In this document: positions 1 through 64,000 of the stretch, in pieces
Layout of the letters: every line of letters starts with the position of its first letter
How positions within the stretch are numbered: position 1 is the stretch's first letter
Assembly: GCF_947493595.1 (NCBI RefSeq)
Contig: NZ_CANLRL010000005.1
Span: 179,493 to 243,492, forward strand
Source: an uncultured Shimia sp.
GTDB lineage: Bacteria > Pseudomonadota > Alphaproteobacteria > Rhodobacterales > Rhodobacteraceae
Direction: 5' to 3'
Length of the DNA: 64,000 nucleotides
Made by a program: the position numbers and the translations under genes
Notes under the pieces: generated by a model
Told to the model about the DNA's origin: nothing
The model's input: the letters and a program-made list of their open reading frames with translations, nothing else
The model's database searches: none

Positions 1-285
1 GACGGTGTGATTGTGACGCGTCCGCTGAGCAATGACATCCTGCATGGGATTACGCGTAAGGCGGTGTTGCGGATGGCGGCTGAGGCGCAGCTGAAGATCG
101 AAGAGCGCCTGTTCACCGTTGAGGAAGCGCAGGGTGCGGATGAGGCGTTCACCACCTCCGCAAGTGCGTTTGTGATGCCAGTTGTGGAGATCGACGGCGT
201 GGCGCTGGGGGATGGCACACCGGGGCCAATTGCGACCCGCCTGCGCGAGATCTATCTGGACGAGAGCAAGAAGGCGGCGATCTGA
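1..285 (+). CDS. D-amino-acid aminotransferase, C-terminal part (cut by window start)
   Basis: The frame is open from base 1, so the gene begins before the window and only its last 94 codons are visible. The segment VTRPLSNDILHGITRKAV matches the C-terminal half of class IV PLP-dependent aminotransferases of the D-alanine aminotransferase type, which interconvert D-amino acids and 2-oxo acids in the cytoplasm to supply D-Ala and D-Glu for the cell wall. The TTSASAF stretch is the family's phosphate-binding region. It is followed by a strong terminator, so it probably ends its transcript. A branched-chain aminotransferase or aminodeoxychorismate lyase is less likely but cannot be excluded without the N-terminus. 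Confidence 0.8.
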   Translation, partial: DGVIVTRPLSNDILHGITRKAVLRMAAEAQLKIEERLFTVEEAQGADEAFTTSASAFVMPVVEIDGVALGDGTPGPIATRLREIYLDESKKAAI

Positions 286-315
286 GGATCGGCCTGACCG
301 AGAAAAATCAGGAAG

Positions 316-345
316 GGCTGGAGCGGCAACACTCCGGCCTTTTTT
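316..345 (+). terminator. Rho-independent terminator after the aminotransferase gene
   Basis: GGCTGGAG (316-323) pairs with CTCCGGCC (332-339) with one G-U pair, around an 8-base loop, and is followed by six T's (340-345). It lies 30 bases after the stop codon. Confidence 0.85.
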
Positions 346-543
346 GTGGGCTTAAGGCTGTGCCGATCACAGCAAAAGCGCAAAGCGTCCCGTGAGCGGG
401 GCATGGCATGCTGATTGTAAGCTAGGTGAGTGGTGGCAATCAGCATGAATAAAATCGAGTACACTCATGGTCGCCGAGAAAAGGTGCGGAGTCAACTAAA
501 GGTTGCTCACCGCGCCATTTCTCTGCCTAGTCCGTTGGATCGC

Positions 544-1845
544 TTAGCTTGTGCTGCGCGATTGGTGGCGTTGCCACAGCCACTCTGCCAGACGCCGGAT
601 GCCGATGCCGGTGCGAATCTCAAACGCCTCGTAGTGGAAATTGCGTTGGGAGACGCCCTGTTTCGGCAGGTCCTTGGACAGGGCGCGGCGCATTGGGACG
701 GGGCCACAGAAGAGCACTTTGCGGCTCGCGATGTCGTCCACCAGATCAGGCAAGGCGGCAGCTGTGAAGCGGCCGCGCTCGGCACTTTGCCAAAGCACCA
801 GTGTTAGGTTTGGCTTGGCCGCCGCCAGTGCCTCGAGTTCCGCCAGATGAGGCGCGTTCGATGTGTCCCGCACACAGTAGACCAGCGTGACCGGGGCTGC
901 GTCAGCTGGCAAAGCCTGTGCCAGAGCCACAAACGGGGTGACGCCCACGCCCGCTGCGATCCAGACCTGCGCCCCCTTGGCGCGTCCAAAGTGGCCGTAG
1001 GGACCATCCGCCTGAAGGGCTTGCCCTACTGCCAAGCTGCGTGAAACGCGGTTGGTCAAATCGCCCAGCGGCGCGACAGTGATGCGCAGACTGCCATCCT
1101 CGGTTGGTGCAGAGGAAATGGTGAAGGGGTGCGGCTCGTTCAGGCCTGCACCGGAGAAGCGGAAGAAGGCAAACTGGCCCGCACGATGGCGCAAGGGACG
1201 GCCGGTGGCTTTCATGTCCACGGCAATCGCTTCACCCTGTTTGGTCACAGCGGTGATTTCATAGCGCTTGCGCGGACGCATACCCCGCGGCGCGGAGGTC
1301 CAGGCATAAGCAACGGTGCCGATGATGCAAACCGCCCACATGTAGAGCCCCAGCGGGTCGCCGTTTTTAAAAGGCTTCAGAATGTAGAGATAGTGGAAGG
1401 CACCAAACAGGAAGAAAATCCCAATGAAGCGGTGGGTCCATTTCCACAGGTGATAGGGGATGAAGGTCGCAACCGTGATCACCACAAGCATCAGCAGACC
1501 ATAGAGGCTGACTTCTCCCAGTGTTTCCGCCAGATCGACCAGCATGGTTTCACGCCCCAGCCCCTTCATGTCGGCATCAATTGTGTCGTGCAGCAGAATG
1601 GCCACCATGGAGCCGATGCCGAGCCATTTGTGCAAGCGATATGATTGATCCATCGGACCAAAGATCATTTCAACGCCAGGCCAGCGGGTGGCGATCACAT
1701 GGGAAAACGCCATGGCGATGAGCGCGCCAAGACCGAGATATTGACTGAACAGCGCCAGGCCGTCGCGCCCCTGGGCAATTTCAGGCCACCACACAAACGG
1801 CAGCGCCAAAGCCACTGCCACCAAAAGAAGTCCGAGTTTTTTCAC
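544..1845 (-). CDS. Ferric-reductase-like transmembrane flavoprotein (FNR-type)
   Basis: A 433-residue membrane oxidoreductase. The N-terminal half has about six membrane segments (near residues 5-22, 33-52, 72-90, 112-132, 137-157, 167-183), with His72, His86, His138 and His151 as likely haem ligands. From about residue 195 comes a ferredoxin-NADP reductase fold: HPFTISSAP (239-247) for FAD and AAGVGVTPF (297-305) for the pyridine nucleotide. By family it passes electrons from NAD(P)H through FAD and haem across the membrane to ferric iron or another acceptor; the acceptor here is unknown. The start is GTG at 1845, preceded by a GGGAACAG ribosome site. It sits alone, downstream of a quinone oxidoreductase gene on the same strand. 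Confidence 0.82.
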   Translation of the reverse strand: MKKLGLLLVAVALALPFVWWPEIAQGRDGLALFSQYLGLGALIAMAFSHVIATRWPGVEMIFGPMDQSYRLHKWLGIGSMVAILLHDTIDADMKGLGRETMLVDLAETLGEVSLYGLLMLVVITVATFIPYHLWKWTHRFIGIFFLFGAFHYLYILKPFKNGDPLGLYMWAVCIIGTVAYAWTSAPRGMRPRKRYEITAVTKQGEAIAVDMKATGRPLRHRAGQFAFFRFSGAGLNEPHPFTISSAPTEDGSLRITVAPLGDLTNRVSRSLAVGQALQADGPYGHFGRAKGAQVWIAAGVGVTPFVALAQALPADAAPVTLVYCVRDTSNAPHLAELEALAAAKPNLTLVLWQSAERGRFTAAALPDLVDDIASRKVLFCGPVPMRRALSKDLPKQGVSQRNFHYEAFEIRTGIGIRRLAEWLWQRHQSRSTS

Positions 1846-1934
1846 AGTTCTGTTCCCACTTCGTGCCTAGGTCACACATGACCATCAGTTCGCGCGGCCT
1901 ACATGCCCCAGGGGCAGCCTCGGTGGGAAGGGGG

Positions 1935-1958
1935 TATTCCGCCAAAAATGGCGGAATA
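1935..1958. repeat. Perfect 9-bp inverted repeat between two minus-strand genes
   Basis: TATTCCGCC (1935-1943) and GGCGGAATA (1950-1958) are perfect complements around an A-rich 6-base loop. It lies 10 bases after the quinone oxidoreductase stop. There is no T-run on the exit side, so it is a stem-loop of uncertain role (mRNA 3' end protection or weak termination) rather than a textbook terminator. Confidence 0.6.
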
Positions 1959-1967
1959 AACCAGAGT

Positions 1968-2951
1968 TTAGGCCACTTTCATCACGATTTTGCCAATGTG
2001 GCCGTTGCTTTCCATACGCTGATGGGCCGCCACCGCGTCCGCCAGAGCAAACTCGCTGTCCATAACAGGCGCAACACGACCGCTTTCCAAGAGCGGCCAG
2101 ACATCGGCGCGCAGGGCGTCGGCAATCTTGGCTTTGGCGAGATCACTTTGCGGACGCAGGGTGGAGCCAGTGATGGTCAAACGGCGCATCATGACATGGG
2201 CAAAGTTGAGCTGAATCTGCGGACCTTGCAGGAAGGCGATTTGTACCAGACGCCCGTCATCGGCGAGAGATTTCACGTTGCGCGGCAGGTAGTCGCCGCC
2301 CACCATATCGAGGATCAGGTTTGCGCCACCTTCGGCACGCAGCACATCGACAAAATCCTCTGCGCGGTAGTTGATCGCTTTTTCGGCGCCAAGTTTCAGG
2401 CAGGCTTCGCACTTCTCGTCAGAGCCTGCGGTGGTGAACACACGTGCGCCAAAGGCGTTGGCCAGTTGGATGGCAGTTGTGCCAATGCCGGACGAGCCGC
2501 CGTGCACGAGGAACTTTTCGCCCGCTTTGAGACCACCACGCTGGAAGACGTTGGAATAGACGGTGAAGAACGTCTCCGGCAGGCAGGCCGCCTCTTTCAT
2601 GTCCATGCCTTTGGGCACTGGTAGGCAATGTGCAGCCGGTGTCAAAACATATTCGGCATAGCCGCCACCGGGCAGCAAGGCGCAAACCGCGTCACCTTCC
2701 ACCCACTCGCTTACACCTGCGCCAACAGCGGCAATCGTGCCCGAGGCCTCAAGGCCCGGCAGGTCGGAGGCATTGGGTGGCGGATTGTAGAGGCCCGCCC
2801 GTTGCAGCACGTCAGGCCGGTTCACCCCCGCATAGGCCACTTTGATCAGCACTTCGCCGGGGCCAGGTGTGGGAATCGGGCATTGCACCATTTGAAGCAC
2901 ATCCGCGGCACCGGGTTTGGAAATTTCAACGGCGTTCATGGTCTGTGACAT
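1968..2951 (-). CDS. NAD(P)H:quinone oxidoreductase, zinc-less MDR family (PIG3/QOR-like)
   Basis: A 327-residue medium-chain dehydrogenase/reductase. The N-terminal GroES-like domain contains VAYAGVNRPDVLQRAGLY; the Rossmann domain contains the VHGGSSGIGTTAIQLA nucleotide site, whose GSSGIGT form is typical of NADPH-using PIG3/QOR enzymes. The structural zinc cysteines of alcohol dehydrogenases are absent. It probably reduces quinones or enones in the cytosol. The chosen ATG at 2951 has AGGGAGACC just upstream; a longer frame to 3011 adds 20 residues of poor quality and is rejected. It faces away from the MFS gene that starts 126 bases away. Confidence 0.85.
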   Translation of the reverse strand: MSQTMNAVEISKPGAADVLQMVQCPIPTPGPGEVLIKVAYAGVNRPDVLQRAGLYNPPPNASDLPGLEASGTIAAVGAGVSEWVEGDAVCALLPGGGYAEYVLTPAAHCLPVPKGMDMKEAACLPETFFTVYSNVFQRGGLKAGEKFLVHGGSSGIGTTAIQLANAFGARVFTTAGSDEKCEACLKLGAEKAINYRAEDFVDVLRAEGGANLILDMVGGDYLPRNVKSLADDGRLVQIAFLQGPQIQLNFAHVMMRRLTITGSTLRPQSDLAKAKIADALRADVWPLLESGRVAPVMDSEFALADAVAAHQRMESNGHIGKIVMKVA

Positions 2952-3076
2952 GCTGGTCTCCCTGTGGTGTGCCCTCTGTCTACCAGAGCGCAGGCAATGG
3001 GGAACAGGCACTTTTGTCGCGCGGACGCTGCGACAGGTGCTCTTGCCCTTTGGTACATCAGGACTAGGGTGGCGCT

Positions 3077-4402
3077 ATGTTACGGATTCTCAAACACCCA
3101 GCCTTCGCCAGGTTGTTTGCCGCCCAAGTTGTGGCACTGGCAGGCACCGGACTATTGACCATCGCCCTGGGGCTTTTGGCATATGATCTGGCTGGTCCTG
3201 CGGCTGGTGCGGTTTTGGGCACGGCTTATGCCATTAAGATGGTGGCTTATGTCGGTCTGTCCCCGGTCCTGGGTGCGTTGGCGGCCCGCCTGCCCCGCCG
3301 TGGGGTTTTGATTTTTGCTGATTTGGTGCGGTTTGGCGTGGCGCTGTTTTTGCCGTTTGTGGACTCGGTGGCGCAGATCTATGTGCTGATCTTTTTGCTT
3401 CAAAGCGCGTCGGCGCTGTTTACGCCGACGTTTCAGGCCACCATTCCAGACATCCTGACCAAAGAAGAAGACTACACGCGGGCACTGTCGCTGTCGCGTT
3501 TGGCCTATGATCTGGAGAACCTGTTGTCGCCAGCACTGGCCGGTGTTTTGCTGCTGGTGATGAGCTATCATGGGCTGTTTGTAGGCACGGCCGCAGGCTT
3601 CTTGATCTCAACTCTGTTGATCCTGATGACAACGCTGCCGCCCCGCCCCAAAAGCAAAGACCGTCCGTTTCGCGAGCGCCTGACCCGCGGGGCGTGGATT
3701 TATCTGGCCACGCCTCGATTACGCGGATTGCTAGCGTTCAATATGGCCGCCGCGGCAAGTGTATCATACGTGCTTGTGAACACTGTGGTGTTGGTGCGCG
3801 ACAGCTACGGCATGGGGGAGACCGGCCTTGCGATGGCGATGGGGGCCTTTGGCGCGGGCAGCATGGCAGCGGCGTTGACGTTGCCACGCCTGTTGGAGCA
3901 ACTGCCGGACCGGCGGGTCATGGGCACCAGCGCAATTGCCTTGGCGGGCGTGACGGTCGCACATGGTCTGTGGATGCAAAGCGTTGGAATTTTAAGTTGG
4001 CCTGCGTTTTTGGGACTTTGGGCCGTGATTGGCGCGCTCTATTCCGCCATTCTGACACCCTCGGGGCGCTTGTTGCGCCGCTCGGCCCATTCAGAGGATC
4101 GCCCAGCCGTGTTCACCGCGCAGTTTGCCTTGAGCCACGTGTGTTGGCTGGGCGCTTATCCGCTGGCGGGGTGGAGCGCGACGCAAGGATCGCAAGCGCT
4201 GTCCTTGTTGGTGCTGGGGGCGCTTGGATTGGCGAGCACGGTTGTGGGGTATTGGGTGTGGACCCCGGCGCCCAAAGAGGTGATGCATGAGCATCCGGAG
4301 CTGCCAGACGACCATCCGCACCTTAAGGAACACGGCGGACGACGCCATGCCCATGCCATTGTGATTGATGACGAACACCACGCGTGGCCGACACACGGCT
4401 AA
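3077..4402 (+). CDS. MFS transporter with His-rich C-terminal tail
   Basis: A 441-residue, 12-segment major facilitator of the enterobactin-exporter/macrolide-efflux-like branch, judged by the compact N-terminus, the short loop at LAARLPRRGVLIFADL and the FTPTFQATIPDIL segment after helix 4. It would export a small molecule by proton antiport. The last 40 residues, after the last helix, hold about ten histidines plus several Asp/Glu (HEHPELPDDHPHLKEH and following), a pattern seen in metal-binding tails of transporters. The substrate cannot be told. It converges on the GntR gene, six bases from its end. Confidence 0.8.
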   Translation: MLRILKHPAFARLFAAQVVALAGTGLLTIALGLLAYDLAGPAAGAVLGTAYAIKMVAYVGLSPVLGALAARLPRRGVLIFADLVRFGVALFLPFVDSVAQIYVLIFLLQSASALFTPTFQATIPDILTKEEDYTRALSLSRLAYDLENLLSPALAGVLLLVMSYHGLFVGTAAGFLISTLLILMTTLPPRPKSKDRPFRERLTRGAWIYLATPRLRGLLAFNMAAAASVSYVLVNTVVLVRDSYGMGETGLAMAMGAFGAGSMAAALTLPRLLEQLPDRRVMGTSAIALAGVTVAHGLWMQSVGILSWPAFLGLWAVIGALYSAILTPSGRLLRRSAHSEDRPAVFTAQFALSHVCWLGAYPLAGWSATQGSQALSLLVLGALGLASTVVGYWVWTPAPKEVMHEHPELPDDHPHLKEHGGRRHAHAIVIDDEHHAWPTHG

Positions 4403-4408
4403 GATGAC

Positions 4409-5062
4409 TTAGCGCGCCAGCAGGCGCAGGCCTTGGGTCACGTCAGAGCGCACCGCAAGGCGCAGGCCGGGTTCGTCGCCGGCTTTGAGCGCGGCGATGA
4501 TCAGGCGATGGTAATGTGGCGGTTCGGTTTGACGCAGGCGGCCATAAAGTGCGCGCATGGTGGGACCAAGCTGTAGCCATACGGTTTCGGCCATGGCCAG
4601 CATCGCAGGGGCTTGAGCCCGCAAATAGAGTGTGCGGTGGAATTCGAGATTGGCCCGAATGTAAGCCACTGAGTCGCGGCGGCTGACGGCATCAGCCACT
4701 GTGCCATTGATCGCAATAAGGCGATCTATCAGCGCCATATGCGCGCGCGGCAAAGCCCGGCTGGCCAATTCGACTTCGATGAGAGCCCGCAGAGCGGCAA
4801 GTTCTTCAAGGCGCTCGCTGCTGAGTTCCGGCGTCGCCACCCGCCCGGAATTGGACAGGGTCAACGCGCCTTCGGCCACCAAACGGCGCACCGCTTCGCG
4901 GGCCGGGGTCATGGAGACTTCAAACTGCTTGCCAATGCCGCGCAGTGTCAGTGCGGCCCCGGGGGCAAGCTCGCCATACATGATGCTGGTGCGCAAAGCA
5001 CGATACACGCGGTCATGCGCGGCGGCGGATTGGTCTTGTGGCTGGCGACTGGTTGGGATCAT
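4409..5062 (-). CDS. GntR-family transcriptional regulator, FCD (FadR-like) type
   Basis: A 217-residue regulator. Residues about 19-85 form the GntR winged helix-turn-helix (YRALRTSIMYGELAPGAAL, then LRGIGKQFEVSMTPAREAVRRL). The rest is an all-helical FCD ligand domain with its usual Asp/His metal-site spacing. Members usually repress genes for uptake or breakdown of organic acids and respond to the acid. A perfect palindrome lies seven bases before its start, indicating autoregulation. No catabolic operon is attached; the nearest genes are the convergent MFS gene and the metallopeptidase gene upstream on the same strand, so the true targets may lie elsewhere. Confidence 0.88.
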   Translation of the reverse strand: MIPTSRQPQDQSAAAHDRVYRALRTSIMYGELAPGAALTLRGIGKQFEVSMTPAREAVRRLVAEGALTLSNSGRVATPELSSERLEELAALRALIEVELASRALPRAHMALIDRLIAINGTVADAVSRRDSVAYIRANLEFHRTLYLRAQAPAMLAMAETVWLQLGPTMRALYGRLRQTEPPHYHRLIIAALKAGDEPGLRLAVRSDVTQGLRLLAR

Positions 5063-5068
5063 GCCGCC

Positions 5069-5082
5069 TTTGTGATCACAAA
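5069..5082. promoter_or_regulatory. Palindromic operator before the GntR gene
   Basis: TTTGTGATCACAAA is a perfect 14-base palindrome 7 bases upstream of the regulator's ATG. The spacing and the TTGT/ACAA arms resemble FadR-subfamily operators. Its position over the ribosome-binding region suggests autorepression (inference). Confidence 0.65.
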
Positions 5083-5104
5083 CGCAAGAAAGGTCAATGC
5101 GGGG

Positions 5105-5797
5105 TCACGTCGTGAATTGGTAGCGATGCAGCTCCTGACCCTGGTTGCGCAGCCACAGGCGTGGGGTCTCATAAGGTCCATGAATGATGGTGACCTCGTT
5201 CCAAAACGCCTGAGAGTGGTTCATTTCCTTGAGGTGCGCCACTTCATGCGCGGCGACGTAGTCCAGCACATCAGGCGACGCCATGACCAAACGCCATGAA
5301 AACATCAGCGCACCGTTGGAGGTGCAGGACCCCCAGCGGGAGCGGGTGTCGCGCAGGGTGAGTTTGGTCGGCTGACGGCCAAGGCGCGCGCCGTAGTGAT
5401 CAACGGCTTCAACAAGTCGATGGCGGGCAAGCTCTTTCAGAAAGCCCTGCACTTTGCGCCCCACCTGCTCCGGCTTGCCTGGCACGGCAAGCTCATCCGC
5501 CCCCAACTGCACAGAGCGCCCTGCCCCTGGCACAATCAAGCGTGCACGCCCCGCAACGGGCACCGCAGCCCCATGCGCCGCCACAACCGTCGCCGGCTGT
5601 TGAGACACCTGCTTGCGCAGCCAGTCCTGCTTCTCATGGGCAAAAGCCATCGCCTCCCGATCCGACACGCCGGAAGGAATCGTCAGCGTCACCTTGCCAT
5701 CAAGTCGCGAGACTCTGAGGCTGATGCGCCGCGCACGGCTGGATCGGCGCAAAACCACCGTCACGGGAGGTGTTCCGGGGATGATATGTTGCGCCAT
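5105..5797 (-). CDS. YgjP/SprT-like zinc metallopeptidase (DUF45, M48 clan)
   Basis: A 230-residue protein with the DUF45 signature: RWGSC (154-158) followed by the zincin motif HEVAH (184-188) and a third ligand His194 in EMNHSQAFW. It has no signal peptide, so it is cytoplasmic. Family members bind zinc and are predicted peptidases, but substrates are poorly known; several are neighbours of restriction or repair genes, which is not the case here. Start ATG at 5797. It precedes the GntR gene on the same strand with a 42-base gap. Confidence 0.85.
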   Translation of the reverse strand: MAQHIIPGTPPVTVVLRRSSRARRISLRVSRLDGKVTLTIPSGVSDREAMAFAHEKQDWLRKQVSQQPATVVAAHGAAVPVAGRARLIVPGAGRSVQLGADELAVPGKPEQVGRKVQGFLKELARHRLVEAVDHYGARLGRQPTKLTLRDTRSRWGSCTSNGALMFSWRLVMASPDVLDYVAAHEVAHLKEMNHSQAFWNEVTIIHGPYETPRLWLRNQGQELHRYQFTT

Positions 5798-5905
5798 CTA
5801 CGCTCCTATAGAGACAATGCGATGTTACCCTTTGACACGGGGCCATTGTTATGGCACCTCCCCCAAATCGTCGAGAGAGACTCAACCGATTGAAGGGGAC
5901 AACCC

Positions 5906-6235
5906 ATGCCCAAGGAAGAATGGGGCGTCAAGCGCGTTTGCCCAACCACCGGCAAGCGATTCTATGACCTGAACAAAAACCCAGTCATCAGCCCCTACAC
6001 GGGCGATGTCGTGGAAGTAGAAGCCGGCAAGAGCCGGATGATTGCTGCTGACGAAGCTGATGCAGCAACATTGAAAGCCAAAGCGGCTGACGCGGACAAC
6101 GCGGATGACGTGTTGGATGATGATGACACCGTTGATCTGGAACTCGATGATGATGTTCTGGACGACGACGAAGATGACGACAATGTTTCGCTGGATGAAA
6201 TCGCGGATGTTGCGTCTGACGACGAAGAAAACTGA
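5906..6235 (+). CDS. TIGR02300-family FYDLN acidic protein
   Basis: A 109-residue protein that opens with EWGVKRVCPTTGKRFYDLNK, the signature of this alphaproteobacterial family of unknown function, followed by a tail of roughly 60 residues dominated by Asp and Glu (for example LDDDVLDDDEDDD). The head looks like a degenerate zinc-ribbon with one Cys and one usable Lys/Arg patch. Start ATG at 5906 follows GGGGACAACCC. It sits immediately upstream of tRNA-Ala, outside the island. Confidence 0.88.
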   Translation: MPKEEWGVKRVCPTTGKRFYDLNKNPVISPYTGDVVEVEAGKSRMIAADEADAATLKAKAADADNADDVLDDDDTVDLELDDDVLDDDEDDDNVSLDEIADVASDDEEN

Positions 6236-6252
6236 TCGTCGAAAAAAGTTAC

Positions 6253-6288
6253 ACCGGGGCGGAATTTTTCGCTTGAACCCGCCCCGGT
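6253..6288 (+). terminator. Long stem-loop after the FYDLN gene
   Basis: ACCGGGGCGG (6253-6262) is perfectly complementary to CCGCCCCGGT (6279-6288) across a 16-base loop, 18 bases after the stop codon. The stem is strong, but no T-tract follows, so it may be a Rho-assisted 3' end. Confidence 0.55.
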
Positions 6289-6334
6289 ATGCGCCTAATT
6301 AATCGCGCACAGGCAGAGATGCCAGACTGGTTTT

Positions 6335-6410
6335 GGGGCCTTAGCTCAGCTGGGAGAGCGCTTCGCTGGCAGCGAAGAGGTCAGGAGTTCGATCCTCCTA
6401 GGCTCCACCA
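6335..6410 (+). tRNA. tRNA-Ala (anticodon GGC)
   Basis: A 76-base cloverleaf. Acceptor arm GGGGCCT (6335-6341) pairs with AGGCTCC (6400-6406), then the discriminator A and an encoded CCA. The anticodon stem CTTCG/CGAAG encloses CTGGCAG, giving anticodon GGC. The T-arm carries GTTCGATC. The last bases of the gene form the left copy of the island's attachment repeat. Confidence 0.97.
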
Positions 6411-6414
6411 AACC
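6397..6414 (+). repeat. attL: left copy of the 18-bp attachment repeat
   Basis: CCTAGGCTCCACCAAACC covers the 3' end of tRNA-Ala plus four bases. The identical 18 bases recur at 33171-33188, beyond the integrase gene. Integration within a tRNA 3' end that leaves the tRNA intact is the usual result for P4-type tyrosine integrases. Confidence 0.9.
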
Positions 6415-6453
6415 TCACTGAAAACAAACATTTTTTTGTGGAGGCAGTGTTTT

Positions 6454-6476
6454 TGCCCCTAACGTGCCCCTAAATT
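6454..6476 (+). repeat. Left copy of the double TGCCCCTAA motif (candidate integrase arm site)
   Basis: The sequence TGCCCCTAAC-N-TGCCCCTAAATT recurs in the same orientation at 33022-33044, differing at one position. Both copies lie just inside an attachment repeat (40 bases here, 126 bases on the right). Short direct repeats beside the core are typical arm-type sites bound by the N-terminal domain of such integrases; this role is inferred. Confidence 0.6.
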
Positions 6477-7103
6477 GTTTCGGGTCGCAAGGCAGGATCA
6501 AGGCTGAACACTCCTGCGTCAACCTGCCACACTCGACACTCCCCACCCCCCGGCCTCACCCGACGACGCTCCACCTCGATCTATATGCCCCGCCGACAAA
6601 GCGAGGCATTTCTGGGCTTTTTGACTGCGCAGTCAGACAACCCAGGGAAAAAGCACCTCAAAAATCCTCAGAATCCCCCCTTTACTCCGTCGGCGCGGCG
6701 ATTGCGTGTAGAAAGACGGAGCGTCTCGTCAACGCAGGCGGTTCCGAATGACGCAGATGATGCAGTAGAGAACGCGGCGTCCAAGGGCCACGTCAGCCTC
6801 GATGGTGAGCTATCGGGTCAATAGTTATCCCATGCCGGTGGCATACGCCCAACACGAAGTTCATGTGCGCTGCCTTGACTAGAGGCCAACCAAGGCCAGT
6901 AATGCGCAGAAATCGGAATTTGCAAAGTCGTGTATCCAGGAGGCATGATGCGGGATGATCGGCCCAAAGCGGGCATTCCAACAAAGGTTGGAAAATGTCC
7001 GCTTTGGAGCGCGTAAGCGATTATCTGTGCCGCAAAACGCTGGTTCGACAATCAAGCATTCCGTCGTGCCGGGGGGCGGCGACAGTCTTCCAATTCTGCA
7101 GCC
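6477..7103. other. Left-end island stretch without a recognisable gene
   Basis: About 630 bases hold only short frames of unconvincing composition. The part near 6950-7060 includes segments such as GGCCCAAAGCGGGCATTCC and TGTCCGCTTTGGAG that resemble the worn intergenic filler common in Rhodobacterales genomes. I see no intact gene, RNA or terminator here. Confidence 0.5.
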
Positions 7104-8345
7104 TCAGGCTCTCGCGGAGACACCGTTTTGGTAGGTTTGCAGGTCCGCAAACAGGGCCTGTCCTGTAGGAACATTTTGTCGATCGCAAAACTCCCGCCAA
7201 ATTGCGCCAAACGGGAGGTCCTTGAACTCCTCGGTCAACACAAGCCGGCTTGTGAAATCCAAATTGTCTTCGGCCTGCCTTAGATCCGCGATTGGCAACA
7301 GCAACGCGCGTAGAAGTGCTTTTTGCATGTTGCGTGTGCCAATTACCCAGGCCGCTGTTCTGCTAATGGTCGCGTCAAAGAAATCCAGCCCGATGTGCGT
7401 GCGTCCCAATAGGTCAGATGTCACCAGCTCCTGCGCCATCATGAGGATATCGTCGTTTTGCAAAATGACGTGATCGCTGTCCCAGCGCATGGGCCGAGAG
7501 ACATGCAGCAAAATTTCATCGACGGACAGGGCGACAGAACTCAGTTTGTCGGCAACGTTTTCAGTCGGATGGAAGTGCCCCATGTCGAGGCAAAGTACGG
7601 TGCTGTTGCGGATCGCATACCCAAGATAGAACTCATGGCTTCCAACCGTGCAGGCTTCCACACCGATCCCGAACAACTTACTTTCCACTGCATCAAGCAT
7701 GCGTTTTTTGTCGAACTTGGTTTCCAGCATGGCATCAAGAGAGGCTTCCAGCCTCGCCCGCGCTGCCATTCGATCGATTGGGTTGTCCTTGTAGCCGTCA
7801 GGCACCCAGATGTTGTTGATGGCCGGGCTGCCAAGCGCGTCCCCCATCTGTGCAGCGATCTCACGGGTGCGTTTGCCATGTTCGATCCAGAATTCACGAA
7901 TGCCTTGGTCTGGATGGCTCAAAGTCAGGTTATCGTCAGCCTTGGCGTGCGCAAAAAACGTCGGATTGAAGTCAAGGCCGATACCCTGTGACTTTGCCCA
8001 GTCGACCCAGGAGGCGAAGTGATGAAACTCGATCTCATCACGGTCCGGAGTTTCATCTGTGTCGAGATAGATCGCGTGCAGATTCAGACGGTGACTGCCG
8101 GGAATCCGCGAATACGCAAAATCCAAATCGGCACGGAGTTGTTCGGGCGACGTAGCCCGGCCCGGGTGGTTGCCTGTCGCTTGTATGCCGCCTCCTGAGG
8201 TCCCGGTTTGCTTTTCAAATCCCACGACATCATCGCCTTGCCAGCAATGCATCGAAATCGGGATTGTTGCCAAGGCTGCCAGCGCAGCCTCGGTGTCCAC
8301 ATTCCAGTCGGCAAAATGTGCCTTGGCTGATTCATAAGGTGTCAC
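7104..8345 (-). CDS. rhaI: L-rhamnose isomerase (E. coli RhaA type)
   Basis: A 413-residue enzyme that converts L-rhamnose to L-rhamnulose in the cytoplasm. It aligns along its whole length with E. coli RhaA (419 residues), including SMHCWQGDDVVGFE, GGIQATGN, RLNLHAIYLDTDETPDRD, VESKLFGIG, LDMGHFHPTE and HIGLDFFDA; the last motifs carry the metal ligands. The start is GTG at 8345, with GGGAGGA five bases before it. It lies 21 bases after rhaD in the same transcript. The R. leguminosarum name rhaI is used because the rest of the cluster follows that scheme. Confidence 0.95.
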   Translation of the reverse strand: MTPYESAKAHFADWNVDTEAALAALATIPISMHCWQGDDVVGFEKQTGTSGGGIQATGNHPGRATSPEQLRADLDFAYSRIPGSHRLNLHAIYLDTDETPDRDEIEFHHFASWVDWAKSQGIGLDFNPTFFAHAKADDNLTLSHPDQGIREFWIEHGKRTREIAAQMGDALGSPAINNIWVPDGYKDNPIDRMAARARLEASLDAMLETKFDKKRMLDAVESKLFGIGVEACTVGSHEFYLGYAIRNSTVLCLDMGHFHPTENVADKLSSVALSVDEILLHVSRPMRWDSDHVILQNDDILMMAQELVTSDLLGRTHIGLDFFDATISRTAAWVIGTRNMQKALLRALLLPIADLRQAEDNLDFTSRLVLTEEFKDLPFGAIWREFCDRQNVPTGQALFADLQTYQNGVSARA

Positions 8346-8366
8346 GGTATTCCTCCCGAATTCAGC

Positions 8367-10463
8367 TTAGCGCGTAAACGCCTGAACGTTGCCGGCGTCC
8401 ACGTTGATGATGTTGCCGGTCGACTTTGCTGATTTATCAGATGCAAAGAAATAGGCGGCTTCTGCGATGTCTTCGGGCAGTACCGAACGTTTGAGCATCG
8501 AACGGTTGCGATACATCTCCTCAAGCCCTTCCTTGTTGGTTCCGTAGGTATCAGCGCGCTGATCCAGCCAATCGCCTTCCCAGATTTTGGACCCCCGCAA
8601 AACAGCATCTGGATTCACGACGTTGACCCGAATACCCGCCTCGGCGCCTTCGAGTGCCAAACACCGGGCAAGATGAATCTCCGATGCTTTTGCTGTGCAA
8701 TAGGCCGAGGCATTCGGCGAGGCCGCAAGCCCGTTTTTAGATGCCACAAACACCACGGAGCCTCCCATGCCTTGAACGCGCATCATTTTGAACGCTTCGC
8801 GGGACACGAGAAAATAGCCAGTGGACAGGATGTCCATGTTCTTGTTCCAAAGTTCCAGCGTCGTTTTCTCAACCGGTGCTGACGATGCGATCCCAGCATT
8901 GGAAACAAGAATGTCGACCCCGCCAAATTCTACAGCGGTTTCAGCATAGGCGGATTCCACGGCAGCCTCGTCTGTCACGTTCATTACAACTGTCCGCAAA
9001 ACGTCGGCGCCAAAGCGTCCTGCCAAGTTTTGGTAGGTCGCTTCCAGGTTTTTGGCATCGATGTCTGCCAGCATCACGCATGCACCTTCCGAAAGGTAAC
9101 GTTCCGCTGTAGCAGCGCCGATGCCGCCAGCGCCGCCAGTAACCAACGCCACTTGACCTGCAAGGCTTTTGGGTTTGGGCATACGTTGAAGCTTGGCCTC
9201 TTCAAGCAGCCAGTATTCAATGTCAAAGGCTTCTTGTTCGGGCAGTCCGCAATACTCCGAAACCGCTACTGCGCCACGCATCACGTTGATGGCGTTGATA
9301 TAAAACTCGCCGGAAATTCGTGCGGTGGCTCTGTCTTTTGCGAACGTGATCATGCCAACACCCGGGATCAGGTAAACCACAGCATTCGGGTCTCTGAGGG
9401 CCGGGCTATCGTCGCGCTTGCAGCGCTCGTAATAGGCTGCATACCCTTCACGATAGGTCGCTATCTGTGCTTCCAAGCCCTCAAGAACCTCCGTGACGTT
9501 TTTCTTGGCCGGATCAAAATCGACAACCAATGGGCAGATTTTTGTGCGCAGGAAATGATCCGGGCAGGATGTTCCAAGTGCTGCGAGCGCAGGCATGTCC
9601 TTTGCGTTTACGAATTCCAGCACGGTCTCTGTGTCTACGAAGTTGCCAACCATGTGCTGTTGACCGGACACAAAACCTCGAATCGCGGGCATCAACTTCG
9701 CCGCCACTGCTCGACGCGCGCCATTAGACAGGCTCGTGTGAACAGCACCGCCAAACGCAGGGACATCCACCGTTTTCTTATCGAAGTACGCAATTGCTTT
9801 GTTGATGATTTCGAGGGTCAGCTCGTAACACGCCTTGGCGTCATCATCCCATGTGAATAAGCCGTGAGATTCGAGAACGACACCCTTTGCGTTTGGGTTC
9901 TCTTGGCAGAAATTCTCCAGCCAAAGGCCGAGTTCGTAACCCGGTTTTTTCCAGGGCAACCACCCAATTTCGTCCCCGAAAATCTCTTGGGTCATCGCCT
10001 TGCTATCTTTGGACGCTGCGATGGCAATGATTGCATCAGGGTGCATGTGGTCCACGTGCGCCTTGGGCACATATGCGTGCAGAGGCGTGTCGATAGAAGC
10101 CGCGCGGGGGTTCAAATTGAAGGTGCAGTGAGGCAGGTAGCTCACCATTTCGTCTTCGAATTCAACGCCGCGATACTTGCCTTTCAGCGCGCGCAGCTTG
10201 TCCATATAGAGTGTTGAGAAACCATCCATTTTGATGGATCCCACATCACCGCCCGACCCTTTGACCCACAAAACTTCGACGTTCTCGCCAGAGAGCGGAT
10301 CGTCTTGATGTACCTTTGCGGACGTATTGCCGCCGCCATAATTGGTCACGCGTTTGTCAGAGCCGAGCAGATTTGAGCGATAAAGAAGCTTTTCAGGTTC
10401 GCTCATGTGCGCTGCCTTGGCCTCATCCCATTGAGAAACAAGCCGGTTGGCTTCGGTTGCCAT
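8367..10463 (-). CDS. rhaD: Bifunctional rhamnulose-1-phosphate aldolase / short-chain dehydrogenase
   Basis: A 698-residue fusion. The N-terminal ~420 residues form a class II aldolase domain (GGGNTSAK near residue 45, HMHPDAIIAIAAS with zinc-binding His) that splits L-rhamnulose-1-phosphate into DHAP and L-lactaldehyde. The C-terminal ~260 residues are an SDR domain with VTGGAGGIGAATAE for NAD and the catalytic Ser/Tyr-Lys pattern (YCTAKASE), which should act on lactaldehyde. ATG at 10463 has GGGAGGAG six bases ahead; an upstream frame start seven codons earlier lacks a site. It leads the rhaD-rhaI transcript, divergent from rhaR. Confidence 0.95.
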   Translation of the reverse strand: MATEANRLVSQWDEAKAAHMSEPEKLLYRSNLLGSDKRVTNYGGGNTSAKVHQDDPLSGENVEVLWVKGSGGDVGSIKMDGFSTLYMDKLRALKGKYRGVEFEDEMVSYLPHCTFNLNPRAASIDTPLHAYVPKAHVDHMHPDAIIAIAASKDSKAMTQEIFGDEIGWLPWKKPGYELGLWLENFCQENPNAKGVVLESHGLFTWDDDAKACYELTLEIINKAIAYFDKKTVDVPAFGGAVHTSLSNGARRAVAAKLMPAIRGFVSGQQHMVGNFVDTETVLEFVNAKDMPALAALGTSCPDHFLRTKICPLVVDFDPAKKNVTEVLEGLEAQIATYREGYAAYYERCKRDDSPALRDPNAVVYLIPGVGMITFAKDRATARISGEFYINAINVMRGAVAVSEYCGLPEQEAFDIEYWLLEEAKLQRMPKPKSLAGQVALVTGGAGGIGAATAERYLSEGACVMLADIDAKNLEATYQNLAGRFGADVLRTVVMNVTDEAAVESAYAETAVEFGGVDILVSNAGIASSAPVEKTTLELWNKNMDILSTGYFLVSREAFKMMRVQGMGGSVVFVASKNGLAASPNASAYCTAKASEIHLARCLALEGAEAGIRVNVVNPDAVLRGSKIWEGDWLDQRADTYGTNKEGLEEMYRNRSMLKRSVLPEDIAEAAYFFASDKSAKSTGNIINVDAGNVQAFTR

Positions 10464-10534
10464 TGTGATCTCCTCCCGATCCACAGATAGTTCAATCAGA
10501 TTTGGTCAAAGGTTGTGCGTGTTGCGACAGAATG

Positions 10535-10615
10535 TCAATCACAAACAATCATAAACGATCAATTACTGACTAAATATGGAAGAAGTTGACATTTAATGAT
10601 TGACAATGATTGAAT
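10535..10615. promoter_or_regulatory. rhaD/rhaR intergenic operator-promoter region
   Basis: Between the divergent starts lie two clusters of related short repeats: CAATCA/CAATCAT/GATCAAT units at 10535-10562 and, in inverted sense, AATGATTGA (10595-10603) plus CAATGATTGA (10604-10613). Repeats of this kind fit binding by the DeoR-type RhaR. TTGACA at 10586-10591 is a -35-like hexamer toward rhaR; I see no convincing -10. Confidence 0.55.
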
Positions 10616-10651
10616 GCTTGCGGCATCGTCAGCGTCAACGGGAGGAAAGTA

Positions 10652-11452
10652 ATGCACGAAAAGGAACGCAATAGGATCATACTGTCCGCAGTTCAGGATC
10701 GTCCGGTTGTGACGGTTTTGGAGCTGTGCAGCATGACTGGTGCGTCTGAAGCAACGATCCGTAGAGATATTGCTGCGTTACATGAAGCTAAGAAACTACG
10801 CCGAGTGCGCGGAGGCGCGGAGGCTTTGCACCCTAATCAACTGCCCGGTCTCGCCGGCAGACCTTTTGCGGTAAATGAGACGATCAATATCGCTCAAAAG
10901 CAAGCAATTGCACGCAGGGCTGTCGAGCTTTGTGAAGAGGGCGAGCCAATTATCATCAATGGTGGCACGACAACTTTTCAGATGGTGCACCCGCTGGCAA
11001 CGCGCCGGTGCCAAGTTTTCACCAACTCGTTTCCCATCGCGGAACATCTGCTGAAGAACTCCAAGAATACGGTTCTGATGTCTGGCGGCGTGATCTACCG
11101 GGAACAAAACATCGTGTTGTCGCCTTTCGACAACGATGTGACCAGAAACTTCTACGCGCGCCGCATGTTTATGGGCGCACAAGGGGTTGGGCCGTTGGGC
11201 GTGATGGAAGCAGACCCTTTGATCATACAAGCAGAGCAAAAGCTGATCGGCCAAGCCGACGAAGTCGTTTTGCTGGTGGATTCCGGGAAATTCAAAGAGC
11301 GCTCCAGCCTTGTGCTTTGCCCGCTCAAAGACATCGATGTCCTGATTACCGACGACGGTATCAGTGACCGCTCTGCCGCAATGGTGGAATCGGCGGACAT
11401 CAAACTGATCGTGGTGCCAGTCGGTGCCTCGAAGGAGGAGGCGGCATCGTAG
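10652..11452 (+). CDS. rhaR: DeoR-family repressor of rhamnose genes
   Basis: A 266-residue regulator. The N-terminal winged HTH reads VTVLELCSMTGASEATIRRDIAALHEAKKLRRVRGG; the rest is a DeoRC sugar-phosphate sensor domain (NGGTTTFQMVHPL, then DPLIIQAEQKLIGQADEVVLLVDSGKF). In R. leguminosarum the equivalent protein represses the rha operons until a rhamnose metabolite binds. ATG 10652 is chosen for the GGGAGGA at 10640-10646; a TTG 14 codons upstream has no site. It is the first gene before rhaSTPQUK and faces rhaD. Confidence 0.92.
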   Translation: MHEKERNRIILSAVQDRPVVTVLELCSMTGASEATIRRDIAALHEAKKLRRVRGGAEALHPNQLPGLAGRPFAVNETINIAQKQAIARRAVELCEEGEPIIINGGTTTFQMVHPLATRRCQVFTNSFPIAEHLLKNSKNTVLMSGGVIYREQNIVLSPFDNDVTRNFYARRMFMGAQGVGPLGVMEADPLIIQAEQKLIGQADEVVLLVDSGKFKERSSLVLCPLKDIDVLITDDGISDRSAAMVESADIKLIVVPVGASKEEAAS

Positions 11453-11507
11453 TCAGCCAATAGGAGACGGCGAGCCGTAAATTTAGGGGAACCAGGGAGG
11501 AAACCCA

Positions 11508-12497
11508 ATGAATTTTACCAAACTCATGACATCCGTAGCCGTTGCTGCGGGATTGTTCGCCGGTCCTGCGGCCGCAGATGACATGCGGATTGCTTTGGTT
11601 GTGAAAGCGCTCGGCATCGGTTTCTTTGAGGCTGCTGCGGAAGGCGCAGAGGAGGCCGCAAAGGAGATCGGCGGCGTAGAAATCATCTACACCGGCCCAA
11701 CCGACACCACTGCAGAAGGCCAGATCGAAGTTATCAATTCCCTGATTGCGCAGAAAGTTGACGCCATTGCCGTTTCTGCCAATGACACTGACGCGCTTGT
11801 TCCAACCCTCAAAAAAGCAATGCAGCGCGGTATCACCGTTGTGTCTTGGGACTCTGGCGTGGCCGAGGACGGCCGCCAGGCACATCTGAACCCGTCTTCC
11901 AATGCGCTGATCGGCAATATGATCATCAAACTCGCGGCTGATCACCTGCCTGACGGCGGCGAAGTTGCCGTCCTGTCCGCCACAACCACTTCGACGAACC
12001 AGAACATCTGGATCGACGAAATGAGCAAGGTTATGGGCAACTATGGCGGCATCGAAGTTGTGTCGACCGTTTATGGCGACGACTTGGCTGACAAATCTTA
12101 TCGTGAAGCCACCGGCCTGATGCAGTCCCACCCAGAGCTGGACGCGATCATTGCGCCGACATCTGTTGGCATTGTGGCCGCAGCGCAAGCCGTTGCAGAT
12201 GCAGGAAAAATTGGTCAGGTCAACGTAACCGGGCTGGGCCTGCCTTCCGAAATGGCAGGAGCCATCGAAAGCGGCGCGTCCAAGTCCTTTGCAATTTGGA
12301 ACCCGATCGATCTGGGCTACTCCGCGACGATGCTGGCACACCAACTGGCCACAGAGGCGGCGACCGCAGAACCTGGCGCTGAGATTTCGATCGGGCGTAT
12401 GGGCACCATCACGCTGGATGACACAAACGCTGCGGCCATGGCCGACCCGTTTGTCTATGACGCCAGCAACATCGATGATTTCAAAGAAATCTTCTAA
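11508..12497 (+). CDS. rhaS: L-rhamnose ABC transporter, periplasmic binding protein
   Basis: A 329-residue secreted protein of the Peripla_BP_4 (ribose-binding-like) family. Residues 1-24 are a signal peptide ending in AGPAAA. The mature part has the two-lobe pattern (FFEAAAEGAEEAAKEIGGVEIIYTGPTDTTAEGQIEVINSLI, then VSANDTDALVPTLKKA). It captures rhamnose in the periplasm for RhaTPQ. The ribosome site is GGGAGGAAACCCA just before ATG. It follows rhaR by 55 bases, and a terminator-like hairpin lies between it and rhaT. Confidence 0.94.
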   Translation: MNFTKLMTSVAVAAGLFAGPAAADDMRIALVVKALGIGFFEAAAEGAEEAAKEIGGVEIIYTGPTDTTAEGQIEVINSLIAQKVDAIAVSANDTDALVPTLKKAMQRGITVVSWDSGVAEDGRQAHLNPSSNALIGNMIIKLAADHLPDGGEVAVLSATTTSTNQNIWIDEMSKVMGNYGGIEVVSTVYGDDLADKSYREATGLMQSHPELDAIIAPTSVGIVAAAQAVADAGKIGQVNVTGLGLPSEMAGAIESGASKSFAIWNPIDLGYSATMLAHQLATEAATAEPGAEISIGRMGTITLDDTNAAAMADPFVYDASNIDDFKEIF

Positions 12498-12515
12498 GCT
12501 AACTCCCAAGGAAGG

Positions 12516-12547
12516 GGGCGGCGTGATATCTGCGTCGCCCTTTTTTT
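12516..12547 (+). terminator. Intra-operon terminator between rhaS and rhaT
   Basis: GGGCGGCG (12516-12523) pairs with CGTCGCCC (12533-12540), followed by seven T's. It stands 18 bases after rhaS. Partial termination there would give more binding protein than membrane components. Confidence 0.85.
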
Positions 12548-12591
12548 AAACTACTATTGGCCTGTAGCAGGCTTGAGACGGGGATATGCAT

Positions 12592-14136
12592 ATGAGCCAT
12601 CTCGCTCCATCCAGTGACAGCAGCGCGGCCCAAGCCCCTATTCTGTCTTTGGATAAAATCACCAAGTCCTTTCCCGGTGTCAAAGCGCTGGATGGCGTTG
12701 ATCTGCATCTTTATCCCGGCGAGGTCACCGCGCTGATCGGCGAGAACGGCGCGGGCAAGTCCACAGTTGTGAAAACACTGACGGGAATTTATCAGCCCGA
12801 CGGCGGGCGTATCATTATGGATGGTCAGCCTGTACATTTCTTGGCACCCCAAGATGCCGCTGATGCCGGTGTGACCGCTATTCACCAAGAGACTGTACTG
12901 TTTGACGAGCTAACGGTGGCGGAAAACGTATTTATTGGGCACGCTCCCAAAACGCGGTTTGGTCTGATTGACACAAAGGCCATGCACCTCAGGACAGCGG
13001 AAATCCTTACGTTAATCGGCGCAAACATTGACGCTGGTGTTAAGCTCAAAGATCTGGGGATTGCGTCTCGCCACCTTGTGGCCATCGCCCGCGCCCTGTC
13101 GATTGAGGCGCGCGTGGTGATTATGGACGAGCCGACTGCCGCTCTCAGTCAAACGGAAATCGAAGAGCTCTACGAATTGGTCGACACCCTGAAAGCTCAG
13201 GGGAAAGCAATCCTGTTTATTTCCCACAAGTTCGATGAGATCTTTCGGATCGCGGACCGATACACGGTTTTCAGAGACGGGCAATTTGTCGGGGACGGCA
13301 AAATTGCGGACGTTCAAGAAAGCGATCTCGTTCAAATGATGGTTGGCCGTGCGGTGGAGCAACTATTTCCCAAGCGCCACGCTGAAATCGGTGCTGAAGT
13401 TCTTAAGGTCGTTGGTTACAGCCACCCAACAGAGTTCGAAGACATCAACTTCACTCTGAGGCAGGGGGAGATCCTCGGTTTTTACGGGTTGGTTGGTGCC
13501 GGGCGGTCCGAGTTTATGCAATCTCTGATTGGCATCACACGGCCCTCCAAAGGCGCGGCGCGTATTGACGACAAGGTGCGGGTCATCCGCTCGCCAGCCG
13601 ACGCGATCAAGGCGGGGATCGTCTATGTTCCTGAGGATCGGGGCAAACAAGGCGCGATCCTGGATATGCCCATTTTTCAGAATGTGACCTTGCCGTCATT
13701 GAACAAAACCTCTCGTGACGGCTTCCTTCGACTGGCGGAAGAATTTGCGCTCGCGCGTGAGTACACGGAAAGACTGGATCTACGTGCGGCTTCGTTAGAC
13801 ACAAACGTTGGCGCGCTGTCCGGCGGCAATCAGCAAAAGGTGGTTATTGCCAAATGGCTTGCCACCCAGCCCCGCGTCATCATTCTCGACGAGCCCACAA
13901 AAGGGATCGACATTGGTTCCAAAGCGGCGGTGCACGATTTTATGTCGGAACTTGCGTCACAGGGCCTGTCGGTGATCATGGTCTCCTCGGAAATCCCAGA
14001 GGTTCTGGGGATGTCTGACCGGGTCATAGTGATGCGCGAGGGCCGAATGGTGGCGGAGCTGGAAGGCGCAGAATTGTCACCGGAAACGCTGGTGCGACAC
14101 GCTGTTGGCATTCAGGTTGAAGGAGATGCGGCATGA
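12592..14136 (+). CDS. rhaT: L-rhamnose ABC transporter, double ATPase
   Basis: A 514-residue sugar-type ATPase with two ABC domains. The first has Walker A GENGAGKST and Walker B VVIMDEPTAAL; its signature region is degenerate, reading LGIASRHLVAIARAL. The second has the degenerate nucleotide loop GLVGAGRSE and the intact signature LSGGNQQKVVIAKWL with VIILDEPTKGID. This asymmetry is normal for the RbsA/AraG class. It powers rhamnose import through RhaP/RhaQ. Of two ATGs (12586, 12592) the second has better spacing from GACGGGG. Its stop overlaps the rhaP start (ATGA). Confidence 0.94.
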   Translation: MSHLAPSSDSSAAQAPILSLDKITKSFPGVKALDGVDLHLYPGEVTALIGENGAGKSTVVKTLTGIYQPDGGRIIMDGQPVHFLAPQDAADAGVTAIHQETVLFDELTVAENVFIGHAPKTRFGLIDTKAMHLRTAEILTLIGANIDAGVKLKDLGIASRHLVAIARALSIEARVVIMDEPTAALSQTEIEELYELVDTLKAQGKAILFISHKFDEIFRIADRYTVFRDGQFVGDGKIADVQESDLVQMMVGRAVEQLFPKRHAEIGAEVLKVVGYSHPTEFEDINFTLRQGEILGFYGLVGAGRSEFMQSLIGITRPSKGAARIDDKVRVIRSPADAIKAGIVYVPEDRGKQGAILDMPIFQNVTLPSLNKTSRDGFLRLAEEFALAREYTERLDLRAASLDTNVGALSGGNQQKVVIAKWLATQPRVIILDEPTKGIDIGSKAAVHDFMSELASQGLSVIMVSSEIPEVLGMSDRVIVMREGRMVAELEGAELSPETLVRHAVGIQVEGDAA

Positions 14137-15110
14137 GCTATCTCAAGTCACGCGAGGCCATCCTGTTTGGCGCTATTGGTTGCCTGCTGTTGGTCGTCGC
14201 AACCCGGTTTCCTGGGTTTGTCGCACCGCAAAACCTTGTCGCAGTGTTCACTGACACGTCTCCCTTGATGATCCTTGCAGTTGGTCAAATGGCGGTGATC
14301 CTGACCCGCTGTATCGATTTGTCCGTGGCTGCCAACCTGGCTTTGACTGGCATGGTCTGCGCCATGATCAATGTGGCCGCTCCAGATTTGCCGGTTGCGG
14401 TCATCTTGGCTGTGTCCATTGCGATGGGGGCGATGTTGGGGGCAATCAATGGTATTCTGGTTTGGAAGCTGAGTATTCCGCCAATTGTGGTCACGCTTGG
14501 GACCATGACCATTTTTCGCGGCATTATTTTCCTTTTGACTGAAGGAAAGTGGATCAATGCCCACGAAATGAGCCCTCACTTCACCGGGTTCCCGCGCGCA
14601 GACATTCTGGGAATGTCCGTGTTGGGGTGGATCGCCGTCGTGGTCTCGGTTGTCATGATCGTGGCAATGTCCCGCACCTCATTGGGGCGATCGATCTACG
14701 CCGTTGGGGGCAACCCACACGCAGCAGTTTACACAGGAATAGACGTGGGCAAGACGCAGTTTGCGGCCTTTGTGATATCCGGGATGCTGGCTGGCCTGAC
14801 AGGATATCTTTGGGTGGCGCGGTATTCGGTTGCCTATGTCGATATCGCCGGAGGATTTGAGCTTGATGTTGTTGCTGCCTGCGTAATCGGCGGGGTCTCC
14901 ATTGCCGGCGGGGCCGGCACGGTTGCTGGAACACTTCTGGGCGCCCTGTTCCTTGGTGTCGTAAAAAACGCGCTTCCCGTAGTGGACATTTCTCCCTTCT
15001 GGCAGCTCGCCATCTCCGGCGCGGCCATCATCATTGCGGTTGCTTTCAATGCGCAATCGGGACGCTCCAAAGGGCGCGTTATTCTGAAATCTGCGGAGCA
15101 CGCACAATGA
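14133..15110 (+). CDS. rhaP: L-rhamnose ABC transporter permease 1
   Basis: A 325-residue inner-membrane permease of the BPD_transp_2 (RbsC-like) family, with 8-10 hydrophobic segments and the characteristic segments RCIDLSVAANLALTGM, TLGTMTIFRGI and GGNPHAAVYTGIDV. It overlaps rhaT and rhaQ by four bases at each end (ATGA), so the membrane proteins are translated in a coupled way. It forms the channel together with RhaQ. Confidence 0.93.
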   Translation: MSYLKSREAILFGAIGCLLLVVATRFPGFVAPQNLVAVFTDTSPLMILAVGQMAVILTRCIDLSVAANLALTGMVCAMINVAAPDLPVAVILAVSIAMGAMLGAINGILVWKLSIPPIVVTLGTMTIFRGIIFLLTEGKWINAHEMSPHFTGFPRADILGMSVLGWIAVVVSVVMIVAMSRTSLGRSIYAVGGNPHAAVYTGIDVGKTQFAAFVISGMLAGLTGYLWVARYSVAYVDIAGGFELDVVAACVIGGVSIAGGAGTVAGTLLGALFLGVVKNALPVVDISPFWQLAISGAAIIIAVAFNAQSGRSKGRVILKSAEHAQ

Positions 15111-16108
15111 GCCTTGTCGAAAACGCCCCCCGTCACATTCCCGATCGACTGCGTCATCCGCTTCAGGAAAAGCTGGTGCGTTGGGAAAGCCTGTTGCTGG
15201 CCGTTGCGGTGGCCATATTCATCCTGAACAGCCTGGCATCACCATATTTCCTAAACGCATGGAACTTGTCGGACGCCACATTCAACTTCACTGAGAAAGC
15301 AATGATCGCCTTTGCCATGGCGCTGCTGATCATTTCAGGAGAAATTGATCTCTCGGTAGCAGCCATTATTGCGCTTGCGTCAACCGCGATGGGGGTGGCT
15401 ATGGAAATGGGCGCGGGTACACCCGCGTTGGTGCTGGTTGGCCTGACCACAGGTCTCATGTGTGGGGCCTTTAATGGTGCCCTTGTGACCAAGCTTGGCC
15501 TGCCATCCATCGTAGTCACCATCGGCACTATGAGCCTGTTTCGCGGCATCAGCTATATCGTGCTTGGTGATGGCGCCTTCAGAGGCTATCCGAGTTCATT
15601 TTCCTGGTTTGGCCAGGGCTATGTTTTCTGGGTCATCTCCGTTGAACTTGTCATCTTTGCCATTCTTGCTGTCGTGTTTGGTGTTCTGCTTCACAAGACT
15701 AATTTTGGGCGCATGGTCTACGCAATTGGCAACAATCCTACCGGAGCGCTTTTTTCCGGGGTGCGTGTTGACCGGGTCAAAATGACCCTGTTCCTACTCA
15801 CTGGTTTGATGTCCGGATTGGCGGCCGTTTGCTTGACATCCAGGCTTGGCTCGACCCGTCCTTCAATCGCTTCGGGTATGGAACTTGAGATCGTCACCAT
15901 GGTTGTGCTGGGGGGCGTGAATATTCTGGGGGGATCAGGCTCCATTCCAGGCGTTGTAATTGCGGCCTTTGTGATGGGTTTGGTTACTTTTGGACTTGGG
16001 CTGCTGAATGTACCCGGCATCGTCATGTCGATTTTCATAGGCTTACTTCTGATCGGCGTGATTGCATTGCCTCGTCTCTGGGCAATGTGGCGCAACAACG
16101 CGAGGTGA
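15107..16108 (+). CDS. rhaQ: L-rhamnose ABC transporter permease 2
   Basis: A 333-residue second RbsC-like permease. It shares with RhaP the motifs [48 protein letters not shown] and [14 protein letters not shown], and has about nine membrane segments. It begins within the rhaP stop codon (ATGA) and ends four bases before the rhaU ATG. The two distinct permeases imply a heterodimeric channel. Confidence 0.93.
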
Positions 16109-16112
16109 GAAC

Positions 16113-16427
16113 ATGGAAAAGGTGGCATTCTGCATGAAACTTCACGCCGACAAAATTGATGAATACCGTGAGCGCCATGACGCGATATGGCCGGAGCTTG
16201 TGGGCTTGCTAAAAGACGCGGGCGTGGAAGACTATTCCATACACCTCAACCCCAAGACACATCAGCTTTTTGGTGTGTTGTGGCGTCGTGAGGATCACGG
16301 CATGGACCACCTTCCAGACCATCCAGTAATGAAACGCTGGTGGGCCTATATGGCCGACATTATGGACACAAATGCCGACAATAGCCCTGTGTTGACAGAT
16401 CTTGAGCAAGTGTTTCACTTGCCATGA
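16113..16427 (+). CDS. rhaU: L-rhamnose mutarotase
   Basis: A 104-residue protein matching RhaU/RhaM along its length: [49 protein letters not shown] and the C-terminal [14 protein letters not shown]. It speeds interconversion of alpha and beta rhamnose so that the isomerase receives its preferred anomer. His and Tyr/Trp residues of the active pocket are present. ATG 16113 is chosen for GAGGTGAGAAC just before it; an upstream ATG (16062) lies within rhaQ. It overlaps rhaK by four bases. Confidence 0.95.
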
Positions 16428-17809
16428 CCGATCTGACTATGGCCCGTAAAAATGTCGCCGTCATTGACGTAGGCAAGACCAACGCCAAGCTGGCTCTCGT
16501 CGATGGCAACACGTTGACGGAAGTGGCGGTTGTCACCCGCCCGAACACGGTCATTCCCGGTCCGCCTTATCCACATTTTGATCTTGAGGGGCATTGGCAG
16601 TTCTTTCTGGAAGCGCTGAAGGCCTTCAATACGAAGTATGGAATCGATGCGATTTCAATCACCACGCATGGTGCTTCCATTGTGCTTCTACAGGCTGATG
16701 GCACTCTGGCCACGCCCATGCTTGACTACGAATTTGATGGCCCCAATGCCCTGGCTGAAGCATACGATAAGCTTCGACCGCCATTCTCTGAGACTGGTTC
16801 GCCAAGGCTTGCTGGCGGGCTAAACGTAGGCGCACAACTGCATTGGTTGTTGAAAACCGATCCGGCTTTGTTGTCGCGTACGGAACATGTGATCACCTAT
16901 CCCCAGTACTGGGGTTTTCGCCTGACCGGGAATATGGCTTGCGACGTTACATCCCTTGGGTGTCATACAGATCTTTGGAACCCGTGGAAGAGGCAGCCAT
17001 CTTCGTTGCCCGCAAGACTGGGAATTTCGGAAAAACTTGCGGCATCGCGGAGGTCTTCCGAGGTTTTGGGGACAGTCAGCGACGGGATAAGTCGCATCAC
17101 CGGTTTGCCCGACAACACACCGGTTCTCTGCGGAATTCACGACAGCAACGCCTCTCTTGTGCCCTATCTAAACCACGACGATGGCCCAACTTCAGTTGTG
17201 TCTACTGGAACTTGGGTTATCTGTATGGCGCTTGGTTCTCCCAATTCCAAAGAACTGGATTCCGATCGGGACACATTGGTAAACGTAAACGCATTGGGTG
17301 AACCAGTGCCTTCGGCCCGCTTTATGGGCGGGCGCGAGTATGAGATCATTCTAAACGGTTCACTGAGCATCCCTACAGATGAAGATCGCCGGGAAGTTCA
17401 CGAGAAGCACATAATGTTACTACCTTCTGTAGTGTCGGAGAGCGGCCCATTCCGCGGGCAAAGTATGAGTTGGTCGCGCGAGCCTAAAACCGACGGGCAA
17501 AAGGTGTATGCACTTTCATTGTATCTGGCGTTGATGACCGACTTCTGTCTTGGGCTGATCGGCGGGACAGGCGCAACTGTCGTCGAAGGCCCTTTCGCCA
17601 AGAACGGTGACTATGTGGATATGCTTATGACATTGCGCGAGCGTGGGGTCGCAACGGCTAAGTCGGCAACTGGAACCAGTGTGGGGGCGGCGATGCTTTA
17701 TCAGGAACTTGCTTCACCAAATTCAAACGTAGAGAGATGCGGATCGCCCAATCCAATGCTGCTTGAGTATGCGCGGAAATGGCAGTCATCCGTCACTCAT
17801 TGCCAATAG
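16424..17809 (+). CDS. rhaK: L-rhamnulokinase-type sugar kinase (FGGY)
   Basis: A 461-residue FGGY carbohydrate kinase. The opening phosphate-binding strand is [31 protein letters not shown] and [10 protein letters not shown] mark the ATP-binding domain. It phosphorylates rhamnulose at O-1, or rhamnose in the alternative R. leguminosarum scheme, where RhaK is also needed for transport. It begins inside the rhaU stop (ATGA) and is the last gene of rhaRSTPQUK. No terminator is obvious after it. Confidence 0.92.
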
Positions 17810-18336
17810 CCGACGTTGGATCAGATCGCAGCGAGTGTCAGCTAACCGCCCTTCCTGCTTCAGACGTCCCCTGTGCTGCACTGCGCACCAATGTCGTAAA
17901 AGGGCTGGGAGCCGACCTCAGGGCACAAATGCTTGTCCAACGAGCGCTTGACCGGCTTCGACGAGAGGTGCAAATGGCGGCATTGCGCAGTTAGCGCCCT
18001 TTGCAAAGTTTGGCTGGGTTCCCAACAGCGGACCTTCGTGCAAAGCGCGGCGTATGACGATAGAGAGCCCAACCTGTACCTTAGATATTTCTGCCGCGCG
18101 CGCTCGCAGCGTGAAAAATGCGGCATGAGCAAAAAACTTCACGCCGCCGCGCAGCGAGACAAGTGGTCATTCGTGGAAATAGCAGCATGGGTCAGGCGTC
18201 GAATTTACAGGTTGCGCGACGGAGCGGGCATTCGTCATGATGCTGACAACTGGCTTACATCGTCTTTAGCGAACGAAACCTGCGTAATTGAAATTCCGAT
18301 TCGAAGAATTGTCAGGTCAAATGAAACCAGACCCAA
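17810..18336. other. Gene-poor stretch between rhaK and the OprB-like gene
   Basis: About 530 bases between two converging genes. Frames on both strands are short and composed of Arg/Ser/Cys-rich filler. The wording near 17990-18130 resembles the degenerate intergenic filler of other Roseobacter loci. I see no supported gene, hairpin with T-run or RNA. Confidence 0.5.
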
Positions 18337-19599
18337 TCACAAATTTAATCGCATTCGTAGCCCCAGAACCCAAGTGTCATCTTCAGCAAGTCCGGGGTTT
18401 TTCAGGTACTGTGCGTCTACGGTGATCGCGAAATTGTCAGAGACATCAAAGCGATAAAACATCTCTGCCGTTGTCTGGTCCGACAAAGACGCATCACTTG
18501 GATCGGCAACGGTCACACCGAACCCAAACAGGTCATCGTACAACCCAGGCCGCCACATTAACCCAGCATTTACAGCACGTCGCGCGATGGGTGCACTGCC
18601 GTCCGACCAGCCAAGACGTCCAAACAGCATCAAGTTTTCGTTAAATGTCACATTGCCCGATAAAATGGCCCCGTGACTGCTCGGTACGCCCGCGTCTTCG
18701 CGGTCATCAACATGGAAAACGCCAAGGTGCACATTGGTCAAATACCGCTGGTCTTTTGCGGGAGTCCACCCAATTTCACCGTAGGTATAAAACTCGGCTC
18801 CACCCGGAAACCAATTCACATCTGTAAGCGAGCCATTCGCGTCACTCACAATACCAAGCGCATAGATATGATCGGTGATGAAACCGCCACCGGCAATGCC
18901 AAATCCCGGATCGGGGATCGGCAGAACCGGGCTGAACAGGATCGAGTAATTCTGAAAGGTCGTGCGGGGATTCACATATCCAAGGATGTCAGAATAATCC
19001 CCGGGATCGATCCGCCCGGCCACTAATCCCGCCCGTCCTCCAGCCAGTACCTGCGACCAATAGGCGACCGACAGGCTGGTGTCGGTGTCCCCGAACGTCA
19101 CGCCTGTTGCGCCGACATATCCAATCTGGCCGGCGAGGCTGGCAGGCGAAATTGCCTGACCCAGAAGGTGTCGGTTCTCTAGGATAAACACGAGGCTGCC
19201 AGTGTTCGGGCCGTCCCTGTTCAAAAGACTCCAGTTGCCGATGATGCGGGCCTGCCCCGATGCCGATTGGTCCAATCCTGTCAGGCTGTGCGTCGATTGC
19301 TGATACAGCGCCTGATAGTCAAACGACAGCGACAGCCCGGACGATTTCTGAAATCTGCTGAGGGCTTCTTCGGTCGGGTCCAGAGCCCGATCCAAAGACG
19401 GCCAACGCGACTCTTCCAGACGCCGTAACCGATCCTGTTCTTGCTGCGCCTGGGCAGATGCAGGACCACCGATGGATGCTGAGGCAGCAGCTTCAAGCGC
19501 GTTTTGAGGCGAGTTTTCTTGAGCGTCAGCCGTTGCGCTCAACAGCAACGCTGTCAGAAGCCCAGAACAGGCTGAAATCAAGATTTTGTGGCCATTCAT
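18337..19599 (-). CDS. OprB-family carbohydrate-selective porin (outer membrane)
   Basis: A 420-residue protein. Residues 1-26 are a signal peptide (GLLTALLLSATADA). A Gln/Glu-rich helix follows (AQAQQEQDRLRRLEESRW), then a beta-barrel with alternating hydrophobic/aromatic strands. LTGLDQSASGQARIIGNW, FGRLGWSDGSAPIARRAVNAGL and the end FYRFDVSDNFAITVDAQYL are OprB-like. It should let small solutes, probably sugars, cross the outer membrane. ATG 19599 overlaps the stop of the HlyD gene (ATGA), so the two are co-translated. The final residues RLNL lack the usual terminal Phe. Confidence 0.8.
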   Translation of the reverse strand: MNGHKILISACSGLLTALLLSATADAQENSPQNALEAAASASIGGPASAQAQQEQDRLRRLEESRWPSLDRALDPTEEALSRFQKSSGLSLSFDYQALYQQSTHSLTGLDQSASGQARIIGNWSLLNRDGPNTGSLVFILENRHLLGQAISPASLAGQIGYVGATGVTFGDTDTSLSVAYWSQVLAGGRAGLVAGRIDPGDYSDILGYVNPRTTFQNYSILFSPVLPIPDPGFGIAGGGFITDHIYALGIVSDANGSLTDVNWFPGGAEFYTYGEIGWTPAKDQRYLTNVHLGVFHVDDREDAGVPSSHGAILSGNVTFNENLMLFGRLGWSDGSAPIARRAVNAGLMWRPGLYDDLFGFGVTVADPSDASLSDQTTAEMFYRFDVSDNFAITVDAQYLKNPGLAEDDTWVLGLRMRLNL

Positions 19600-20519
19600 A
19601 GGTAGTTCATCCATGTGGTCATGCGTAAGGTAATCTGTCGTATTACTCCCAAAGCGCCAACCTGGTCTGTGAGCACCGCGCCTTGCCCCGATGCACCCGG
19701 GGGCAAGACGATGTCGCCAAGATCTACCTCTAGCCCGACCACGTATTGCGTGTCCCGCACTTCAGGCACACGGGGAGACAGCCCGGTACCAACATATTCG
19801 GCATCAGGTGACGACAGGTACAAGCGCGCAACCTTGGCTGAGAATGTCTGTCCGGGAAGATTGCGGAAAACAACCTCGGCAGGTTGGCCAGCCCGAACGT
19901 TGCGGATGCCGTTCTGCTTTAGGATCAGATTCACAAAGGGCCTGTCCACATCGAGAAACGCCATAACCGGCACACTGGCGGAAACCCGGTCGCCCGGCAG
20001 CAATGTGACAGCCGGTACGATCCCTTCCATGGGCGCAACAACGACCGTATTTTTCAAATCCTCTTGCGCGATGCTCAGCTGCGCGTTGGCAACCGCCACG
20101 TCCGCTTCGAGCTTGTCAATTTCGGCTTGCGCAACCGTGTTGGACGTCAGTAGTTGCCTCTTTCTGCTCAGCACATCCTCGGCAAGCGACACGCGCGCCT
20201 GCGCCTGCCGAACTGCCGCCTCGTATTTCAGTGCGCCGATGCGGAACAACACATCGCCCTGTTTCATTTGCCTCCAGGATACGGCAGGCACATCTTCGAC
20301 AACGCCGGACACGGCAGGGGCGATCTGAACGGATGACACCGTTACGGTGACCGGGCCAACAGGCGCGGTCCAGTTCAGCGGTAAGAACAGCACAATATTC
20401 GCTATCAGCCAGACGGCAACTGGTGAGAGCTTCATCCACAAGTGCCATTTTTTCAGAACGCCAATCTTCACCAACACCCACAGGATCGCCAACCAGACGC
20501 CGATGATAATCATGATCAT
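19596..20519 (-). CDS. HlyD-type membrane adaptor (YiaV/EmrA-like)
   Basis: A 307-residue membrane-fusion protein: two hydrophobic N-terminal segments (MIMIIIGVWLAILWVLVKIG and SPVAVWLIANIVLFLPL), a first half-lipoyl motif near VQIAPAVSGVVEDVPAV, a short coiled coil (AAVRQAQARVSLAEDVLSRK...), a second half-lipoyl (VVVAPMEGIVPAVTL) and a beta-barrel domain. E. coli YiaV has the same build and also pairs with a DUF3302 protein. ATG 20519 has AGGGAGGACATTGC before it and overlaps the upstream DUF3302 stop; its own stop overlaps the porin start. No transporter partner is next to it. Confidence 0.85.
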   Translation of the reverse strand: MIMIIIGVWLAILWVLVKIGVLKKWHLWMKLSPVAVWLIANIVLFLPLNWTAPVGPVTVTVSSVQIAPAVSGVVEDVPAVSWRQMKQGDVLFRIGALKYEAAVRQAQARVSLAEDVLSRKRQLLTSNTVAQAEIDKLEADVAVANAQLSIAQEDLKNTVVVAPMEGIVPAVTLLPGDRVSASVPVMAFLDVDRPFVNLILKQNGIRNVRAGQPAEVVFRNLPGQTFSAKVARLYLSSPDAEYVGTGLSPRVPEVRDTQYVVGLEVDLGDIVLPPGASGQGAVLTDQVGALGVIRQITLRMTTWMNYL

Positions 20520-20763
20520 GCAATGTCCTCCCTGGCTACTGATTGAAGCGCCGCGTCCGGCGTACCTGCATAGGCCCAGATCAGGACCAGCGGGAAAAAC
20601 ACCCCGCCACCGATCAGCGTGACCCACCCTCCAATTGTCACGGCCGTCCTGTAGGGATGATCACGGGCGGTCCTGGCTAGCCGCCAACAAACACCAACAA
20701 GCCGACGGCCAACACGGCCATAAACCCCAATAGCCCCAATGCGGCATAATCCAAGCCTGTCAT
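20516..20763 (-). pseudogene. DUF3302 (YiaW-like) small membrane protein gene with a one-base frameshift
   Basis: The frame from ATG 20763 gives a hydrophobic MTGLDYAALGLLGFMAVLAV segment, then stops at TAG after 28 codons. A second frame, starting about there, reads ARTARDHPYRTAVTIGGW and continues with a second hydrophobic segment to a TGA that overlaps the HlyD start (ATGA). Joined, they match the YiaW layout (short helix, basic HPxxxA loop, GGWVxL helix). The total of 248 bases is one short of a whole number of codons, so one base is missing near 20680-20690: a mutation or a base-call error. Confidence 0.7.
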
Positions 20764-20803
20764 ACAGTCTCCTTTGCTTCCTGGAAGCCAGTTCCGTCCT
20801 CCA

Positions 20804-21205
20804 CTATTTCAGATCATCGACGGCCTTGACCTCAGGCACGCGTGCAAGCGCTTCGGCCATATCGGGGCTGCTCATCAGTTCGATCATCTGATAGTCGTTC
20901 AGCAACCCATCTCCCATGCGGCTGAGATAGAACGCCTGAATGAATGTCGGGTCATCGGGCAAGGAAACGGTGATGTAATTCTTGCCGTTACCAAGGCCCC
21001 AGTAATAGCTCAGAAGTTCGCCGCCAAGCTTCTCGATGCCGCTGCGTACGCTGGCCTCGCGGTCACCGGGCGAACCGATCAACATCTCCCAAGCAGGGCC
21101 ATTGGGTGTCCCGACAAACATGAACGTGCGGTTGTCGGTCGTTGCCTCGGCCATGGTCATGGATGCGGACGCGCCAAGAATTACTGAGAAAACAAGTGCC
21201 TTCAT
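20804..21205 (-). CDS. Secreted GYD-domain-like protein
   Basis: A 133-residue protein with a 19-residue signal peptide (MKALVFSVILGASASMTMA). The mature part resembles the GYD family, normally a cytoplasmic ferredoxin-like fold: RSGIEKLGGELLSYYWGLGNGKNYITVSLPDD, then a helix and an alpha-beta end. Function of the family is unknown; a secreted version is unusual. It is the last gene of a minus-strand set with the amidohydrolase (287-base gap that contains a stem-loop) and lies just before the DUF3302-HlyD-OprB set. Confidence 0.7.
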   Translation of the reverse strand: MKALVFSVILGASASMTMAEATTDNRTFMFVGTPNGPAWEMLIGSPGDREASVRSGIEKLGGELLSYYWGLGNGKNYITVSLPDDPTFIQAFYLSRMGDGLLNDYQMIELMSSPDMAEALARVPEVKAVDDLK

Positions 21206-21240
21206 GGTCGTTCCTTTTTGTTGGAGTAGTATCCGAATGC

Positions 21241-21268
21241 GCGGGGTGACGAGGGATCAACACCCCGC
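21241..21268. repeat. Intercistronic hairpin, copy 1
   Basis: GCGGGGTG (21241-21248) and CACCCCGC (21261-21268) are perfect complements. The 28-base element recurs at 23208-23235 with a single difference in the loop. Both copies lie in gaps between the secreted-protein genes of this cluster. Confidence 0.75.
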
Positions 21269-21492
21269 GCGACACTCAGTTGAGTGTGTTCTTGTGAATG
21301 GCACCGTCCTTCATAATCTGGCCCATTTTGAAAAATCACTAGAGACCTGGAACGGGCATCTCGAAGACAAAGCCCGTGCCTGCGAATACGTGTTTTCGAC
21401 CAACAAAGTTCCCGAATTATTCGACATGCCTCGTGAGAACTCCACCAAGTTAAGGGGCCAATCCGAATGAAGTGAGAATGGCCCCCTGAGGG

Positions 21493-23175
21493 TCATTGCT
21501 CCGGTGCTCCGGGAATAGAGTTTTCCAACGCTGCAGGGCGATCGGGGAACTCGGAGTGCTCGTCGTCGGGCGTGTCGATATCGGCATGCCAGGTGAACGG
21601 CTTGTCTCCGAGATCCAGATCGATTTCACCATCGGTGATGACCGGATAGCGGATCTGCTGACCAGGCTTCAAGTCGGGGACGGCCACACCGCCGTCAATA
21701 ATCACCTGACCACTGACTAGAACAAAAGGGATGCCTTTGGTGAACGACCCGTTCATTCCTTTTTTCATCGAGGACGTTTCGGTGATCGTGTCCGGATTGA
21801 AGATGGTAATGTCTGCAATCATACCTTCCTGCATTCGGCCACGTTCCTGCATCGGCTTGAGGCCAACACGAGAAAAATACTTGGCCGGGATGTAGGATGC
21901 ATTGTTGACGATCTCCATCAACGGAATGCCCTGTTCGCGCGCCTCGCGGAAGACGATGCCATAGGATCCCGAGTTTCGCGGGTGCCCGCCGTATTCACTG
22001 AAATCTGCATCAAAGGGGAGCGGCTCTCCATCGACGAGGTAGCCGACAATGTCGTTGGCGATGGCGATATCCTTCATGTGGAACCAGCGCTTGAGATCCT
22101 GATCGGGACGTACTTTGATGAAGATAGGCTTGCTGGGATCCTCTTTCTGCTGACGAAAAAATTCATCCTCAGACTCGTAGAGCTCGCCGGTGGCTGTGTC
22201 GAAGATATCGCGTGTCACCTTTATGTTGTTCCCTTCGATCTTGTCGGGCAACAGCTGCGGGGTTGCGATATTCGGGTTGCCGGTGACCGCCGGATAATAC
22301 TCGGCAAAGATGTTCATGCCGCGCCCCTGCAGGCGGCGGACCAGTTCGTAGATCTCCTCCCACCCCTGATTCTGGATGTGCGATACGATCAGTGACCCGT
22401 CCAGCGCGACGGCGTTGGCGATAACCTCGTTCGCGCCCAGAGAATAGTAGAGCGGCAGACTCTCGGTCGGACCAAAGCGGGTATGCGCGCCGAAATAGCG
22501 GTCATACTTCTTGGCCAGTTTCTGGAGCGCAAAAATTTCCTTGGGGAATGTGTTGTAGCCCATGTATCCCACGGTCGTATTCACGGTGATCGCCCCGGCG
22601 CGCAGACCCTTCTCATACATCGTCATGACTTCGGCAAGCTGGCCCTTGGACGGCACGTCCAACGCCCAACTGGCGTGACCGTCCTCCTTCTCGGCTGCGC
22701 CACGGGAGGCAAGGATATAGGTGGGATCGGAGGCAAGTTCGATCGGAACCCAATCCATTACGACACGGCGGATTTCTTCGTGCCCCATCCCGACTCCATA
22801 GTTGAGAAAGGATTTACCCTCGTACTTGTCATAAAACAGCTCGGCATCGGCGACGCCGCTTTCGGTGTCGAGGATTGTGGTCGTCCCGTCATGGGCCATC
22901 ATCTTCTGATCGAACGGACCAAAGGAATGCGAATGCGTGTTGATGAACCCAGGCGCAACGACATGACCGTTGGCGTCAATCTCCTTAGTGCCCCGAAGGG
23001 CATCTGCCGTGATTGACACAATCCGATCACCCTTGATGCAGACATTTCGCACCGCGTCAAAGTTGGTTTCAGGGTCCATCACCCTGCCGTTTACGATAGC
23101 GACGTCGCAGTCCTGGGCCGCAGCCATTCCTGCGACGAACGTCAACGCGGTTGAAAGTAGAAATCGATGCAGCAT
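21493..23175 (-). CDS. Periplasmic amidohydrolase, N-acyl-D-amino-acid deacylase-like
   Basis: A 560-residue exported member of the amidohydrolase superfamily (D-aminoacylase/DAN group). Residues 1-20 are a signal peptide (ALTFVAGMAAA). Then: VAIVNGRVMDPETNFDAVRN, the first metal site GFINTHSHSFG (HSH where HxH is expected), DGTTTILDTESGV, VSHIQNQG and the C-terminal TIFNPDTITETSS blade. It would hydrolyse N-acyl-D-amino acids or similar amides outside the cytoplasm; the actual substrate is unknown. Neighbours are a GYD protein downstream and the M19 dipeptidase remnant upstream, suggesting joint processing of an amide or D-peptide. Confidence 0.82.
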   Translation of the reverse strand: MLHRFLLSTALTFVAGMAAAQDCDVAIVNGRVMDPETNFDAVRNVCIKGDRIVSITADALRGTKEIDANGHVVAPGFINTHSHSFGPFDQKMMAHDGTTTILDTESGVADAELFYDKYEGKSFLNYGVGMGHEEIRRVVMDWVPIELASDPTYILASRGAAEKEDGHASWALDVPSKGQLAEVMTMYEKGLRAGAITVNTTVGYMGYNTFPKEIFALQKLAKKYDRYFGAHTRFGPTESLPLYYSLGANEVIANAVALDGSLIVSHIQNQGWEEIYELVRRLQGRGMNIFAEYYPAVTGNPNIATPQLLPDKIEGNNIKVTRDIFDTATGELYESEDEFFRQQKEDPSKPIFIKVRPDQDLKRWFHMKDIAIANDIVGYLVDGEPLPFDADFSEYGGHPRNSGSYGIVFREAREQGIPLMEIVNNASYIPAKYFSRVGLKPMQERGRMQEGMIADITIFNPDTITETSSMKKGMNGSFTKGIPFVLVSGQVIIDGGVAVPDLKPGQQIRYPVITDGEIDLDLGDKPFTWHADIDTPDDEHSEFPDRPAALENSIPGAPEQ

Positions 23176-23207
23176 AGATAGTCTCCTTTGGTCAATTTTT
23201 TGAATCC

Positions 23208-23235
23208 GCGGGGTGCCGAGGGATCAACACCCCGC
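23208..23235. repeat. Intercistronic hairpin, copy 2
   Basis: GCGGGGTG (23208-23215) and CACCCCGC (23228-23235) flank a 12-base loop. It is identical to 21241-21268 except one loop base (C instead of A at position 9). It separates the M19 dipeptidase gene from the amidohydrolase gene. Confidence 0.75.
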
Positions 23236-23275
23236 GCGGCCATGAAGTCATACGCGTTGGCCAACACGTGCAATG

Positions 23276-24519
23276 TCACTCAACCCAATTGGCCTGATAC
23301 ACACGCATCAGGTTTTCACCGAGAAATCCCCGCACATCCTCCGGGCTCCAGCCGTGGACGTCCTCGAGCACCCTGACAACACCCCAGATATCCTGAGGTC
23401 GCGCAATCTGTGTCTGGCTCCCGTAACCCAATTCCGGCGGGTACGAGTCCGGGTTGCGCAAGACGAAATCCAAGGCGCTGACGTAAGCCTCGGCCGTCAA
23501 GTGGTCTGACCCGAAGCAAGTATGCTCGGCACCGACAAGTTCCTTGACGTAGTTGACGTGTCGCGCAACGTCTTCTGACCCAGCGTTGCCTTCCTTGTTC
23601 AGGAAACCACCCAACCCGTTGGTGCAGATGACCCCGCCGGTTTCTGCCACAGCGCGGACAACTTCGTCCGGTGCATTGCGCGGCAAATTATAGGCTCCGT
23701 ACGGGTTGGAGTGGCTCAGCATGATCGGCTTTGTCGAGACGCTCGCGGCATCGAGGCAGGTCTTGTTGCTCGAATGCGTGCAGTCCACGATCATGCCAAC
23801 CCGGTTCATCTCAGTAACAAGTTGAAAACCCTGCTTGCTCAGCCCCGCATCCCTTAACGGATCGACGCCACCGCCATCCGCCATGAAATTCCGGACGTTA
23901 TAGGCGAAATTCATTTGTCTGATGCCGAGTTGGTAATAGACATCGACCATTTCCATTCGCCCCCCAAGGCGTTAGAGCCCTGAAAGTTCAGCATGACAGC
24001 GAATTTGCCTTCGGATTTGGCTCTCCGCAGATCATCGACGGTTTCGACGAATTGATAACGGTCTGAGTTGGCGGCGTAGTATTCCAACGCCTTACCGATC
24101 CACTGGACAATCTGCAGCGGCTCGAACGTGTCATCGACAGCGGCAGTGTAAGACACCGCATCAAACGCGTGCTCGCGGGATCGTGCAACCATTGCTTCGT
24201 AGTCCGCGATCGTTCCGTCAACATACCCTTCCGGTGTGCCAGGGATCAGCGCATCGATTACAATTGCGTCCTTGTAACGCTCAATCACATCGATGTCGCC
24301 GGATCGTTCTTCTTCTGTCCGGGGTTCGACACCTTCGGACAATGTTTGTTTCTTGGCTTCGACCTCCTCGTCAGTAATTGCAAAGGCGGGGCTTATTGCG
24401 GACGACAAAGCCAGTGTCAGGAAAAGCAATGCAAGTTTCTTCAGATGATCAAGGGGGTATCGGAACAGGTCGTTTGATTGCTTTGATCCAGCAACTGCGT
24501 TGTCTGATTTATGTTTCAT
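23276..24519 (-). pseudogene. Peptidase M19 (membrane dipeptidase-like), frameshifted in a G run
   Basis: Two overlapping frames together make one M19 protein of about 414 residues. The first part has a signal peptide (LALLFLTLALSSAISPAFA) and runs to VMLNFQGSNALGG; the second reads MVDVYYQLGIRQMNFAYNVRN, then VDCTHSSNK, MLSHSNPYGAYNLPRN and FGSDHLT, the later metal and substrate motifs. The frames switch at six C's on the + strand (23960-23965); one extra G on the coding strand restores GRMEMVDVYY. The first metal motif (DGHNDLP in typical members) is replaced by IDALIPGTPEG. ATG 24519 is preferred over GTG 24528. Confidence 0.8.
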
Positions 24520-24570
24520 CGTAGGCACCTATTATGACCGGGATGGTCGTTTCTGTGATGCTTGAACCTG

Positions 24571-24756
24571 TTACATGTTCGGAAATTCGCGGCTCTCGGT
24601 CGAACTCGACATCAACTTACGCTCGCCGCCATCAAAGAGATGCACGTTTGTAAACAGGGTAGATAATTCCTCGTCCTGTGCCGCATCCTGTTTTGACCCA
24701 GACAGACTTGCGGCGACCACTCCGTCTTTCAAGGGCCGGGTGATGATGTAACTCAT
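24571..24756 (-). CDS. Small protein with an amidohydrolase-like start (possible remnant)
   Basis: A 61-residue frame with an excellent ribosome site (GGAGGG four bases before ATG 24756). Its second half, TLFTNVHLFDGGERKLMSSS, looks like the first strands of amidohydrolase-superfamily enzymes (LFTNVRLFDG), but the protein ends before any metal motif. It may be the stump of a deleted amidohydrolase or a small protein in its own right. It leads the minus-strand cluster of M19, amidohydrolase and GYD genes, and faces the AraC gene. Confidence 0.5.
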   Translation of the reverse strand: MSYIITRPLKDGVVAASLSGSKQDAAQDEELSTLFTNVHLFDGGERKLMSSSTESREFPNM

Positions 24757-24940
24757 TGTGCCCTCCTGATTTCGAATTAAAAATTCTTCTTTTCTGACGA
24801 CCAGGATAGACGCCCCCCCCAAGAAAAGCCTGACACCTCTGCGGAGGGCTGAAAAAAGATCTCCGGAAAATGTCAGGTTTTGTGATTTTTTTGTGACCTG
24901 TCCGATCTGAGCCAATAAGCTGGCCGCCATTGGAGCGGAC

Positions 24941-25972
24941 ATGACCACCGATCACACATTCAATCCGGGCAGCAAACTGCCGCTTGTGCGGGCCTCAGTG
25001 GCGGCTCCGGTGATTGCCGCATTGCAGACCGTGAATGTCGAACCGGCGTTTGTTCTGGACCCGCTCGGGTTGAATGAGGCGCAGATGATGGACCCTCAGA
25101 GTTTTCTTCCCCATGACGTGATCTATCAGGTTTTTCAGGCTGTATCCGAGGCAACCAATCCCAACTTCTGTGCATCGGTCGGACAAAACACCGACCTGGT
25201 TCAGTTCATCCCGCTCGGCGATATGCTGACCGAGGCATTGACGCTTGGGGGCTTTTTCACACGGTTTACGCAGGCCGTATCAAGGGAATCCAACGCGACG
25301 ACGCAATCCCTGCTTGTCGAAGAGAGCCACGCCTATTTCAGCGCCAGGAGAAGCTTTTGCCCCACAGTGTCCCCCGGACAGGCGGACGCGTTTCTGGCGA
25401 GTATTTGGATTTCGCTTCTGCACCGGGTTCTGGATTTCAGATGGGACCCCCACGAAATCATACTGCGGGTCAGCGACCCTGACGCGCTGCCCAAACAGTT
25501 TCACGGTGTCAAGCCCATCAAGTGCAGCCCCCAAGGGTACTCGATCAGGTTCCCATCCTCATGGCTGAGCTACAGCCTGACGCCACAGGTTCTGGAAAAC
25601 GCGCCGGATGTGCTGGCTCAGGGTCGTGACCTTGTCGCCCCAATCGACTTCCTCGCCGGGTTAGAAGGTTTGATAGGCAATCATCTCGCCACCCCCGGAT
25701 TCGGTGTTGAAAAACTCGCAAAGCTGTGCGGCATCCATCCCGATACGCTGAACAGCCGCCTGACAAAGTATGATCAGACGGCGTCGCAGGTCATCACAAG
25801 GCTCAAACGGGAACAGGCGGAAAAGCTACTACGGCAAGACGGGCATTCGGTGAACAACGTTGCAGCAGGGCTCGGCTATTCCGACCCTACGGCCTTTTCC
25901 AGAGCCTTTCGCAAATGGACAGGCATGTCGCCGTCTGCATTTCGAAGATCGCAAAAGGACCCGAAATCATGA
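24941..25972 (+). CDS. AraC-family regulator with arabinose_bd-type N-terminal domain
   Basis: A 343-residue regulator. The N-terminal ~230 residues resemble the OruR/ArgR-like effector domain (Arabinose_bd, e.g. PQSFLPHDVIYQVFQAVSEATNPNFCASVGQ). The C-terminal ~100 residues are an AraC double HTH (VEKLAKLCGIHPDTLNSRLTK and VNNVAAGLGYSDPTAFSRAFRKWTGMSPSAFR). It starts at ATG 24941 and stands 184 bases from the divergent small gene that opens the hydrolase cluster, so it is the likely regulator of that cluster. Its stop overlaps the DoxX start. Confidence 0.88.
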   Translation: MTTDHTFNPGSKLPLVRASVAAPVIAALQTVNVEPAFVLDPLGLNEAQMMDPQSFLPHDVIYQVFQAVSEATNPNFCASVGQNTDLVQFIPLGDMLTEALTLGGFFTRFTQAVSRESNATTQSLLVEESHAYFSARRSFCPTVSPGQADAFLASIWISLLHRVLDFRWDPHEIILRVSDPDALPKQFHGVKPIKCSPQGYSIRFPSSWLSYSLTPQVLENAPDVLAQGRDLVAPIDFLAGLEGLIGNHLATPGFGVEKLAKLCGIHPDTLNSRLTKYDQTASQVITRLKREQAEKLLRQDGHSVNNVAAGLGYSDPTAFSRAFRKWTGMSPSAFRRSQKDPKS

Positions 25973-26343
25973 CACTGGACATCATGATTGGCGTGCTGTC
26001 AGCGTTTTTCCTCTTTGCCAGTTCGATCAAGATGTTTGGATGGCAAAAGAAGATCTTCGACGTTCAATTGGGTATGTTCATTTCCTATGGCCTGAACCGG
26101 CAAATCATGCTTCTGGTCGGGTGCGTTGAATTGTTCGGAGCAACTGCGATCTGGTTTCAAGGATCGTGGGTGGGCCCGCTTGGGGCGCTCGCGCTTCTGG
26201 GCACATCGATCGGCGCCATCGGTTGCCATCTGATCTGGGATACCTGGAAAGACGGCATTCCCGCTATGATCACAGGCACACTGTCGGCCATCGTGGCATG
26301 GTCCGGCAAAGGCGCGCTGCTGGTGTTTATTGGCCTCGTTTAA
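25969..26343 (+). CDS. DoxX-like small membrane protein
   Basis: A 124-residue protein with four hydrophobic segments (IMIGVLSAFFLFASSIKMFGW, then RQIMLLVGCVELFGATAIWF, PLGALALLGTSIGAIGCHLIW, ITGTLSAIVAWSGKGALLVFIG), matching the DoxX-like layout. Role unknown; relatives accompany oxidoreductases. ATG 25969 overlaps the AraC stop (ATGA), so the two are co-translated. A SnoaL-like gene follows 22 bases later. Confidence 0.8.
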   Translation: MTLDIMIGVLSAFFLFASSIKMFGWQKKIFDVQLGMFISYGLNRQIMLLVGCVELFGATAIWFQGSWVGPLGALALLGTSIGAIGCHLIWDTWKDGIPAMITGTLSAIVAWSGKGALLVFIGLV

Positions 26344-26365
26344 CTTTTAAATCGGGACAAACTTC

Positions 26366-27154
26366 GTGACTGACAGTATCCACTTAGCAAATGCCAATGG
26401 CCTTTATCTGGAGGGTATCCGAGACGGCAATATGAATGAGGCGCTCGATAAGTACACGGGCCACCGCTACACCCAGCATTCCGCTGGCGTGCGTGATGGC
26501 AAGGAAGGGTTTATTGAATTCTTCACCCCGTTTCTAGAGCGCAGCCCGGTGCGCGACATTCAGGTCCTGCGCTTTATCGAGGACGGGAATTACGTTTTCG
26601 TCCACGTCTATCAAAGCCTCAACAATGGTGAGGCGAAGTGGGTCACCGCCGACATTTTCGACACCGACGAAGAGGGCCGGATTGTCGAACACTGGGATGT
26701 GTTCGACGAGTATTAATGCCCCACTATCTCGGGCCGAACGATAGTGGACGGCCCGACCGAGATCGAAGATCTCGACAAGACCGATGCCAACAAGGAGGTG
26801 ATGCAGGGCTTTGTCGACAATTTGCTGAAGGGCGGGCGGGCCGATCTGGTGACAGACTATAACTCGGTCAAGCAATACGACCAGCACAACGCCGAGGTGG
26901 GTGACGGATTGGAGAGCTTTGGCAGGCATTTCAAGGGAGTGATGGAAAGCGGTCACGCTTCGCAATATGTCAATGTGCACCGCCTTCTGGGCCAGGGTAA
27001 TTTCGTCGTCATCTTCAGTCATGTGAAACAGGGCGGCGATGACTGGGCCGTTTTTGATCTGCTCCGCCTGAACGATGGCAAGATCGTCGAGCACTGGGAC
27101 GTCCAGGAAAAGATCGGCCCGAATGCGACCGGGAACAACTACGGTAAATTTTGA
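26366..27154 (+). pseudogene. Tandem SnoaL-like (NTF2-fold) protein split by an in-frame TAA
   Basis: Two SnoaL-like domains lie in one reading frame. Domain 1 (26366-26713, 116 residues, GTG start) ends EHWDVFDEY; TAA at 26714-26716 follows. The frame continues CPTISGRTIVDGPTEIEDLD into domain 2 (to 27154), which repeats the same pattern and ends near EHWDVQEKIGP. The SGRT-DGPTEIEDLDKT linker is typical of single two-domain proteins, so the TAA looks like a nonsense mutation. A GTG at 26744 could restart translation of domain 2 (136 residues). Both halves keep the NTF2 features (GNYVFVHVYQ; GNFVVIFSHV). Confidence 0.75.
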
Positions 27155-27724
27155 GTTGCCCTGCGTTTTCTTGCAACATCGCCTGAAGCCGCCGTTCGCC
27201 AAGACAAGAGGAATTGCAGATTTGTCCTCAACTTTCGTGTCTGAGCGCGGTGCAGCTAAAGTGCGGTCTCGGTTCAAGCGAAATCGACGCCCGCGAACGA
27301 CCGCATTGACGACAAGCGCTGCGCCGCAACAACAAACGTGCCGCAGGCCCAAGCCAATGCTGCATCAGCGTAGGCTGAGAATCCAAGGTCGGTTTGGTCC
27401 CGCTCAGCAGCCATGCGAAAGCCTCTTCGTGGATGTCCGCTTTTGCACCATGAAGCAATGGAGCCGTGTCCGCTTTGGGCTGAGAGCCGTCATTCCTACG
27501 GATAGTCTAAAAGGCGGCTTCACCCCACATCTCGGCCATAGCAGTACTTTCGCCAGTTTCTGCTCTGGGGTTAAGGCAATCGGTGACGCCGGGATCCGCT
27601 TGAAGGTCCAATCCTTGGAAAAATCACCTGATCAGGTTCGCATAATCCAAAGAGTGACGAGGTTGGAGGTATGTTATAAAGTAACACCCATGAGCGGCGG
27701 TATAGCAATAGCGAGAGCGTGACC
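27155..27724. other. Gene-poor stretch before the HGGxSTG-type gene
   Basis: About 570 bases with frames lacking protein-like composition. The middle (27410-27510) again contains TGTCCGCTTTTGCACC / TGTCCGCTTTGGGCTGAGAG words like those at the island's left end. TTATAAAG near 27673-27680 could be part of a promoter toward 27725. Confidence 0.45.
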
Positions 27725-28633
27725 ATGACAGGATCAATCCAGAGCGAAGCATTCCAAGAGAGCGCCAAGATGTTTCAGCGCGGCGGGCCTCTAGCCCCGA
27801 CGTGTGGTGCCCGCACCCGAAACGGAGGTGCTTGTGCAAACCTGCCGATAAAAGAGGGTAAGGGGCGCTGCCTGAGCCACTGCGGCCCCAAGGCTGCCAA
27901 TGCCTTCCGGGAACGCCAGAAGCGCCGCTTTGAGGCCGGTCAAGTCACTGCAGAGGAGTGGAACCGGGCGGAAGCTCGCCGTGCAGCCAACCGGCTTGGC
28001 GATGCGAGGAAAAAAGACCCTTGGATTTCGGGGCGCACAATCGACCTTGGAGAGAACGAGGAGGCGTTTGCGGAGGCGCTGGGCGGCATTGACGTGGCCG
28101 CGCTCGCCCCTGCCGTCGCGGATTGGCTGCGCTGGAAGTACCAACGCTTACAAATTGACACGCGGAACGACCCGAAGTGGTTGGACGTGCGGCTGAACAA
28201 GCTACCAGCACGCATAGAGAGCACCGGACAGCGCCCGGTGAGCGCCTTGGAGTGCACTCCGGAGACCCTTGCCCATCAGGAGGCGTGGCAGCCCTCAAAG
28301 GGCCTTCCTGTAGCACCGTCGCGCCGCAGCCTGCCAGATCCCCCCCGCGCCTCCAAGCCCGTGCGTCCACCTGCTACCGCGCGCACTGGGCGTCCGCGTA
28401 TTCGTCCCGTGAGCACAGACGAGCAACAAGAACTCTTGAACCTCTACCGTGACCATATCGGCGTCTTACGTCCGATTATGGACATGTCCACAGGCGAGAC
28501 AAAGCAGTGGGCCGTTCTACGGACTCTTCGGGCCTACTTAAACGCACCGCAAGATGCGAGCGCGCATCAAAGGTGGCTCGCACTAGTGCAAGCCACGCTT
28601 GTGCCCCCAATGCGAGCCACCGGTACCGGCTAA
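27725..28633 (+). CDS. HGGxSTG-like zinc-motif protein of mobile elements
   Basis: A 302-residue protein. The segment CGARTRNGGACANLPIKEGKGRC, followed by LSHCGPKAA, matches the short Cys/His motif (CGAxTRxGxPCxNxxxxGRCxxHGG) found in phage and island proteins called HGGxSTG; here His-Cys-Gly replaces HGG. The rest is basic and Pro/Arg rich, with a predicted helical end. Function unknown. ATG 27725 preferred to GTG 27719. It converges with the RepA-like gene. Confidence 0.6.
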   Translation: MTGSIQSEAFQESAKMFQRGGPLAPTCGARTRNGGACANLPIKEGKGRCLSHCGPKAANAFRERQKRRFEAGQVTAEEWNRAEARRAANRLGDARKKDPWISGRTIDLGENEEAFAEALGGIDVAALAPAVADWLRWKYQRLQIDTRNDPKWLDVRLNKLPARIESTGQRPVSALECTPETLAHQEAWQPSKGLPVAPSRRSLPDPPRASKPVRPPATARTGRPRIRPVSTDEQQELLNLYRDHIGVLRPIMDMSTGETKQWAVLRTLRAYLNAPQDASAHQRWLALVQATLVPPMRATGTG

Positions 28634-28648
28634 AGTCTTTGAGTTGCC

Positions 28649-28824
28649 GCACTTCGCACCCCAATTTGATCTTCTCCCCCACCACTTCCGCTCTATAGTA
28701 AAACAGGTGGTGGTGGGGGCGTCCCTGTTGGGGACACACCCCCCTATTCCACCGCCATTTTACTTTACCCGACTCGGTGGTGGACCCCACCTTTACCCCA
28801 CCTCGGATCAAATGGGAGAAGTGC
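28649..28824. repeat. Inverted-repeat and CCACC/GGTGG-rich block between convergent genes
   Basis: The arms 28649-28671 (GCACTTCGCACCCCAATTTGATC) and 28806-28824 (GATCAAATGGGAGAAGTGC) are imperfect complements. Between them lie many CCACC and GGTGG words, including GGTGGTGGTGGGGG near 28707. The block stands between the 3' ends of the HGGxSTG and RepA-like genes. It could be an iteron-like origin or a large termination structure. Confidence 0.4.
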
Positions 28825-28855
28825 ACTTCCTTGGCGTTGGTCGCGTCCAGCGAAC

Positions 28856-30631
28856 TTAGCTACAGGCACTTTCTCCGCCGCCGTTAGGCAGGAGCACTGC
28901 GGGCTGCCCGGTGCGGATAACAGGGGTGGCACGCCCCTTCTTCGGATCAGATACAGGTTCTCGGAGAAGTCCGCCGCTATTTAGCCACTGCTTCACGAGG
29001 CCTTTGACCTGCCCCCGTTCGCGGTTTTGCTCAGCGCTACGTTCTTCGCGCTTGGTGCCGCGCAGCCCCACATCAAGGCCCAAGACACCCGCCACGAGAT
29101 ATCCCACCCAATCCGAAGATTGTTCGCTGGCGCGAGGAGGGTTCGGGGCCTTGTCAATCGCGGCCTGCACCAGTTGCAATTCGCCCGCAGTCACCGTCTC
29201 GGCCATGGGGGTAGGTGGCGACCACTCAACGGGTACGCCCACGCTATCCCCGTCCGGGTATTGCGGCGTGCCGTTACCCAAGCCCACCGGTTCGATTTTG
29301 CGCCACACCGCCTTGGCCGCTGGCGCAAGGTTTGCCTTCCCGTTGTCCACTCGAAAGTATTTGAAGGCCTCTTCCGCCGGGATTGCGAAGTTTGTTGCTT
29401 CAGCCGACGTCATGCGCGCGAGTTGGCGAACATTCCGTGCCCCATCCACCCACGCCGACGCCCCACGAACCGCACCGGAGCCGCTTCCCTTCATGTCATT
29501 AGCCGCCTGCTTGCCGGTGTGGTGTACAGCTTGAATTGCAAGGTTGGTGCGGCCCATGATACGGCGAAGCGCGCCCAAGAGCACGTTGACCGCCGTGTTG
29601 TCGTTCTCAGGCAGCGTGTGGACCGCGCCCAAGGGGTCCAAAACAAGGACGTCGATACTGTGGCCCTCGACGAACTCCGCCAGCTTGTCTTCAATCCCCG
29701 GCACCATACGCGGTTCACCGCGTTCAGACTTTGCCAAACACAGGTCAATTTCGCGTCCAGACGTCAGAAAGAGACGTCCACCAAGATCAGCGTCCGAGAG
29801 GCCGTATTGCTTCATGATCGCCGCCAAGCGCCGGTCCAATTCATCTTGAGGGTCTTCTGCGTTGTGGACCCAAACGCGGAGCGGACGCTGCGGCGCTTCA
29901 CCGGGGAGCAATGTCCGTCCGCACGCCATAGCGACCGCCTCAACCATAGTCAGCACGGACTTTCCTGTGCCGCCCGGTGCAGCAATGATGCTGAGCGATC
30001 CAGCAATCAGGCTGCGCCCGTAGAGCCACTGGCGTGGGGGAATACTTGTTGCTGAGGGAGCGGTTGTTGGGGTCAGCACCAATCGCTCAAGCGCACGTGA
30101 GGACTTACTTCCGCCGTTACGGGCGACCAAATTGTCGATTATGCCCTCGCGAACAGCCGCCTTAGAAAACACCTGCTTTGCCTCAGCAAGACGCACCTCT
30201 TGAGCAAGATTGGGGTCAAGCTGGTGGCAAATGCGCAGTAGCGACGACCAGTCATTCTTCGGGGCACCTAACGTGTCATAAATACGCGCATCTTCAACCG
30301 GGTCAGAACCGCACCACTTGGCGCTCCATGCAAGGAAGAGATCTCGTCCTGCTGCCTCAAATCCGGTTCCAGTTACCGCGCCTTTCACTGCGTTTGCGAC
30401 GCCCACTTGCCCGTTTCGGTCCATCCCTGTCGGGTTCGGCATGTACCCCATCAACTGCGAGATCAGGGCAAGGTCCGGCACTCGGTTGGGCTGCGCGGCA
30501 ACACTAAAGAGCCCCCCCTGTGCGATATGCGTGGAACGTGACGGATTGTACCCGGGCAGGCTCAAAGTAGCTGCGACGTCCTGCATGATGGCGCAGAAGT
30601 TGCCTACGGTGTATGTGTGTGCAGAGTTCAA
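28856..30631 (-). CDS. RepA-like AAA ATPase with PriCT-2-like region
   Basis: A 591-residue protein. The N-terminal third contains a PriCT-2-like stretch (AWSAKWCGSDPVEDARIYDT, then WSSLLRICHQLDP). The centre is a hexameric RepA-type helicase/ATPase: Walker A IIAAPGGTGKSVLT, WVHNAEDPQDELDRR, Walker B IDVLVLDPLGAVH, and AVHHTGK. It should unwind or initiate replication of the excised element. I favour a TTG start at 30631: AGGAGG lies 7 bases upstream and the codon overlaps the stop of the preceding primase piece (TTGA). An ATG at 30586 is the alternative; the open frame extends to 30688. Confidence 0.8.
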   Translation of the reverse strand: MNSAHTYTVGNFCAIMQDVAATLSLPGYNPSRSTHIAQGGLFSVAAQPNRVPDLALISQLMGYMPNPTGMDRNGQVGVANAVKGAVTGTGFEAAGRDLFLAWSAKWCGSDPVEDARIYDTLGAPKNDWSSLLRICHQLDPNLAQEVRLAEAKQVFSKAAVREGIIDNLVARNGGSKSSRALERLVLTPTTAPSATSIPPRQWLYGRSLIAGSLSIIAAPGGTGKSVLTMVEAVAMACGRTLLPGEAPQRPLRVWVHNAEDPQDELDRRLAAIMKQYGLSDADLGGRLFLTSGREIDLCLAKSERGEPRMVPGIEDKLAEFVEGHSIDVLVLDPLGAVHTLPENDNTAVNVLLGALRRIMGRTNLAIQAVHHTGKQAANDMKGSGSGAVRGASAWVDGARNVRQLARMTSAEATNFAIPAEEAFKYFRVDNGKANLAPAAKAVWRKIEPVGLGNGTPQYPDGDSVGVPVEWSPPTPMAETVTAGELQLVQAAIDKAPNPPRASEQSSDWVGYLVAGVLGLDVGLRGTKREERSAEQNRERGQVKGLVKQWLNSGGLLREPVSDPKKGRATPVIRTGQPAVLLPNGGGESACS

Positions 30632-30819
30632 GCTGCGGCCTCCTGTACTGCCAAGGCGTCCACTGGTGAGGCAAAGCGCACCACACACCCTTTTCGGCGT
30701 TTGCCTTCACTGGGCACATTGAGGGTGTAGGGAAGGCGCATAAGGCGCGACAGATCGCCTGTGCTATCCGCGCCAATCACGGCCAATGCCTCGTTAAGCG
30801 CCGGAGCGACGGAAGTCGT
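30628..30819 (-). pseudogene. C-terminal piece of a primase-polymerase-like gene
   Basis: This frame is open between stops at 30820 and 30628 and reads DSTGDLSRLMRLPYTLNVPS, followed by KRRKGC, the end of PrimPol-like domains (DxxRLxRLPGTxN). No ATG begins it properly; GTG 30780 is possible (50 residues). It overlaps the RepA-like TTG start. Upstream, 30794-30898 holds a separate 34-codon frame of unknown nature. It looks like the truncated front half of a primase-helicase gene. Confidence 0.5.
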
Positions 30820-30914
30820 TCAGAACGTCCAAGACTTCACCGGGTGACGGTACATGGATTGGTTGCCCGCCCAGCGCGGGTTGTGTAGTATTTTTCAAGA
30901 CAAAACTTTCTTTT

Positions 30915-30947
30915 AGCCCCGCGTGTGCTGGCCGCACTGCGGGGCTT
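30915..30947 (+). terminator. GC-rich stem-loop upstream of the AlpA gene end
   Basis: AGCCCCGC and GCGGGGCT pair around a 17-base GC-rich loop, followed by TTT on the + strand. No + strand gene clearly feeds into it; on the minus strand it follows the AlpA gene without a T-run. Confidence 0.4.
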
Positions 30948-30969
30948 TTCATTTCACAGAGGTGTAGAG

Positions 30970-31209
30970 TTAGGCGGCAACCGACGCGGGCAGCGCATCA
31001 AGCCAAGCTTGCACATCGCTCGCGCGCCACGCGGTGATGCGCCCAATTTTGACCGGACGCGGGAAAGGGTGCTCCGGGTCCGGATTTTGCAGCCAATCAT
31101 AGACTGTACTGCGGCCCACCCCCAACCGCGCGGTCAGTTCCTGAACGCGGAACAAGCGGGTAGAGTGGTCTTCGCCTTTTGAGGGCTGAGGGGCGGCGGT
31201 GTTCTTCAT
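30970..31209 (-). CDS. AlpA-family excisionase/regulator
   Basis: A 79-residue DNA-binding protein with a MerR-like helix-turn-helix: LFRVQELTARLGVGRSTVYDWL, then HPFPRPVKIGRITAWRASDVQAWLDAL. AlpA proteins act with P4-type integrases in excision and activate integrase expression. ATG 31209 is preceded by GGAGACC; a longer frame to 31428 is poor. It lies between the integrase gene and the replication ATPase gene, as in related satellites. Confidence 0.88.
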   Translation of the reverse strand: MKNTAAPQPSKGEDHSTRLFRVQELTARLGVGRSTVYDWLQNPDPEHPFPRPVKIGRITAWRASDVQAWLDALPASVAA

Positions 31210-31449
31210 AGACGGTCTCCGGTGATTTCCGTCAATATCCGATCCCGTCCATGACTGCTCAACAGCTAAGTCTAGGTTTTGCCCGCCTTCGGGACAAGAT
31301 TTCGCTTTTCTGACAGGCCAGTCAAATGTGAAGAACAATCTTTCGGTAAATCGTATTTGACTGAATTTCCCCCAAGAATTGGCGCAACCACCCTTGAGGT
31401 TGCACGCCCCGTGCGGCTCGATCGTCACTGGGCGTGCGCAGGTTGAGTG

Positions 31450-32709
31450 CTATTTGCGTGCGTGCAGCTGAACCACCGCGTCGCCGCTTACTTGCCTGCC
31501 GCTCACGAAGTCGGCCCACGCCTCCATCAAAACACGGCGGCGCTCCACCGCCTGCTCGCGGCGATACGCCTTTTCAACTTGGCCTAGCTGATGCGCGAGG
31601 GCCTCCTCCGCAAGTTCGCGTGGGAACTCGGTGTCATTAGCGGCCCAATCTCTAAAAGTGCTCCGGAACCCGTGCGGAACATACTGTTCCCGCCCCATGC
31701 GCCTCATGACTGCCCTCAGGGTCATATCAGACAGCGGCTTGCCCACACGAACGCCCTGAAACACGAAGTCGTTCGGGCTGGGGGCGCTCAGGCAGTGGCT
31801 TCGTGCACGCTCCAAGACCGCTATTGCGTCGCCAGATAGCGGAACCACGTGTTCACGCTTCGCCTTCATGCGCTCTGCGGAGATTGACCAAATTGCCCGC
31901 TCAAGATCAAACTCCGCCCATGTTGCAAGGCGCACCTCCCCAGACCGAGCAGCGGTCAGTATTGCAAACTTAAGTGCCAACGCGCCACACCCTTCGCGCC
32001 CCCTCAACTCGGTCACAAAGTCAAAAACCTCACTGCGCGGCATTGCAGACCTGTGCCCATGCGTCAGCTTTTTGGGTGCAGACAATGTGGCGTTGAACAG
32101 CTTCCAGCTTGCGGGGTTGTCGTGATGGTACGCCTCATTCTGGATGGCGTGGTCGAAGAGATTTTCAAGGCGGCCACGCACCCGTGTCGCGGTCACGTGT
32201 TTGCACTCCCACAGCTCCTCAAGAACCGGCAGAATGTCCCTGCGCGTTATGTCCGCCAATGGTTTGTCACGTAGCGGTGCCGCGTGGACCTTGAATGTGT
32301 GCCGCCACTGGTAGGTGTGTTTCGGATTACTAAACCCCGAGTGGGCTATTTTCCATTCGACGAACTTGTCCGCGTAAGCTCCGAAGGTCACGCCCTTCGC
32401 TGCCTCTGCAGCCGCTTGCGCCTTCTCCTGCGCGACCTGCACAGCGGCCTCGGTCACGGGGTCCAAGCCCCGTGCCAAGACATCTCGCACCGCAGCGGCC
32501 TTCGGGCGGGCCTGAGCTAGTGTCGTGGCGGGGAAGCCACCTAGCCCCATCTCCTTTTGTTTTTGGCCTTTTCTCTTGTAGCGGAAGACCCAGCGCTTAT
32601 TTCCCTTGGCGGTGACGCGCAAAAACAGACCGCCGCCGTCATTCACTCCACTGCCGGGCGCGGCATTTTCAACCTGCTTTGCGGTGAGGAGGTGCATACC
32701 CCGTGCCAT
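31450..32709 (-). CDS. int: P4-type tyrosine integrase of the island
   Basis: A 419-residue site-specific recombinase. The N-terminal DUF4102 arm-binding domain reads LTAKQVENAAPGSGVNDGGGLFLRV; a SAM-like core-binding domain follows; the catalytic domain has Arg in AILTAARSGEVR, HGFRSTFRDWA (HxxR), His in EALAHQLGQVEKAYRR and Tyr in the same segment. It integrates the island at tRNA-Ala and needs AlpA for excision. ATG 32709 has GGGGAGAGACT ahead. It stands 462 bases from attR, so it is at the end far from the intact tRNA. Confidence 0.95.
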   Translation of the reverse strand: MARGMHLLTAKQVENAAPGSGVNDGGGLFLRVTAKGNKRWVFRYKRKGQKQKEMGLGGFPATTLAQARPKAAAVRDVLARGLDPVTEAAVQVAQEKAQAAAEAAKGVTFGAYADKFVEWKIAHSGFSNPKHTYQWRHTFKVHAAPLRDKPLADITRRDILPVLEELWECKHVTATRVRGRLENLFDHAIQNEAYHHDNPASWKLFNATLSAPKKLTHGHRSAMPRSEVFDFVTELRGREGCGALALKFAILTAARSGEVRLATWAEFDLERAIWSISAERMKAKREHVVPLSGDAIAVLERARSHCLSAPSPNDFVFQGVRVGKPLSDMTLRAVMRRMGREQYVPHGFRSTFRDWAANDTEFPRELAEEALAHQLGQVEKAYRREQAVERRRVLMEAWADFVSGRQVSGDAVVQLHARK

Positions 32710-32725
32710 AGTCTCTCCCCCCGGA

Positions 32726-32965
32726 TTACACGCCGACTGCTACGCGATAGCGCGAAACAACTTGCACCGGCAAGCCGGACGCCTCCGCAACATCGCCGGT
32801 GTTCATCCGGTAATCTTCGATCAATGTGTGTAGTAGGGCGGCCATATCGCGCCAAACTTCGGGGAATACCTCGCGCGCCGCGTCGGGAAGTCGAAACATT
32901 GCGGCAAGCGCGTCAGCGAAGTCATTCGCGGCAACGCCGCAAAGGGCCGGGTAAGTCGTGTTCAT
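32726..32965 (-). CDS. Small HTH-like protein upstream of integrase
   Basis: A 79-residue frame with ATG 32965 and AGGACTTCACTC ahead. The end, TLIEDYRMNTGDVAEASGLPVQVVSRY, looks like a helix-turn-helix, so it may regulate the integrase, which starts 16 bases after it. I do not recognise the family. Confidence 0.55.
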   Translation of the reverse strand: MNTTYPALCGVAANDFADALAAMFRLPDAAREVFPEVWRDMAALLHTLIEDYRMNTGDVAEASGLPVQVVSRYRVAVGV

Positions 32966-33021
32966 GAGTGAAGTCCTTTTATTCTGTGGGGCTGCGCGAT
33001 CCAGCATCCCCGCCCCTATTG

Positions 33022-33044
33022 TGCCCCTAACCTGCCCCTAAATT
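33022..33044 (+). repeat. Right copy of the double TGCCCCTAA motif
   Basis: TGCCCCTAAC-N-TGCCCCTAAATT is the counterpart of 6454-6476 in the same orientation, and a third related CCCCTATT word lies at 33013-33020. It lies between the integrase cluster and attR. Confidence 0.6.
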
Positions 33045-33170
33045 TCTCGGGCAGTCAATAGACGCGACCGGACAATCTCGGACATAACCCTCCACAACCC
33101 TTTGCAATTAAAGTCATTTTTCGAAAGATACCAGTCAGCGACGGACACTGCTGGACAGTGGTTTTGCGTC

Positions 33171-33188
33171 CCTAGGCTCCACCAAACC
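33171..33188 (+). repeat. attR: right copy of the 18-bp attachment repeat
   Basis: It is identical to the tRNA-Ala 3' end at 6397-6414; the identity stops sharply at both sides (C versus T before, A versus T after). The chromosome proper resumes here. Confidence 0.9.
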
Positions 33189-33336
33189 ACCCTCTCAAAA
33201 TAGTTAACTCCGTCTCATTTGTGCGTAACGCGTGCGCTGTGCACTTGTGCCACACGAGGCGATCCTGTGATCTCTAACCAGCAAAATCGCTCAAGCCCGA
33301 ACATGGTTGCCAGAGACGACTTTTCGAAGCGGTAGC

Positions 33337-33364
33337 AAAAAAGGGCTCCCAAAAGAGCCCTTTG
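33337..33364 (-). terminator. Rho-independent terminator after the DUF1254 gene
   Basis: On the minus strand AGGGCTC (33361-33355) pairs with GAGCCCT (33348-33342) across six bases and is followed by a T-run (33342-33337). It lies 5 bases after the stop codon. Confidence 0.85.
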
Positions 33365-33368
33365 GATT

Positions 33369-34895
33369 TTACTTTTTCGAGATATTTTCTACATCATTCA
33401 GCATCCAGTTCTTGAACCAGTCTTCCGTTTCCGGCCGGTACAGGCGGAACAGAAAAAACCAATCATTTGCGCTTGATGCACTTTCTGTGGTCACCCAGTT
33501 CGCCTCGTAGCCCTCGGGAACTTTGTCCAAGTTTGGTGCGTAGTACACATCAACCGAACCATCCTCATTCTTCACCATCTTATCCAGGTCTTTGGTGGAC
33601 GCGCCAACACGGTCGACACCCCGATTGAAGTTCTTGGTTTCCATGTTGTAGACGATGGCCGACCAGAAATCTTTCGCGGGCACATCAGCCGGCACGTTAA
33701 GCTTATACGTGTCTTCACCATTCAGCATATTCCCATCTGAATCACGCAAACCGGTCAGGTAAAACGTAGCACCACCCAGTTCGCTAGGCAGGAAAGTAAC
33801 GTAGAAATAGGTCGCTGCACGCTTGTCGATAAGGATCTCCTCACCATCTTCAAACGGGAACCCCATTTGGGCCTGAGGGCCGAAATTCCAAAAGGACCAT
33901 TCTGAGAGCTTCTCGCCATCCTTCACCCAAAGCGGCGCAACAGTTTCGCCTTCGGTTACAAATTTTGCCTGCATGTATGCGTATGCGAGCTCCAGGCCCT
34001 CAAGTGCCGCTTTTTTCTGGGCTGGCGTTGGATCAAACGCCTCGCCTTTTTTGATGCCAATACTTTGGAGCATAGAGTAAACGGCGCGATCTTTCTCTCG
34101 AACCGGGTTGTTCTGCACCACATCGTTGATGTCTTCTATGAAAGTCATGTTGTAGTAGGGCAGACAGTCATACGGTAGATCGGTCGCATCAAGGTAATGC
34201 GTTGGCTCGATTTCGCCGTTCACAGCCTCTTCCAGAGCGTAGATTTTGATACCCTTTGCATGCTCTCCAGCTTCGGCATGCGTGGCGCCGTTCAGCAGTG
34301 TTGGACGGAAGGAAAAAGACGCATCATGCGTGTCAAAGTTGGGCACAATTATGTAACCCTGCGCTGCCAACTCATCTGCTGTCCCAAACTCATTGCTGTA
34401 TCCGGGGGGAAGGAACAGGTACTTCCCGCCATCGCCCTCGTCAGCCCCTCTAGAGCCAACATCAACCATGGGCACGTGCCATGCCGAAATGAAAGATCCA
34501 AAGTAGTCGACTTTGTCTGTCATTGGCGGCACTTCAACAACCATTGGACCGTTTTTGACCGAGATCGACCCCCATGCGTACGCAGTGGTGTCGTTTGCCG
34601 TCAGAAAACCTTTCTCCGACCCAAACGGCTTGGTGACAAAGTTCACCGTATCGTAATCCCCGCCAGCACGCACCGTCGCCTTGATAAAGTCCACTTGAGC
34701 AACTGCAGGCATATAGTGGATGGCGGCCTGAGTGGCGCGCTGCACCATAATGTCATATTCGATGTCAGCGTGTTTTTCCGAGCGGGCCAGAATATCGCCG
34801 GTATCGTTAAAATTCGCATCGGTTGGCGTGGTCGCCAGAGAAGCACTGCACAGAAAAGATAAGGCGATAGCAGCCGAGCCAATTAGATTTTTCAT
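33369..34895 (-). CDS. Secreted DUF1254/DUF1214 protein
   Basis: A 508-residue protein with a signal peptide (IGSAAIALSFLCSASLA). DUF1254 occupies about residues 75-195 (NDTTAYAWGSISVKNGPMVVEVPPMTD); DUF1214 covers the C-terminal ~110 residues (FYLTGLRDSDGNMLNGEDTY to WFFLFRLYRPETEDW). Proteins of this type are periplasmic and of unknown function; some are called porin-like or lipase-like without proof. ATG 34895 is chosen for GGAG 8 bases before it. It is a single-gene transcript just outside attR, with its own terminator. Confidence 0.85.
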   Translation of the reverse strand: MKNLIGSAAIALSFLCSASLATTPTDANFNDTGDILARSEKHADIEYDIMVQRATQAAIHYMPAVAQVDFIKATVRAGGDYDTVNFVTKPFGSEKGFLTANDTTAYAWGSISVKNGPMVVEVPPMTDKVDYFGSFISAWHVPMVDVGSRGADEGDGGKYLFLPPGYSNEFGTADELAAQGYIIVPNFDTHDASFSFRPTLLNGATHAEAGEHAKGIKIYALEEAVNGEIEPTHYLDATDLPYDCLPYYNMTFIEDINDVVQNNPVREKDRAVYSMLQSIGIKKGEAFDPTPAQKKAALEGLELAYAYMQAKFVTEGETVAPLWVKDGEKLSEWSFWNFGPQAQMGFPFEDGEEILIDKRAATYFYVTFLPSELGGATFYLTGLRDSDGNMLNGEDTYKLNVPADVPAKDFWSAIVYNMETKNFNRGVDRVGASTKDLDKMVKNEDGSVDVYYAPNLDKVPEGYEANWVTTESASSANDWFFLFRLYRPETEDWFKNWMLNDVENISKK

Positions 34896-35117
34896 TGAAT
34901 GAACTCCAGTTGTTTCAAAGCGGATGGCCGATAATACTGTGTACTGTGCGTCAATGGTGGCGTCGCATTCAAGTGTGCTCTTGATCCCCATAGCCGCTAA
35001 CGCGCGACAAGCCATGGTGGGCTTTCCTCTTTTCTTTTTGAGCTGGCAAGCTGTCTGGCAACAGACGCTCACTGGCTTTTGACGCTACTCAATCGCGGCA
35101 CCCAAAGCGCAGGTAAC

Positions 35118-35149
35118 AAAAAAACCCCGCCGCGTTTCCGCAGCGGGGG
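35118..35149 (-). terminator. Rho-independent terminator after acnB
   Basis: Read on the minus strand, CCCCGC (35148-35143) pairs with GCGGGG (35130-35125), followed by seven T's (35124-35118). The additional GC pairs in the loop lengthen the stem. Confidence 0.88.
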
Positions 35150-35188
35150 TGGTTTATTTTGGGTGCACCGAAGTGCATGCCCTTGGCT

Positions 35189-37978
35189 TTAGAAGTGTGC
35201 CGACTTGGTGTTTGCAGGCACCTCAAGTGGTGGCGCAAATTTGGTCAGGTCGATGCCTTCAACAGCCGCTTTGTACTCTTCCAGCGTTGGGGTGCGACCC
35301 AGGATAGCAGACAGCACAACCAGCGGCGTGGAGGCGAGCAGCGACTCACCTTTTTTCTCTGGCAGGTCGCCCACAACACGGCCCTGGAACAGGCGGGTCG
35401 AGGTGGCCAGAACGGTGTCACCCTTGGCGGCTTTTTCCTGGTTACCCATGCAGAGGTTACAGCCTGGACGCTCAAGATAGAGAATGTTCTCGTACTCGGT
35501 GCGCGCCTGCTGCTTCGGGAACATGTCGTCAAAGGTGAAGCCCGAGTAACGCTCCAGAATTTCCCAGTCGCCTTCCTCTTTCATCTCATCGATGATGTTG
35601 TAGGTCGGTGCCGCCACAACCAGCGGTGCCTTGAACTCAACTTTGCCATTGGCAGCTTCGAGGTTCTTCAGCATCTGCGCGACAATTTTCATGTCACCCT
35701 TGTGCACCATGCAGGAGCCCACAAAGCCCAGATCCACTTTCTTTTCAGCGTTGTAGTAGCTGATTGGGCGGATGGTGTCGTGGGTGTAGCGCTTGGACAC
35801 GTCGTCGTTGTTCACGTCCGGGTCGGCGATCATGGGCTCAACGATCTGGTCCAGATCCACAACCACTTCGGCGAAGTATTTCGCGTCCGCATCCGGCTTC
35901 AACGCAGAGTTGGCGCCGGATTTGATGTCGGCAATCCGCGCGTCGGCTTTGTCCACCAAGCCCTGCAGAAGCGCGGCTTCGTTGTCCATGCCTTTGTCGA
36001 TCATGATCTGGATGCGGCCTTTGGCCAGCTCCAGCGAGCCGATCAGGGTCTCATCGTTGGAGATACAGACGGAGGCCTTTGCCTTCATCTCTGCGGTCCA
36101 GTCGGTGAAGGTGAAGGCTTGGTCCGCCAGAAGCGTGCCAATGTGCACCTCGATCACGCGGCCTTGGAAGACGTTGTCACCGTGTTGATCCAGCATCTGC
36201 GCCTGGGTGGCATGTACCACATCGCGGAAGTCCATGTGCGGGGCCATTTGGCCTTTGAAGGTCACCTTCACAGACTCAGGGATCGGCATGGAAGCTTCGC
36301 CGGTGGCAAGCGCCAGAGCAACGGTGCCGGAGTCCGCACCAAAGGCAACGCCTTTGGACATACGGGTGTGGCTGTCGCCGCCAACGATCACGTCCCAGTC
36401 GTCCACGGTGATGTCGTTCAACACTTTGTGGATCACGTCGGTCATCGCGTGATACTCGCCTTCCGGATCACGCGCGGTGATCAGGCCGAAGTCGTTCATG
36501 AACTTCATCAACTTAGGGATGTTGGCCTGTGCCTTCTTGTCCCAAACCGACGCGGTGTGACAGCCGGACTGATAGCCCACGTCCACGGACGGGGAGATCA
36601 CGGTGGCAGCCATCGCCTCCAGTTCCTGCGCGGTCATCGGACCGGTGGTGTCCTGAGAGCCCACAACGTTCACTTTCACGCGCACGTCAGAACCGGCATG
36701 CAGCGTCACACCCGGGGTGGTGCCCAGCGCGTTGCGGTTGAAGATTTTTTCAACAGCGGTAAGGCCCTGGCCTTCTACAGACAGCTCTTTGGATGGCGCA
36801 TAGGCAGATTTCAGTTCCTGACCAAGTGCACCAGCAGCAAATGTCTGCAGTTTCTTACCAAAGACCACGGCGTAAGAGCCGCCCGCCTTCATGAACTCCA
36901 CTTTTTGAGGGGTGAAGGCAGCAGAGATGTCTTTCAGCACATTGCCGTCGGCATCCTGCAGCGTCTTGGTTTTGGTGTTGATGGTCAACACGGTGCCGGT
37001 GGCCACGGAGTAGGCCTCTTCCAGCACGGCTTCGCCGTCTTCATCGACCACAACATTGCCGTCCGCATCGGTCTTTTTGACCCAGTTGTCCAGATCAATG
37101 CCGATGCCGCCGGTCACGCCAACGGTGGTCAGGAAGATCGGGGAGATGCCGTTGGTGCCTGCCACAACAGGTGCGATGTTGATGAATGGCACGTAAGGCG
37201 ATGCCTTCTTACCAGTCCACAGCGCCACGTTGTTCACACCGGACATACGGGACGAGCCCACGCCCATGGTGCCTTTTTCCGCAATCAGCATCACACGCGC
37301 ATCAGGGTGCTGTTTCTGCAGCTCCTGAATGGCCACCTGATCTTCCGGCGAGCACATGCATTTGCCGTGCAGTTCACGGTCTGCGCGGGAGTGCGCCTCG
37401 GCACCGGGGGACAGAAGGTCGGTCGAGATGTCACCGATACCGGCGATAAAGGTCACAACCTTGATCTCTTCGTCCACTTCGGGAAGCTTGGTGAAGAATT
37501 CCGCCTTGGCGTAACTTTCCAGCAGCTCTTTGGCGACCGCATTGCCCGCTTTGAACGCTTCTTCCAGACGATCGGTGTCCGCTTCATAAAGGAAGACCTG
37601 AGTCTTCAACACGTCCGCAGCCTGTGCAGCAATCGCGGCATCGTCACCCAGTGCCAAGTCGAGCAGCACGCGGACAGACGGGCCACCCTTCATGTGCGAC
37701 AGCAGCTCAAAGGCGAACTCCGGGGAGATTTCGGCCACGTCAGCCGCGCCGAGAATGATCTCTTTGAGGAAGTCTGCCTTAACGCCAGCAGCACTCGTGG
37801 TGCCGGGCAAGGTGTTGTAAATGAAGAACTTCAGAGAGTCTTCGCGATGGGCGTTGGCGGTGTCTTTGATCTGTTCGATCAGTTCGCTGACCAGCGCGCC
37901 GTTATCGATTGGCTTTGGATTCAGACCTTCGGATTTCCGGGTCTCAATCTCATTCAGATAATCTGTATACAAGCTCAT
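35189..37978 (-). CDS. acnB: Bifunctional aconitate hydratase B / 2-methylisocitrate dehydratase
   Basis: A 929-residue iron-sulphur enzyme that interconverts citrate and isocitrate in the TCA cycle and can act in the methylcitrate cycle. The layout is that of AcnB: N-terminal HEAT-like domain (YLNEIETRKSEGL), swivelling domain, then the [4Fe-4S] catalytic domains with SGCHTASVW, VGGDSHTRMSKG and ERPGCNLCMGNQEKA. The full length matches the family (about 865-930). It is a single-gene transcript with a strong terminator. About 390 bases of non-coding sequence lie upstream. Confidence 0.97.
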   Translation of the reverse strand: MSLYTDYLNEIETRKSEGLNPKPIDNGALVSELIEQIKDTANAHREDSLKFFIYNTLPGTTSAAGVKADFLKEIILGAADVAEISPEFAFELLSHMKGGPSVRVLLDLALGDDAAIAAQAADVLKTQVFLYEADTDRLEEAFKAGNAVAKELLESYAKAEFFTKLPEVDEEIKVVTFIAGIGDISTDLLSPGAEAHSRADRELHGKCMCSPEDQVAIQELQKQHPDARVMLIAEKGTMGVGSSRMSGVNNVALWTGKKASPYVPFINIAPVVAGTNGISPIFLTTVGVTGGIGIDLDNWVKKTDADGNVVVDEDGEAVLEEAYSVATGTVLTINTKTKTLQDADGNVLKDISAAFTPQKVEFMKAGGSYAVVFGKKLQTFAAGALGQELKSAYAPSKELSVEGQGLTAVEKIFNRNALGTTPGVTLHAGSDVRVKVNVVGSQDTTGPMTAQELEAMAATVISPSVDVGYQSGCHTASVWDKKAQANIPKLMKFMNDFGLITARDPEGEYHAMTDVIHKVLNDITVDDWDVIVGGDSHTRMSKGVAFGADSGTVALALATGEASMPIPESVKVTFKGQMAPHMDFRDVVHATQAQMLDQHGDNVFQGRVIEVHIGTLLADQAFTFTDWTAEMKAKASVCISNDETLIGSLELAKGRIQIMIDKGMDNEAALLQGLVDKADARIADIKSGANSALKPDADAKYFAEVVVDLDQIVEPMIADPDVNNDDVSKRYTHDTIRPISYYNAEKKVDLGFVGSCMVHKGDMKIVAQMLKNLEAANGKVEFKAPLVVAAPTYNIIDEMKEEGDWEILERYSGFTFDDMFPKQQARTEYENILYLERPGCNLCMGNQEKAAKGDTVLATSTRLFQGRVVGDLPEKKGESLLASTPLVVLSAILGRTPTLEEYKAAVEGIDLTKFAPPLEVPANTKSAHF

Positions 37979-38374
37979 GATGATCCTAGCGATTTGAGGT
38001 TGGCTTAAGCATGAACGCCCTGTCTTTAATGCAATAGCGAGTCACAGGGCAGGTATTGTATGCCGATGTATACCAAGCTTGAAAAAGACGCAAGTTGCCC
38101 TTCGGAACAATTGTCTTGGCCTCCCCCAAATGTGATGGCGCAGTGCGGCGTATGGCCCCCAATGTAGGCTGCCCTGTCCGGTTTTTCCAGCGCACAACAA
38201 CCTTCCAAGCCGCACAGATTGGGAAGCTGTTTCCGGTTAAGACGCGCTTTGCCAAGCTGCGGGGATTGTATTCAAACAATATCTTGTGATCCATGACGCG
38301 AGGTGTCGCAGCATTTTGTTTTCGACGGCGCAGAATGGCTATTGACTCAGCCGCCAGTTTCCACGACTTGGAAA
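37979..38374. other. Gap between acnB and the first cobalamin riboswitch
   Basis: About 400 bases between divergent transcription units. It must hold both promoters, but I see no clear -35/-10 pair. Frames here (for example 38095-38289) have no protein-like features. Confidence 0.5.
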
Positions 38375-38564
38375 GGGATGGTTCCCGAACGACGCCAGTC
38401 AACCGGGATGAAAAGGGAATACGGTGCGGCCACCTCAAGGTGCCAAATCCGTGACTGCCCCCGCAACTGTAAGCGGTAAGCGACCCCGAAAAGACCACTG
38501 AACGCCAGGCGTTTGGGAAGGTTCGGGAAAGCCACAATCCGCGAGTCAGGAGACCTGCCATCCA
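38375..38564 (+). promoter_or_regulatory. Cobalamin riboswitch 1
   Basis: The full set of conserved parts is present: closing stem GGATGG (38376-38381) with CCATCC (38558-38563), GGGAAT near 38415, the core ACTGCCCCCGCAACTGTAAGC (38453-38475 region), CACTGAACGCCAGGCGTTTGGGAAGG and the B12 box GTCAGGAGACCTGCC (38545-38559). It precedes the DUF1636-ABC transporter operon and should switch it off when adenosylcobalamin is plentiful. Confidence 0.95.
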
Positions 38565-38609
38565 GACGATAACTTCAACCCGGGCGGGGCGTCCGGACAG
38601 GAGGCCAAG

Positions 38610-38753
38610 ATGGCTTTACGGTTTGAACCGTGTGAAAAACTGACTGTGCTTGCCCCGCGCTATCGCGGAGGGCGAGATGCACCACACCACCCACAGAATT
38701 TCTATCTGCACATCCTGCAAACATGTCGGCGAGACCTGTCGCCCCGGCTATGA
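38610..38753 (+). other. Possible small upstream ORF with a perfect ribosome site
   Basis: A 47-codon frame begins at ATG 38610 behind CAGGAGG (spacing 5) and ends at 38753, overlapping the first 77 bases of the DUF1636 gene in another frame. The encoded peptide begins MALRFEPCEKLTVLAPRYRG. It may be a leader peptide or chance. Confidence 0.3.
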
Positions 38754-39081
38754 GTTGATCAAGCGCCTGCGCGAAGCCATCGAGATGGCGGGTGATGCGA
38801 TCACGGAAGAGTTCGAGATTTCGGGCGTCGCCTGTATGGCGGGCTGCAAACATCCTTGCACTGTGGCCTATCACAGCACCCGCAAGGCCACCTATCTGTT
38901 TGGCGACATCACACCGGAGCAGGATATCGAAGACTTGGTGTCCTTTGCACAGCAATATGCGGTGCTAGGCGATGGCTGGTGCTCCTCGGTGGATCGCCCC
39001 GGCAAGCTGCGCACACACACGTTGGCGCGGGTGCCATCGATGATGTTGGCGATTGAGGACAGCGCGGAGCGCCTGTCATGA
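38677..39081 (+). CDS. DUF1636 metal-binding protein of the cobalamin regulon
   Basis: A 134-residue protein with conserved cysteines: ISICTSCKHVGETCRPG and GVACMAGCKHPCTVAY, a thioredoxin-like [2Fe-2S]-ferredoxin type arrangement seen in DUF1636. Genes of this family commonly sit behind B12 riboswitches in alphaproteobacteria and may handle cobalt or cobalamin; the reaction is not known. ATG 38677 has GGAGGGCG. It overlaps the ATPase start (ATGA at 39078) and opens the operon DUF1636-ATPase-SBP-permease. Confidence 0.85.
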   Translation: MHHTTHRISICTSCKHVGETCRPGYELIKRLREAIEMAGDAITEEFEISGVACMAGCKHPCTVAYHSTRKATYLFGDITPEQDIEDLVSFAQQYAVLGDGWCSSVDRPGKLRTHTLARVPSMMLAIEDSAERLS

Positions 39082-39860
39082 GAACCGGGCATTTGGTGGC
39101 CAAAGACATCTGTTGGCGTCCTGCAAAAAACCAACCGTTTCTGCTGCACCCTGTGAGTTTTGAGGTCTATCCAGGGCGCGTGCTTGGTGTGGTTGGCCCC
39201 AATGGCGCGGGCAAGTCGACGCTGTTGCGAATGATCTATCACTATCAGAAACCCACAACGGGGCAGGTCATGGTGGATGGGCAGGATCTCTGGGGCATGT
39301 CCGCCAAAGCGGCAGCGTGCAAGGTCGCCGCTGTGCTTCAGGAACAACCCGGCGCGTTTGGCTTGACGGTGCGTGACATTGTGGCGCTGGGGCGCACCCC
39401 GCATCGCAGCGCTTTGTCATCGAGTGGGGCACAGGATGCGGAGATAGTAACCCAAGCAATCGCGCGGATGCAGCTGGAAGTATTGGCCACCCGCGATTTT
39501 GACACGCTGTCGGGCGGGGAACGCCAACGGGTGATGGTGGCGCGGGCTTTGGCGCAGCAACCGCAAGTGTTGGTGATGGATGAGCCGACCAACCACCTCG
39601 ACATTCGCCATCAGCTCGAAATCCTCTCGCTGATCCGGTCGCTTGGGCTGACCATCGTGGTTTCGCTGCACGATCTCAACATGGCCGCAGACGTGTGTGA
39701 CGCCATCCTGCTTTTGAAAAACGGACACTGCCTAGGCTTTGGCAGCGCCGATGACGTGCTCAGCGAACAGCTTGTCTCTGACACGTTTTCGATTACCGCC
39801 CAGCGCCAGGTGCTGAGCGTCAGTCAGAACCAACACCTTACGTTTCACCTCCCCACCTAA
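39078..39860 (+). CDS. btuD: ABC transporter ATPase, BtuD/FecE type
   Basis: A 260-residue ATPase of the iron/B12 group. Walker A is GPNGAGKST (40-48), signature LSGGERQRVMVARAL, Walker B VLVMDEPTNHLD, followed by LTIVVSLHDLNMAADVCDA typical of BtuD/FecE/FhuC. It powers uptake through the permease two genes downstream. The riboswitch in front makes cobalamin (or a cobinamide/cobalt compound) the likely substrate; the symbol rests on that inference. Confidence 0.82.
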   Translation: MRTGHLVAKDICWRPAKNQPFLLHPVSFEVYPGRVLGVVGPNGAGKSTLLRMIYHYQKPTTGQVMVDGQDLWGMSAKAAACKVAAVLQEQPGAFGLTVRDIVALGRTPHRSALSSSGAQDAEIVTQAIARMQLEVLATRDFDTLSGGERQRVMVARALAQQPQVLVMDEPTNHLDIRHQLEILSLIRSLGLTIVVSLHDLNMAADVCDAILLLKNGHCLGFGSADDVLSEQLVSDTFSITAQRQVLSVSQNQHLTFHLPT

Positions 39861-39872
39861 AGGACCAAATTT

Positions 39873-40820
39873 TTGACCACCAAATTGACCACTGCCGCTG
39901 TTGGCGCCCTGCTGGCCCTGTCCACCAACACCGCGTTGGCGGAAACCACCGTGGACAGCTGCAACCGCCAAGTGACGTTTAACGCGCCGCCAAAAGCGGC
40001 CATTTCCAATGACGTGAACCTGACCGAGATGATGCTGGTTCTGGGGCTAGCGGATCGCATGGTGGGTTACACCGGCATTTCCGGCTGGAAGACGCTGGAC
40101 AAAGAGATGCGCGCCGGTGTGGAAGAACTGCCGGAGCTTTCTGCAAAGTACCCATCCAAAGAAGTGCTGATCGGTGCGGAGGCGGACTTCTTCTTTGCCG
40201 GTTGGAACTACGGCATGAAAGTGGGCGGCGAAGTCACGCCGGAGACCCTCGCACCGTTTGACATCAAGGTTTATGAGCTGACCGAAAGCTGCATTCACAT
40301 TGGCGAAAAAGACGCCGCCAGTATGGAAGACATGTACACAGACATCATGAACCTCGGCGCGATTTTTGATGTGAAAGACAAGGCGGATGCGCTGGTCGAT
40401 GGCTACAAAGCGGATCTTGCGACCTTCACCAATGGGTTGGCACCGCTGGACACCGCGCCGCGTGTGTTTGTCTATGACAGCGGCGAAGACTCTCCGTTCA
40501 CCGCAGGGCGCTATGCAATGCCAAACGCGCTTATTGAAGCGGCTGGCGGCACCAACATCATGAACGATCTGGAGAAAAGCTGGGCCAAGGTCGGCTGGGA
40601 GCCGGTTGTGGAGCGCAATCCGGAGGTCATCGTGATCGTGAACTACGGCAATGTGACCGCCGAAGAAAAACGTGCGTTTATGATGAACAACCCGGCTTTT
40701 GCGGAGATGGACGCCGTGAAGAACGACCGGTTTGTGACCCTTGAGTACGTTGAGGCAACCCCGGGACCGCGCAACATCGCAGCGGTGAAAACCCTCGCCG
40801 AAGCATTCCGGGCGAAGTAA
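39873..40820 (+). CDS. btuF: ABC transporter periplasmic binding protein, BtuF-like
   Basis: A 315-residue class III binding protein. Residues 1-23 are a signal peptide (AVGALLALSTNTALA). It contains the typical helical-backbone pattern: SNDVNLTEMMLVLGLADRMVGY, PSKEVLIGAEADFFFAGWNYG, ALIEAAGGTNIMNDLEKSWAKVGWEPVVERNPEVIVI. The start is TTG at 39873 with AAAGGA eight bases ahead. A siderophore or haem ligand is possible by family alone; the riboswitch favours a corrinoid. Confidence 0.8.
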   Translation: MTTKLTTAAVGALLALSTNTALAETTVDSCNRQVTFNAPPKAAISNDVNLTEMMLVLGLADRMVGYTGISGWKTLDKEMRAGVEELPELSAKYPSKEVLIGAEADFFFAGWNYGMKVGGEVTPETLAPFDIKVYELTESCIHIGEKDAASMEDMYTDIMNLGAIFDVKDKADALVDGYKADLATFTNGLAPLDTAPRVFVYDSGEDSPFTAGRYAMPNALIEAAGGTNIMNDLEKSWAKVGWEPVVERNPEVIVIVNYGNVTAEEKRAFMMNNPAFAEMDAVKNDRFVTLEYVEATPGPRNIAAVKTLAEAFRAK

Positions 40821-41861
40821 ATGGGCGAGAGAGCAGCAGGGCAGCCAAAGAGCAGATTTCCCTATGTGATTGGCGCAGGGGGACTCCTGTTGCTTTTCTC
40901 GATTTCGATCGCAATCAGTGTCGGGGCCGTGTCTGTGCCCCTGCACACGGTTTGGAGCATCCTGATCAATCAGGTGGCGCCGGGCACAATGGAACAGGAT
41001 TGGTCCAAAGGACGCGAGGCAATTGTCTGGGACATTCGGTTTCCACGCGCCTTGTTGGCCTGCCTGATGGGGGCCGGTTTGGCGGTTGTTGGCGGCAGTT
41101 TACAGGCTGTGACGCGCAACCCACTGGCGGACCCACATCTGTTAGGCATTTCCTCCGGCGCTGCCTTTGGCGCGATTTTGGCACTGATGCACACCGGCAT
41201 GTTTTTGGGCCTGATCACCGTGCCGCTGTTTGCCTTTGGCGGGGCACTGGCCGCTACTTTGCTGGTTTTAGCGGTGTCGCAGTTTGCCTCGGCCACCAGC
41301 GCGGATCGGTTGATTTTAGCGGGCGTGGCGGTGTCTTTCATTGTGATGTCGCTGGCCAATGTGCTGATCTTTCTGGGCGATCCACGCGCAACGCACACGG
41401 TGGTGTTCTGGATGTTGGGCGGATTGGGATTGGCACAATGGAGTCATCTGGCTTTCCCCTTTGCTGTCCTTGTCCTCTGCGGGGCTTACATCTGGGCCAA
41501 CGCGGGCAAATTGAATGCCATGACAGTGGGTGATGAGACCGCTGCCACGCTGGGCATACCGGTGGCGCGGTTTCGCCTGATCATCTTTGTTGTCGGCGCG
41601 TTGGTCACCGGGGTGATGGTGGCATTTTCCGGCATGATTGGCTTTGTTGGTCTGATGCTGCCGCACATTGTGCGCCTGTTGGTGGGCGGGGATTATGCCC
41701 GCGTGATTCCGGCCTCGGCCTTGTTTGGGGCGATCTACCTTCTGTGGTCCGACATCATCGCCCGCACGATTATGGCACCGGAAGACATGCCCATTGGCAT
41801 TGTCACCGGATTGATCGGCGGGATGTTCTTTGTCTGGCTGTTGCGGCGGAGGGCGCGGTAA
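40821..41861 (+). CDS. btuC: ABC transporter permease, BtuC/FecCD type
   Basis: A 346-residue permease with about ten membrane segments and the FecCD motifs WDIRFPRALLACLMGAGLAVVGG, QAVTRNPLADPHLLGISSGAAFGA, and GMIGFVGLMLPHIVRLLVGGDYARVIP. It begins directly after the btuF stop and ends the operon, converging on the VanX-type gene 20 bases away. Confidence 0.88.
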   Translation: MGERAAGQPKSRFPYVIGAGGLLLLFSISIAISVGAVSVPLHTVWSILINQVAPGTMEQDWSKGREAIVWDIRFPRALLACLMGAGLAVVGGSLQAVTRNPLADPHLLGISSGAAFGAILALMHTGMFLGLITVPLFAFGGALAATLLVLAVSQFASATSADRLILAGVAVSFIVMSLANVLIFLGDPRATHTVVFWMLGGLGLAQWSHLAFPFAVLVLCGAYIWANAGKLNAMTVGDETAATLGIPVARFRLIIFVVGALVTGVMVAFSGMIGFVGLMLPHIVRLLVGGDYARVIPASALFGAIYLLWSDIIARTIMAPEDMPIGIVTGLIGGMFFVWLLRRRAR

Positions 41862-41881
41862 GGCGCCCTGCCCCAACTACG

Positions 41882-42406
41882 TCAGAGAAGCGGATAGTTC
41901 TCCGAATTCTCCAGCGCGTAGTGCCACCATTCATAGGGGTTCAACTCAAAACCGGCACCTGCCATGAGGCCTAACAAAATCAAACGATTTTGCTGAGCTT
42001 CACGGCAGATGTCGATTCTGGAGTGATGCGATTGTTGCAGGGCGGCGTCAAAGTCTGTGCCCATGTCAAGCACGGCACCATCGGCATCCGTGAGCGTCAA
42101 ATCCACAGCGGTACCGCGGCTGTGATCCGAGCCGATCTCGGGGTCTGCAACAAATTCGGGGTCGGGCCGTACCTCCCACAAGCGGCGTTGCACCGCTTGG
42201 GGACGATAGGCATCCAGCAGCAGAAGGCGCAGTCCAAGGGCGGCGGCGCGATCGGCGGCATGAAAGAGCGCATCGGCGGCATGTGTGTGCAAGCGCGCCT
42301 GTTGATCCTCCGGCGTGGTGTAGAGCACCTCACCGGCGAAGTTATTGGTGCTCGCATAGGCAAGTTGCACGTCGATGGCCGCGTGTTGAATTGGGACCAG
42401 CATCAT
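41882..42406 (-). CDS. ddpX: D-alanyl-D-alanine dipeptidase (VanX/DdpX type)
   Basis: A 174-residue zinc dipeptidase (M15D). Catalytic features: SDHSRGTAVD with zinc ligands His95 and Asp102, catalytic Glu159 and ligand His162 in EWWHY, and Arg68 in DAYRPQ. It splits D-Ala-D-Ala. No signal peptide is seen, so it acts on imported dipeptide. ATG 42406 overlaps the ddpF stop (ATGA). It is the last gene of the ddpABCDF-ddpX operon, the same partners as in E. coli, where the system scavenges D,D-dipeptides from the cell wall. Confidence 0.9.
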   Translation of the reverse strand: MMLVPIQHAAIDVQLAYASTNNFAGEVLYTTPEDQQARLHTHAADALFHAADRAAALGLRLLLLDAYRPQAVQRRLWEVRPDPEFVADPEIGSDHSRGTAVDLTLTDADGAVLDMGTDFDAALQQSHHSRIDICREAQQNRLILLGLMAGAGFELNPYEWWHYALENSENYPLL

Positions 42407-43359
42407 GCGGACACCTTTTGTGGGGTGGCGGCTGTTGTTTGGCAACAGCGCACCTGGGCCTGCTCGGTAGGCACCATGTTTTGTCGCACGTCACAGCCCG
42501 CGCCTGCCTGCTCACAGCGGTCTTTAAAGAAACAGCCAGTGGGCAGGTTTCGGTTGGACGGCAGGTCCGTGTTTCTAAGCGCCTCCCCCAGCCCGCCGGT
42601 GGCGCGCATGGTGGGGATCGAGTCCAGCAGGAGACGGGTGTAGGGATGTTTGGGCCCGGCAAGGACAGCGTCAGACGCGCCATGCTCCACCACCTGACCC
42701 AGATACATCACGGCGACCTCATCACAGAGATAGCGCACCACGGAAATGTCGTGGGAGATGAAAATGTAGGTCAGGCCGCGTTCAGCCTGCAGGTCTTTGA
42801 GCAGGTTCAGAATTTGCGCCTGAATGGAGATATCAAGCGCCGAGGTCGGCTCGTCGAGCACAATCACATCCGGATCGGAGGACAGCGCGCGGGCGATGGC
42901 AATCCGCTGACGCTGACCACCGGAGAATTCATGGGGATAGCGGTCGAGCACCTCAGGGCGCAGGCCCACTTTGGCGGCAAGATCGGCTGCCAATGCACGC
43001 AATTCGGCTTTGGGGCGTTTGGAAACAGCAAAGACGGGTTCGGTGATCACACGCCAGACCGGCATACGCGCGTTGAGCGAGCTTTGCGGGTCTTGGAACA
43101 CAATTTGCACATCATGATCTGCGCCAAAGTTGCGGATCACTTCGCCCTCAGACGGCTTGCGAATGCCCATAAGCACCTGCGCCAAGGTGGACTTGCCACA
43201 GCCGGATTCACCAACAACACCCAGCGTTTTGCCACGCAGGATTTCGAGATCAATGCCGTTGAGCGCATGCACAAACCCACGTGGGCGACCACGCCAGTCT
43301 TCGCCAAACGGGAAGCGCATGTGGATGTTGGAGAGCGTCATCACGCTGTCAGTAGTCAT
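42403..43359 (-). CDS. ddpF: Dipeptide ABC transporter ATPase 2 (DppF/DdpF)
   Basis: A 318-residue OppF/DppF-type ATPase: Walker A GESGCGKST, signature FSGGQRQRIAIARAL, Walker B VIVLDEPTSALD and the C-terminal oligopeptide motif with Cys residues (CFFKDRCEQAGAGC), a likely [4Fe-4S] region. It overlaps both neighbours by four bases. With ddpD it drives import of dipeptides. Confidence 0.92.
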   Translation of the reverse strand: MTTDSVMTLSNIHMRFPFGEDWRGRPRGFVHALNGIDLEILRGKTLGVVGESGCGKSTLAQVLMGIRKPSEGEVIRNFGADHDVQIVFQDPQSSLNARMPVWRVITEPVFAVSKRPKAELRALAADLAAKVGLRPEVLDRYPHEFSGGQRQRIAIARALSSDPDVIVLDEPTSALDISIQAQILNLLKDLQAERGLTYIFISHDISVVRYLCDEVAVMYLGQVVEHGASDAVLAGPKHPYTRLLLDSIPTMRATGGLGEALRNTDLPSNRNLPTGCFFKDRCEQAGAGCDVRQNMVPTEQAQVRCCQTTAATPQKVSA

Positions 43360-44333
43360 GCGGAGATCTCCTCGCGCAGCCAGCAGGCGGCTTGGTGTTT
43401 ACTGCCAACGTCGGTCAGCACAGGACGCGAGTCACAAGCGGCATGTGCGTGACGACAGCGGGCCTGAAAGGCGCAGCCTTTTGGCGGGTTGACCAGATTG
43501 GGCACGGTGCCCGGAATTGACGCAAGCGGCGCCCCCGGATCAGCGTCCTCAGGCAGGGCTTCGATCAAGGCGGCGGTGTAGGGGTGTTGCGGATTGCCCA
43601 GCACCTTTTGCGCCGGTCCGGATTCCACCACACGGCCTGCATACATCACATAGATGCGGTCACAGAACTGGCTGATCACTGCCAAATCATGTGAGATGAA
43701 CAGCACCGAGGCCCCGGTTTGGCGGGCCTTGGCGTGCAACAATTGCAGCACCTGCCGTTGCACCGTCACATCCAAGGCGGTGGTGGGTTCGTCCGCCACC
43801 AGAAGCTTGGGTGAGCAGGCAAAGGCCATGCCGATCAGGATACGCTGGCGCATACCGCCGGAGAGTTCAAACGGGTAGCGCCCCAAGATTTCTTCGGCAT
43901 CGTTGATGCGCATGTCCTTGAGCAGTTCGATGGCCCGATCCCGGGCTGCCATGCCGCGCAGATCGGAGTGCAGTTCGATCACCCGCAACATCTGTTTGCC
44001 AATGGTCTTGGTGGGGTTGAGTGCGGTTTGTGGCTCCTGAAAGATCATCGCCACATCGCCGCCGCGCAGCTTGTTCATCTCGCGCTCAGACATGGTGGCG
44101 ACGTCCCGCCCCAGAATGCTGATGGTGCCCGCAGATTGGCGGAACGCGCCTGTGGGCAACAAGCCAAGTGCCGTCATGGCCGTGACCGACTTGGCCGAGC
44201 CACTTTCGCCCACAAGGCCTACAATCTCGCCCGGTTGCACATCCAAGTCCACGCCGTTCACCGCGTGCACATCACCTGCAAAGCCTGGAAACAGAACTTC
44301 CAGCCCGTCAATTTTTAGTACTGGGTCCGCCAT
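43356..44333 (-). CDS. ddpD: Dipeptide ABC transporter ATPase 1 (DppD/DdpD)
   Basis: A 325-residue OppD/DppD ATPase: Walker A GESGSAKSV (an atypical form, since Gly-Lys is Ala-Lys), signature LSGGMRQRILIGMA, Walker B LLVADEPTTALD and the C-terminal CAFQARCRHAHAAC cluster. The SAKS variant occurs in other OppD proteins. ATG 44333 is chosen rather than the frame start 44381, which lies inside ddpC; it follows the ddpC stop closely. It pairs with DdpF. Confidence 0.9.
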   Translation of the reverse strand: MADPVLKIDGLEVLFPGFAGDVHAVNGVDLDVQPGEIVGLVGESGSAKSVTAMTALGLLPTGAFRQSAGTISILGRDVATMSEREMNKLRGGDVAMIFQEPQTALNPTKTIGKQMLRVIELHSDLRGMAARDRAIELLKDMRINDAEEILGRYPFELSGGMRQRILIGMAFACSPKLLVADEPTTALDVTVQRQVLQLLHAKARQTGASVLFISHDLAVISQFCDRIYVMYAGRVVESGPAQKVLGNPQHPYTAALIEALPEDADPGAPLASIPGTVPNLVNPPKGCAFQARCRHAHAACDSRPVLTDVGSKHQAACWLREEISA

Positions 44334-44334
44334 G

Positions 44335-45225
44335 TCAGCGTGCCTTCTGTTTGGGATCAAGGATGTCGCGGATGCCGTCACCCAAGAGGTTGAAGGCGGT
44401 GGCGGTGATCAGGATGGCAAAGCCTGGGAAGGCTGAGTACCACCATTGGTCCAAGATGTAGTTGCGTCCGGTGGCCACCATGGCGCCCCATTCGGCGGTG
44501 GGCTGCTGCGCACCAAGGCCAATGAAGCTCAGCGCGGAGGCCAGAAGGATGGTGCTGCCGAGGTCCAGCGTCGCCTGCACCATGACCGGAGATAGGATGT
44601 TGGGCAGGATATGCCAGCGCAGAATGTGCAGTTTGGACGCTTTGAAGGTTTCGGCGGCGGTTACAAAAGACATTTCTCGGATCAGCAAAGTCTGGCCGCG
44701 TGAAATGCGCACGTAGACCGGGATGCGCACCAGGGCGATGGCAATGGCCGCATTGATCAAGCTTGGGCCAAGCGCGGCAGCCAGCGCCATGATCAGCACC
44801 AAGGACGGCACAGAAAGCACCACATCCATCAGCCGCATGATCACCACATCCACACGCCTACCAATCAGGCCGGCAAAAGCGCCCACAAACGTGCCGATGA
44901 AACCGGCAACCAGCACCACAAAGAAGCCCACAGCCACGGATTGCCGCCCGCCATAAAGAATGCGGGAGTAGAGATCACGGCCCACTTCATCCGTGCCAAA
45001 GAAATGGTCCCAGCTGGGCGCAGCCAGACGGGCGCGCAGATCGATTGCGTTGGGATCATGGGTGGCAAAGACCGGTGCGAAGATCACCAGAAACAGCACG
45101 GTCAGCACTACGGCGCCGCCGCCAAGCGTGAGCGGGCTTTTCTTGATTTGATACCAGAGATAACCCCAATCCACCCGCGACAACGCGCGTTTGATTGGGT
45201 TCACAGAGACGGTTGCGTCGCTCAT
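44335..45225 (-). CDS. ddpC: Dipeptide ABC transporter permease 2 (DppC/DdpC)
   Basis: A 296-residue permease with an N-terminal OppC_N helix (GGGAVVLTVLFLVIFAPVFATHDPNAIDL), then DEVGRDLYSRILYGGRQSVAVG and the EAA motif AAETFKASKLHILRWHILPN. ATG 45225 is preferred over GTG 45228, as it overlaps the ddpB stop (TGATG). It forms the inner-membrane channel with DdpB. Confidence 0.92.
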   Translation of the reverse strand: MSDATVSVNPIKRALSRVDWGYLWYQIKKSPLTLGGGAVVLTVLFLVIFAPVFATHDPNAIDLRARLAAPSWDHFFGTDEVGRDLYSRILYGGRQSVAVGFFVVLVAGFIGTFVGAFAGLIGRRVDVVIMRLMDVVLSVPSLVLIMALAAALGPSLINAAIAIALVRIPVYVRISRGQTLLIREMSFVTAAETFKASKLHILRWHILPNILSPVMVQATLDLGSTILLASALSFIGLGAQQPTAEWGAMVATGRNYILDQWWYSAFPGFAILITATAFNLLGDGIRDILDPKQKAR

Positions 45226-46241
45226 CACGAGACCTCCCGGATGCGCGGATCAACCGCCATATAGATCAAATCAACAGCCAAGTTGATCAGCACGTAAGCC
45301 AGCGAGACCACCACGGTGAAACCCATCACAGCCGGGAAATCCAGCGCCTGAATGGAGTTCACCACATAGGCGCCCATGCCGGGCCAGGCGAAGACGGTTT
45401 CGGTCAGCACCGCGCCGTAGAGCAGGTCGCCCAGCGCAAGGCCAAGTACGGTGATCGAGGGGATCATGGCGTTGGGCAGCGCTTCGGTGAAGACCACTTT
45501 GAAGCGGCTGAGACCGTTGGCTTTGGCGGTGCGGATATAGTCCTGCTGCAGCTCTTCGAGCATCGCGGCGCGTACTTGGCGGGCCACCACGCCGAGGTGC
45601 ACAAAACCCAAGGTGAAGGCTGGCAACAGGATGTGTTTCAGCGCGGAGCCGAAGGCTTGGAAATCCCCTGCCAGCAGGCTGTCGATCATCAGGAAGCCAG
45701 TGACGCGGGTGGGCATTTCAAGAGACGGGTCAATGCGCCCGCCGCTGGGGAGCCAGCCGAGGTTGCCGTAGAACAGCAGGATCACCAGCAAGCCCAGCCA
45801 GAACGCCGGTGTGGAGATGCCGGTCACGGCAATCACACGCACAAAGTGGTCAATTGGTTTGTCTTTCCACACAGCGGAGGCCACGCCTAGTGGGATGCCC
45901 AAAGCAGTGGCAAAGAACAGCGCAGTGAGCGCCAATTCCAGAGTGGCCGGGAAGAAGATGCGCAGGTCTTCGAGCACCGGACGACGGGTGCGGATTGAGT
46001 TTCCGAAGTCGCCTTGGACCACACCTTCGAGGTAGCGCAGATATTGGACCGGAAGCGGTTTATCGAGGCCGAGATCCTCGCGGATATTTTGCACAATCTC
46101 CGGCGTCGCGCGGTCCCCCGCAATCATGCGGGCCGGGTCGCCGGGAATGAGATTTGAGATGGTGAAGGTGATGACCGTCACGCCAAAGAGAACCAGTATC
46201 AGGAACATCAATCGGCGGCGGATGACATTGAGGAAGGACAT
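45225..46241 (-). CDS. ddpB: Dipeptide ABC transporter permease 1 (DppB/DdpB)
   Basis: A 338-residue permease of the OppB/DppB type: first helix RLMFLILVLFGVTVITFTISNLIPGDPA, EAA loop RTAKANGLSRFKVVFTEALPN, six membrane segments. It lies 67 bases after the binding-protein gene, across a stem-loop, and overlaps ddpC. Confidence 0.93.
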   Translation of the reverse strand: MSFLNVIRRRLMFLILVLFGVTVITFTISNLIPGDPARMIAGDRATPEIVQNIREDLGLDKPLPVQYLRYLEGVVQGDFGNSIRTRRPVLEDLRIFFPATLELALTALFFATALGIPLGVASAVWKDKPIDHFVRVIAVTGISTPAFWLGLLVILLFYGNLGWLPSGGRIDPSLEMPTRVTGFLMIDSLLAGDFQAFGSALKHILLPAFTLGFVHLGVVARQVRAAMLEELQQDYIRTAKANGLSRFKVVFTEALPNAMIPSITVLGLALGDLLYGAVLTETVFAWPGMGAYVVNSIQALDFPAVMGFTVVVSLAYVLINLAVDLIYMAVDPRIREVS

Positions 46242-46265
46242 CGGCGCGTTTCTTTATTGGCTGAA

Positions 46266-46295
46266 GGCCCCAGACCGCCGCAGCGGTCTGAGGCC
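46266..46295 (-). repeat. Intra-operon stem-loop between ddpA and ddpB
   Basis: CAGACCGC (46271-46278) and GCGGTCTG (46283-46290) are perfect complements around a four-base loop, with GGCC flanks that lengthen the stem. No T-run follows. Its place just after the binding-protein gene suits a structure that stabilises the upstream mRNA. Confidence 0.65.
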
Positions 46296-46308
46296 AATTG
46301 CTTGGGGC

Positions 46309-47874
46309 TTAGTCGGAAAGAGACATGCCACCGAAGTTGAAGATATCTTCGAGCATTGGGTTGAAGACAAAGCCTTCGACATCATCACGCACGGCGATGC
46401 GGTAGTCTTTCTGGAACAGATAGACATAGGCCGCCTCATCCGTCACGATTTCCTGAAGCTCACCATAAAGCGCGGTGCGTTCTGCCGTGTCGGAGCTCAC
46501 AACCGCTTGCTGCAGCAGGCCGTCAACTTTGTCGTTGGAGTACCAGCTGCGGTTGCCCGCCAGACCGTGACGCTTGCTGTCAAACCAGTAGTTGGTGAAC
46601 ATGTAAGGGTCCGCGAAGTCCGGGCTCCAGTTGCCGGTGGCAATGCCAAATTCGCCAGTGTCAAAACGCTCACGCATGGTGGCGTTGGCCAGCTTTTCCA
46701 GCTTCACGTTCAGGCCCAATTGGGACAAGTACGCTTGGGTCGCGATGGCAATTGGCTCCCACAGCGGGTCACGATCAGAGTAGAGGAAGGAGATTTCCTC
46801 GCTTGCGCCGCCAGCCACGTCGAGGGCCTTTTTCGCAGAGGCCAGGTCATAGGAATACTGGGTCGCGTTTTTGTTCTGACCCCACATGCCTTCTGGGATT
46901 GGGCCGTGCATCTGCACACCGTTGCCGTCCAGAATACCGTCGATGATGCCCTGATAGTCCACCGCTGCGGAAATCGCGCGACGCACATCAACATTGTCCA
47001 GAGGCGCCACTTTGTTGTTCAGGTAGAGGTAGGTCACCTTGAGGCTTGGGTAGTTCTGCACTTCAACACCATCGGTGCTGCCCAAAGCGTCCAGCTGGTC
47101 CACCGGCAGGCTTTCCGCGATGTGCACGTCACCCGCTTCAAGCTTCAGACGACGCGCGGCCGCTTCTGCAATGATGTCGACGCGGATTTTTTCGATTTCC
47201 GGCGTTGCGCCACCGTAGTTCGGGTTTGGCTCCAGCACGAGGCTTTGGCCACGCTCCCAACCGGTCAGCATGTAAGCGCCGGAGCCCGCGGAATTGGCGG
47301 ACAGCCATTCGGTGCCGTGATCGTCACCCTTGCCTTCAACAGCCGGGTTCACAATGCCAGCGCCATTGTTGGCCAGCGTGTAGAGGAACGGTGCAAACGG
47401 CTGTTCCAGTGTGAAGGTCACCTGCATATCGCCAGTGGCTTCGACTTTCATGCCACCCGGGAAGGCTTCAGACGGACCGCGGCCCAGCGCCATCAGGCGG
47501 TTGAAAGAATACTCCACGGCGGCCGCGTCAACGGCTGCGCCGTCGCTAAAGGCGTTGCCGGAGGCCAGATCAAACGTCCAGACCGTGCCATCATCCGAGG
47601 CGGACCAGTCGCTGGCCAGCTCGCCAACCACAGAGGTTAGGCCTTTGCCATCCTCGGACACGTCATAGGCCACCAACCGTTGGTACAATGGGTATGTTAC
47701 GGTCCAATCATTGTTATCCATGGTTTGCGCTGGATCGAGCGTTTGTGGATCAGACGCTTTGGCCACAACCAACAGGTCCGCATCGCCATCTGCCATGGCC
47801 AATGGCGCGTTAACCGCCATGCCAACTGTGACGGCTGCTGCGCCAACCACCTGGAACCAATGTGAATTTTTCAT
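46309..47874 (-). CDS. ddpA: Dipeptide ABC transporter binding protein (SBP family 5)
   Basis: A 521-residue periplasmic protein. Signal peptide residues 1-28 (AAAVTVGMAVNAPLAMA). The SBP_bac_5 features are LLVVAKASDPQTLDPAQTMDNNDW, WTFDLASGNAFSDGAAVDA, RRAISAAVDYQGIIDG and GNWSPDFADPYMFTNYWFDS. It captures a di- or oligopeptide; the company of a VanX-type enzyme suggests D-Ala-D-Ala-type ligands. ATG 47874 has GGGGAGGACAG ahead; the frame upstream to 48102 is not real. First gene of the operon, divergent from the RpiR gene. Confidence 0.88.
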   Translation of the reverse strand: MKNSHWFQVVGAAAVTVGMAVNAPLAMADGDADLLVVAKASDPQTLDPAQTMDNNDWTVTYPLYQRLVAYDVSEDGKGLTSVVGELASDWSASDDGTVWTFDLASGNAFSDGAAVDAAAVEYSFNRLMALGRGPSEAFPGGMKVEATGDMQVTFTLEQPFAPFLYTLANNGAGIVNPAVEGKGDDHGTEWLSANSAGSGAYMLTGWERGQSLVLEPNPNYGGATPEIEKIRVDIIAEAAARRLKLEAGDVHIAESLPVDQLDALGSTDGVEVQNYPSLKVTYLYLNNKVAPLDNVDVRRAISAAVDYQGIIDGILDGNGVQMHGPIPEGMWGQNKNATQYSYDLASAKKALDVAGGASEEISFLYSDRDPLWEPIAIATQAYLSQLGLNVKLEKLANATMRERFDTGEFGIATGNWSPDFADPYMFTNYWFDSKRHGLAGNRSWYSNDKVDGLLQQAVVSSDTAERTALYGELQEIVTDEAAYVYLFQKDYRIAVRDDVEGFVFNPMLEDIFNFGGMSLSD

Positions 47875-47963
47875 CTTCGCTGTCCTCCCCAGAACGATAT
47901 CTGTGACCACTTGGTCGAGTCTCGTTGGGGGGTCTTCCCCAACGGCAAGTGCCCTGAACCTCC

Positions 47964-48009
47964 ATGGTATTGCCATAACAGTCAACACCGTTATGGTATG
48001 TGCATACCA
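47964..48009. promoter_or_regulatory. Operator candidates between ddpA and the RpiR gene
   Basis: TGGTATGTGCATACCA (47994-48009) is a perfect palindrome with a TG/CA centre. A second, weaker copy, ATGGTATTGCCATA (47964-47977), lies 30 bases to the left. The gap separates the divergent ddp operon and its RpiR-type regulator, so both units could be controlled from here. Confidence 0.7.
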
Positions 48010-48065
48010 ATTATTTTTGATATAGTCCTCCCAATGGGGACAGCGTCGGACAGAAGGGTCTGAGA

Positions 48066-48923
48066 ATGGGCGTGAATATTTCGGAGGCAATTGCCAGTGC
48101 AAACCAGTCGTTTACCAAGCTGGAACAACGTGTTGCCACTTATCTGAGCAGCCGGCCCGAGGCGGTGGCCCTAGAAACCAGCGCCGAAATTGCTGAAAAA
48201 CTGCAAGTCAGCCCAATGACGGTGAGCCGGTTTTTTAAGAAGCTGGGGTTTACCAATTTGAACGAGCTGCGCGCGGATGCCCGGCGCGATCTTTACGGTC
48301 CGACTTCCGCACGAATCGGCAGCCGCTTCAAAAGTTTCAAACAAGCGAGCCAAACCCGCGACGCGACGCAGGACCACGCCATCGCCAATGCCGCCATCCG
48401 CACCGCGCTGGATTTGCGAGAAACCGAACGCTGGCAAGAAGCGGTGCAATATATCGCCCACTCCGAAAGCGTCATGGCGGTGGGGTTTCAAGTGATGCAG
48501 TATCTGGCGAATGGCTTTGCCATGCGGCTAAAGTACCTGCGCTCCAATGTGATGTTTCTGGATGGCACCGACGGGGTTTATGCCGAGGTGTTTGGCGATG
48601 ATTCCGAGACCAAGGCGCTGATCCTGATTGATACGTTCCGGTACGGCAATCACGGACCGATCCTTGCCAAAGCGGCGCGGGAGCGCGGCTTCAAGGTGAT
48701 CCTGTTTTGCGATGAGTTCTGTGATTGGGGCTCAAGCCTGAGCGACGTGATGCTGCCCTACCCCAATGAAGGCCATATGTTCCTGCCGTTCCCGACCGGC
48801 ATCCACTTTGGTCTGAACCTGATGTTTCAAGATGTGGTCACGGAGCTTGGCGACAAGGCGCGTGACAAGGTGGAACAGGTCGCCAAGTCTCAGGATTTGT
48901 TCGACAATTTCCTGCCGGAATAG
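48066..48923 (+). CDS. RpiR/MurR-family regulator of the dipeptide operon
   Basis: A 285-residue regulator. N-terminal HTH_6: LEQRVATYLSSRPEAVALETSAEIAEKLQVSPMTVSRFFKKLGF. C-terminal SIS domain, usually binding a phosphosugar (SVMAVGFQVMQYLANGFAMRL, then ALILIDTFRYGNHGPILAKAARERGFKVI). In E. coli MurR senses MurNAc-6-phosphate; a link to peptidoglycan-derived dipeptides fits that theme. It starts 191 bases from ddpA, across the palindrome, and converges on cbiO seven bases away. Confidence 0.88.
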   Translation: MGVNISEAIASANQSFTKLEQRVATYLSSRPEAVALETSAEIAEKLQVSPMTVSRFFKKLGFTNLNELRADARRDLYGPTSARIGSRFKSFKQASQTRDATQDHAIANAAIRTALDLRETERWQEAVQYIAHSESVMAVGFQVMQYLANGFAMRLKYLRSNVMFLDGTDGVYAEVFGDDSETKALILIDTFRYGNHGPILAKAARERGFKVILFCDEFCDWGSSLSDVMLPYPNEGHMFLPFPTGIHFGLNLMFQDVVTELGDKARDKVEQVAKSQDLFDNFLPE

Positions 48924-48929
48924 GTGGTT

Positions 48930-49574
48930 TTAGACCAGTTTGCCGCCCCGCAACTCCAACGTATCCGGCGCCAATGCTGCGCGGAAAGCCGGGTTGTGGC
49001 TAACCAAAAGAATGGCTTGAGGAAGATCTTGCAGGATCTCCAGGAGACGCGCCTCGTTTTTTGTATCCAGCGCGTTGGTTGGCTCATCCAGCAGTAGCGC
49101 CTCGGGCTCCATGGCAAGCACTGTGGCCAAGGTCACAAGGCGCTTTTCGCCGCCGGAGAGCTTATGTGTAATGCGGTCACGCAGGTGCATCAGGTTTAGG
49201 TCGGTGAGCACCTTGTCGACAATCGCCAAAGCCTCGCCTTTGGTGCGGCCCAAATTTAGCGGACCAAAGGCGATGTCTTCGGCCACCGTGGGGCAAAACA
49301 GCTGATCGTCCGGGTCCTGAAACACCAGACCAATACGGCGGCGCACTTCGTGGAAATCCGCCTCCACCCGGCGCTCTTTGCCAAAGATGGTCACGGAGCC
49401 CGACATCGGATGCTGTAGACCCAGCGCGATGCGAAACAGGGTCGATTTGCCTGCACCATTTGGGCCTGCAATCGACAAACGCTGCCCCGCCGCAAGTTGC
49501 ACCGACGCGCCATCCAGCACCGGCGGCTGCCCGGGGTAGGCAAAGTGGATGTTTTCAAGCGCGAGGATCGTCAT
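48930..49574 (-). CDS. cbiO: Energy-coupling cobalt/nickel transporter ATPase (CbiO)
   Basis: A 214-residue ECF-type ATPase: Walker A IAGPNGAGKST, FQDPDDQLFCPTVAEDIAFGPLNLG (the Q-loop region typical of CbiO), signature LSGGEKRLVTLATVL, Walker B ALLLDEPTNALD. It is about 50 residues shorter than many CbiO proteins. ATG 49574 overlaps the cbiQ stop. Last gene of the operon. Confidence 0.9.
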   Translation of the reverse strand: MTILALENIHFAYPGQPPVLDGASVQLAAGQRLSIAGPNGAGKSTLFRIALGLQHPMSGSVTIFGKERRVEADFHEVRRRIGLVFQDPDDQLFCPTVAEDIAFGPLNLGRTKGEALAIVDKVLTDLNLMHLRDRITHKLSGGEKRLVTLATVLAMEPEALLLDEPTNALDTKNEARLLEILQDLPQAILLVSHNPAFRAALAPDTLELRGGKLV

Positions 49575-50353
49575 AGGTAGTCCAGAAACAGCAGGCCGAC
49601 ACACACCCCGCCAAGAAGGACTGCAAAGCGGTGATCGCGACGGGTCATGCGAAACTCTTGTAACAAGATCAGCTGGCCTGAAAAGCCCCGGCATTTCATC
49701 GCACCCAGAATGCGCTCAGAGCGTTCAATCGCGCGCACCAGCATCATCCCCACCAGATAGCCAAAGCTGCGGTAGGTGTGCCAATTGGTGCCGGGCCGGA
49801 AGCCACGAATCTTCATAGCGCCGCGCAGGCGCAGGTATTCTTCGCGCAGTACTTCGATGTAGCGGATGGTGAACATCAAGAGATGCACCAGTACCTCGGG
49901 GCAGCGCAATTTGTGCAAGGCATGGCCAAGCGTGACCGGCTCCATGGTGCCGACCAGCACCATGAGCGTGAGGATCACCGCATTGGCGGTCAGGCCAATC
50001 TCGATGGCCTTCCAGAGGCCCTGCCAACTGGCGGGGAAGCCAAAGACGGAGAACATCGGCTCGCCAGGCATGGTGAAAGGCAAGAGCACCAACATAAAGA
50101 TGATGAAGCTGTCCATCATTGCCATACGTTTGAGCGTGCGGCGGATTGGCAGGCGGGACATCATCAACAGGGAAATGGCGGTGGCGAGCGCTGCGATCAG
50201 CGCCGGGATCGTGGTCAGCGCCACAGTGGTGATGGCGAAAATACAGGCCATAACAACGCGCAGACGCGGGTCGAGATCGCCGATCACGCCATAGGGTGCA
50301 TCGCTGCCAGCCTCGGCCAGTGTCTTGGCTTTGGGTTCCAGCACATGTGCCAT
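49571..50353 (-). CDS. cbiQ: Energy-coupling transmembrane protein CbiQ
   Basis: A 260-residue membrane protein with five or six segments. CbiQ marks are DLDPRLRVVMACIFAIT near the start, HALHKLRCPEVLVHLLMFTIRYIEVL and the ERSERILGAMKCRGF motif that couples to the ATPase. It abuts the cbiL-like gene (shared base at 50353). Confidence 0.9.
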   Translation of the reverse strand: MAHVLEPKAKTLAEAGSDAPYGVIGDLDPRLRVVMACIFAITTVALTTIPALIAALATAISLLMMSRLPIRRTLKRMAMMDSFIIFMLVLLPFTMPGEPMFSVFGFPASWQGLWKAIEIGLTANAVILTLMVLVGTMEPVTLGHALHKLRCPEVLVHLLMFTIRYIEVLREEYLRLRGAMKIRGFRPGTNWHTYRSFGYLVGMMLVRAIERSERILGAMKCRGFSGQLILLQEFRMTRRDHRFAVLLGGVCVGLLFLDYL

Positions 50354-50940
50354 CAGGCGGCCATCTTCTTACGGGCGGCAAGGTAAAAGCCAATGCCAAA
50401 TAGGCCGATGATATAGCCGATGCCTCCAAGAATGTTTTGCATGTCGTTTTTCTCGCGATAGGCGGCAATCTCGCGGCGGAGTGGGCGAATTTCATCACGC
50501 ACCGCCTTGGCAATCACCTGACGCTCCTCATCAGACAGGGACGCGACGGTGACGACGTTTACGCCTTCGACAGGTCCGTCGGAGGCGGCAACCGGCGTCT
50601 CTACAATCTCTGCGGCCACGCCCATGATCTCCGCCACCTCTTCGGCGGGCATGACGACCTTGGCCACATGGCCCGCGCCCATGTCGGCGGTGAAGGTGTG
50701 TGCCACGGGACTAGTGGGCGTATAGAGAAAGAAGCCATCTTCGTCGGTCACGGTGCGGCCCAGCTCGGCACCATCGGGGCCAAACACAATGACCTCCTGC
50801 CCCACGGCCATGTCGCCGTTGGAAAACCCAAGCTCGCCTTCGATGGCGTCGCCCGCCGGGAAAACTCCCGCAATCACCTTATGCGCCAGCACAGGAAGTG
50901 GCGCGCAGATCATGCAGACAATCAAGAGCAGCTGCTTCAC
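50353..50940 (-). CDS. NikL/CbiL-like auxiliary protein of the cation transporter
   Basis: A 195-residue protein with a signal peptide (LLLIVCMICAPLPVLA), a periplasmic domain with carboxypeptidase-regulatory-like strands (GELGFSNGDMAVGQEVIVFG, TDEDGFFLYTPTSPVAHTF) and one C-terminal helix (ILGGIGYIIGLFGIGFYLA). This matches NikL, the extra component that replaces NikN/CbiN in NikKMLQO-type systems. The mature protein begins with His (AHKVIAG), a likely metal-binding N-terminus. Confidence 0.8.
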   Translation of the reverse strand: MKQLLLIVCMICAPLPVLAHKVIAGVFPAGDAIEGELGFSNGDMAVGQEVIVFGPDGAELGRTVTDEDGFFLYTPTSPVAHTFTADMGAGHVAKVVMPAEEVAEIMGVAAEIVETPVAASDGPVEGVNVVTVASLSDEERQVIAKAVRDEIRPLRREIAAYREKNDMQNILGGIGYIIGLFGIGFYLAARKKMAA

Positions 50941-51548
50941 GCGGAGGATCCTTTCAAAAACAACTCCGGTTTGACCTTACGCGCCAAAAGCACCGCAAAG
51001 CCAGTGAGCACGGCTTCGATGACCATGACCGGAATATGGGCAAAGAACACAAGTTTGGCGGCAGGTAGGAACTCATCCCCCGTCAACGCAAGGGACACCG
51101 CCACGAAGAGGGTCGTGGCGGCAATGGCAAAGGCCCCGCCAAGGCCGCCCCAGATCGCGCCTTGCACAGGCGAGCCGCGGCCAATCAGGCGGCCAAAGAT
51201 CATCCAGGCCAGCACGGCGGGCATGGCAATGTTGAAGGCGTTCACGCCCAGCACCGTCAGGCCACCAAAGCCAAAGAACACGGCTTGCAACAACAACCCG
51301 ACAAAAAGCGCCGGAAAGGCAGCCCAGCCGAGCAATAGCCCGGCCAAACCATTCAAGATCAGATGCACAGAAGACGGGCCAATTGGCACGTGGATCAGCG
51401 AGGCGACAAAAAAGCTGGCAGACAGCACCCCGGCAGTTGGGATGCGGTCGATGTCAAGCGACTTGAGACCCACGGCAATCCCGCCAGCGGCGGCAAATGC
51501 ACCACCGATCACAACAGGGTTGGACAAGGCTCCGTCAACGATGTGCAT
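50937..51548 (-). CDS. cbiM: Substrate-capture membrane protein CbiM
   Basis: A 203-residue membrane S-component beginning MHIVDGALSNPVVIGG; the invariant His2 in the MHI N-terminus binds the Co2+/Ni2+ ion. There are about six segments (LAGLLLGWAAFPALFVGLLLQAVFFGFGGL, etc.). It overlaps the cbiL-like gene by four bases and follows the DUF4198 gene by six. Confidence 0.92.
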   Translation of the reverse strand: MHIVDGALSNPVVIGGAFAAAGGIAVGLKSLDIDRIPTAGVLSASFFVASLIHVPIGPSSVHLILNGLAGLLLGWAAFPALFVGLLLQAVFFGFGGLTVLGVNAFNIAMPAVLAWMIFGRLIGRGSPVQGAIWGGLGGAFAIAATTLFVAVSLALTGDEFLPAAKLVFFAHIPVMVIEAVLTGFAVLLARKVKPELFLKGSSA

Positions 51549-51554
51549 ATGGGG

Positions 51555-52340
51555 TTACTCCAGATCCCAAGCGCGGATCCAGATGACCGCGTCTTGGCTC
51601 AGCTCCTTGCCTTCATGCTCAGTGGCCGGACCAGATCCGAGAGCGGCAAAGCCCCAGTAGCCCGCTTTAGGTACGCCAAAGGTAAAGTAGCCGTTGCCAT
51701 CAGAAATCGCGACAATCGCGCCACCCGGTAGTGGGGAAACAGTTGTGGCTTTGGTACCGGTGCCCGTCAAGTCAGGTTCCGCCGCCATATACTCGATCTC
51801 GATCTCCGCACCGGCAACCGGTTGGCCTTCGCTCAATACGCGGCCGGTGAAGGTGCCGCCTGCGATCACGTTGTAAGGCTTGTTCAGCGGCAGGATCTCG
51901 GTGGCCAGCCCCTGTGGCTGATCCCAATCGGTGGGCAGCTCGTTGCGGTTCAGGTAAGCCTTGGTGATCTGCTGAATGTAGATGTCTTCTGACTCTTCAT
52001 AGTAAGGCGTAGGCACAGTCACGACCACGTAGTCACCGGAGCGTTTAACGGGTACTGAACCCATAAAGGCTTTTGCGCTGTTGTCAGGTCCATCAAACGT
52101 GGTCTCTTCCAGCGTGTCCATCAAGTCGGTTTTTTCGCCGTTGTGGATCACGTAGAACTCTTCCGGCTTCTCCAGGGTCATCACGTGACCGGCGTCATGT
52201 GGGTGCCAGAAGATCAGCTTCACCGGCACATCGCCGGGACGCGCGATCATGGTGTCTTCGGTATACTCAAGCAGGAAATGCGCTTGTGCCATAACCGGCA
52301 GGGTCAGAGCTGCGGTGGCCGCCAAAAGCAATGTTTTCAC
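51555..52340 (-). CDS. NikK-like secreted DUF4198 protein
   Basis: A 261-residue periplasmic protein with a signal peptide (LLLAATAALTLPVMAQA) whose mature end begins His-Phe, a metal-ligand-like start. DUF4198 marks are MIARPGDVPVKLIFWHPHDAGH and PGGAIVAISDGNGYFTFGVPKAGYWGF. NikK proteins deliver metal to NikM/CbiM-type transporters. I choose GTG 52340, with AAGGA eight bases upstream, rather than ATG 52379 or the frame start 52463, because only it places the signal peptide at the N-terminus. First gene behind riboswitch 2. Confidence 0.8.
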   Translation of the reverse strand: MKTLLLAATAALTLPVMAQAHFLLEYTEDTMIARPGDVPVKLIFWHPHDAGHVMTLEKPEEFYVIHNGEKTDLMDTLEETTFDGPDNSAKAFMGSVPVKRSGDYVVVTVPTPYYEESEDIYIQQITKAYLNRNELPTDWDQPQGLATEILPLNKPYNVIAGGTFTGRVLSEGQPVAGAEIEIEYMAAEPDLTGTGTKATTVSPLPGGAIVAISDGNGYFTFGVPKAGYWGFAALGSGPATEHEGKELSQDAVIWIRAWDLE

Positions 52341-52482
52341 AAAAATAGTCCTTATCACGTTGCGCCTTCCCCGGCGCATTTGGTGTGTGACTTGGAGTGG
52401 TTTGGAACCGAATATCGCGCGCGACACACAGATCCAGCGCACACCCCGTCGCCGATGATGCACGCCCCTTCCGGGGGCGCGT

Positions 52483-52657
52483 GTTCGGCAGGTCTCCTGA
52501 CTTGCGGGTCAAAACACAAAGCTGGCCTTCCCGGAGTGTCCCAGTGGCATGATCAGCTGTGCTCGCCGCTTACAGTTGCGGGGGCAGTTGCAGAGTTGGC
52601 CGAAACGTCAGCCGCACTGCATTCCCTATTGCTTCCGAGGATTCCCCGGAACCGAAC
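52483..52657 (-). promoter_or_regulatory. Cobalamin riboswitch 2
   Basis: On the minus strand: closing stem GTTCGG (52657-52652) with CCGAAC (52488-52483), AGGGAATGCAGTGCGG, the core ACTGCCCCCGCAACTGTAAGCGGC, CCACTGGGACACTCCGGGAAGG and the B12 box AGTCAGGAGACCTGCC. It precedes the nikK-cbiM-nikL-cbiQ-cbiO operon by about 140 bases. Confidence 0.95.
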
Positions 52658-52994
52658 ATGCTGCGTGTTTGCCAGAGCAAAGCAGGATTGGTCAATAAGG
52701 GAATGCGACGCAGTGGGTGCAAATTGCGAACGGCATGTTGCCACGGCGCATGCATTGCCTTGGCATGGCGGTGACCAACCTGGTCGCGCTATTTCAGCCA
52801 CATGAACGGGAGGAGAGTTGGACGAAGTATTCACCGGGCATCACGCGCCGGAGCCGGGAACCTATTTTTATTTCCCACGGGAGTATCGCACCCTGACACC
52901 GTTCCGGGTGTGCCCTCAGCTTCTGAAAGAAGGCAATTGAAGCGTTGGCCCGGCAAAAATCTGGGCGTGCCGAGCCTGTTTTTGGCTTTGATGT
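52658..52994. other. Stretch upstream of riboswitch 2; possible 40-residue ORF
   Basis: About 340 bases that should hold the promoter for riboswitch 2. On the + strand, TTG 52818 behind GGGAGGAG opens a 40-codon frame to 52940 (HHAPEPGTYFYFPREYRTLT), protein-like but unrecognised. Nothing else is supported. Confidence 0.35.
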
Positions 52995-53465
52995 TCAGTG
53001 GCTCACGTTGACCGGCCCCGCCAGTCGGGTGCCTGTGACTTGAGCAACCGTTGCAGGGGCGCCAAGGTCAACCACGTTTGGAGCGGGGCAATACTCGATC
53101 GAGCAAGGCAGGTAATAGAGATCCGCTTCAGCCGCGAAAGTTTCGGCGTTTTGCTCCATCTCGCCACGATAAACGGTGACGTTCATGCCTTTAGGCGCCC
53201 CGCTTTCGACGTCCGCAAGAAAGGCAAACATCTGGATTTCAAAGCGGTTGCCATCGACCCTTGTGATGCTGGCCGGACTGTCGGTGAATTTCACGCCCGC
53301 CGCGCCAAACATCCAACCGCCCACAATGTCGGCGGTGCCACCCGCATTGACATTCATGATGTTCTGATAGGCGGCCCCGTCAGGCAGCACCCCGGTGACT
53401 TCGACAAACCAGCTGCCACGAATGAACAGGATGGGATCGCCAGAGCCTTCGTCCACGTAGTGCAT
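52995..53465 (-). pseudogene. Chimeric ORF: alpha/beta-hydrolase start joined to an unrelated beta-rich domain
   Basis: The frame just upstream of, and including, ATG 53465 reads LPFAARFVQVKGSKMHYVDE then GSGDPILFI, the exact opening of haloalkane-dehalogenase-like alpha/beta hydrolases, in which a His-Gly oxyanion motif should follow. Instead it becomes RGSWFVEVTGVLPDGAAYQN, and then a beta-rich domain of about 140 residues that I do not recognise (YYLPCSIEYCPAPNVVDLG). The join is near 53420. I read this as a deletion that fused the start of one gene to another; whether the product is made is unknown. Confidence 0.55.
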
Positions 53466-53509
53466 TTTGCTGCCTTTCACCTGCACGAAGCGTGCGGCAA
53501 ATGGGAGGT

Positions 53510-53936
53510 CGACATGGCGATTTTGGGCGCACCGGCGCGCAGCCCATTTTTTGATTATCGCCAGATCTCTGAAATGAGTTTCCCTTTGGTGGCTGCCCCG
53601 GATCTGATTGCGATGTCGCCTGAAGCTATCAGCAAAGCAGAGTTGGAGCGGCATCCACAAGTGGTGGCCAAGCCGAGTGACGAAAAGGCGCCGAACACCG
53701 GTTTGTTGGAGGCGGCTCCCAAATTGTTCGTGAATGACATGTCTACCAAAAAAGACCTGCTGCTGGCCGGCTTGGGCTGGGGGCGGTTGCCAGATCACAT
53801 GGTGGAGGCGGAGATTGCGCGGGGAGATTTGGTGTGCCTGCCGACACTTGGTGATTTAACCTTGCCAATCTGCCTGACCAAACGCGCCGGCCAGGTATTG
53901 GACCCCGTGGGACGACGGATCTGGGAGCAGCTGTAA
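53510..53936 (+). pseudogene. LysR-family regulator, C-terminal fragment
   Basis: The frame MAILGAPARSPFFDYRQISE continues to FPLVAAPDLIAMSPE, GLGWGRLPDHMVEAEIARGDLVCLPT and the C-terminus, the second half of a LysR effector-binding domain. The DNA-binding domain and the first half are missing: the frame runs instead into sequence antisense to the chimeric ORF. The break at about 53505-53512 coincides with the start of the hydrolase piece, so one rearrangement could have produced both. Confidence 0.75.
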
Positions 53937-54088
53937 GGAAAAGAGTGATGCCCCGCCATCAAGTGGCGCTGTGAGGAGACAGATGTGGGCGTGAACTGCC
54001 CTGCCTGAATGGTCCATTTGAACAGGCAGCAAAGACAAACTCCGCATCGGCCCTGCCTAAAACCCACGGAACACATCACATCAGCAAA

Positions 54089-55009
54089 CTAGACATTATT
54101 TCGATAGGACTGGGGGGACAGCCCTACGTGCTGAGAAAACGACCGCGTGAAATGAGCTTGATCACTGTACCCGGACAAAAATCCAACCTCCGCAAGCCCT
54201 CTCCCAGGCTCCTCGCAAAGAAGCTTGGCGGCACATTGCAATCGGGTGTCTGCGATCAAGCGAGAGAAAGTTGTGGCCTGTTTGGCGAGGTGACGTTGCA
54301 AACTGCGCTGAGACAGACAAAGTTCTTCAGCAACCTCACTCAGATACCACCTGCGGAGTGGATCTGCGGCCAATAGAGATCGGATGCGTGCCGTAATCTC
54401 TGTTGGTTCCCCGGCTGACGCAAAGGCCTGCCTTGGTGCGGCAGAGACATCACCTACCTCCAGAATGACCCTTCTGTCATCTGTAGGAACGGCCGGTGGA
54501 AACCATGTTTCATTTTGCCTCCAAACCTGACCTCGTAAGGTGGCAACCGTCACAGGCGCTGAGGATACAATTTCCATGAGGTTGGTCAAAACCCCGACAA
54601 CCAAAAGAGTTTCTGCCTGTGATGGAAGCACCGATCCGGAACTGGCTTGGTGGTGAAGCACATATTTGCCCCGCTCCTTGGCTTCAAAATGCAACCTATG
54701 CCGCCCATGGGTGAAGGCCTCCATACGCGTCCAACGTCGATGCAGATCCTCAATGGTTTTTGCCTTTAACAAAGCCTGTGCCAAAGGCTCCGGCGGAAGT
54801 TTGCGAACGGCATCGGAGACACGCAGAAGCGACACTGGCCCAAGTCTTGTTATAACCTCATCCAAGACCTTGCGTTTCTCGTGAATAGGCACATGCGCGC
54901 CACTTGAGGACGGCACATCAAAGTGAATCCCCTCTTGCTTAAGCCCCAACGCAAGGATGCGCATCATGGCAGCGGACGCGAAATTGTCACCAGAGTCGTA
55001 TGAAGTCAT
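54089..55009 (-). CDS. AraC-family regulator next to the molybdoenzyme operon
   Basis: A 306-residue regulator. The first ~200 residues are an AraC-type effector domain of the OruR-like kind (LRVSDAVRKLPPEPLAQALLKAKTIEDLHRRWTRMEAFTH). The C-terminal ~100 are a double HTH (LSEVAEELCLSQRSLQRHLAKQ and LAEVGFLSGYSDQAHFTRSFSQHVGLSPQSYR). ATG 55009 is chosen, 13 bases after the methyltransferase stop. It is the last gene of the set iorA-iorB-methyltransferase-AraC. Confidence 0.85.
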   Translation of the reverse strand: MTSYDSGDNFASAAMMRILALGLKQEGIHFDVPSSSGAHVPIHEKRKVLDEVITRLGPVSLLRVSDAVRKLPPEPLAQALLKAKTIEDLHRRWTRMEAFTHGRHRLHFEAKERGKYVLHHQASSGSVLPSQAETLLVVGVLTNLMEIVSSAPVTVATLRGQVWRQNETWFPPAVPTDDRRVILEVGDVSAAPRQAFASAGEPTEITARIRSLLAADPLRRWYLSEVAEELCLSQRSLQRHLAKQATTFSRLIADTRLQCAAKLLCEEPGRGLAEVGFLSGYSDQAHFTRSFSQHVGLSPQSYRNNV

Positions 55010-55022
55010 GGGCACCTGTCGC

Positions 55023-55622
55023 TCATTTTCGCTGCAAGTAGTAAACAGAAGCCGGCGGCAGATTTCGAGGCACAAATGCCACGCGATGTGCAACCAGACC
55101 AAGCTGCTCCAATACCACCTGTTTCACCGGACAGCGCATCCCATAAGTAAACAGCCGAAAGCTGGCGGCAGGTTTTAGAACAGAAAAACTTGCCCGAAGA
55201 ATACCGCAGACCTTTTCAGGCGGCATGGATAGCAACGGCAATCCGCACAGAACCGCCGCGGCCGGGGTATCAAACGGCATCAGGTGCGAGACGGACTCGG
55301 CGTCGTCACAAACAATCCGGAGACCAGGAATACGCGAGGTCAACGCCTCGGCAAGACACGGGTTGCTTTCCACCGCAAATATCTGTTCCGCGGCAATGCC
55401 TCTCCGGATGAGCGCCGCTGTGAACGCCCCTGTTCCCGGTCCCAATTCAATGATCGGCCCCTCTTCAGCCTGAATGTTTCGGGTGATCTCGGCCGCCAAG
55501 TCCGTTCCTGAAGGAGCAATGGCGCCTATGGACAGTGGTGACTTCACCCATTCGCGGAAAAACAGGCCAGAGTGGCTCGCGGAGATGTTCTTGCCCCCTG
55601 TCTCACTTGGCAACAACGTCAT
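55023..55622 (-). CDS. Phospholipid-N-methyltransferase-like SAM methyltransferase
   Basis: A 199-residue class I methyltransferase. Motif I is IIELGPGTGAFTAALI; the N-terminus has FFREWVKSPLSIGAIAPSG, typical of PmtA/rRNA-adenine dimethylase-like proteins that act on phosphatidylethanolamine. The LCGLPLLSMPPEKV segment corresponds to the SGLPLLS signature of this group. It overlaps the molybdoenzyme gene by four bases, which suggests joint expression but not an obvious shared pathway. Confidence 0.8.
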   Translation of the reverse strand: MTLLPSETGGKNISASHSGLFFREWVKSPLSIGAIAPSGTDLAAEITRNIQAEEGPIIELGPGTGAFTAALIRRGIAAEQIFAVESNPCLAEALTSRIPGLRIVCDDAESVSHLMPFDTPAAAVLCGLPLLSMPPEKVCGILRASFSVLKPAASFRLFTYGMRCPVKQVVLEQLGLVAHRVAFVPRNLPPASVYYLQRK

Positions 55623-57688
55623 AATGCAAACTCCGACGGCACGACGGGAAACCGCGTTGGGCGCATGCCTGTGGCCGCACGGATGGCATTGGCAATTGCA
55701 CCTGGCCCGGCCACAATCACCGTTTCTCCTGCGCCGGAGGGGGCGTGTGATCGCTCAACCAGGTTCACGCTCATCTTTGGCACTTCGGGCATGGCCGGGA
55801 TGGGCGTTTCCGAGAAGTGATCCGCAACAACACCGCCATTTGACACCGGCAACCCGTCATGCAGTACCAGGCCGACACTCCACGCCAAATTCCCCTCACA
55901 TTGCGCGCGCACCTGATCGGGATTGATCACCATGCCACAATCATGTGCGCACCAAAGTCGGGTTACGCGAATTGTGCCATCTGGCGCAACAGACACATCG
56001 GCAACCACTGCCGCATAGCTGTGCTCTTTGTAAATCCCACATGCGACCCCACGTCCTTTTCGCTCCGTGCTGTCTTGGTTAGGCGCATGACCCTGCCAGC
56101 CCGAGCTCTCCGCAACACGCTGCAAAACCGCTTTTAGCCTCGGGTCCTGCAAATGCCGTAACCTAAACTCGACAGGATCGGCACCAAGGGTCCACGCCGC
56201 TTCATCAATCGTGCACTCAATCGCCAAATTATTGGGTCCCGCTCCAAGCCCACGCCATGGTCCGGAATGCACTGGAAGGCGAACCAAATCATAAGACGCA
56301 CGGGCCCGTGCCACCTGGTAGGGCATCTTCATGCCACGTGCGACACCGGGATCGCCAGCAGCCAAATTAGTGCCTGCTTGCATCCAGGCAGGAATGCCTG
56401 CGGATGTAAAAATGATATGTGACGACATCTGTTGGTGATCCCAGTCCGTGAGCCGCCCCTCAGATAACCTGAAGCGCACCCGATGAGAGGACGGCGGGCG
56501 GTGATAGGCTCTGGAAAGCTCCTGTGACCGCGTCCATTGGACTTTGACACGCGTGCCGCTTTCCCGCGCCAGAAACGCAGCCTCCACTTCGGCGCGGCAT
56601 AAGACTTTGCCACCGAAAGCGCCTCCTACCCGCATGGACTGAACCCGAACGTTTCCGGGCGCCATCCCAAACCGATCGGCCAGCTCATCACGAATGTAAA
56701 ACGCGTCCTGCGTACCAGTCCAAACCGTCAGCGTGCCATTTTGCCATTCTGCCACTGCGGCGCGCGGCTCAATTTGCCCATGCGGTGCAAAAGCGAAATC
56801 ATAACGAAAACTCCCGTCCCAAGCGCCCTCTTCCACAGGGTCATTCATAACCGCATTTTTTAATCCGGTGGGAGACAGTGCCTTGTCGATGTCGATCGCG
56901 GCCTCCATGTCCAGAATATCAGGCGCACTGTCCAAATCCCACTCAATGGCGAGCGCCTCGGCAATCTGACTCAAAGCGTCTGGATGGCGTGCAATGATGC
57001 CAAGACCAACCGTGTGGCCTCGCGGCCCCGGCACCTCCTCGACCAAGGCCACAAATCCCGGCACTGCCTTGGCCGCCGCAGCGTTCCACTTAACGGGACG
57101 CGATCCAACATCTGTTGTTACTGGCGCAAATAAAACCCGACCATGACGCATGTCAGCCCCAACCATGTCCGCGGCATACAAGGGCCGCCCCTGCACGATG
57201 TCGCGCCCTTGGACCAGTTCCGGAGACACACCAACGACCCCCTCGCCCTTGAATGCGCTCAACTCGGAAGTCGGGCGTGGGGTAACAGTCACCAAGCCAT
57301 GATCGCGCCCCTCCTTGATCGCGACTCTCAAACTCGCGCAGGCCTGGGCCAGCGGTTCAGCAAACTGTGCAACCGACTCGCTGCCAACGGTCGCCTTCAC
57401 CCGCGGCAAGTTCGTGTCATGTAATTGAACCTGCACCTTGTCCCACGCGACGTGCAATTCGGAACAAGCAACCTGCTTAAGCGCCGTGGCAATGTGCTGA
57501 CCCATTTCGACCCTAGGAAGGGTCAATTCATATGCGCCATCTTTGAAACGAATCCACCCAATCGCATCGCCGGCAGTTGGCGCAGGCCGCTTGGGCAAAA
57601 CAGGCACCTGGCTCCACACCGCCGCACCCAGACCAATCACCGCAACAAGACCGCCGCTCGCGGCGCGCAACACATCACGTCGGTTCAT
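55619..57688 (-). CDS. Xanthine-dehydrogenase-family molybdopterin subunit (IorB-like)
   Basis: A 689-residue large subunit with an N-terminal twin-arginine-type signal ([13 protein letters not shown], then a hydrophobic stretch), indicating export. Ald_Xan_dh_C2 motifs include [52 protein letters not shown] and [23 protein letters not shown] near the end, where the catalytic Glu (GAGE) lies. It oxidises N-heterocycles or aldehydes with water, passing electrons to the partner [2Fe-2S] subunit. ATG 57688 overlaps the partner's stop. Confidence 0.88.
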
Positions 57689-58146
57689 CTTTTTACCTCC
57701 GCGACACTGTGAATTGCAGCGCGAATACGCTGATAGGTGCCACATCGGCAGAGGTTCCCCTCCATCGCATCCTCGACCTCGTCTGACGTCGGTTGCGCGT
57801 TTTCACGCAACAATGCGACGGCCGACATGATCTGTCCGGCTTGGCAATACCCACATTGCGGCACAGCATGATCCAGCCAGGCTTGCTGCACGGGATGCAG
57901 GGGGCCGCCGTCTCCGGCCAGCCCTTCAACTGTCTCAACGCGCGCGCCCTGCACGCTATCGGCAGACGTAATACATGAGCGTATGGCGACACCGTCCACG
58001 ATGACCGTGCAAGCGCCGCACACACCTTCACCGCACCCCAATTTGGCACCAACCAGTCCAAAATAATCCCTGAGCAGAAAAAGTAGAGAGCCCTGCCGCC
58101 AAGGCTCCGGAATTACCTGATTTTCATTGTTTAGAAGAATTTTCAT
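57685..58146 (-). CDS. [2Fe-2S] subunit of the molybdoenzyme (IorA-like)
   Basis: A 153-residue ferredoxin-like subunit with both cluster motifs: [11 protein letters not shown] and CGYCQAGQI...CRCGTYQRI. It passes electrons from the molybdenum centre to an acceptor such as a cytochrome. ATG 58146 with GAGGGCTGTG ahead is chosen over GTG 58149. First gene of the operon. No FAD subunit is present, in line with isoquinoline-oxidoreductase-type two-subunit enzymes. Confidence 0.9.
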
Positions 58147-58370
58147 CACAGCCCTCGCTCGTGCTTTCGGTCACTAAATAGGCTGCAGCACACGTCCGGT
58201 ATTGAACGATCGCGCCATTGTCAGAGCTTTGGGGCACGGCGCTGGACAAGGCATAATTGGGCCGCACGTGTATTCCAGCTTCACGCCGATCCGGCGATAC
58301 CCTTTTCGGCATCGCTTGGCCGCGATGAACTTCAATACCATGCGTTTTCAAGGGTCATCAGGCGGGCGCC
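58147..58370. other. Upstream region of the molybdoenzyme operon
   Basis: About 220 bases with no gene. It should hold the promoter of the iorAB-like operon; I find no clear promoter pair or palindrome. Confidence 0.4.
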
Positions 58371-58460
58371 CCGGTGTGGTAAGATAACTTGATCCCGCAC
58401 CACCCGGAACGCAACTTCCTGCAGGCGCTTGAGCTTGGCATTCTTCGCTTGGAGCGCCTT
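58371..58460 (-). mobile_element. Worn IS3-type orfA fragment
   Basis: One minus-strand frame reads LQAKNAKLKRLQE, the leucine-zipper-like end of IS3-family orfA proteins, with no complete gene around it. It is a trace only. Confidence 0.35.
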
Positions 58461-58614
58461 CAGCTGGGCCGATCATTGCAATACCCCTACGCCACCATTC
58501 CCCGATTGGACATGTGGCGCGTGCCTTGGCTCAGGTCACAGCCTGCACAAAACTTTGCGGAGTCTCCGATTGCAACGCTACCGTTGCTTTGGAGACTTGG
58601 TTGGTAGTTTGAGG

Positions 58615-58884
58615 CCTGAGCCCCAAGTTTCCTCCACGGTGCGGAGAGTTCTTGGGGTAGGTTTGATGGCCTTACGCAGCCAGTTTGTCCATCATTCTTT
58701 TCTCAGCAAATTCTCTGGGCGTCAGGTTTCCGAGCGCCGAATGTGGTCTGTGGGTATTGTAGTCCTCCTGCCATTGTTCCAGCTTGAGGAAGTGGCCCAC
58801 GAGATTTGGCAACCAATACCGACCCTGGAGCGGTGCGATGAGTTGCTTTTTGTCGGGGATTGGGTAGGCTTGAGCTTGTTTCAT
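58615..58884 (-). mobile_element. IS3-family transposase remnant (C-terminal end)
   Basis: The minus-strand frame ending at 58672 reads FLKLEQWQEDYNTHRPHSAL, GNLTPREFAEKRMMDKLAA, the usual end of IS3-family orfB. The upstream part of the ORF is not transposase-like, so only about 45 residues remain. The sequence at 58615-58660 (CCTGAGCCCCAAGTTTCC) looks like the IS end. It borders the promoter of the receiver gene. Confidence 0.75.
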
Positions 58885-58907
58885 CCCAACGATCTAGGAC
58901 AGCCCGG

Positions 58908-59312
58908 ATGCAAAAACTGTACATCGCGGACGACAATGTCGAGTTTGCGGAGTATTTGGCGCATGTTGCAACCCGAGACGGGTGGGAAGCTGAAATATGC
59001 AGCAACGGCCTCAAACTTTTGGAAAAATTGAAAAAAGGTGACGAGCCGGCTTTGTTGCTTGTTGATATTAACATGCCACATATGGACGGGATCGAGGTTA
59101 TCTCCGGAATTGCGGCGCTCAACCGTCCAATGCGTTTGCGCTTTATGACCGGTGGCGGGGCGCCGTCCATGGAAGCGGCAAAACTGATTGCGCAGGCGCG
59201 TGACATTGATGTCGGCGATAGCATTCATAAACCGCTGTCTCGAGACTTTCTGAGAGACCTACTACAAACCGAAGCTGGCGCTTTGGCTCAGATGCAAGCG
59301 CAATCTTTGTGA
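58908..59312 (+). CDS. Stand-alone response-regulator receiver protein
   Basis: A 134-residue CheY-like receiver: acidic pair in LYIADDNVEF, phosphoryl-accepting Asp53 in LLVDINMPHMDG, and Lys in IHKPLSRDFL. It has no output domain, so it acts by protein contact or as a phosphate sink. ATG 58908 is chosen, since the frame upstream runs into the IS remnant. It converges with the hybrid kinase gene 84 bases away and is the likely partner of that kinase. Confidence 0.85.
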   Translation: MQKLYIADDNVEFAEYLAHVATRDGWEAEICSNGLKLLEKLKKGDEPALLLVDINMPHMDGIEVISGIAALNRPMRLRFMTGGGAPSMEAAKLIAQARDIDVGDSIHKPLSRDFLRDLLQTEAGALAQMQAQSL

Positions 59313-59396
59313 AGCCTCCCCCATTGGCAAAAAGGCGTTTGTCAACGACCGGGCGCTAAGGGGACGAAAGCTCGCACGGGCCCTGGACCGCTCGCC

Positions 59397-62105
59397 TCAC
59401 GTTCGTTTGATGTCCAAAACTTGGTGCACTTTGTCCAGTAACGTTGCCCGTTGAAACGGTTTGTTGATCAGTAATCCATCGCTGACCAATTTTTGAATCT
59501 CGACAGATGAATTTTCCGCAAACCCCGTGGTGTAAAGTACCTTGATGTCGGGCTGCCCTTTTTGCGCGAGCGCGGCAATTTCAATCCCGTTGAGGCCTCC
59601 CGGCAGCACCATATCTGTGAACAAGAGATCGAATTTCTGACCGTCTTGCAGTTGTTGGGCCGCTTCCTGGCCATTCCCCGCCTCTTGGACGGTGTAGCCG
59701 TGAGCTCGCAATATGGAAACCGAGATACTCCGCACGGCAGCATCGTCTTCGACCACCAGGATGTGCCCGACGCCCTGCGCATGCTTTTGCGCATTTTGAA
59801 TTGTCTCCACTTCAGCCACCACGTCGCTGGAGCGGGGCAAGTAGAGACTCACAGAGGTCCCATGACCTTCCTCGCTGTAGATCGTGACGTGTCCGTTTGA
59901 CTGTTTGGCAAAGCCAAAGACCATGCTGAGGCCAAGACCACTGCCTTTGCCGACATCTTTTGTTGTGAAAAAGGGCTCAAACACTTTGCGTTGAATTTCC
60001 TCTGACATGCCCTCCCCAGTGTCACTCACCGTCACCTGTACATAGTCTCCTGGGGTCACCTCTGTGGATTGTGCCGCGTAAGACTCGTCCAAAGTGGCAT
60101 TTTGAGTTTCAATGGTCAGTCGCCCGCCGCGCGGCATGGCGTCTCGCGCATTCAGAACGAGATTTAGCAGCGCATTTTCAAATTCATGAGTATCGATCAA
60201 CGCGGGCCAAAGGTCGTCTGGGCACGCAACAGCCAGGTCGATGGTGGCCCCCAGCGTTCTTTGCAGCATGTCGTCGAGACCGCCAATCAAATCACATACA
60301 TTTGCCGGAACAGGCGCCAACGTCGATTGCCTGGAGAAGGCCAACAGTCGCCCGGTTAGCGAGGACGCCCGGTCCACAGCCGATTTAATGGTCTTGATGA
60401 ATTTTGTAGCGTCTGGTGTCTCGTCTGCCAGATCTTCTAGCAGCTCTGTATTGCCAAGCATGACCGCCAGCAGGTTGTTGAAGTCGTGTGCCACCCCACC
60501 TGTCAGCTGGCCAACCGCTTCCATTCGTTGGGATTGTCGGAGTTGGTCTTCAAGCAATTTTCGGTCCGATACATCGGATTGCACCGCGATAGCCAAAGCC
60601 CCATGCACCGAGTGCTCAAAGCCGGTCACAGACAGCTCACTGCTAAACAGTGATCCGTCCTTGCGCACGTTGAGCACTTCTCCTTCCCATCGCTCGCCCT
60701 TCAGAATTTTGTCGGCAATGGTCGATGAGATCTGTTCGGGGGTGGAGTCCGTTTTGGCATTGAGCACGCTAACAACCTGACCTGTGAGCTCGCCGCGATC
60801 ATAGCCAAATGTGGTATCAAGCGATGCGTTTGTGTAGATAATCGCCCCATCAGACACCCGGGACACCAGCACGCCTTCGCCAACAACTTCGATGATCTCG
60901 CCTCGGAACGTGAGCTCTGTTTCCGCATTCTTAAATTCGGTAACATCCAGAATACTGACAGGAATACTGTTAAATCCCGCCTCTGTGTCAGGCAGAGGGA
61001 GCGAAATCACACCAATGATTTCCTCTCCAACTAGTGTGTGAAAAACGGTCTCTGCCCGGAACATTCTGTGTTTGTCCCAAATCGCACAGAGCTGATCCTC
61101 AAACATCTCAAGTGTTTCTGGACCAAAAGTCTTTTTGGCCTGTTGCATCAGCTCATGTTCAGACGCTGCCCCGAACAGTTTCAAAGTTGCGTCGTTTGCG
61201 CTCAGTATTTCTATTGATGTGAACAACTGCCATGCCGTTTCCTCATTCAGATCGAGGTAGCGCCGCAGATCATCTACCCCTTCGTTGCGAAGTTGATTGA
61301 GCGATCTGATGACCTCTGAGTAGTCGGCGTTGGATAGAGAGACCTGACTGTTTGCGATCAGCCGCCGATATCTCTGTTCCTCTTCTTTGAGGCGCAGCAG
61401 AGCTTGGGCGCGGTCAAAGGAAAGCTTATTGTACTCAAGCGCAATCTCACCCAACTCGTCATTTTTGTGCTCTTTGCTAACAGGCAGTTCTGCTGCCCCT
61501 TCGTGGATATGGTCAGCGATCTCCCGAAGCGGCTTGGTCAGCATTCTGTGGTAAAGTAAGGCAAGCACGGTCGCCAACAAGAGGTTTCGGAGGACACCAA
61601 ACCCCAGGACAAGCCCGGAGCGTTTGAAGAAGTCTCTGGCAATAACATTGGTATCGACTCGGATTATTAACTCACCCGCATAGAAGTCGGTTTCCTCCTC
61701 CAACAGTTCCGTTGAGTACGACTTGACCTCTCCAAAAATCCCTTCTGCCAGCCAAGACAGGGAGGTTTTCAACTGTGGGCGCGTTCGTGAATACATCGTG
61801 TCGCCGTAGCTATCGATGATGGTCGCTTCGGAAATCGCCAACTGATGAAACACGCCGTCCACGACGGTCTGGGCCAACTCTTTGTCGAGTCCAAATGCGG
61901 CTTGATATGCGGAGTCCTTCAGTATTTTCAGGGACTGTTCAAACGTCGTGTCGATTTGTAGAATTTCACGTCGCAGATCCGAGAATATCTGGATGGCACT
62001 GAAGCCTATGCCCAATACAAAACCGACAAGCACCGCAACACGTGCCTGACGAAACGAAAGGCTATTCGTGAACTTTGTGCGCGACGTGTCGTCCGGATCC
62101 GGCAC
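59397..62105 (-). CDS. Hybrid sensor histidine kinase with PAS domains
   Basis: A 902-residue membrane kinase. Order: membrane segment (VAVLVGFVLGIGFSAIQIF), periplasmic domain of ~130 residues, second membrane segment (LRNLLLATVLALLYHRML), HAMP (TKPLREIADHIHEGA), coiled-coil region (LKEEEQRYRRL), two or three PAS domains, HisKA with the phospho-accepting His in GGVAHDFNNLLAVML, HATPase (NLVLNARDAMP, GEGMSEE, GKGSGLGLSM) and a C-terminal receiver (LVVEDDAAV, LLFTDMVLPGG). The start is GTG at 62105, sharing one base with the stop of the binding-protein gene. Confidence 0.92.
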   Translation of the reverse strand: MPDPDDTSRTKFTNSLSFRQARVAVLVGFVLGIGFSAIQIFSDLRREILQIDTTFEQSLKILKDSAYQAAFGLDKELAQTVVDGVFHQLAISEATIIDSYGDTMYSRTRPQLKTSLSWLAEGIFGEVKSYSTELLEEETDFYAGELIIRVDTNVIARDFFKRSGLVLGFGVLRNLLLATVLALLYHRMLTKPLREIADHIHEGAAELPVSKEHKNDELGEIALEYNKLSFDRAQALLRLKEEEQRYRRLIANSQVSLSNADYSEVIRSLNQLRNEGVDDLRRYLDLNEETAWQLFTSIEILSANDATLKLFGAASEHELMQQAKKTFGPETLEMFEDQLCAIWDKHRMFRAETVFHTLVGEEIIGVISLPLPDTEAGFNSIPVSILDVTEFKNAETELTFRGEIIEVVGEGVLVSRVSDGAIIYTNASLDTTFGYDRGELTGQVVSVLNAKTDSTPEQISSTIADKILKGERWEGEVLNVRKDGSLFSSELSVTGFEHSVHGALAIAVQSDVSDRKLLEDQLRQSQRMEAVGQLTGGVAHDFNNLLAVMLGNTELLEDLADETPDATKFIKTIKSAVDRASSLTGRLLAFSRQSTLAPVPANVCDLIGGLDDMLQRTLGATIDLAVACPDDLWPALIDTHEFENALLNLVLNARDAMPRGGRLTIETQNATLDESYAAQSTEVTPGDYVQVTVSDTGEGMSEEIQRKVFEPFFTTKDVGKGSGLGLSMVFGFAKQSNGHVTIYSEEGHGTSVSLYLPRSSDVVAEVETIQNAQKHAQGVGHILVVEDDAAVRSISVSILRAHGYTVQEAGNGQEAAQQLQDGQKFDLLFTDMVLPGGLNGIEIAALAQKGQPDIKVLYTTGFAENSSVEIQKLVSDGLLINKPFQRATLLDKVHQVLDIKRT

Positions 62106-62848
62106 TATTTGAACTCTGGTGGAATATAACGCTGCAGAAGGGCGTCGATCGCCCCTTCATCTCTCAGGGCACTGGTTGCCTGATCCATTTTTGCCAATAT
62201 GTCGTCCGAAACCTGACCTTTGACACATTGCAACCACAAGGAGTTGCTTTCGACAGGAAAGACGACACCTATGTCATGCCGTTTTACGTTTTCAGTTGTA
62301 AAGCTATGATAGAGACTAAGCGCCGTTCCAGCAATTGCATCGACCCGGCCAGCCCTCAGCAAGTCAATGCTTTGCTCGTAACCGTTTGTCAAAACACGTT
62401 CAATTTCTGGCTCTGACATGACCGGGGACCCACGGAATGTTCCGCGCGGAATTGCCAGGCGTTGGCCGCGTAAATCACTGAGTTGAGTGATTTCAAATTC
62501 CGGGCGCGTTGCAATAATGATTTCCAGTCGGTCGTGAATTTCGGAGACTTGGGCCAAATGCTCCAAGGTCCACGGGGTTTCCAGCGCAACCACACAATCA
62601 GTCAGGCCGCGTTCCATGTTTTTGATCACCCGTGCAATGGGCAGCACGCTGTTGTTAATCGGAACATCCGCGCGATCAGCAATGGCCGTGGTGATATCCA
62701 AAAATAGCCCGTGGCGGCCTTCGGGATCATCGTGAAGCACATAAGGCGCAAAGTCGAACGTTCCAAACTCTACAGTGTCCGCAGTACTCGCGTTCGCTCC
62801 GAAGATTGTGACAATCAATGACACCACATAACTCAAAGAATGCTTCAT
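62105..62848 (-). CDS. Periplasmic binding protein (SBP family 3) coupled to the kinase
   Basis: A 247-residue exported protein; signal peptide MKHSLSYVVSLIVTIFGANASTA. The SBP_bac_3-like fold has FGTFDFAPYVLHDDPEGRHGLFLDITTAIA, QLSDLRGQRLAIPRGTF and VDAIAGTALSLYHS. No ABC permease or ATPase is near. The gene overlaps the hybrid kinase gene by one base, so it probably serves as the kinase's ligand-sensing subunit rather than for uptake. Confidence 0.85.
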   Translation of the reverse strand: MKHSLSYVVSLIVTIFGANASTADTVEFGTFDFAPYVLHDDPEGRHGLFLDITTAIADRADVPINNSVLPIARVIKNMERGLTDCVVALETPWTLEHLAQVSEIHDRLEIIIATRPEFEITQLSDLRGQRLAIPRGTFRGSPVMSEPEIERVLTNGYEQSIDLLRAGRVDAIAGTALSLYHSFTTENVKRHDIGVVFPVESNSLWLQCVKGQVSDDILAKMDQATSALRDEGAIDALLQRYIPPEFK

Positions 62849-63345
62849 AACAAAATGCCCCGCTCTATGTCCGTTTCAACAATGGCTCTCCTCAGGACCG
62901 AGATGAGTTTACGTATGTTGTTACTTTTTAGGGGGGCGGATCAAGCCCCTGAAAATAGGATCTCTAAGCCGCGGCTCACAACACCTAATGGTCCGACCCA
63001 AATGGAGATGTTTATGGTGTTAGGCTCAGGACTTCGGAAACGGGAGTGGCTCAGTAAAGCCCTTTCTTGCAAACGTTTGGATCCCTCAGGGCGGGTCATT
63101 CATGTTTCTTGCCGCCCCAAAATTCTATCGCAAGTGCCCTGTGAGATCCTTCGAGTGCATGCTTCGGTTCGTGGTCAACACTTTGGTTGCCAACATGATG
63201 CTGGTTCGACGTAATTCCGATTTACCTATATCAAAGGCGTGCTCGACAAAGGCCAAAGACGGTCCTGACCGCAGCATCATCGGCCCCGCGTCCTCTTGGG
63301 ACCTCATGAACCTGTGTTCAAGAAGATAACGGCTGAAGTTTCATT
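62849..63345. other. Gene-poor stretch before the insertion-sequence mosaic
   Basis: About 500 bases upstream of the binding-protein gene. Frames here (for example 62840-63214 + and 63125-63307 -) are not protein-like or not recognisable. The promoter of the sensor operon should lie near 62850-62950; none is clear. Confidence 0.4.
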
Positions 63346-63475
63346 TCATTGGGCCGATTTTGGTGCGACATCTGATTTGAAGACAGTGCCATCGATCCAA
63401 ATTCGGTAGAGTTTGACCGCGATACGGCGAGCCAGGGCGACCATGGCAATCTTGTTGCCCCAGCGCTGTGCAAGC
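63346..63475 (-). mobile_element. IS110-family transposase C-terminal remnant
   Basis: The minus-strand frame reads RWGNKIAMVALARRIAVKLY then RIWIDGTVFKSDVAPKSA, a typical C-terminus of IS110/IS116 transposases (xAxVALARKLAVxLxxMWxDGT). The upstream part of the protein is missing and the frame runs into IS5-like sequence. Confidence 0.65.
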
Positions 63476-63575
63476 TGCGCTCCCCAAGTTCTCAGCCAGG
63501 TCGCCCAACATCTGGGCGGATCTGCCTTTGTGGCCCCACCGTTTCCAGCGGTTGTAGAGCGTCTTACGCGGGCCC
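63472..63575 (-). mobile_element. IS5-family transposase remnant
   Basis: A minus-strand frame reads RKTLYNRWKRWGHKGRSAQM then LGDLAENLG, the conserved middle of the N-terminal region of IS5-family transposases. Neither a start nor the DDE domain is present. It is joined to the IS110 remnant at about 63475. Confidence 0.65.
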
Positions 63576-64000
63576 TAGGTAGCAGGAGCATCCCGCTACC
63601 GTAAACCATTGCGGTTTACAATTGGTCCCACTCAACACACACCCACCATCAACGCGTGGCCTGCCGTGGGACGTCGGGCAGAAGGGCTTTAGACGTACAT
63701 CTGCGTATCCGGCAGCCAAAAAAGATCAAACATGTTCTCATCGAAGTTGTTAAAAAGCGGATCTTAGGCATCGATTTATGAGGATGATGCCGGAGACGAT
63801 TGGCGGCAGAAAAGGGTCGAGAACCTGGGCACGGCCGGCGTGGGCACGACCGCCGCAATGTCGTGCACCGTCGTCACGGCGCCGGTCACCTTGGTCTTTT
63901 GGCTATCTCTTACGAGCCTTTGACATTGATCTACATGTAGAATTGGCGGGTATTTTGTCGTTGGGATTGTCTCGGAACGAACGAAGCCGCCTTGCGGCGG
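63576..64000. other. Right window end without an intact gene
   Basis: About 420 bases. A short minus-strand frame (63689-63763) reads DPLFNNFDENMFDLFWLPDT to a stop, protein-like but preceded by a stop codon, so perhaps a gene fragment. A small GC hairpin, GCCGCCTTGCGGC, ends the window. Nothing else is supported. Confidence 0.35.

Follow-up and report, generated by a model that had tools for sequence, protein, structure and literature searches.

An OprB-family porin gene in a secreted-hydrolase cassette of an uncultured Shimia sp., preceded by an HlyD adaptor gene and a DUF3302 pseudogene

In Escherichia coli, the gene pairs yiaW-yiaV and yibI-yibH each encode a small DUF3302 membrane protein followed by an HlyD adaptor with two hydrophobic N-terminal helices, and no pump gene adjoins them. 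We found no function for the DUF3302-HlyD pair or for YiaV in the literature searched. The adaptors of tripartite efflux systems (EmrA, AcrA, MexA and MacA) are built from a barrel-sandwich, a hairpin and a beta-barrel, and adaptor hairpins dock on the periplasmic tunnel of TolC-type proteins. A third reference is the carbohydrate-selective porin OprB of Pseudomonas putida (PDB 4GEY). Here, we analysed a 64,000-nucleotide stretch of uncultured Shimia sp. DNA (the window), in which a first-pass annotation had described DUF3302, HlyD and OprB genes as a translationally chained set suggestive of an envelope-spanning path.

The three genes and the lesions in DUF3302

The set comprises the following features:
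18337..19599, minus strand: OprB-family outer-membrane porin, 420 aa, Sec signal peptide, intact.
19596..20519, minus strand: short YiaV-like HlyD adaptor, 307 aa, two N-terminal hydrophobic helices, intact.
20516..20763, minus strand: DUF3302 pseudogene; a stop codon at 20679-20677 replaces W29, and 10 bp are deleted between 20662 and 20661.

The DUF3302 frame starting from the ATG at 20763 ended after 28 codons at the TAG at 20679-20677. The Pfam DUF3302 match was located at 20555-20683, in a different frame from the one holding the start, and it covered positions 29-70 of the 77-position profile (PF11742) instead of running through it in a continuous frame. A nucleotide alignment with three intact relatives, from Falsiruegeria mediterranea (locus L032) and the genomes G121 (L069) and G249 (L070), revealed the nonsense change (Trp to TAG) and the 10-bp deletion, which falls within a conserved PGRVAAKRxHPYR loop. 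A programmed frameshift was rejected, because the relatives are single-frame and the window copy carries a nonsense change in addition to the deletion. A sequencing error is unlikely, as DUF3302 alone carries two different lesions and the M19 gene described below a third. In G007:C2 (L051, 13852-14330), another damaged DUF3302-HlyD remnant was observed: its DUF3302 match contains an in-frame TAG, and of HlyD there is a short fragment.

ATGA overlaps were present at both junctions (HlyD/OprB at 19599-19596; DUF3302/HlyD at 20519-20516), as the first-pass annotation had described, and HlyD and OprB are intact. Since DUF3302 is a pseudogene, this genome has no full-length DUF3302 whose translation the upstream ATGA could couple to that of HlyD, and this part of the proposed chain did not hold. 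HlyD can be translated alone, because a GGAGG ribosome site precedes its ATG. Nine other candidate ATGA junctions between same-strand ORFs were found in the window, and the rhamnose-type operon next to the set accounts for three; such an overlap is thus frequent here and is not special evidence for a complex.

The HlyD protein scored above curated cut-offs in profile searches (RND_mfp TIGR01730, 99.6 bits versus 94.9; HlyD_D23, 46 versus 30). Its AF2 model showed the barrel-sandwich, hairpin and beta-barrel of the adaptor family, with a hairpin (residues 97-125 and 131-156) shorter than in 375-aa relatives, and structure comparison matched it to EmrA, MacA and MexA. We call it YiaV-like also by its place directly after DUF3302, which is intact in the three relatives and the phylum sample and a pseudogene in the window. 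Unlike the tripartite efflux adaptors, it carries two hydrophobic helices at the N-terminus and lacks a pump. Indeed, no ABC, MFS or RND gene adjoined HlyD or OprB in the window cassette, in agreement with the first-pass annotation, and no energised inner-membrane transporter was found in the operon in the window cassette, L032, L069 or L070. OprB takes the place of the TolC-type outer-membrane factor. At the hairpin tip, the window protein kept the R and L of what we take to be the TolC-docking motif; the Ser of this presumed motif is Ala in all four relatives. Three TolC-type (OEP) proteins are encoded on other contigs of the window genome.

The window OprB matched PF04966 (E 2.2e-14; 54.1 bits versus a cut-off of 22.9), with the match limited to the C-terminal third. 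A sequence search of the PDB with this protein gave no match; by structure comparison, P. putida OprB 4GEY was the best PDB fold (E 4e-16), at about 14% identity. The AF2 model is of moderate confidence (pLDDT 71, pTM 0.72); together with the fold match and the profile score, it places the protein in the OprB family. As a 16-18-strand porin, OprB lacks a TolC-type periplasmic tunnel, and the TolC-type proteins of this genome are encoded elsewhere; both points speak against the proposed HlyD-OprB envelope path. Direct docking of HlyD on OprB is unsupported, though conceivable. Predicted N-terminal helices of OprB were considered as a dock for HlyD and rejected, as they also occur in OprBs without HlyD.

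The hydrolase cassette and the relatives of OprB

Upstream of the three genes, we identified the following features:
20804..21205, minus strand: secreted GYD-domain protein, 133 aa (PF08734, E 6.6e-7, slightly under the cut-off).
21493..23175, minus strand: secreted amidohydrolase, D-aminoacylase-like, 560 aa (Amidohydro_3).
23276..24528, minus strand: M19 dipeptidase-like gene, frameshifted near 23965; the ORFs 23911-24528 and 23276-23956 both match M19.
24941..25972, plus strand: AraC-family regulator (HTH_18, Arabinose_bd), divergent from the cassette.
25915..26343, plus strand: DoxX-like membrane protein (PF13564), a recurrent cassette accessory.

The amidohydrolase matched NF006560 with an E value of 2.5e-85, yet its 286.7 bits are below the cut-off of 340. 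A tblastn search with intact relatives split the M19 gene across two frames. By eye, neither the N-terminal metal ligands (HxD) nor the bridging Glu that we take to be typical of M19 seems to be present in the intact M19-like relatives. The N-termini of OprB, GYD and the amidohydrolase resemble Sec signals, suggesting that these cassette proteins are secreted. An AraC homolog was divergent from the cassette in all sufficiently flanked relatives save F. mediterranea, where none was found, and DoxX homologs stood at the corresponding cassettes in G029, G009 and G190.

The window OprB stands at the end of this AraC-regulated-type cassette, like its close relatives. Six of these (G005, G029, G009, G190, G105 and G086; 60-74% identity) had no DUF3302-HlyD pair. 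They follow AraC, amidohydrolase and GYD genes, with M19, DoxX or DUF3299 in some; the G009 cassette has no GYD. Ten close OprB loci, the window included, had upstream flanks that could be read; HlyD was observed in four of them, so the pair is optional, and GYD, the most constant upstream partner, in nine. The claim that OprB is locked to HlyD was therefore not borne out; the constant partners are the secreted amidohydrolase, M19 and GYD proteins and AraC. In the pair-less genomes, the best adaptor matches reached about 24-36% identity. The G086 OprB is 85-86% identical to those of G121 and G249, yet G086 has no HlyD. In the OprB tree, the HlyD-bearing loci did not form one group; four gains or losses were needed, at least two of them forced by well-supported branches. 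At OprB, G190 shared the 4-base overlap, with GYD in the place of HlyD. More remote OprBs (about 29-35%), found in Ruegeria and Vibrio, likewise follow AraC and an amidohydrolase; those of Ruegeria conchae and Vibrio fortis are downstream of AraC, amidohydrolase and DUF3299. As the OprB relatives keep the hydrolases, often without HlyD, the stable association is that of porin and secreted hydrolases. In G009 (L047, 6830-16865), one run of genes after OprB encodes a pair of MscS-type channels together with a TolC-type OEP, an AsmA protein and a PPIase.

The amidohydrolase context of the window OprB differs from the sugar-uptake context of carbohydrate-selective OprB. Next door (12586-17809, plus strand) and convergent with OprB lies a set of genes that resembles a rhamnose operon, with a sugar ABC transporter, a mutarotase-like protein and an FGGY kinase. 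This neighbourhood recurs in G010 (L048), where OprB is divergent and truncated by the end of the contig. A role as a rhamnose porin was rejected, because the rhamnose-type operon is convergent, other genera have the cassette elsewhere and only G010 repeats the neighbourhood.

An optional adaptor pair before oprB

Samples of 298 and 397 genomes of the family yielded the window-type adaptor in the window genome, G121 and G249, and F. mediterranea added a fourth case. The DUF3302-HlyD-OprB order therefore occurs in four genera of the family and is not unique to this genome. At all four loci, the pair is immediately upstream of OprB with the start/stop overlap retained, and no pump gene adjoins the set, so an adjoining pump is not a feature of the homologous loci. 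The F. mediterranea locus has M19 and GYD upstream; the G121 and G249 loci contain AraC, M19, a MauG-type dihaem peroxidase, GYD and an amidohydrolase. A single-module NRPS gene is convergent with the G249 cassette (L070, 11630-15595).

We consider it somewhat probable that OprB works as the uptake porin for the periplasmic hydrolases of this cassette, and that DUF3302-HlyD is an optional, pump-less adaptor pair placed before OprB and decaying here. Under AraC control, the operon would break down a small amide-bonded solute in the periplasm, and the locus would be its distal end. The solute would pass the outer membrane through OprB; in the periplasm, it would be processed by the secreted amidohydrolase and the M19-type protein, with the GYD protein as an accessory. 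In a minority of cassettes, DUF3302-HlyD, presumably an inner-membrane-anchored adaptor without a pump of its own, is placed immediately upstream of oprB; its link to OprB would be one of co-expression, and for any partner in the outer membrane, a TolC-type channel from another locus is a more likely candidate than OprB. With both DUF3302 and M19 broken, the cassette is decaying in this genome, and the three-part set does not function as first described. We infer the type of solute, the direction of uptake and the partner of the adaptor; gene context suggests the uptake role of OprB, which could serve export instead.

Three other readings were weighed. According to the first, DUF3302, HlyD and OprB form one pump-less path across the envelope, with HlyD contacting OprB. 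The order and overlap kept in four genera and the absence of a pump agree with it, as does the recurrence of an outer-membrane protein in the third slot elsewhere (TolC-type in G996, G953, G775 and G876). In addition, OprB starts without a clear ribosome site in the HlyD-bearing loci, so its translation may depend on HlyD. That the pair always directly precedes OprB hints that its tie is to OprB and not to the cassette at large. However, DUF3302 is dead in the window genome, HlyD is absent beside most OprB relatives, and the N-terminal helices of OprB are not specific to HlyD-bearing loci. We regard this path as quite unlikely.

The second reading takes HlyD and OprB as remnants of a dying locus that have lost their function in this strain. 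The two lesions in DUF3302 and the frameshift in M19 agree with it. The OprB of F. mediterranea (L032, 6921-8174), in the same arrangement, is interrupted by a stop at 7209-7211, so the cassette was lost repeatedly. A complete loss of function is nevertheless doubtful here, given the full-length open frames of HlyD, OprB, GYD and the amidohydrolase and the ribosome site retained by HlyD.

It is very unlikely that DUF3302-HlyD serves an unlinked pump and merely shares the transcript. Elsewhere in the genus, as in many gamma-proteobacteria, canonical pairs are solitary, which fits such a role, but a linked or conserved pump was found at none of the four loci, and the partner has to be postulated. 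The uptake porin with an optional, decaying adaptor pair is the reading that we retain.

DUF3302-HlyD pairs in other proteobacteria and E. coli

DUF3302 was present in 44 of 399 genomes sampled across the phylum, directly upstream of an HlyD gene in nearly all loci inspected. The pair is a real unit, in line with the first-pass annotation, which treated such pairs as known. In most of these loci the gene after the pair was unrelated. A DUF1254-family gene directly follows it in the alpha-proteobacteria Rhizobium sullae, Microvirga ossetica and G821 (L072, L073 and L155).

In four genomes of other families (G996, G953, G775 and G876; loci L157, L161, L162 and L164), the gene after DUF3302-HlyD is a TolC-type OEP gene that overlaps the pair or lies at most about 20 bases from it, and scanning of the neighbours identified no pump. 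Like the window set, these triplets have an outer-membrane channel gene third; the channel is TolC-type there and an OprB porin in the window. We take the outer-membrane gene after DUF3302-HlyD across the phylum as a lead that may point to a pump-less module.

The E. coli adaptors differ from the window adaptor in length (about 375-380 versus 307 aa, with a shorter hairpin in the latter), and YiaV is about 26% identical to it. In comparison with YiaW and YibI, the window DUF3302 is broken, and an OprB gene follows the pair. The barrel gene near yiaV is yiaT (MipA/OmpV), which lies beyond yiaU and not directly after the adaptor. It is conceivable, though unlikely, that DUF3302-HlyD is a general pump-less module of the inner membrane and periplasm with interchangeable outer-membrane partners: TolC-type proteins in the four triplets, OprB in the window and perhaps a MipA/OmpV protein in E. 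coli. Such a module would provide a route through the envelope that is either passive or energised in another way. The OprB result mainly places an OprB subfamily with secreted-amidohydrolase cassettes. DUF3302-HlyD pairs themselves are widespread, and the recurrent channel gene downstream of them, with no pump identified, offers a concrete, testable handle.
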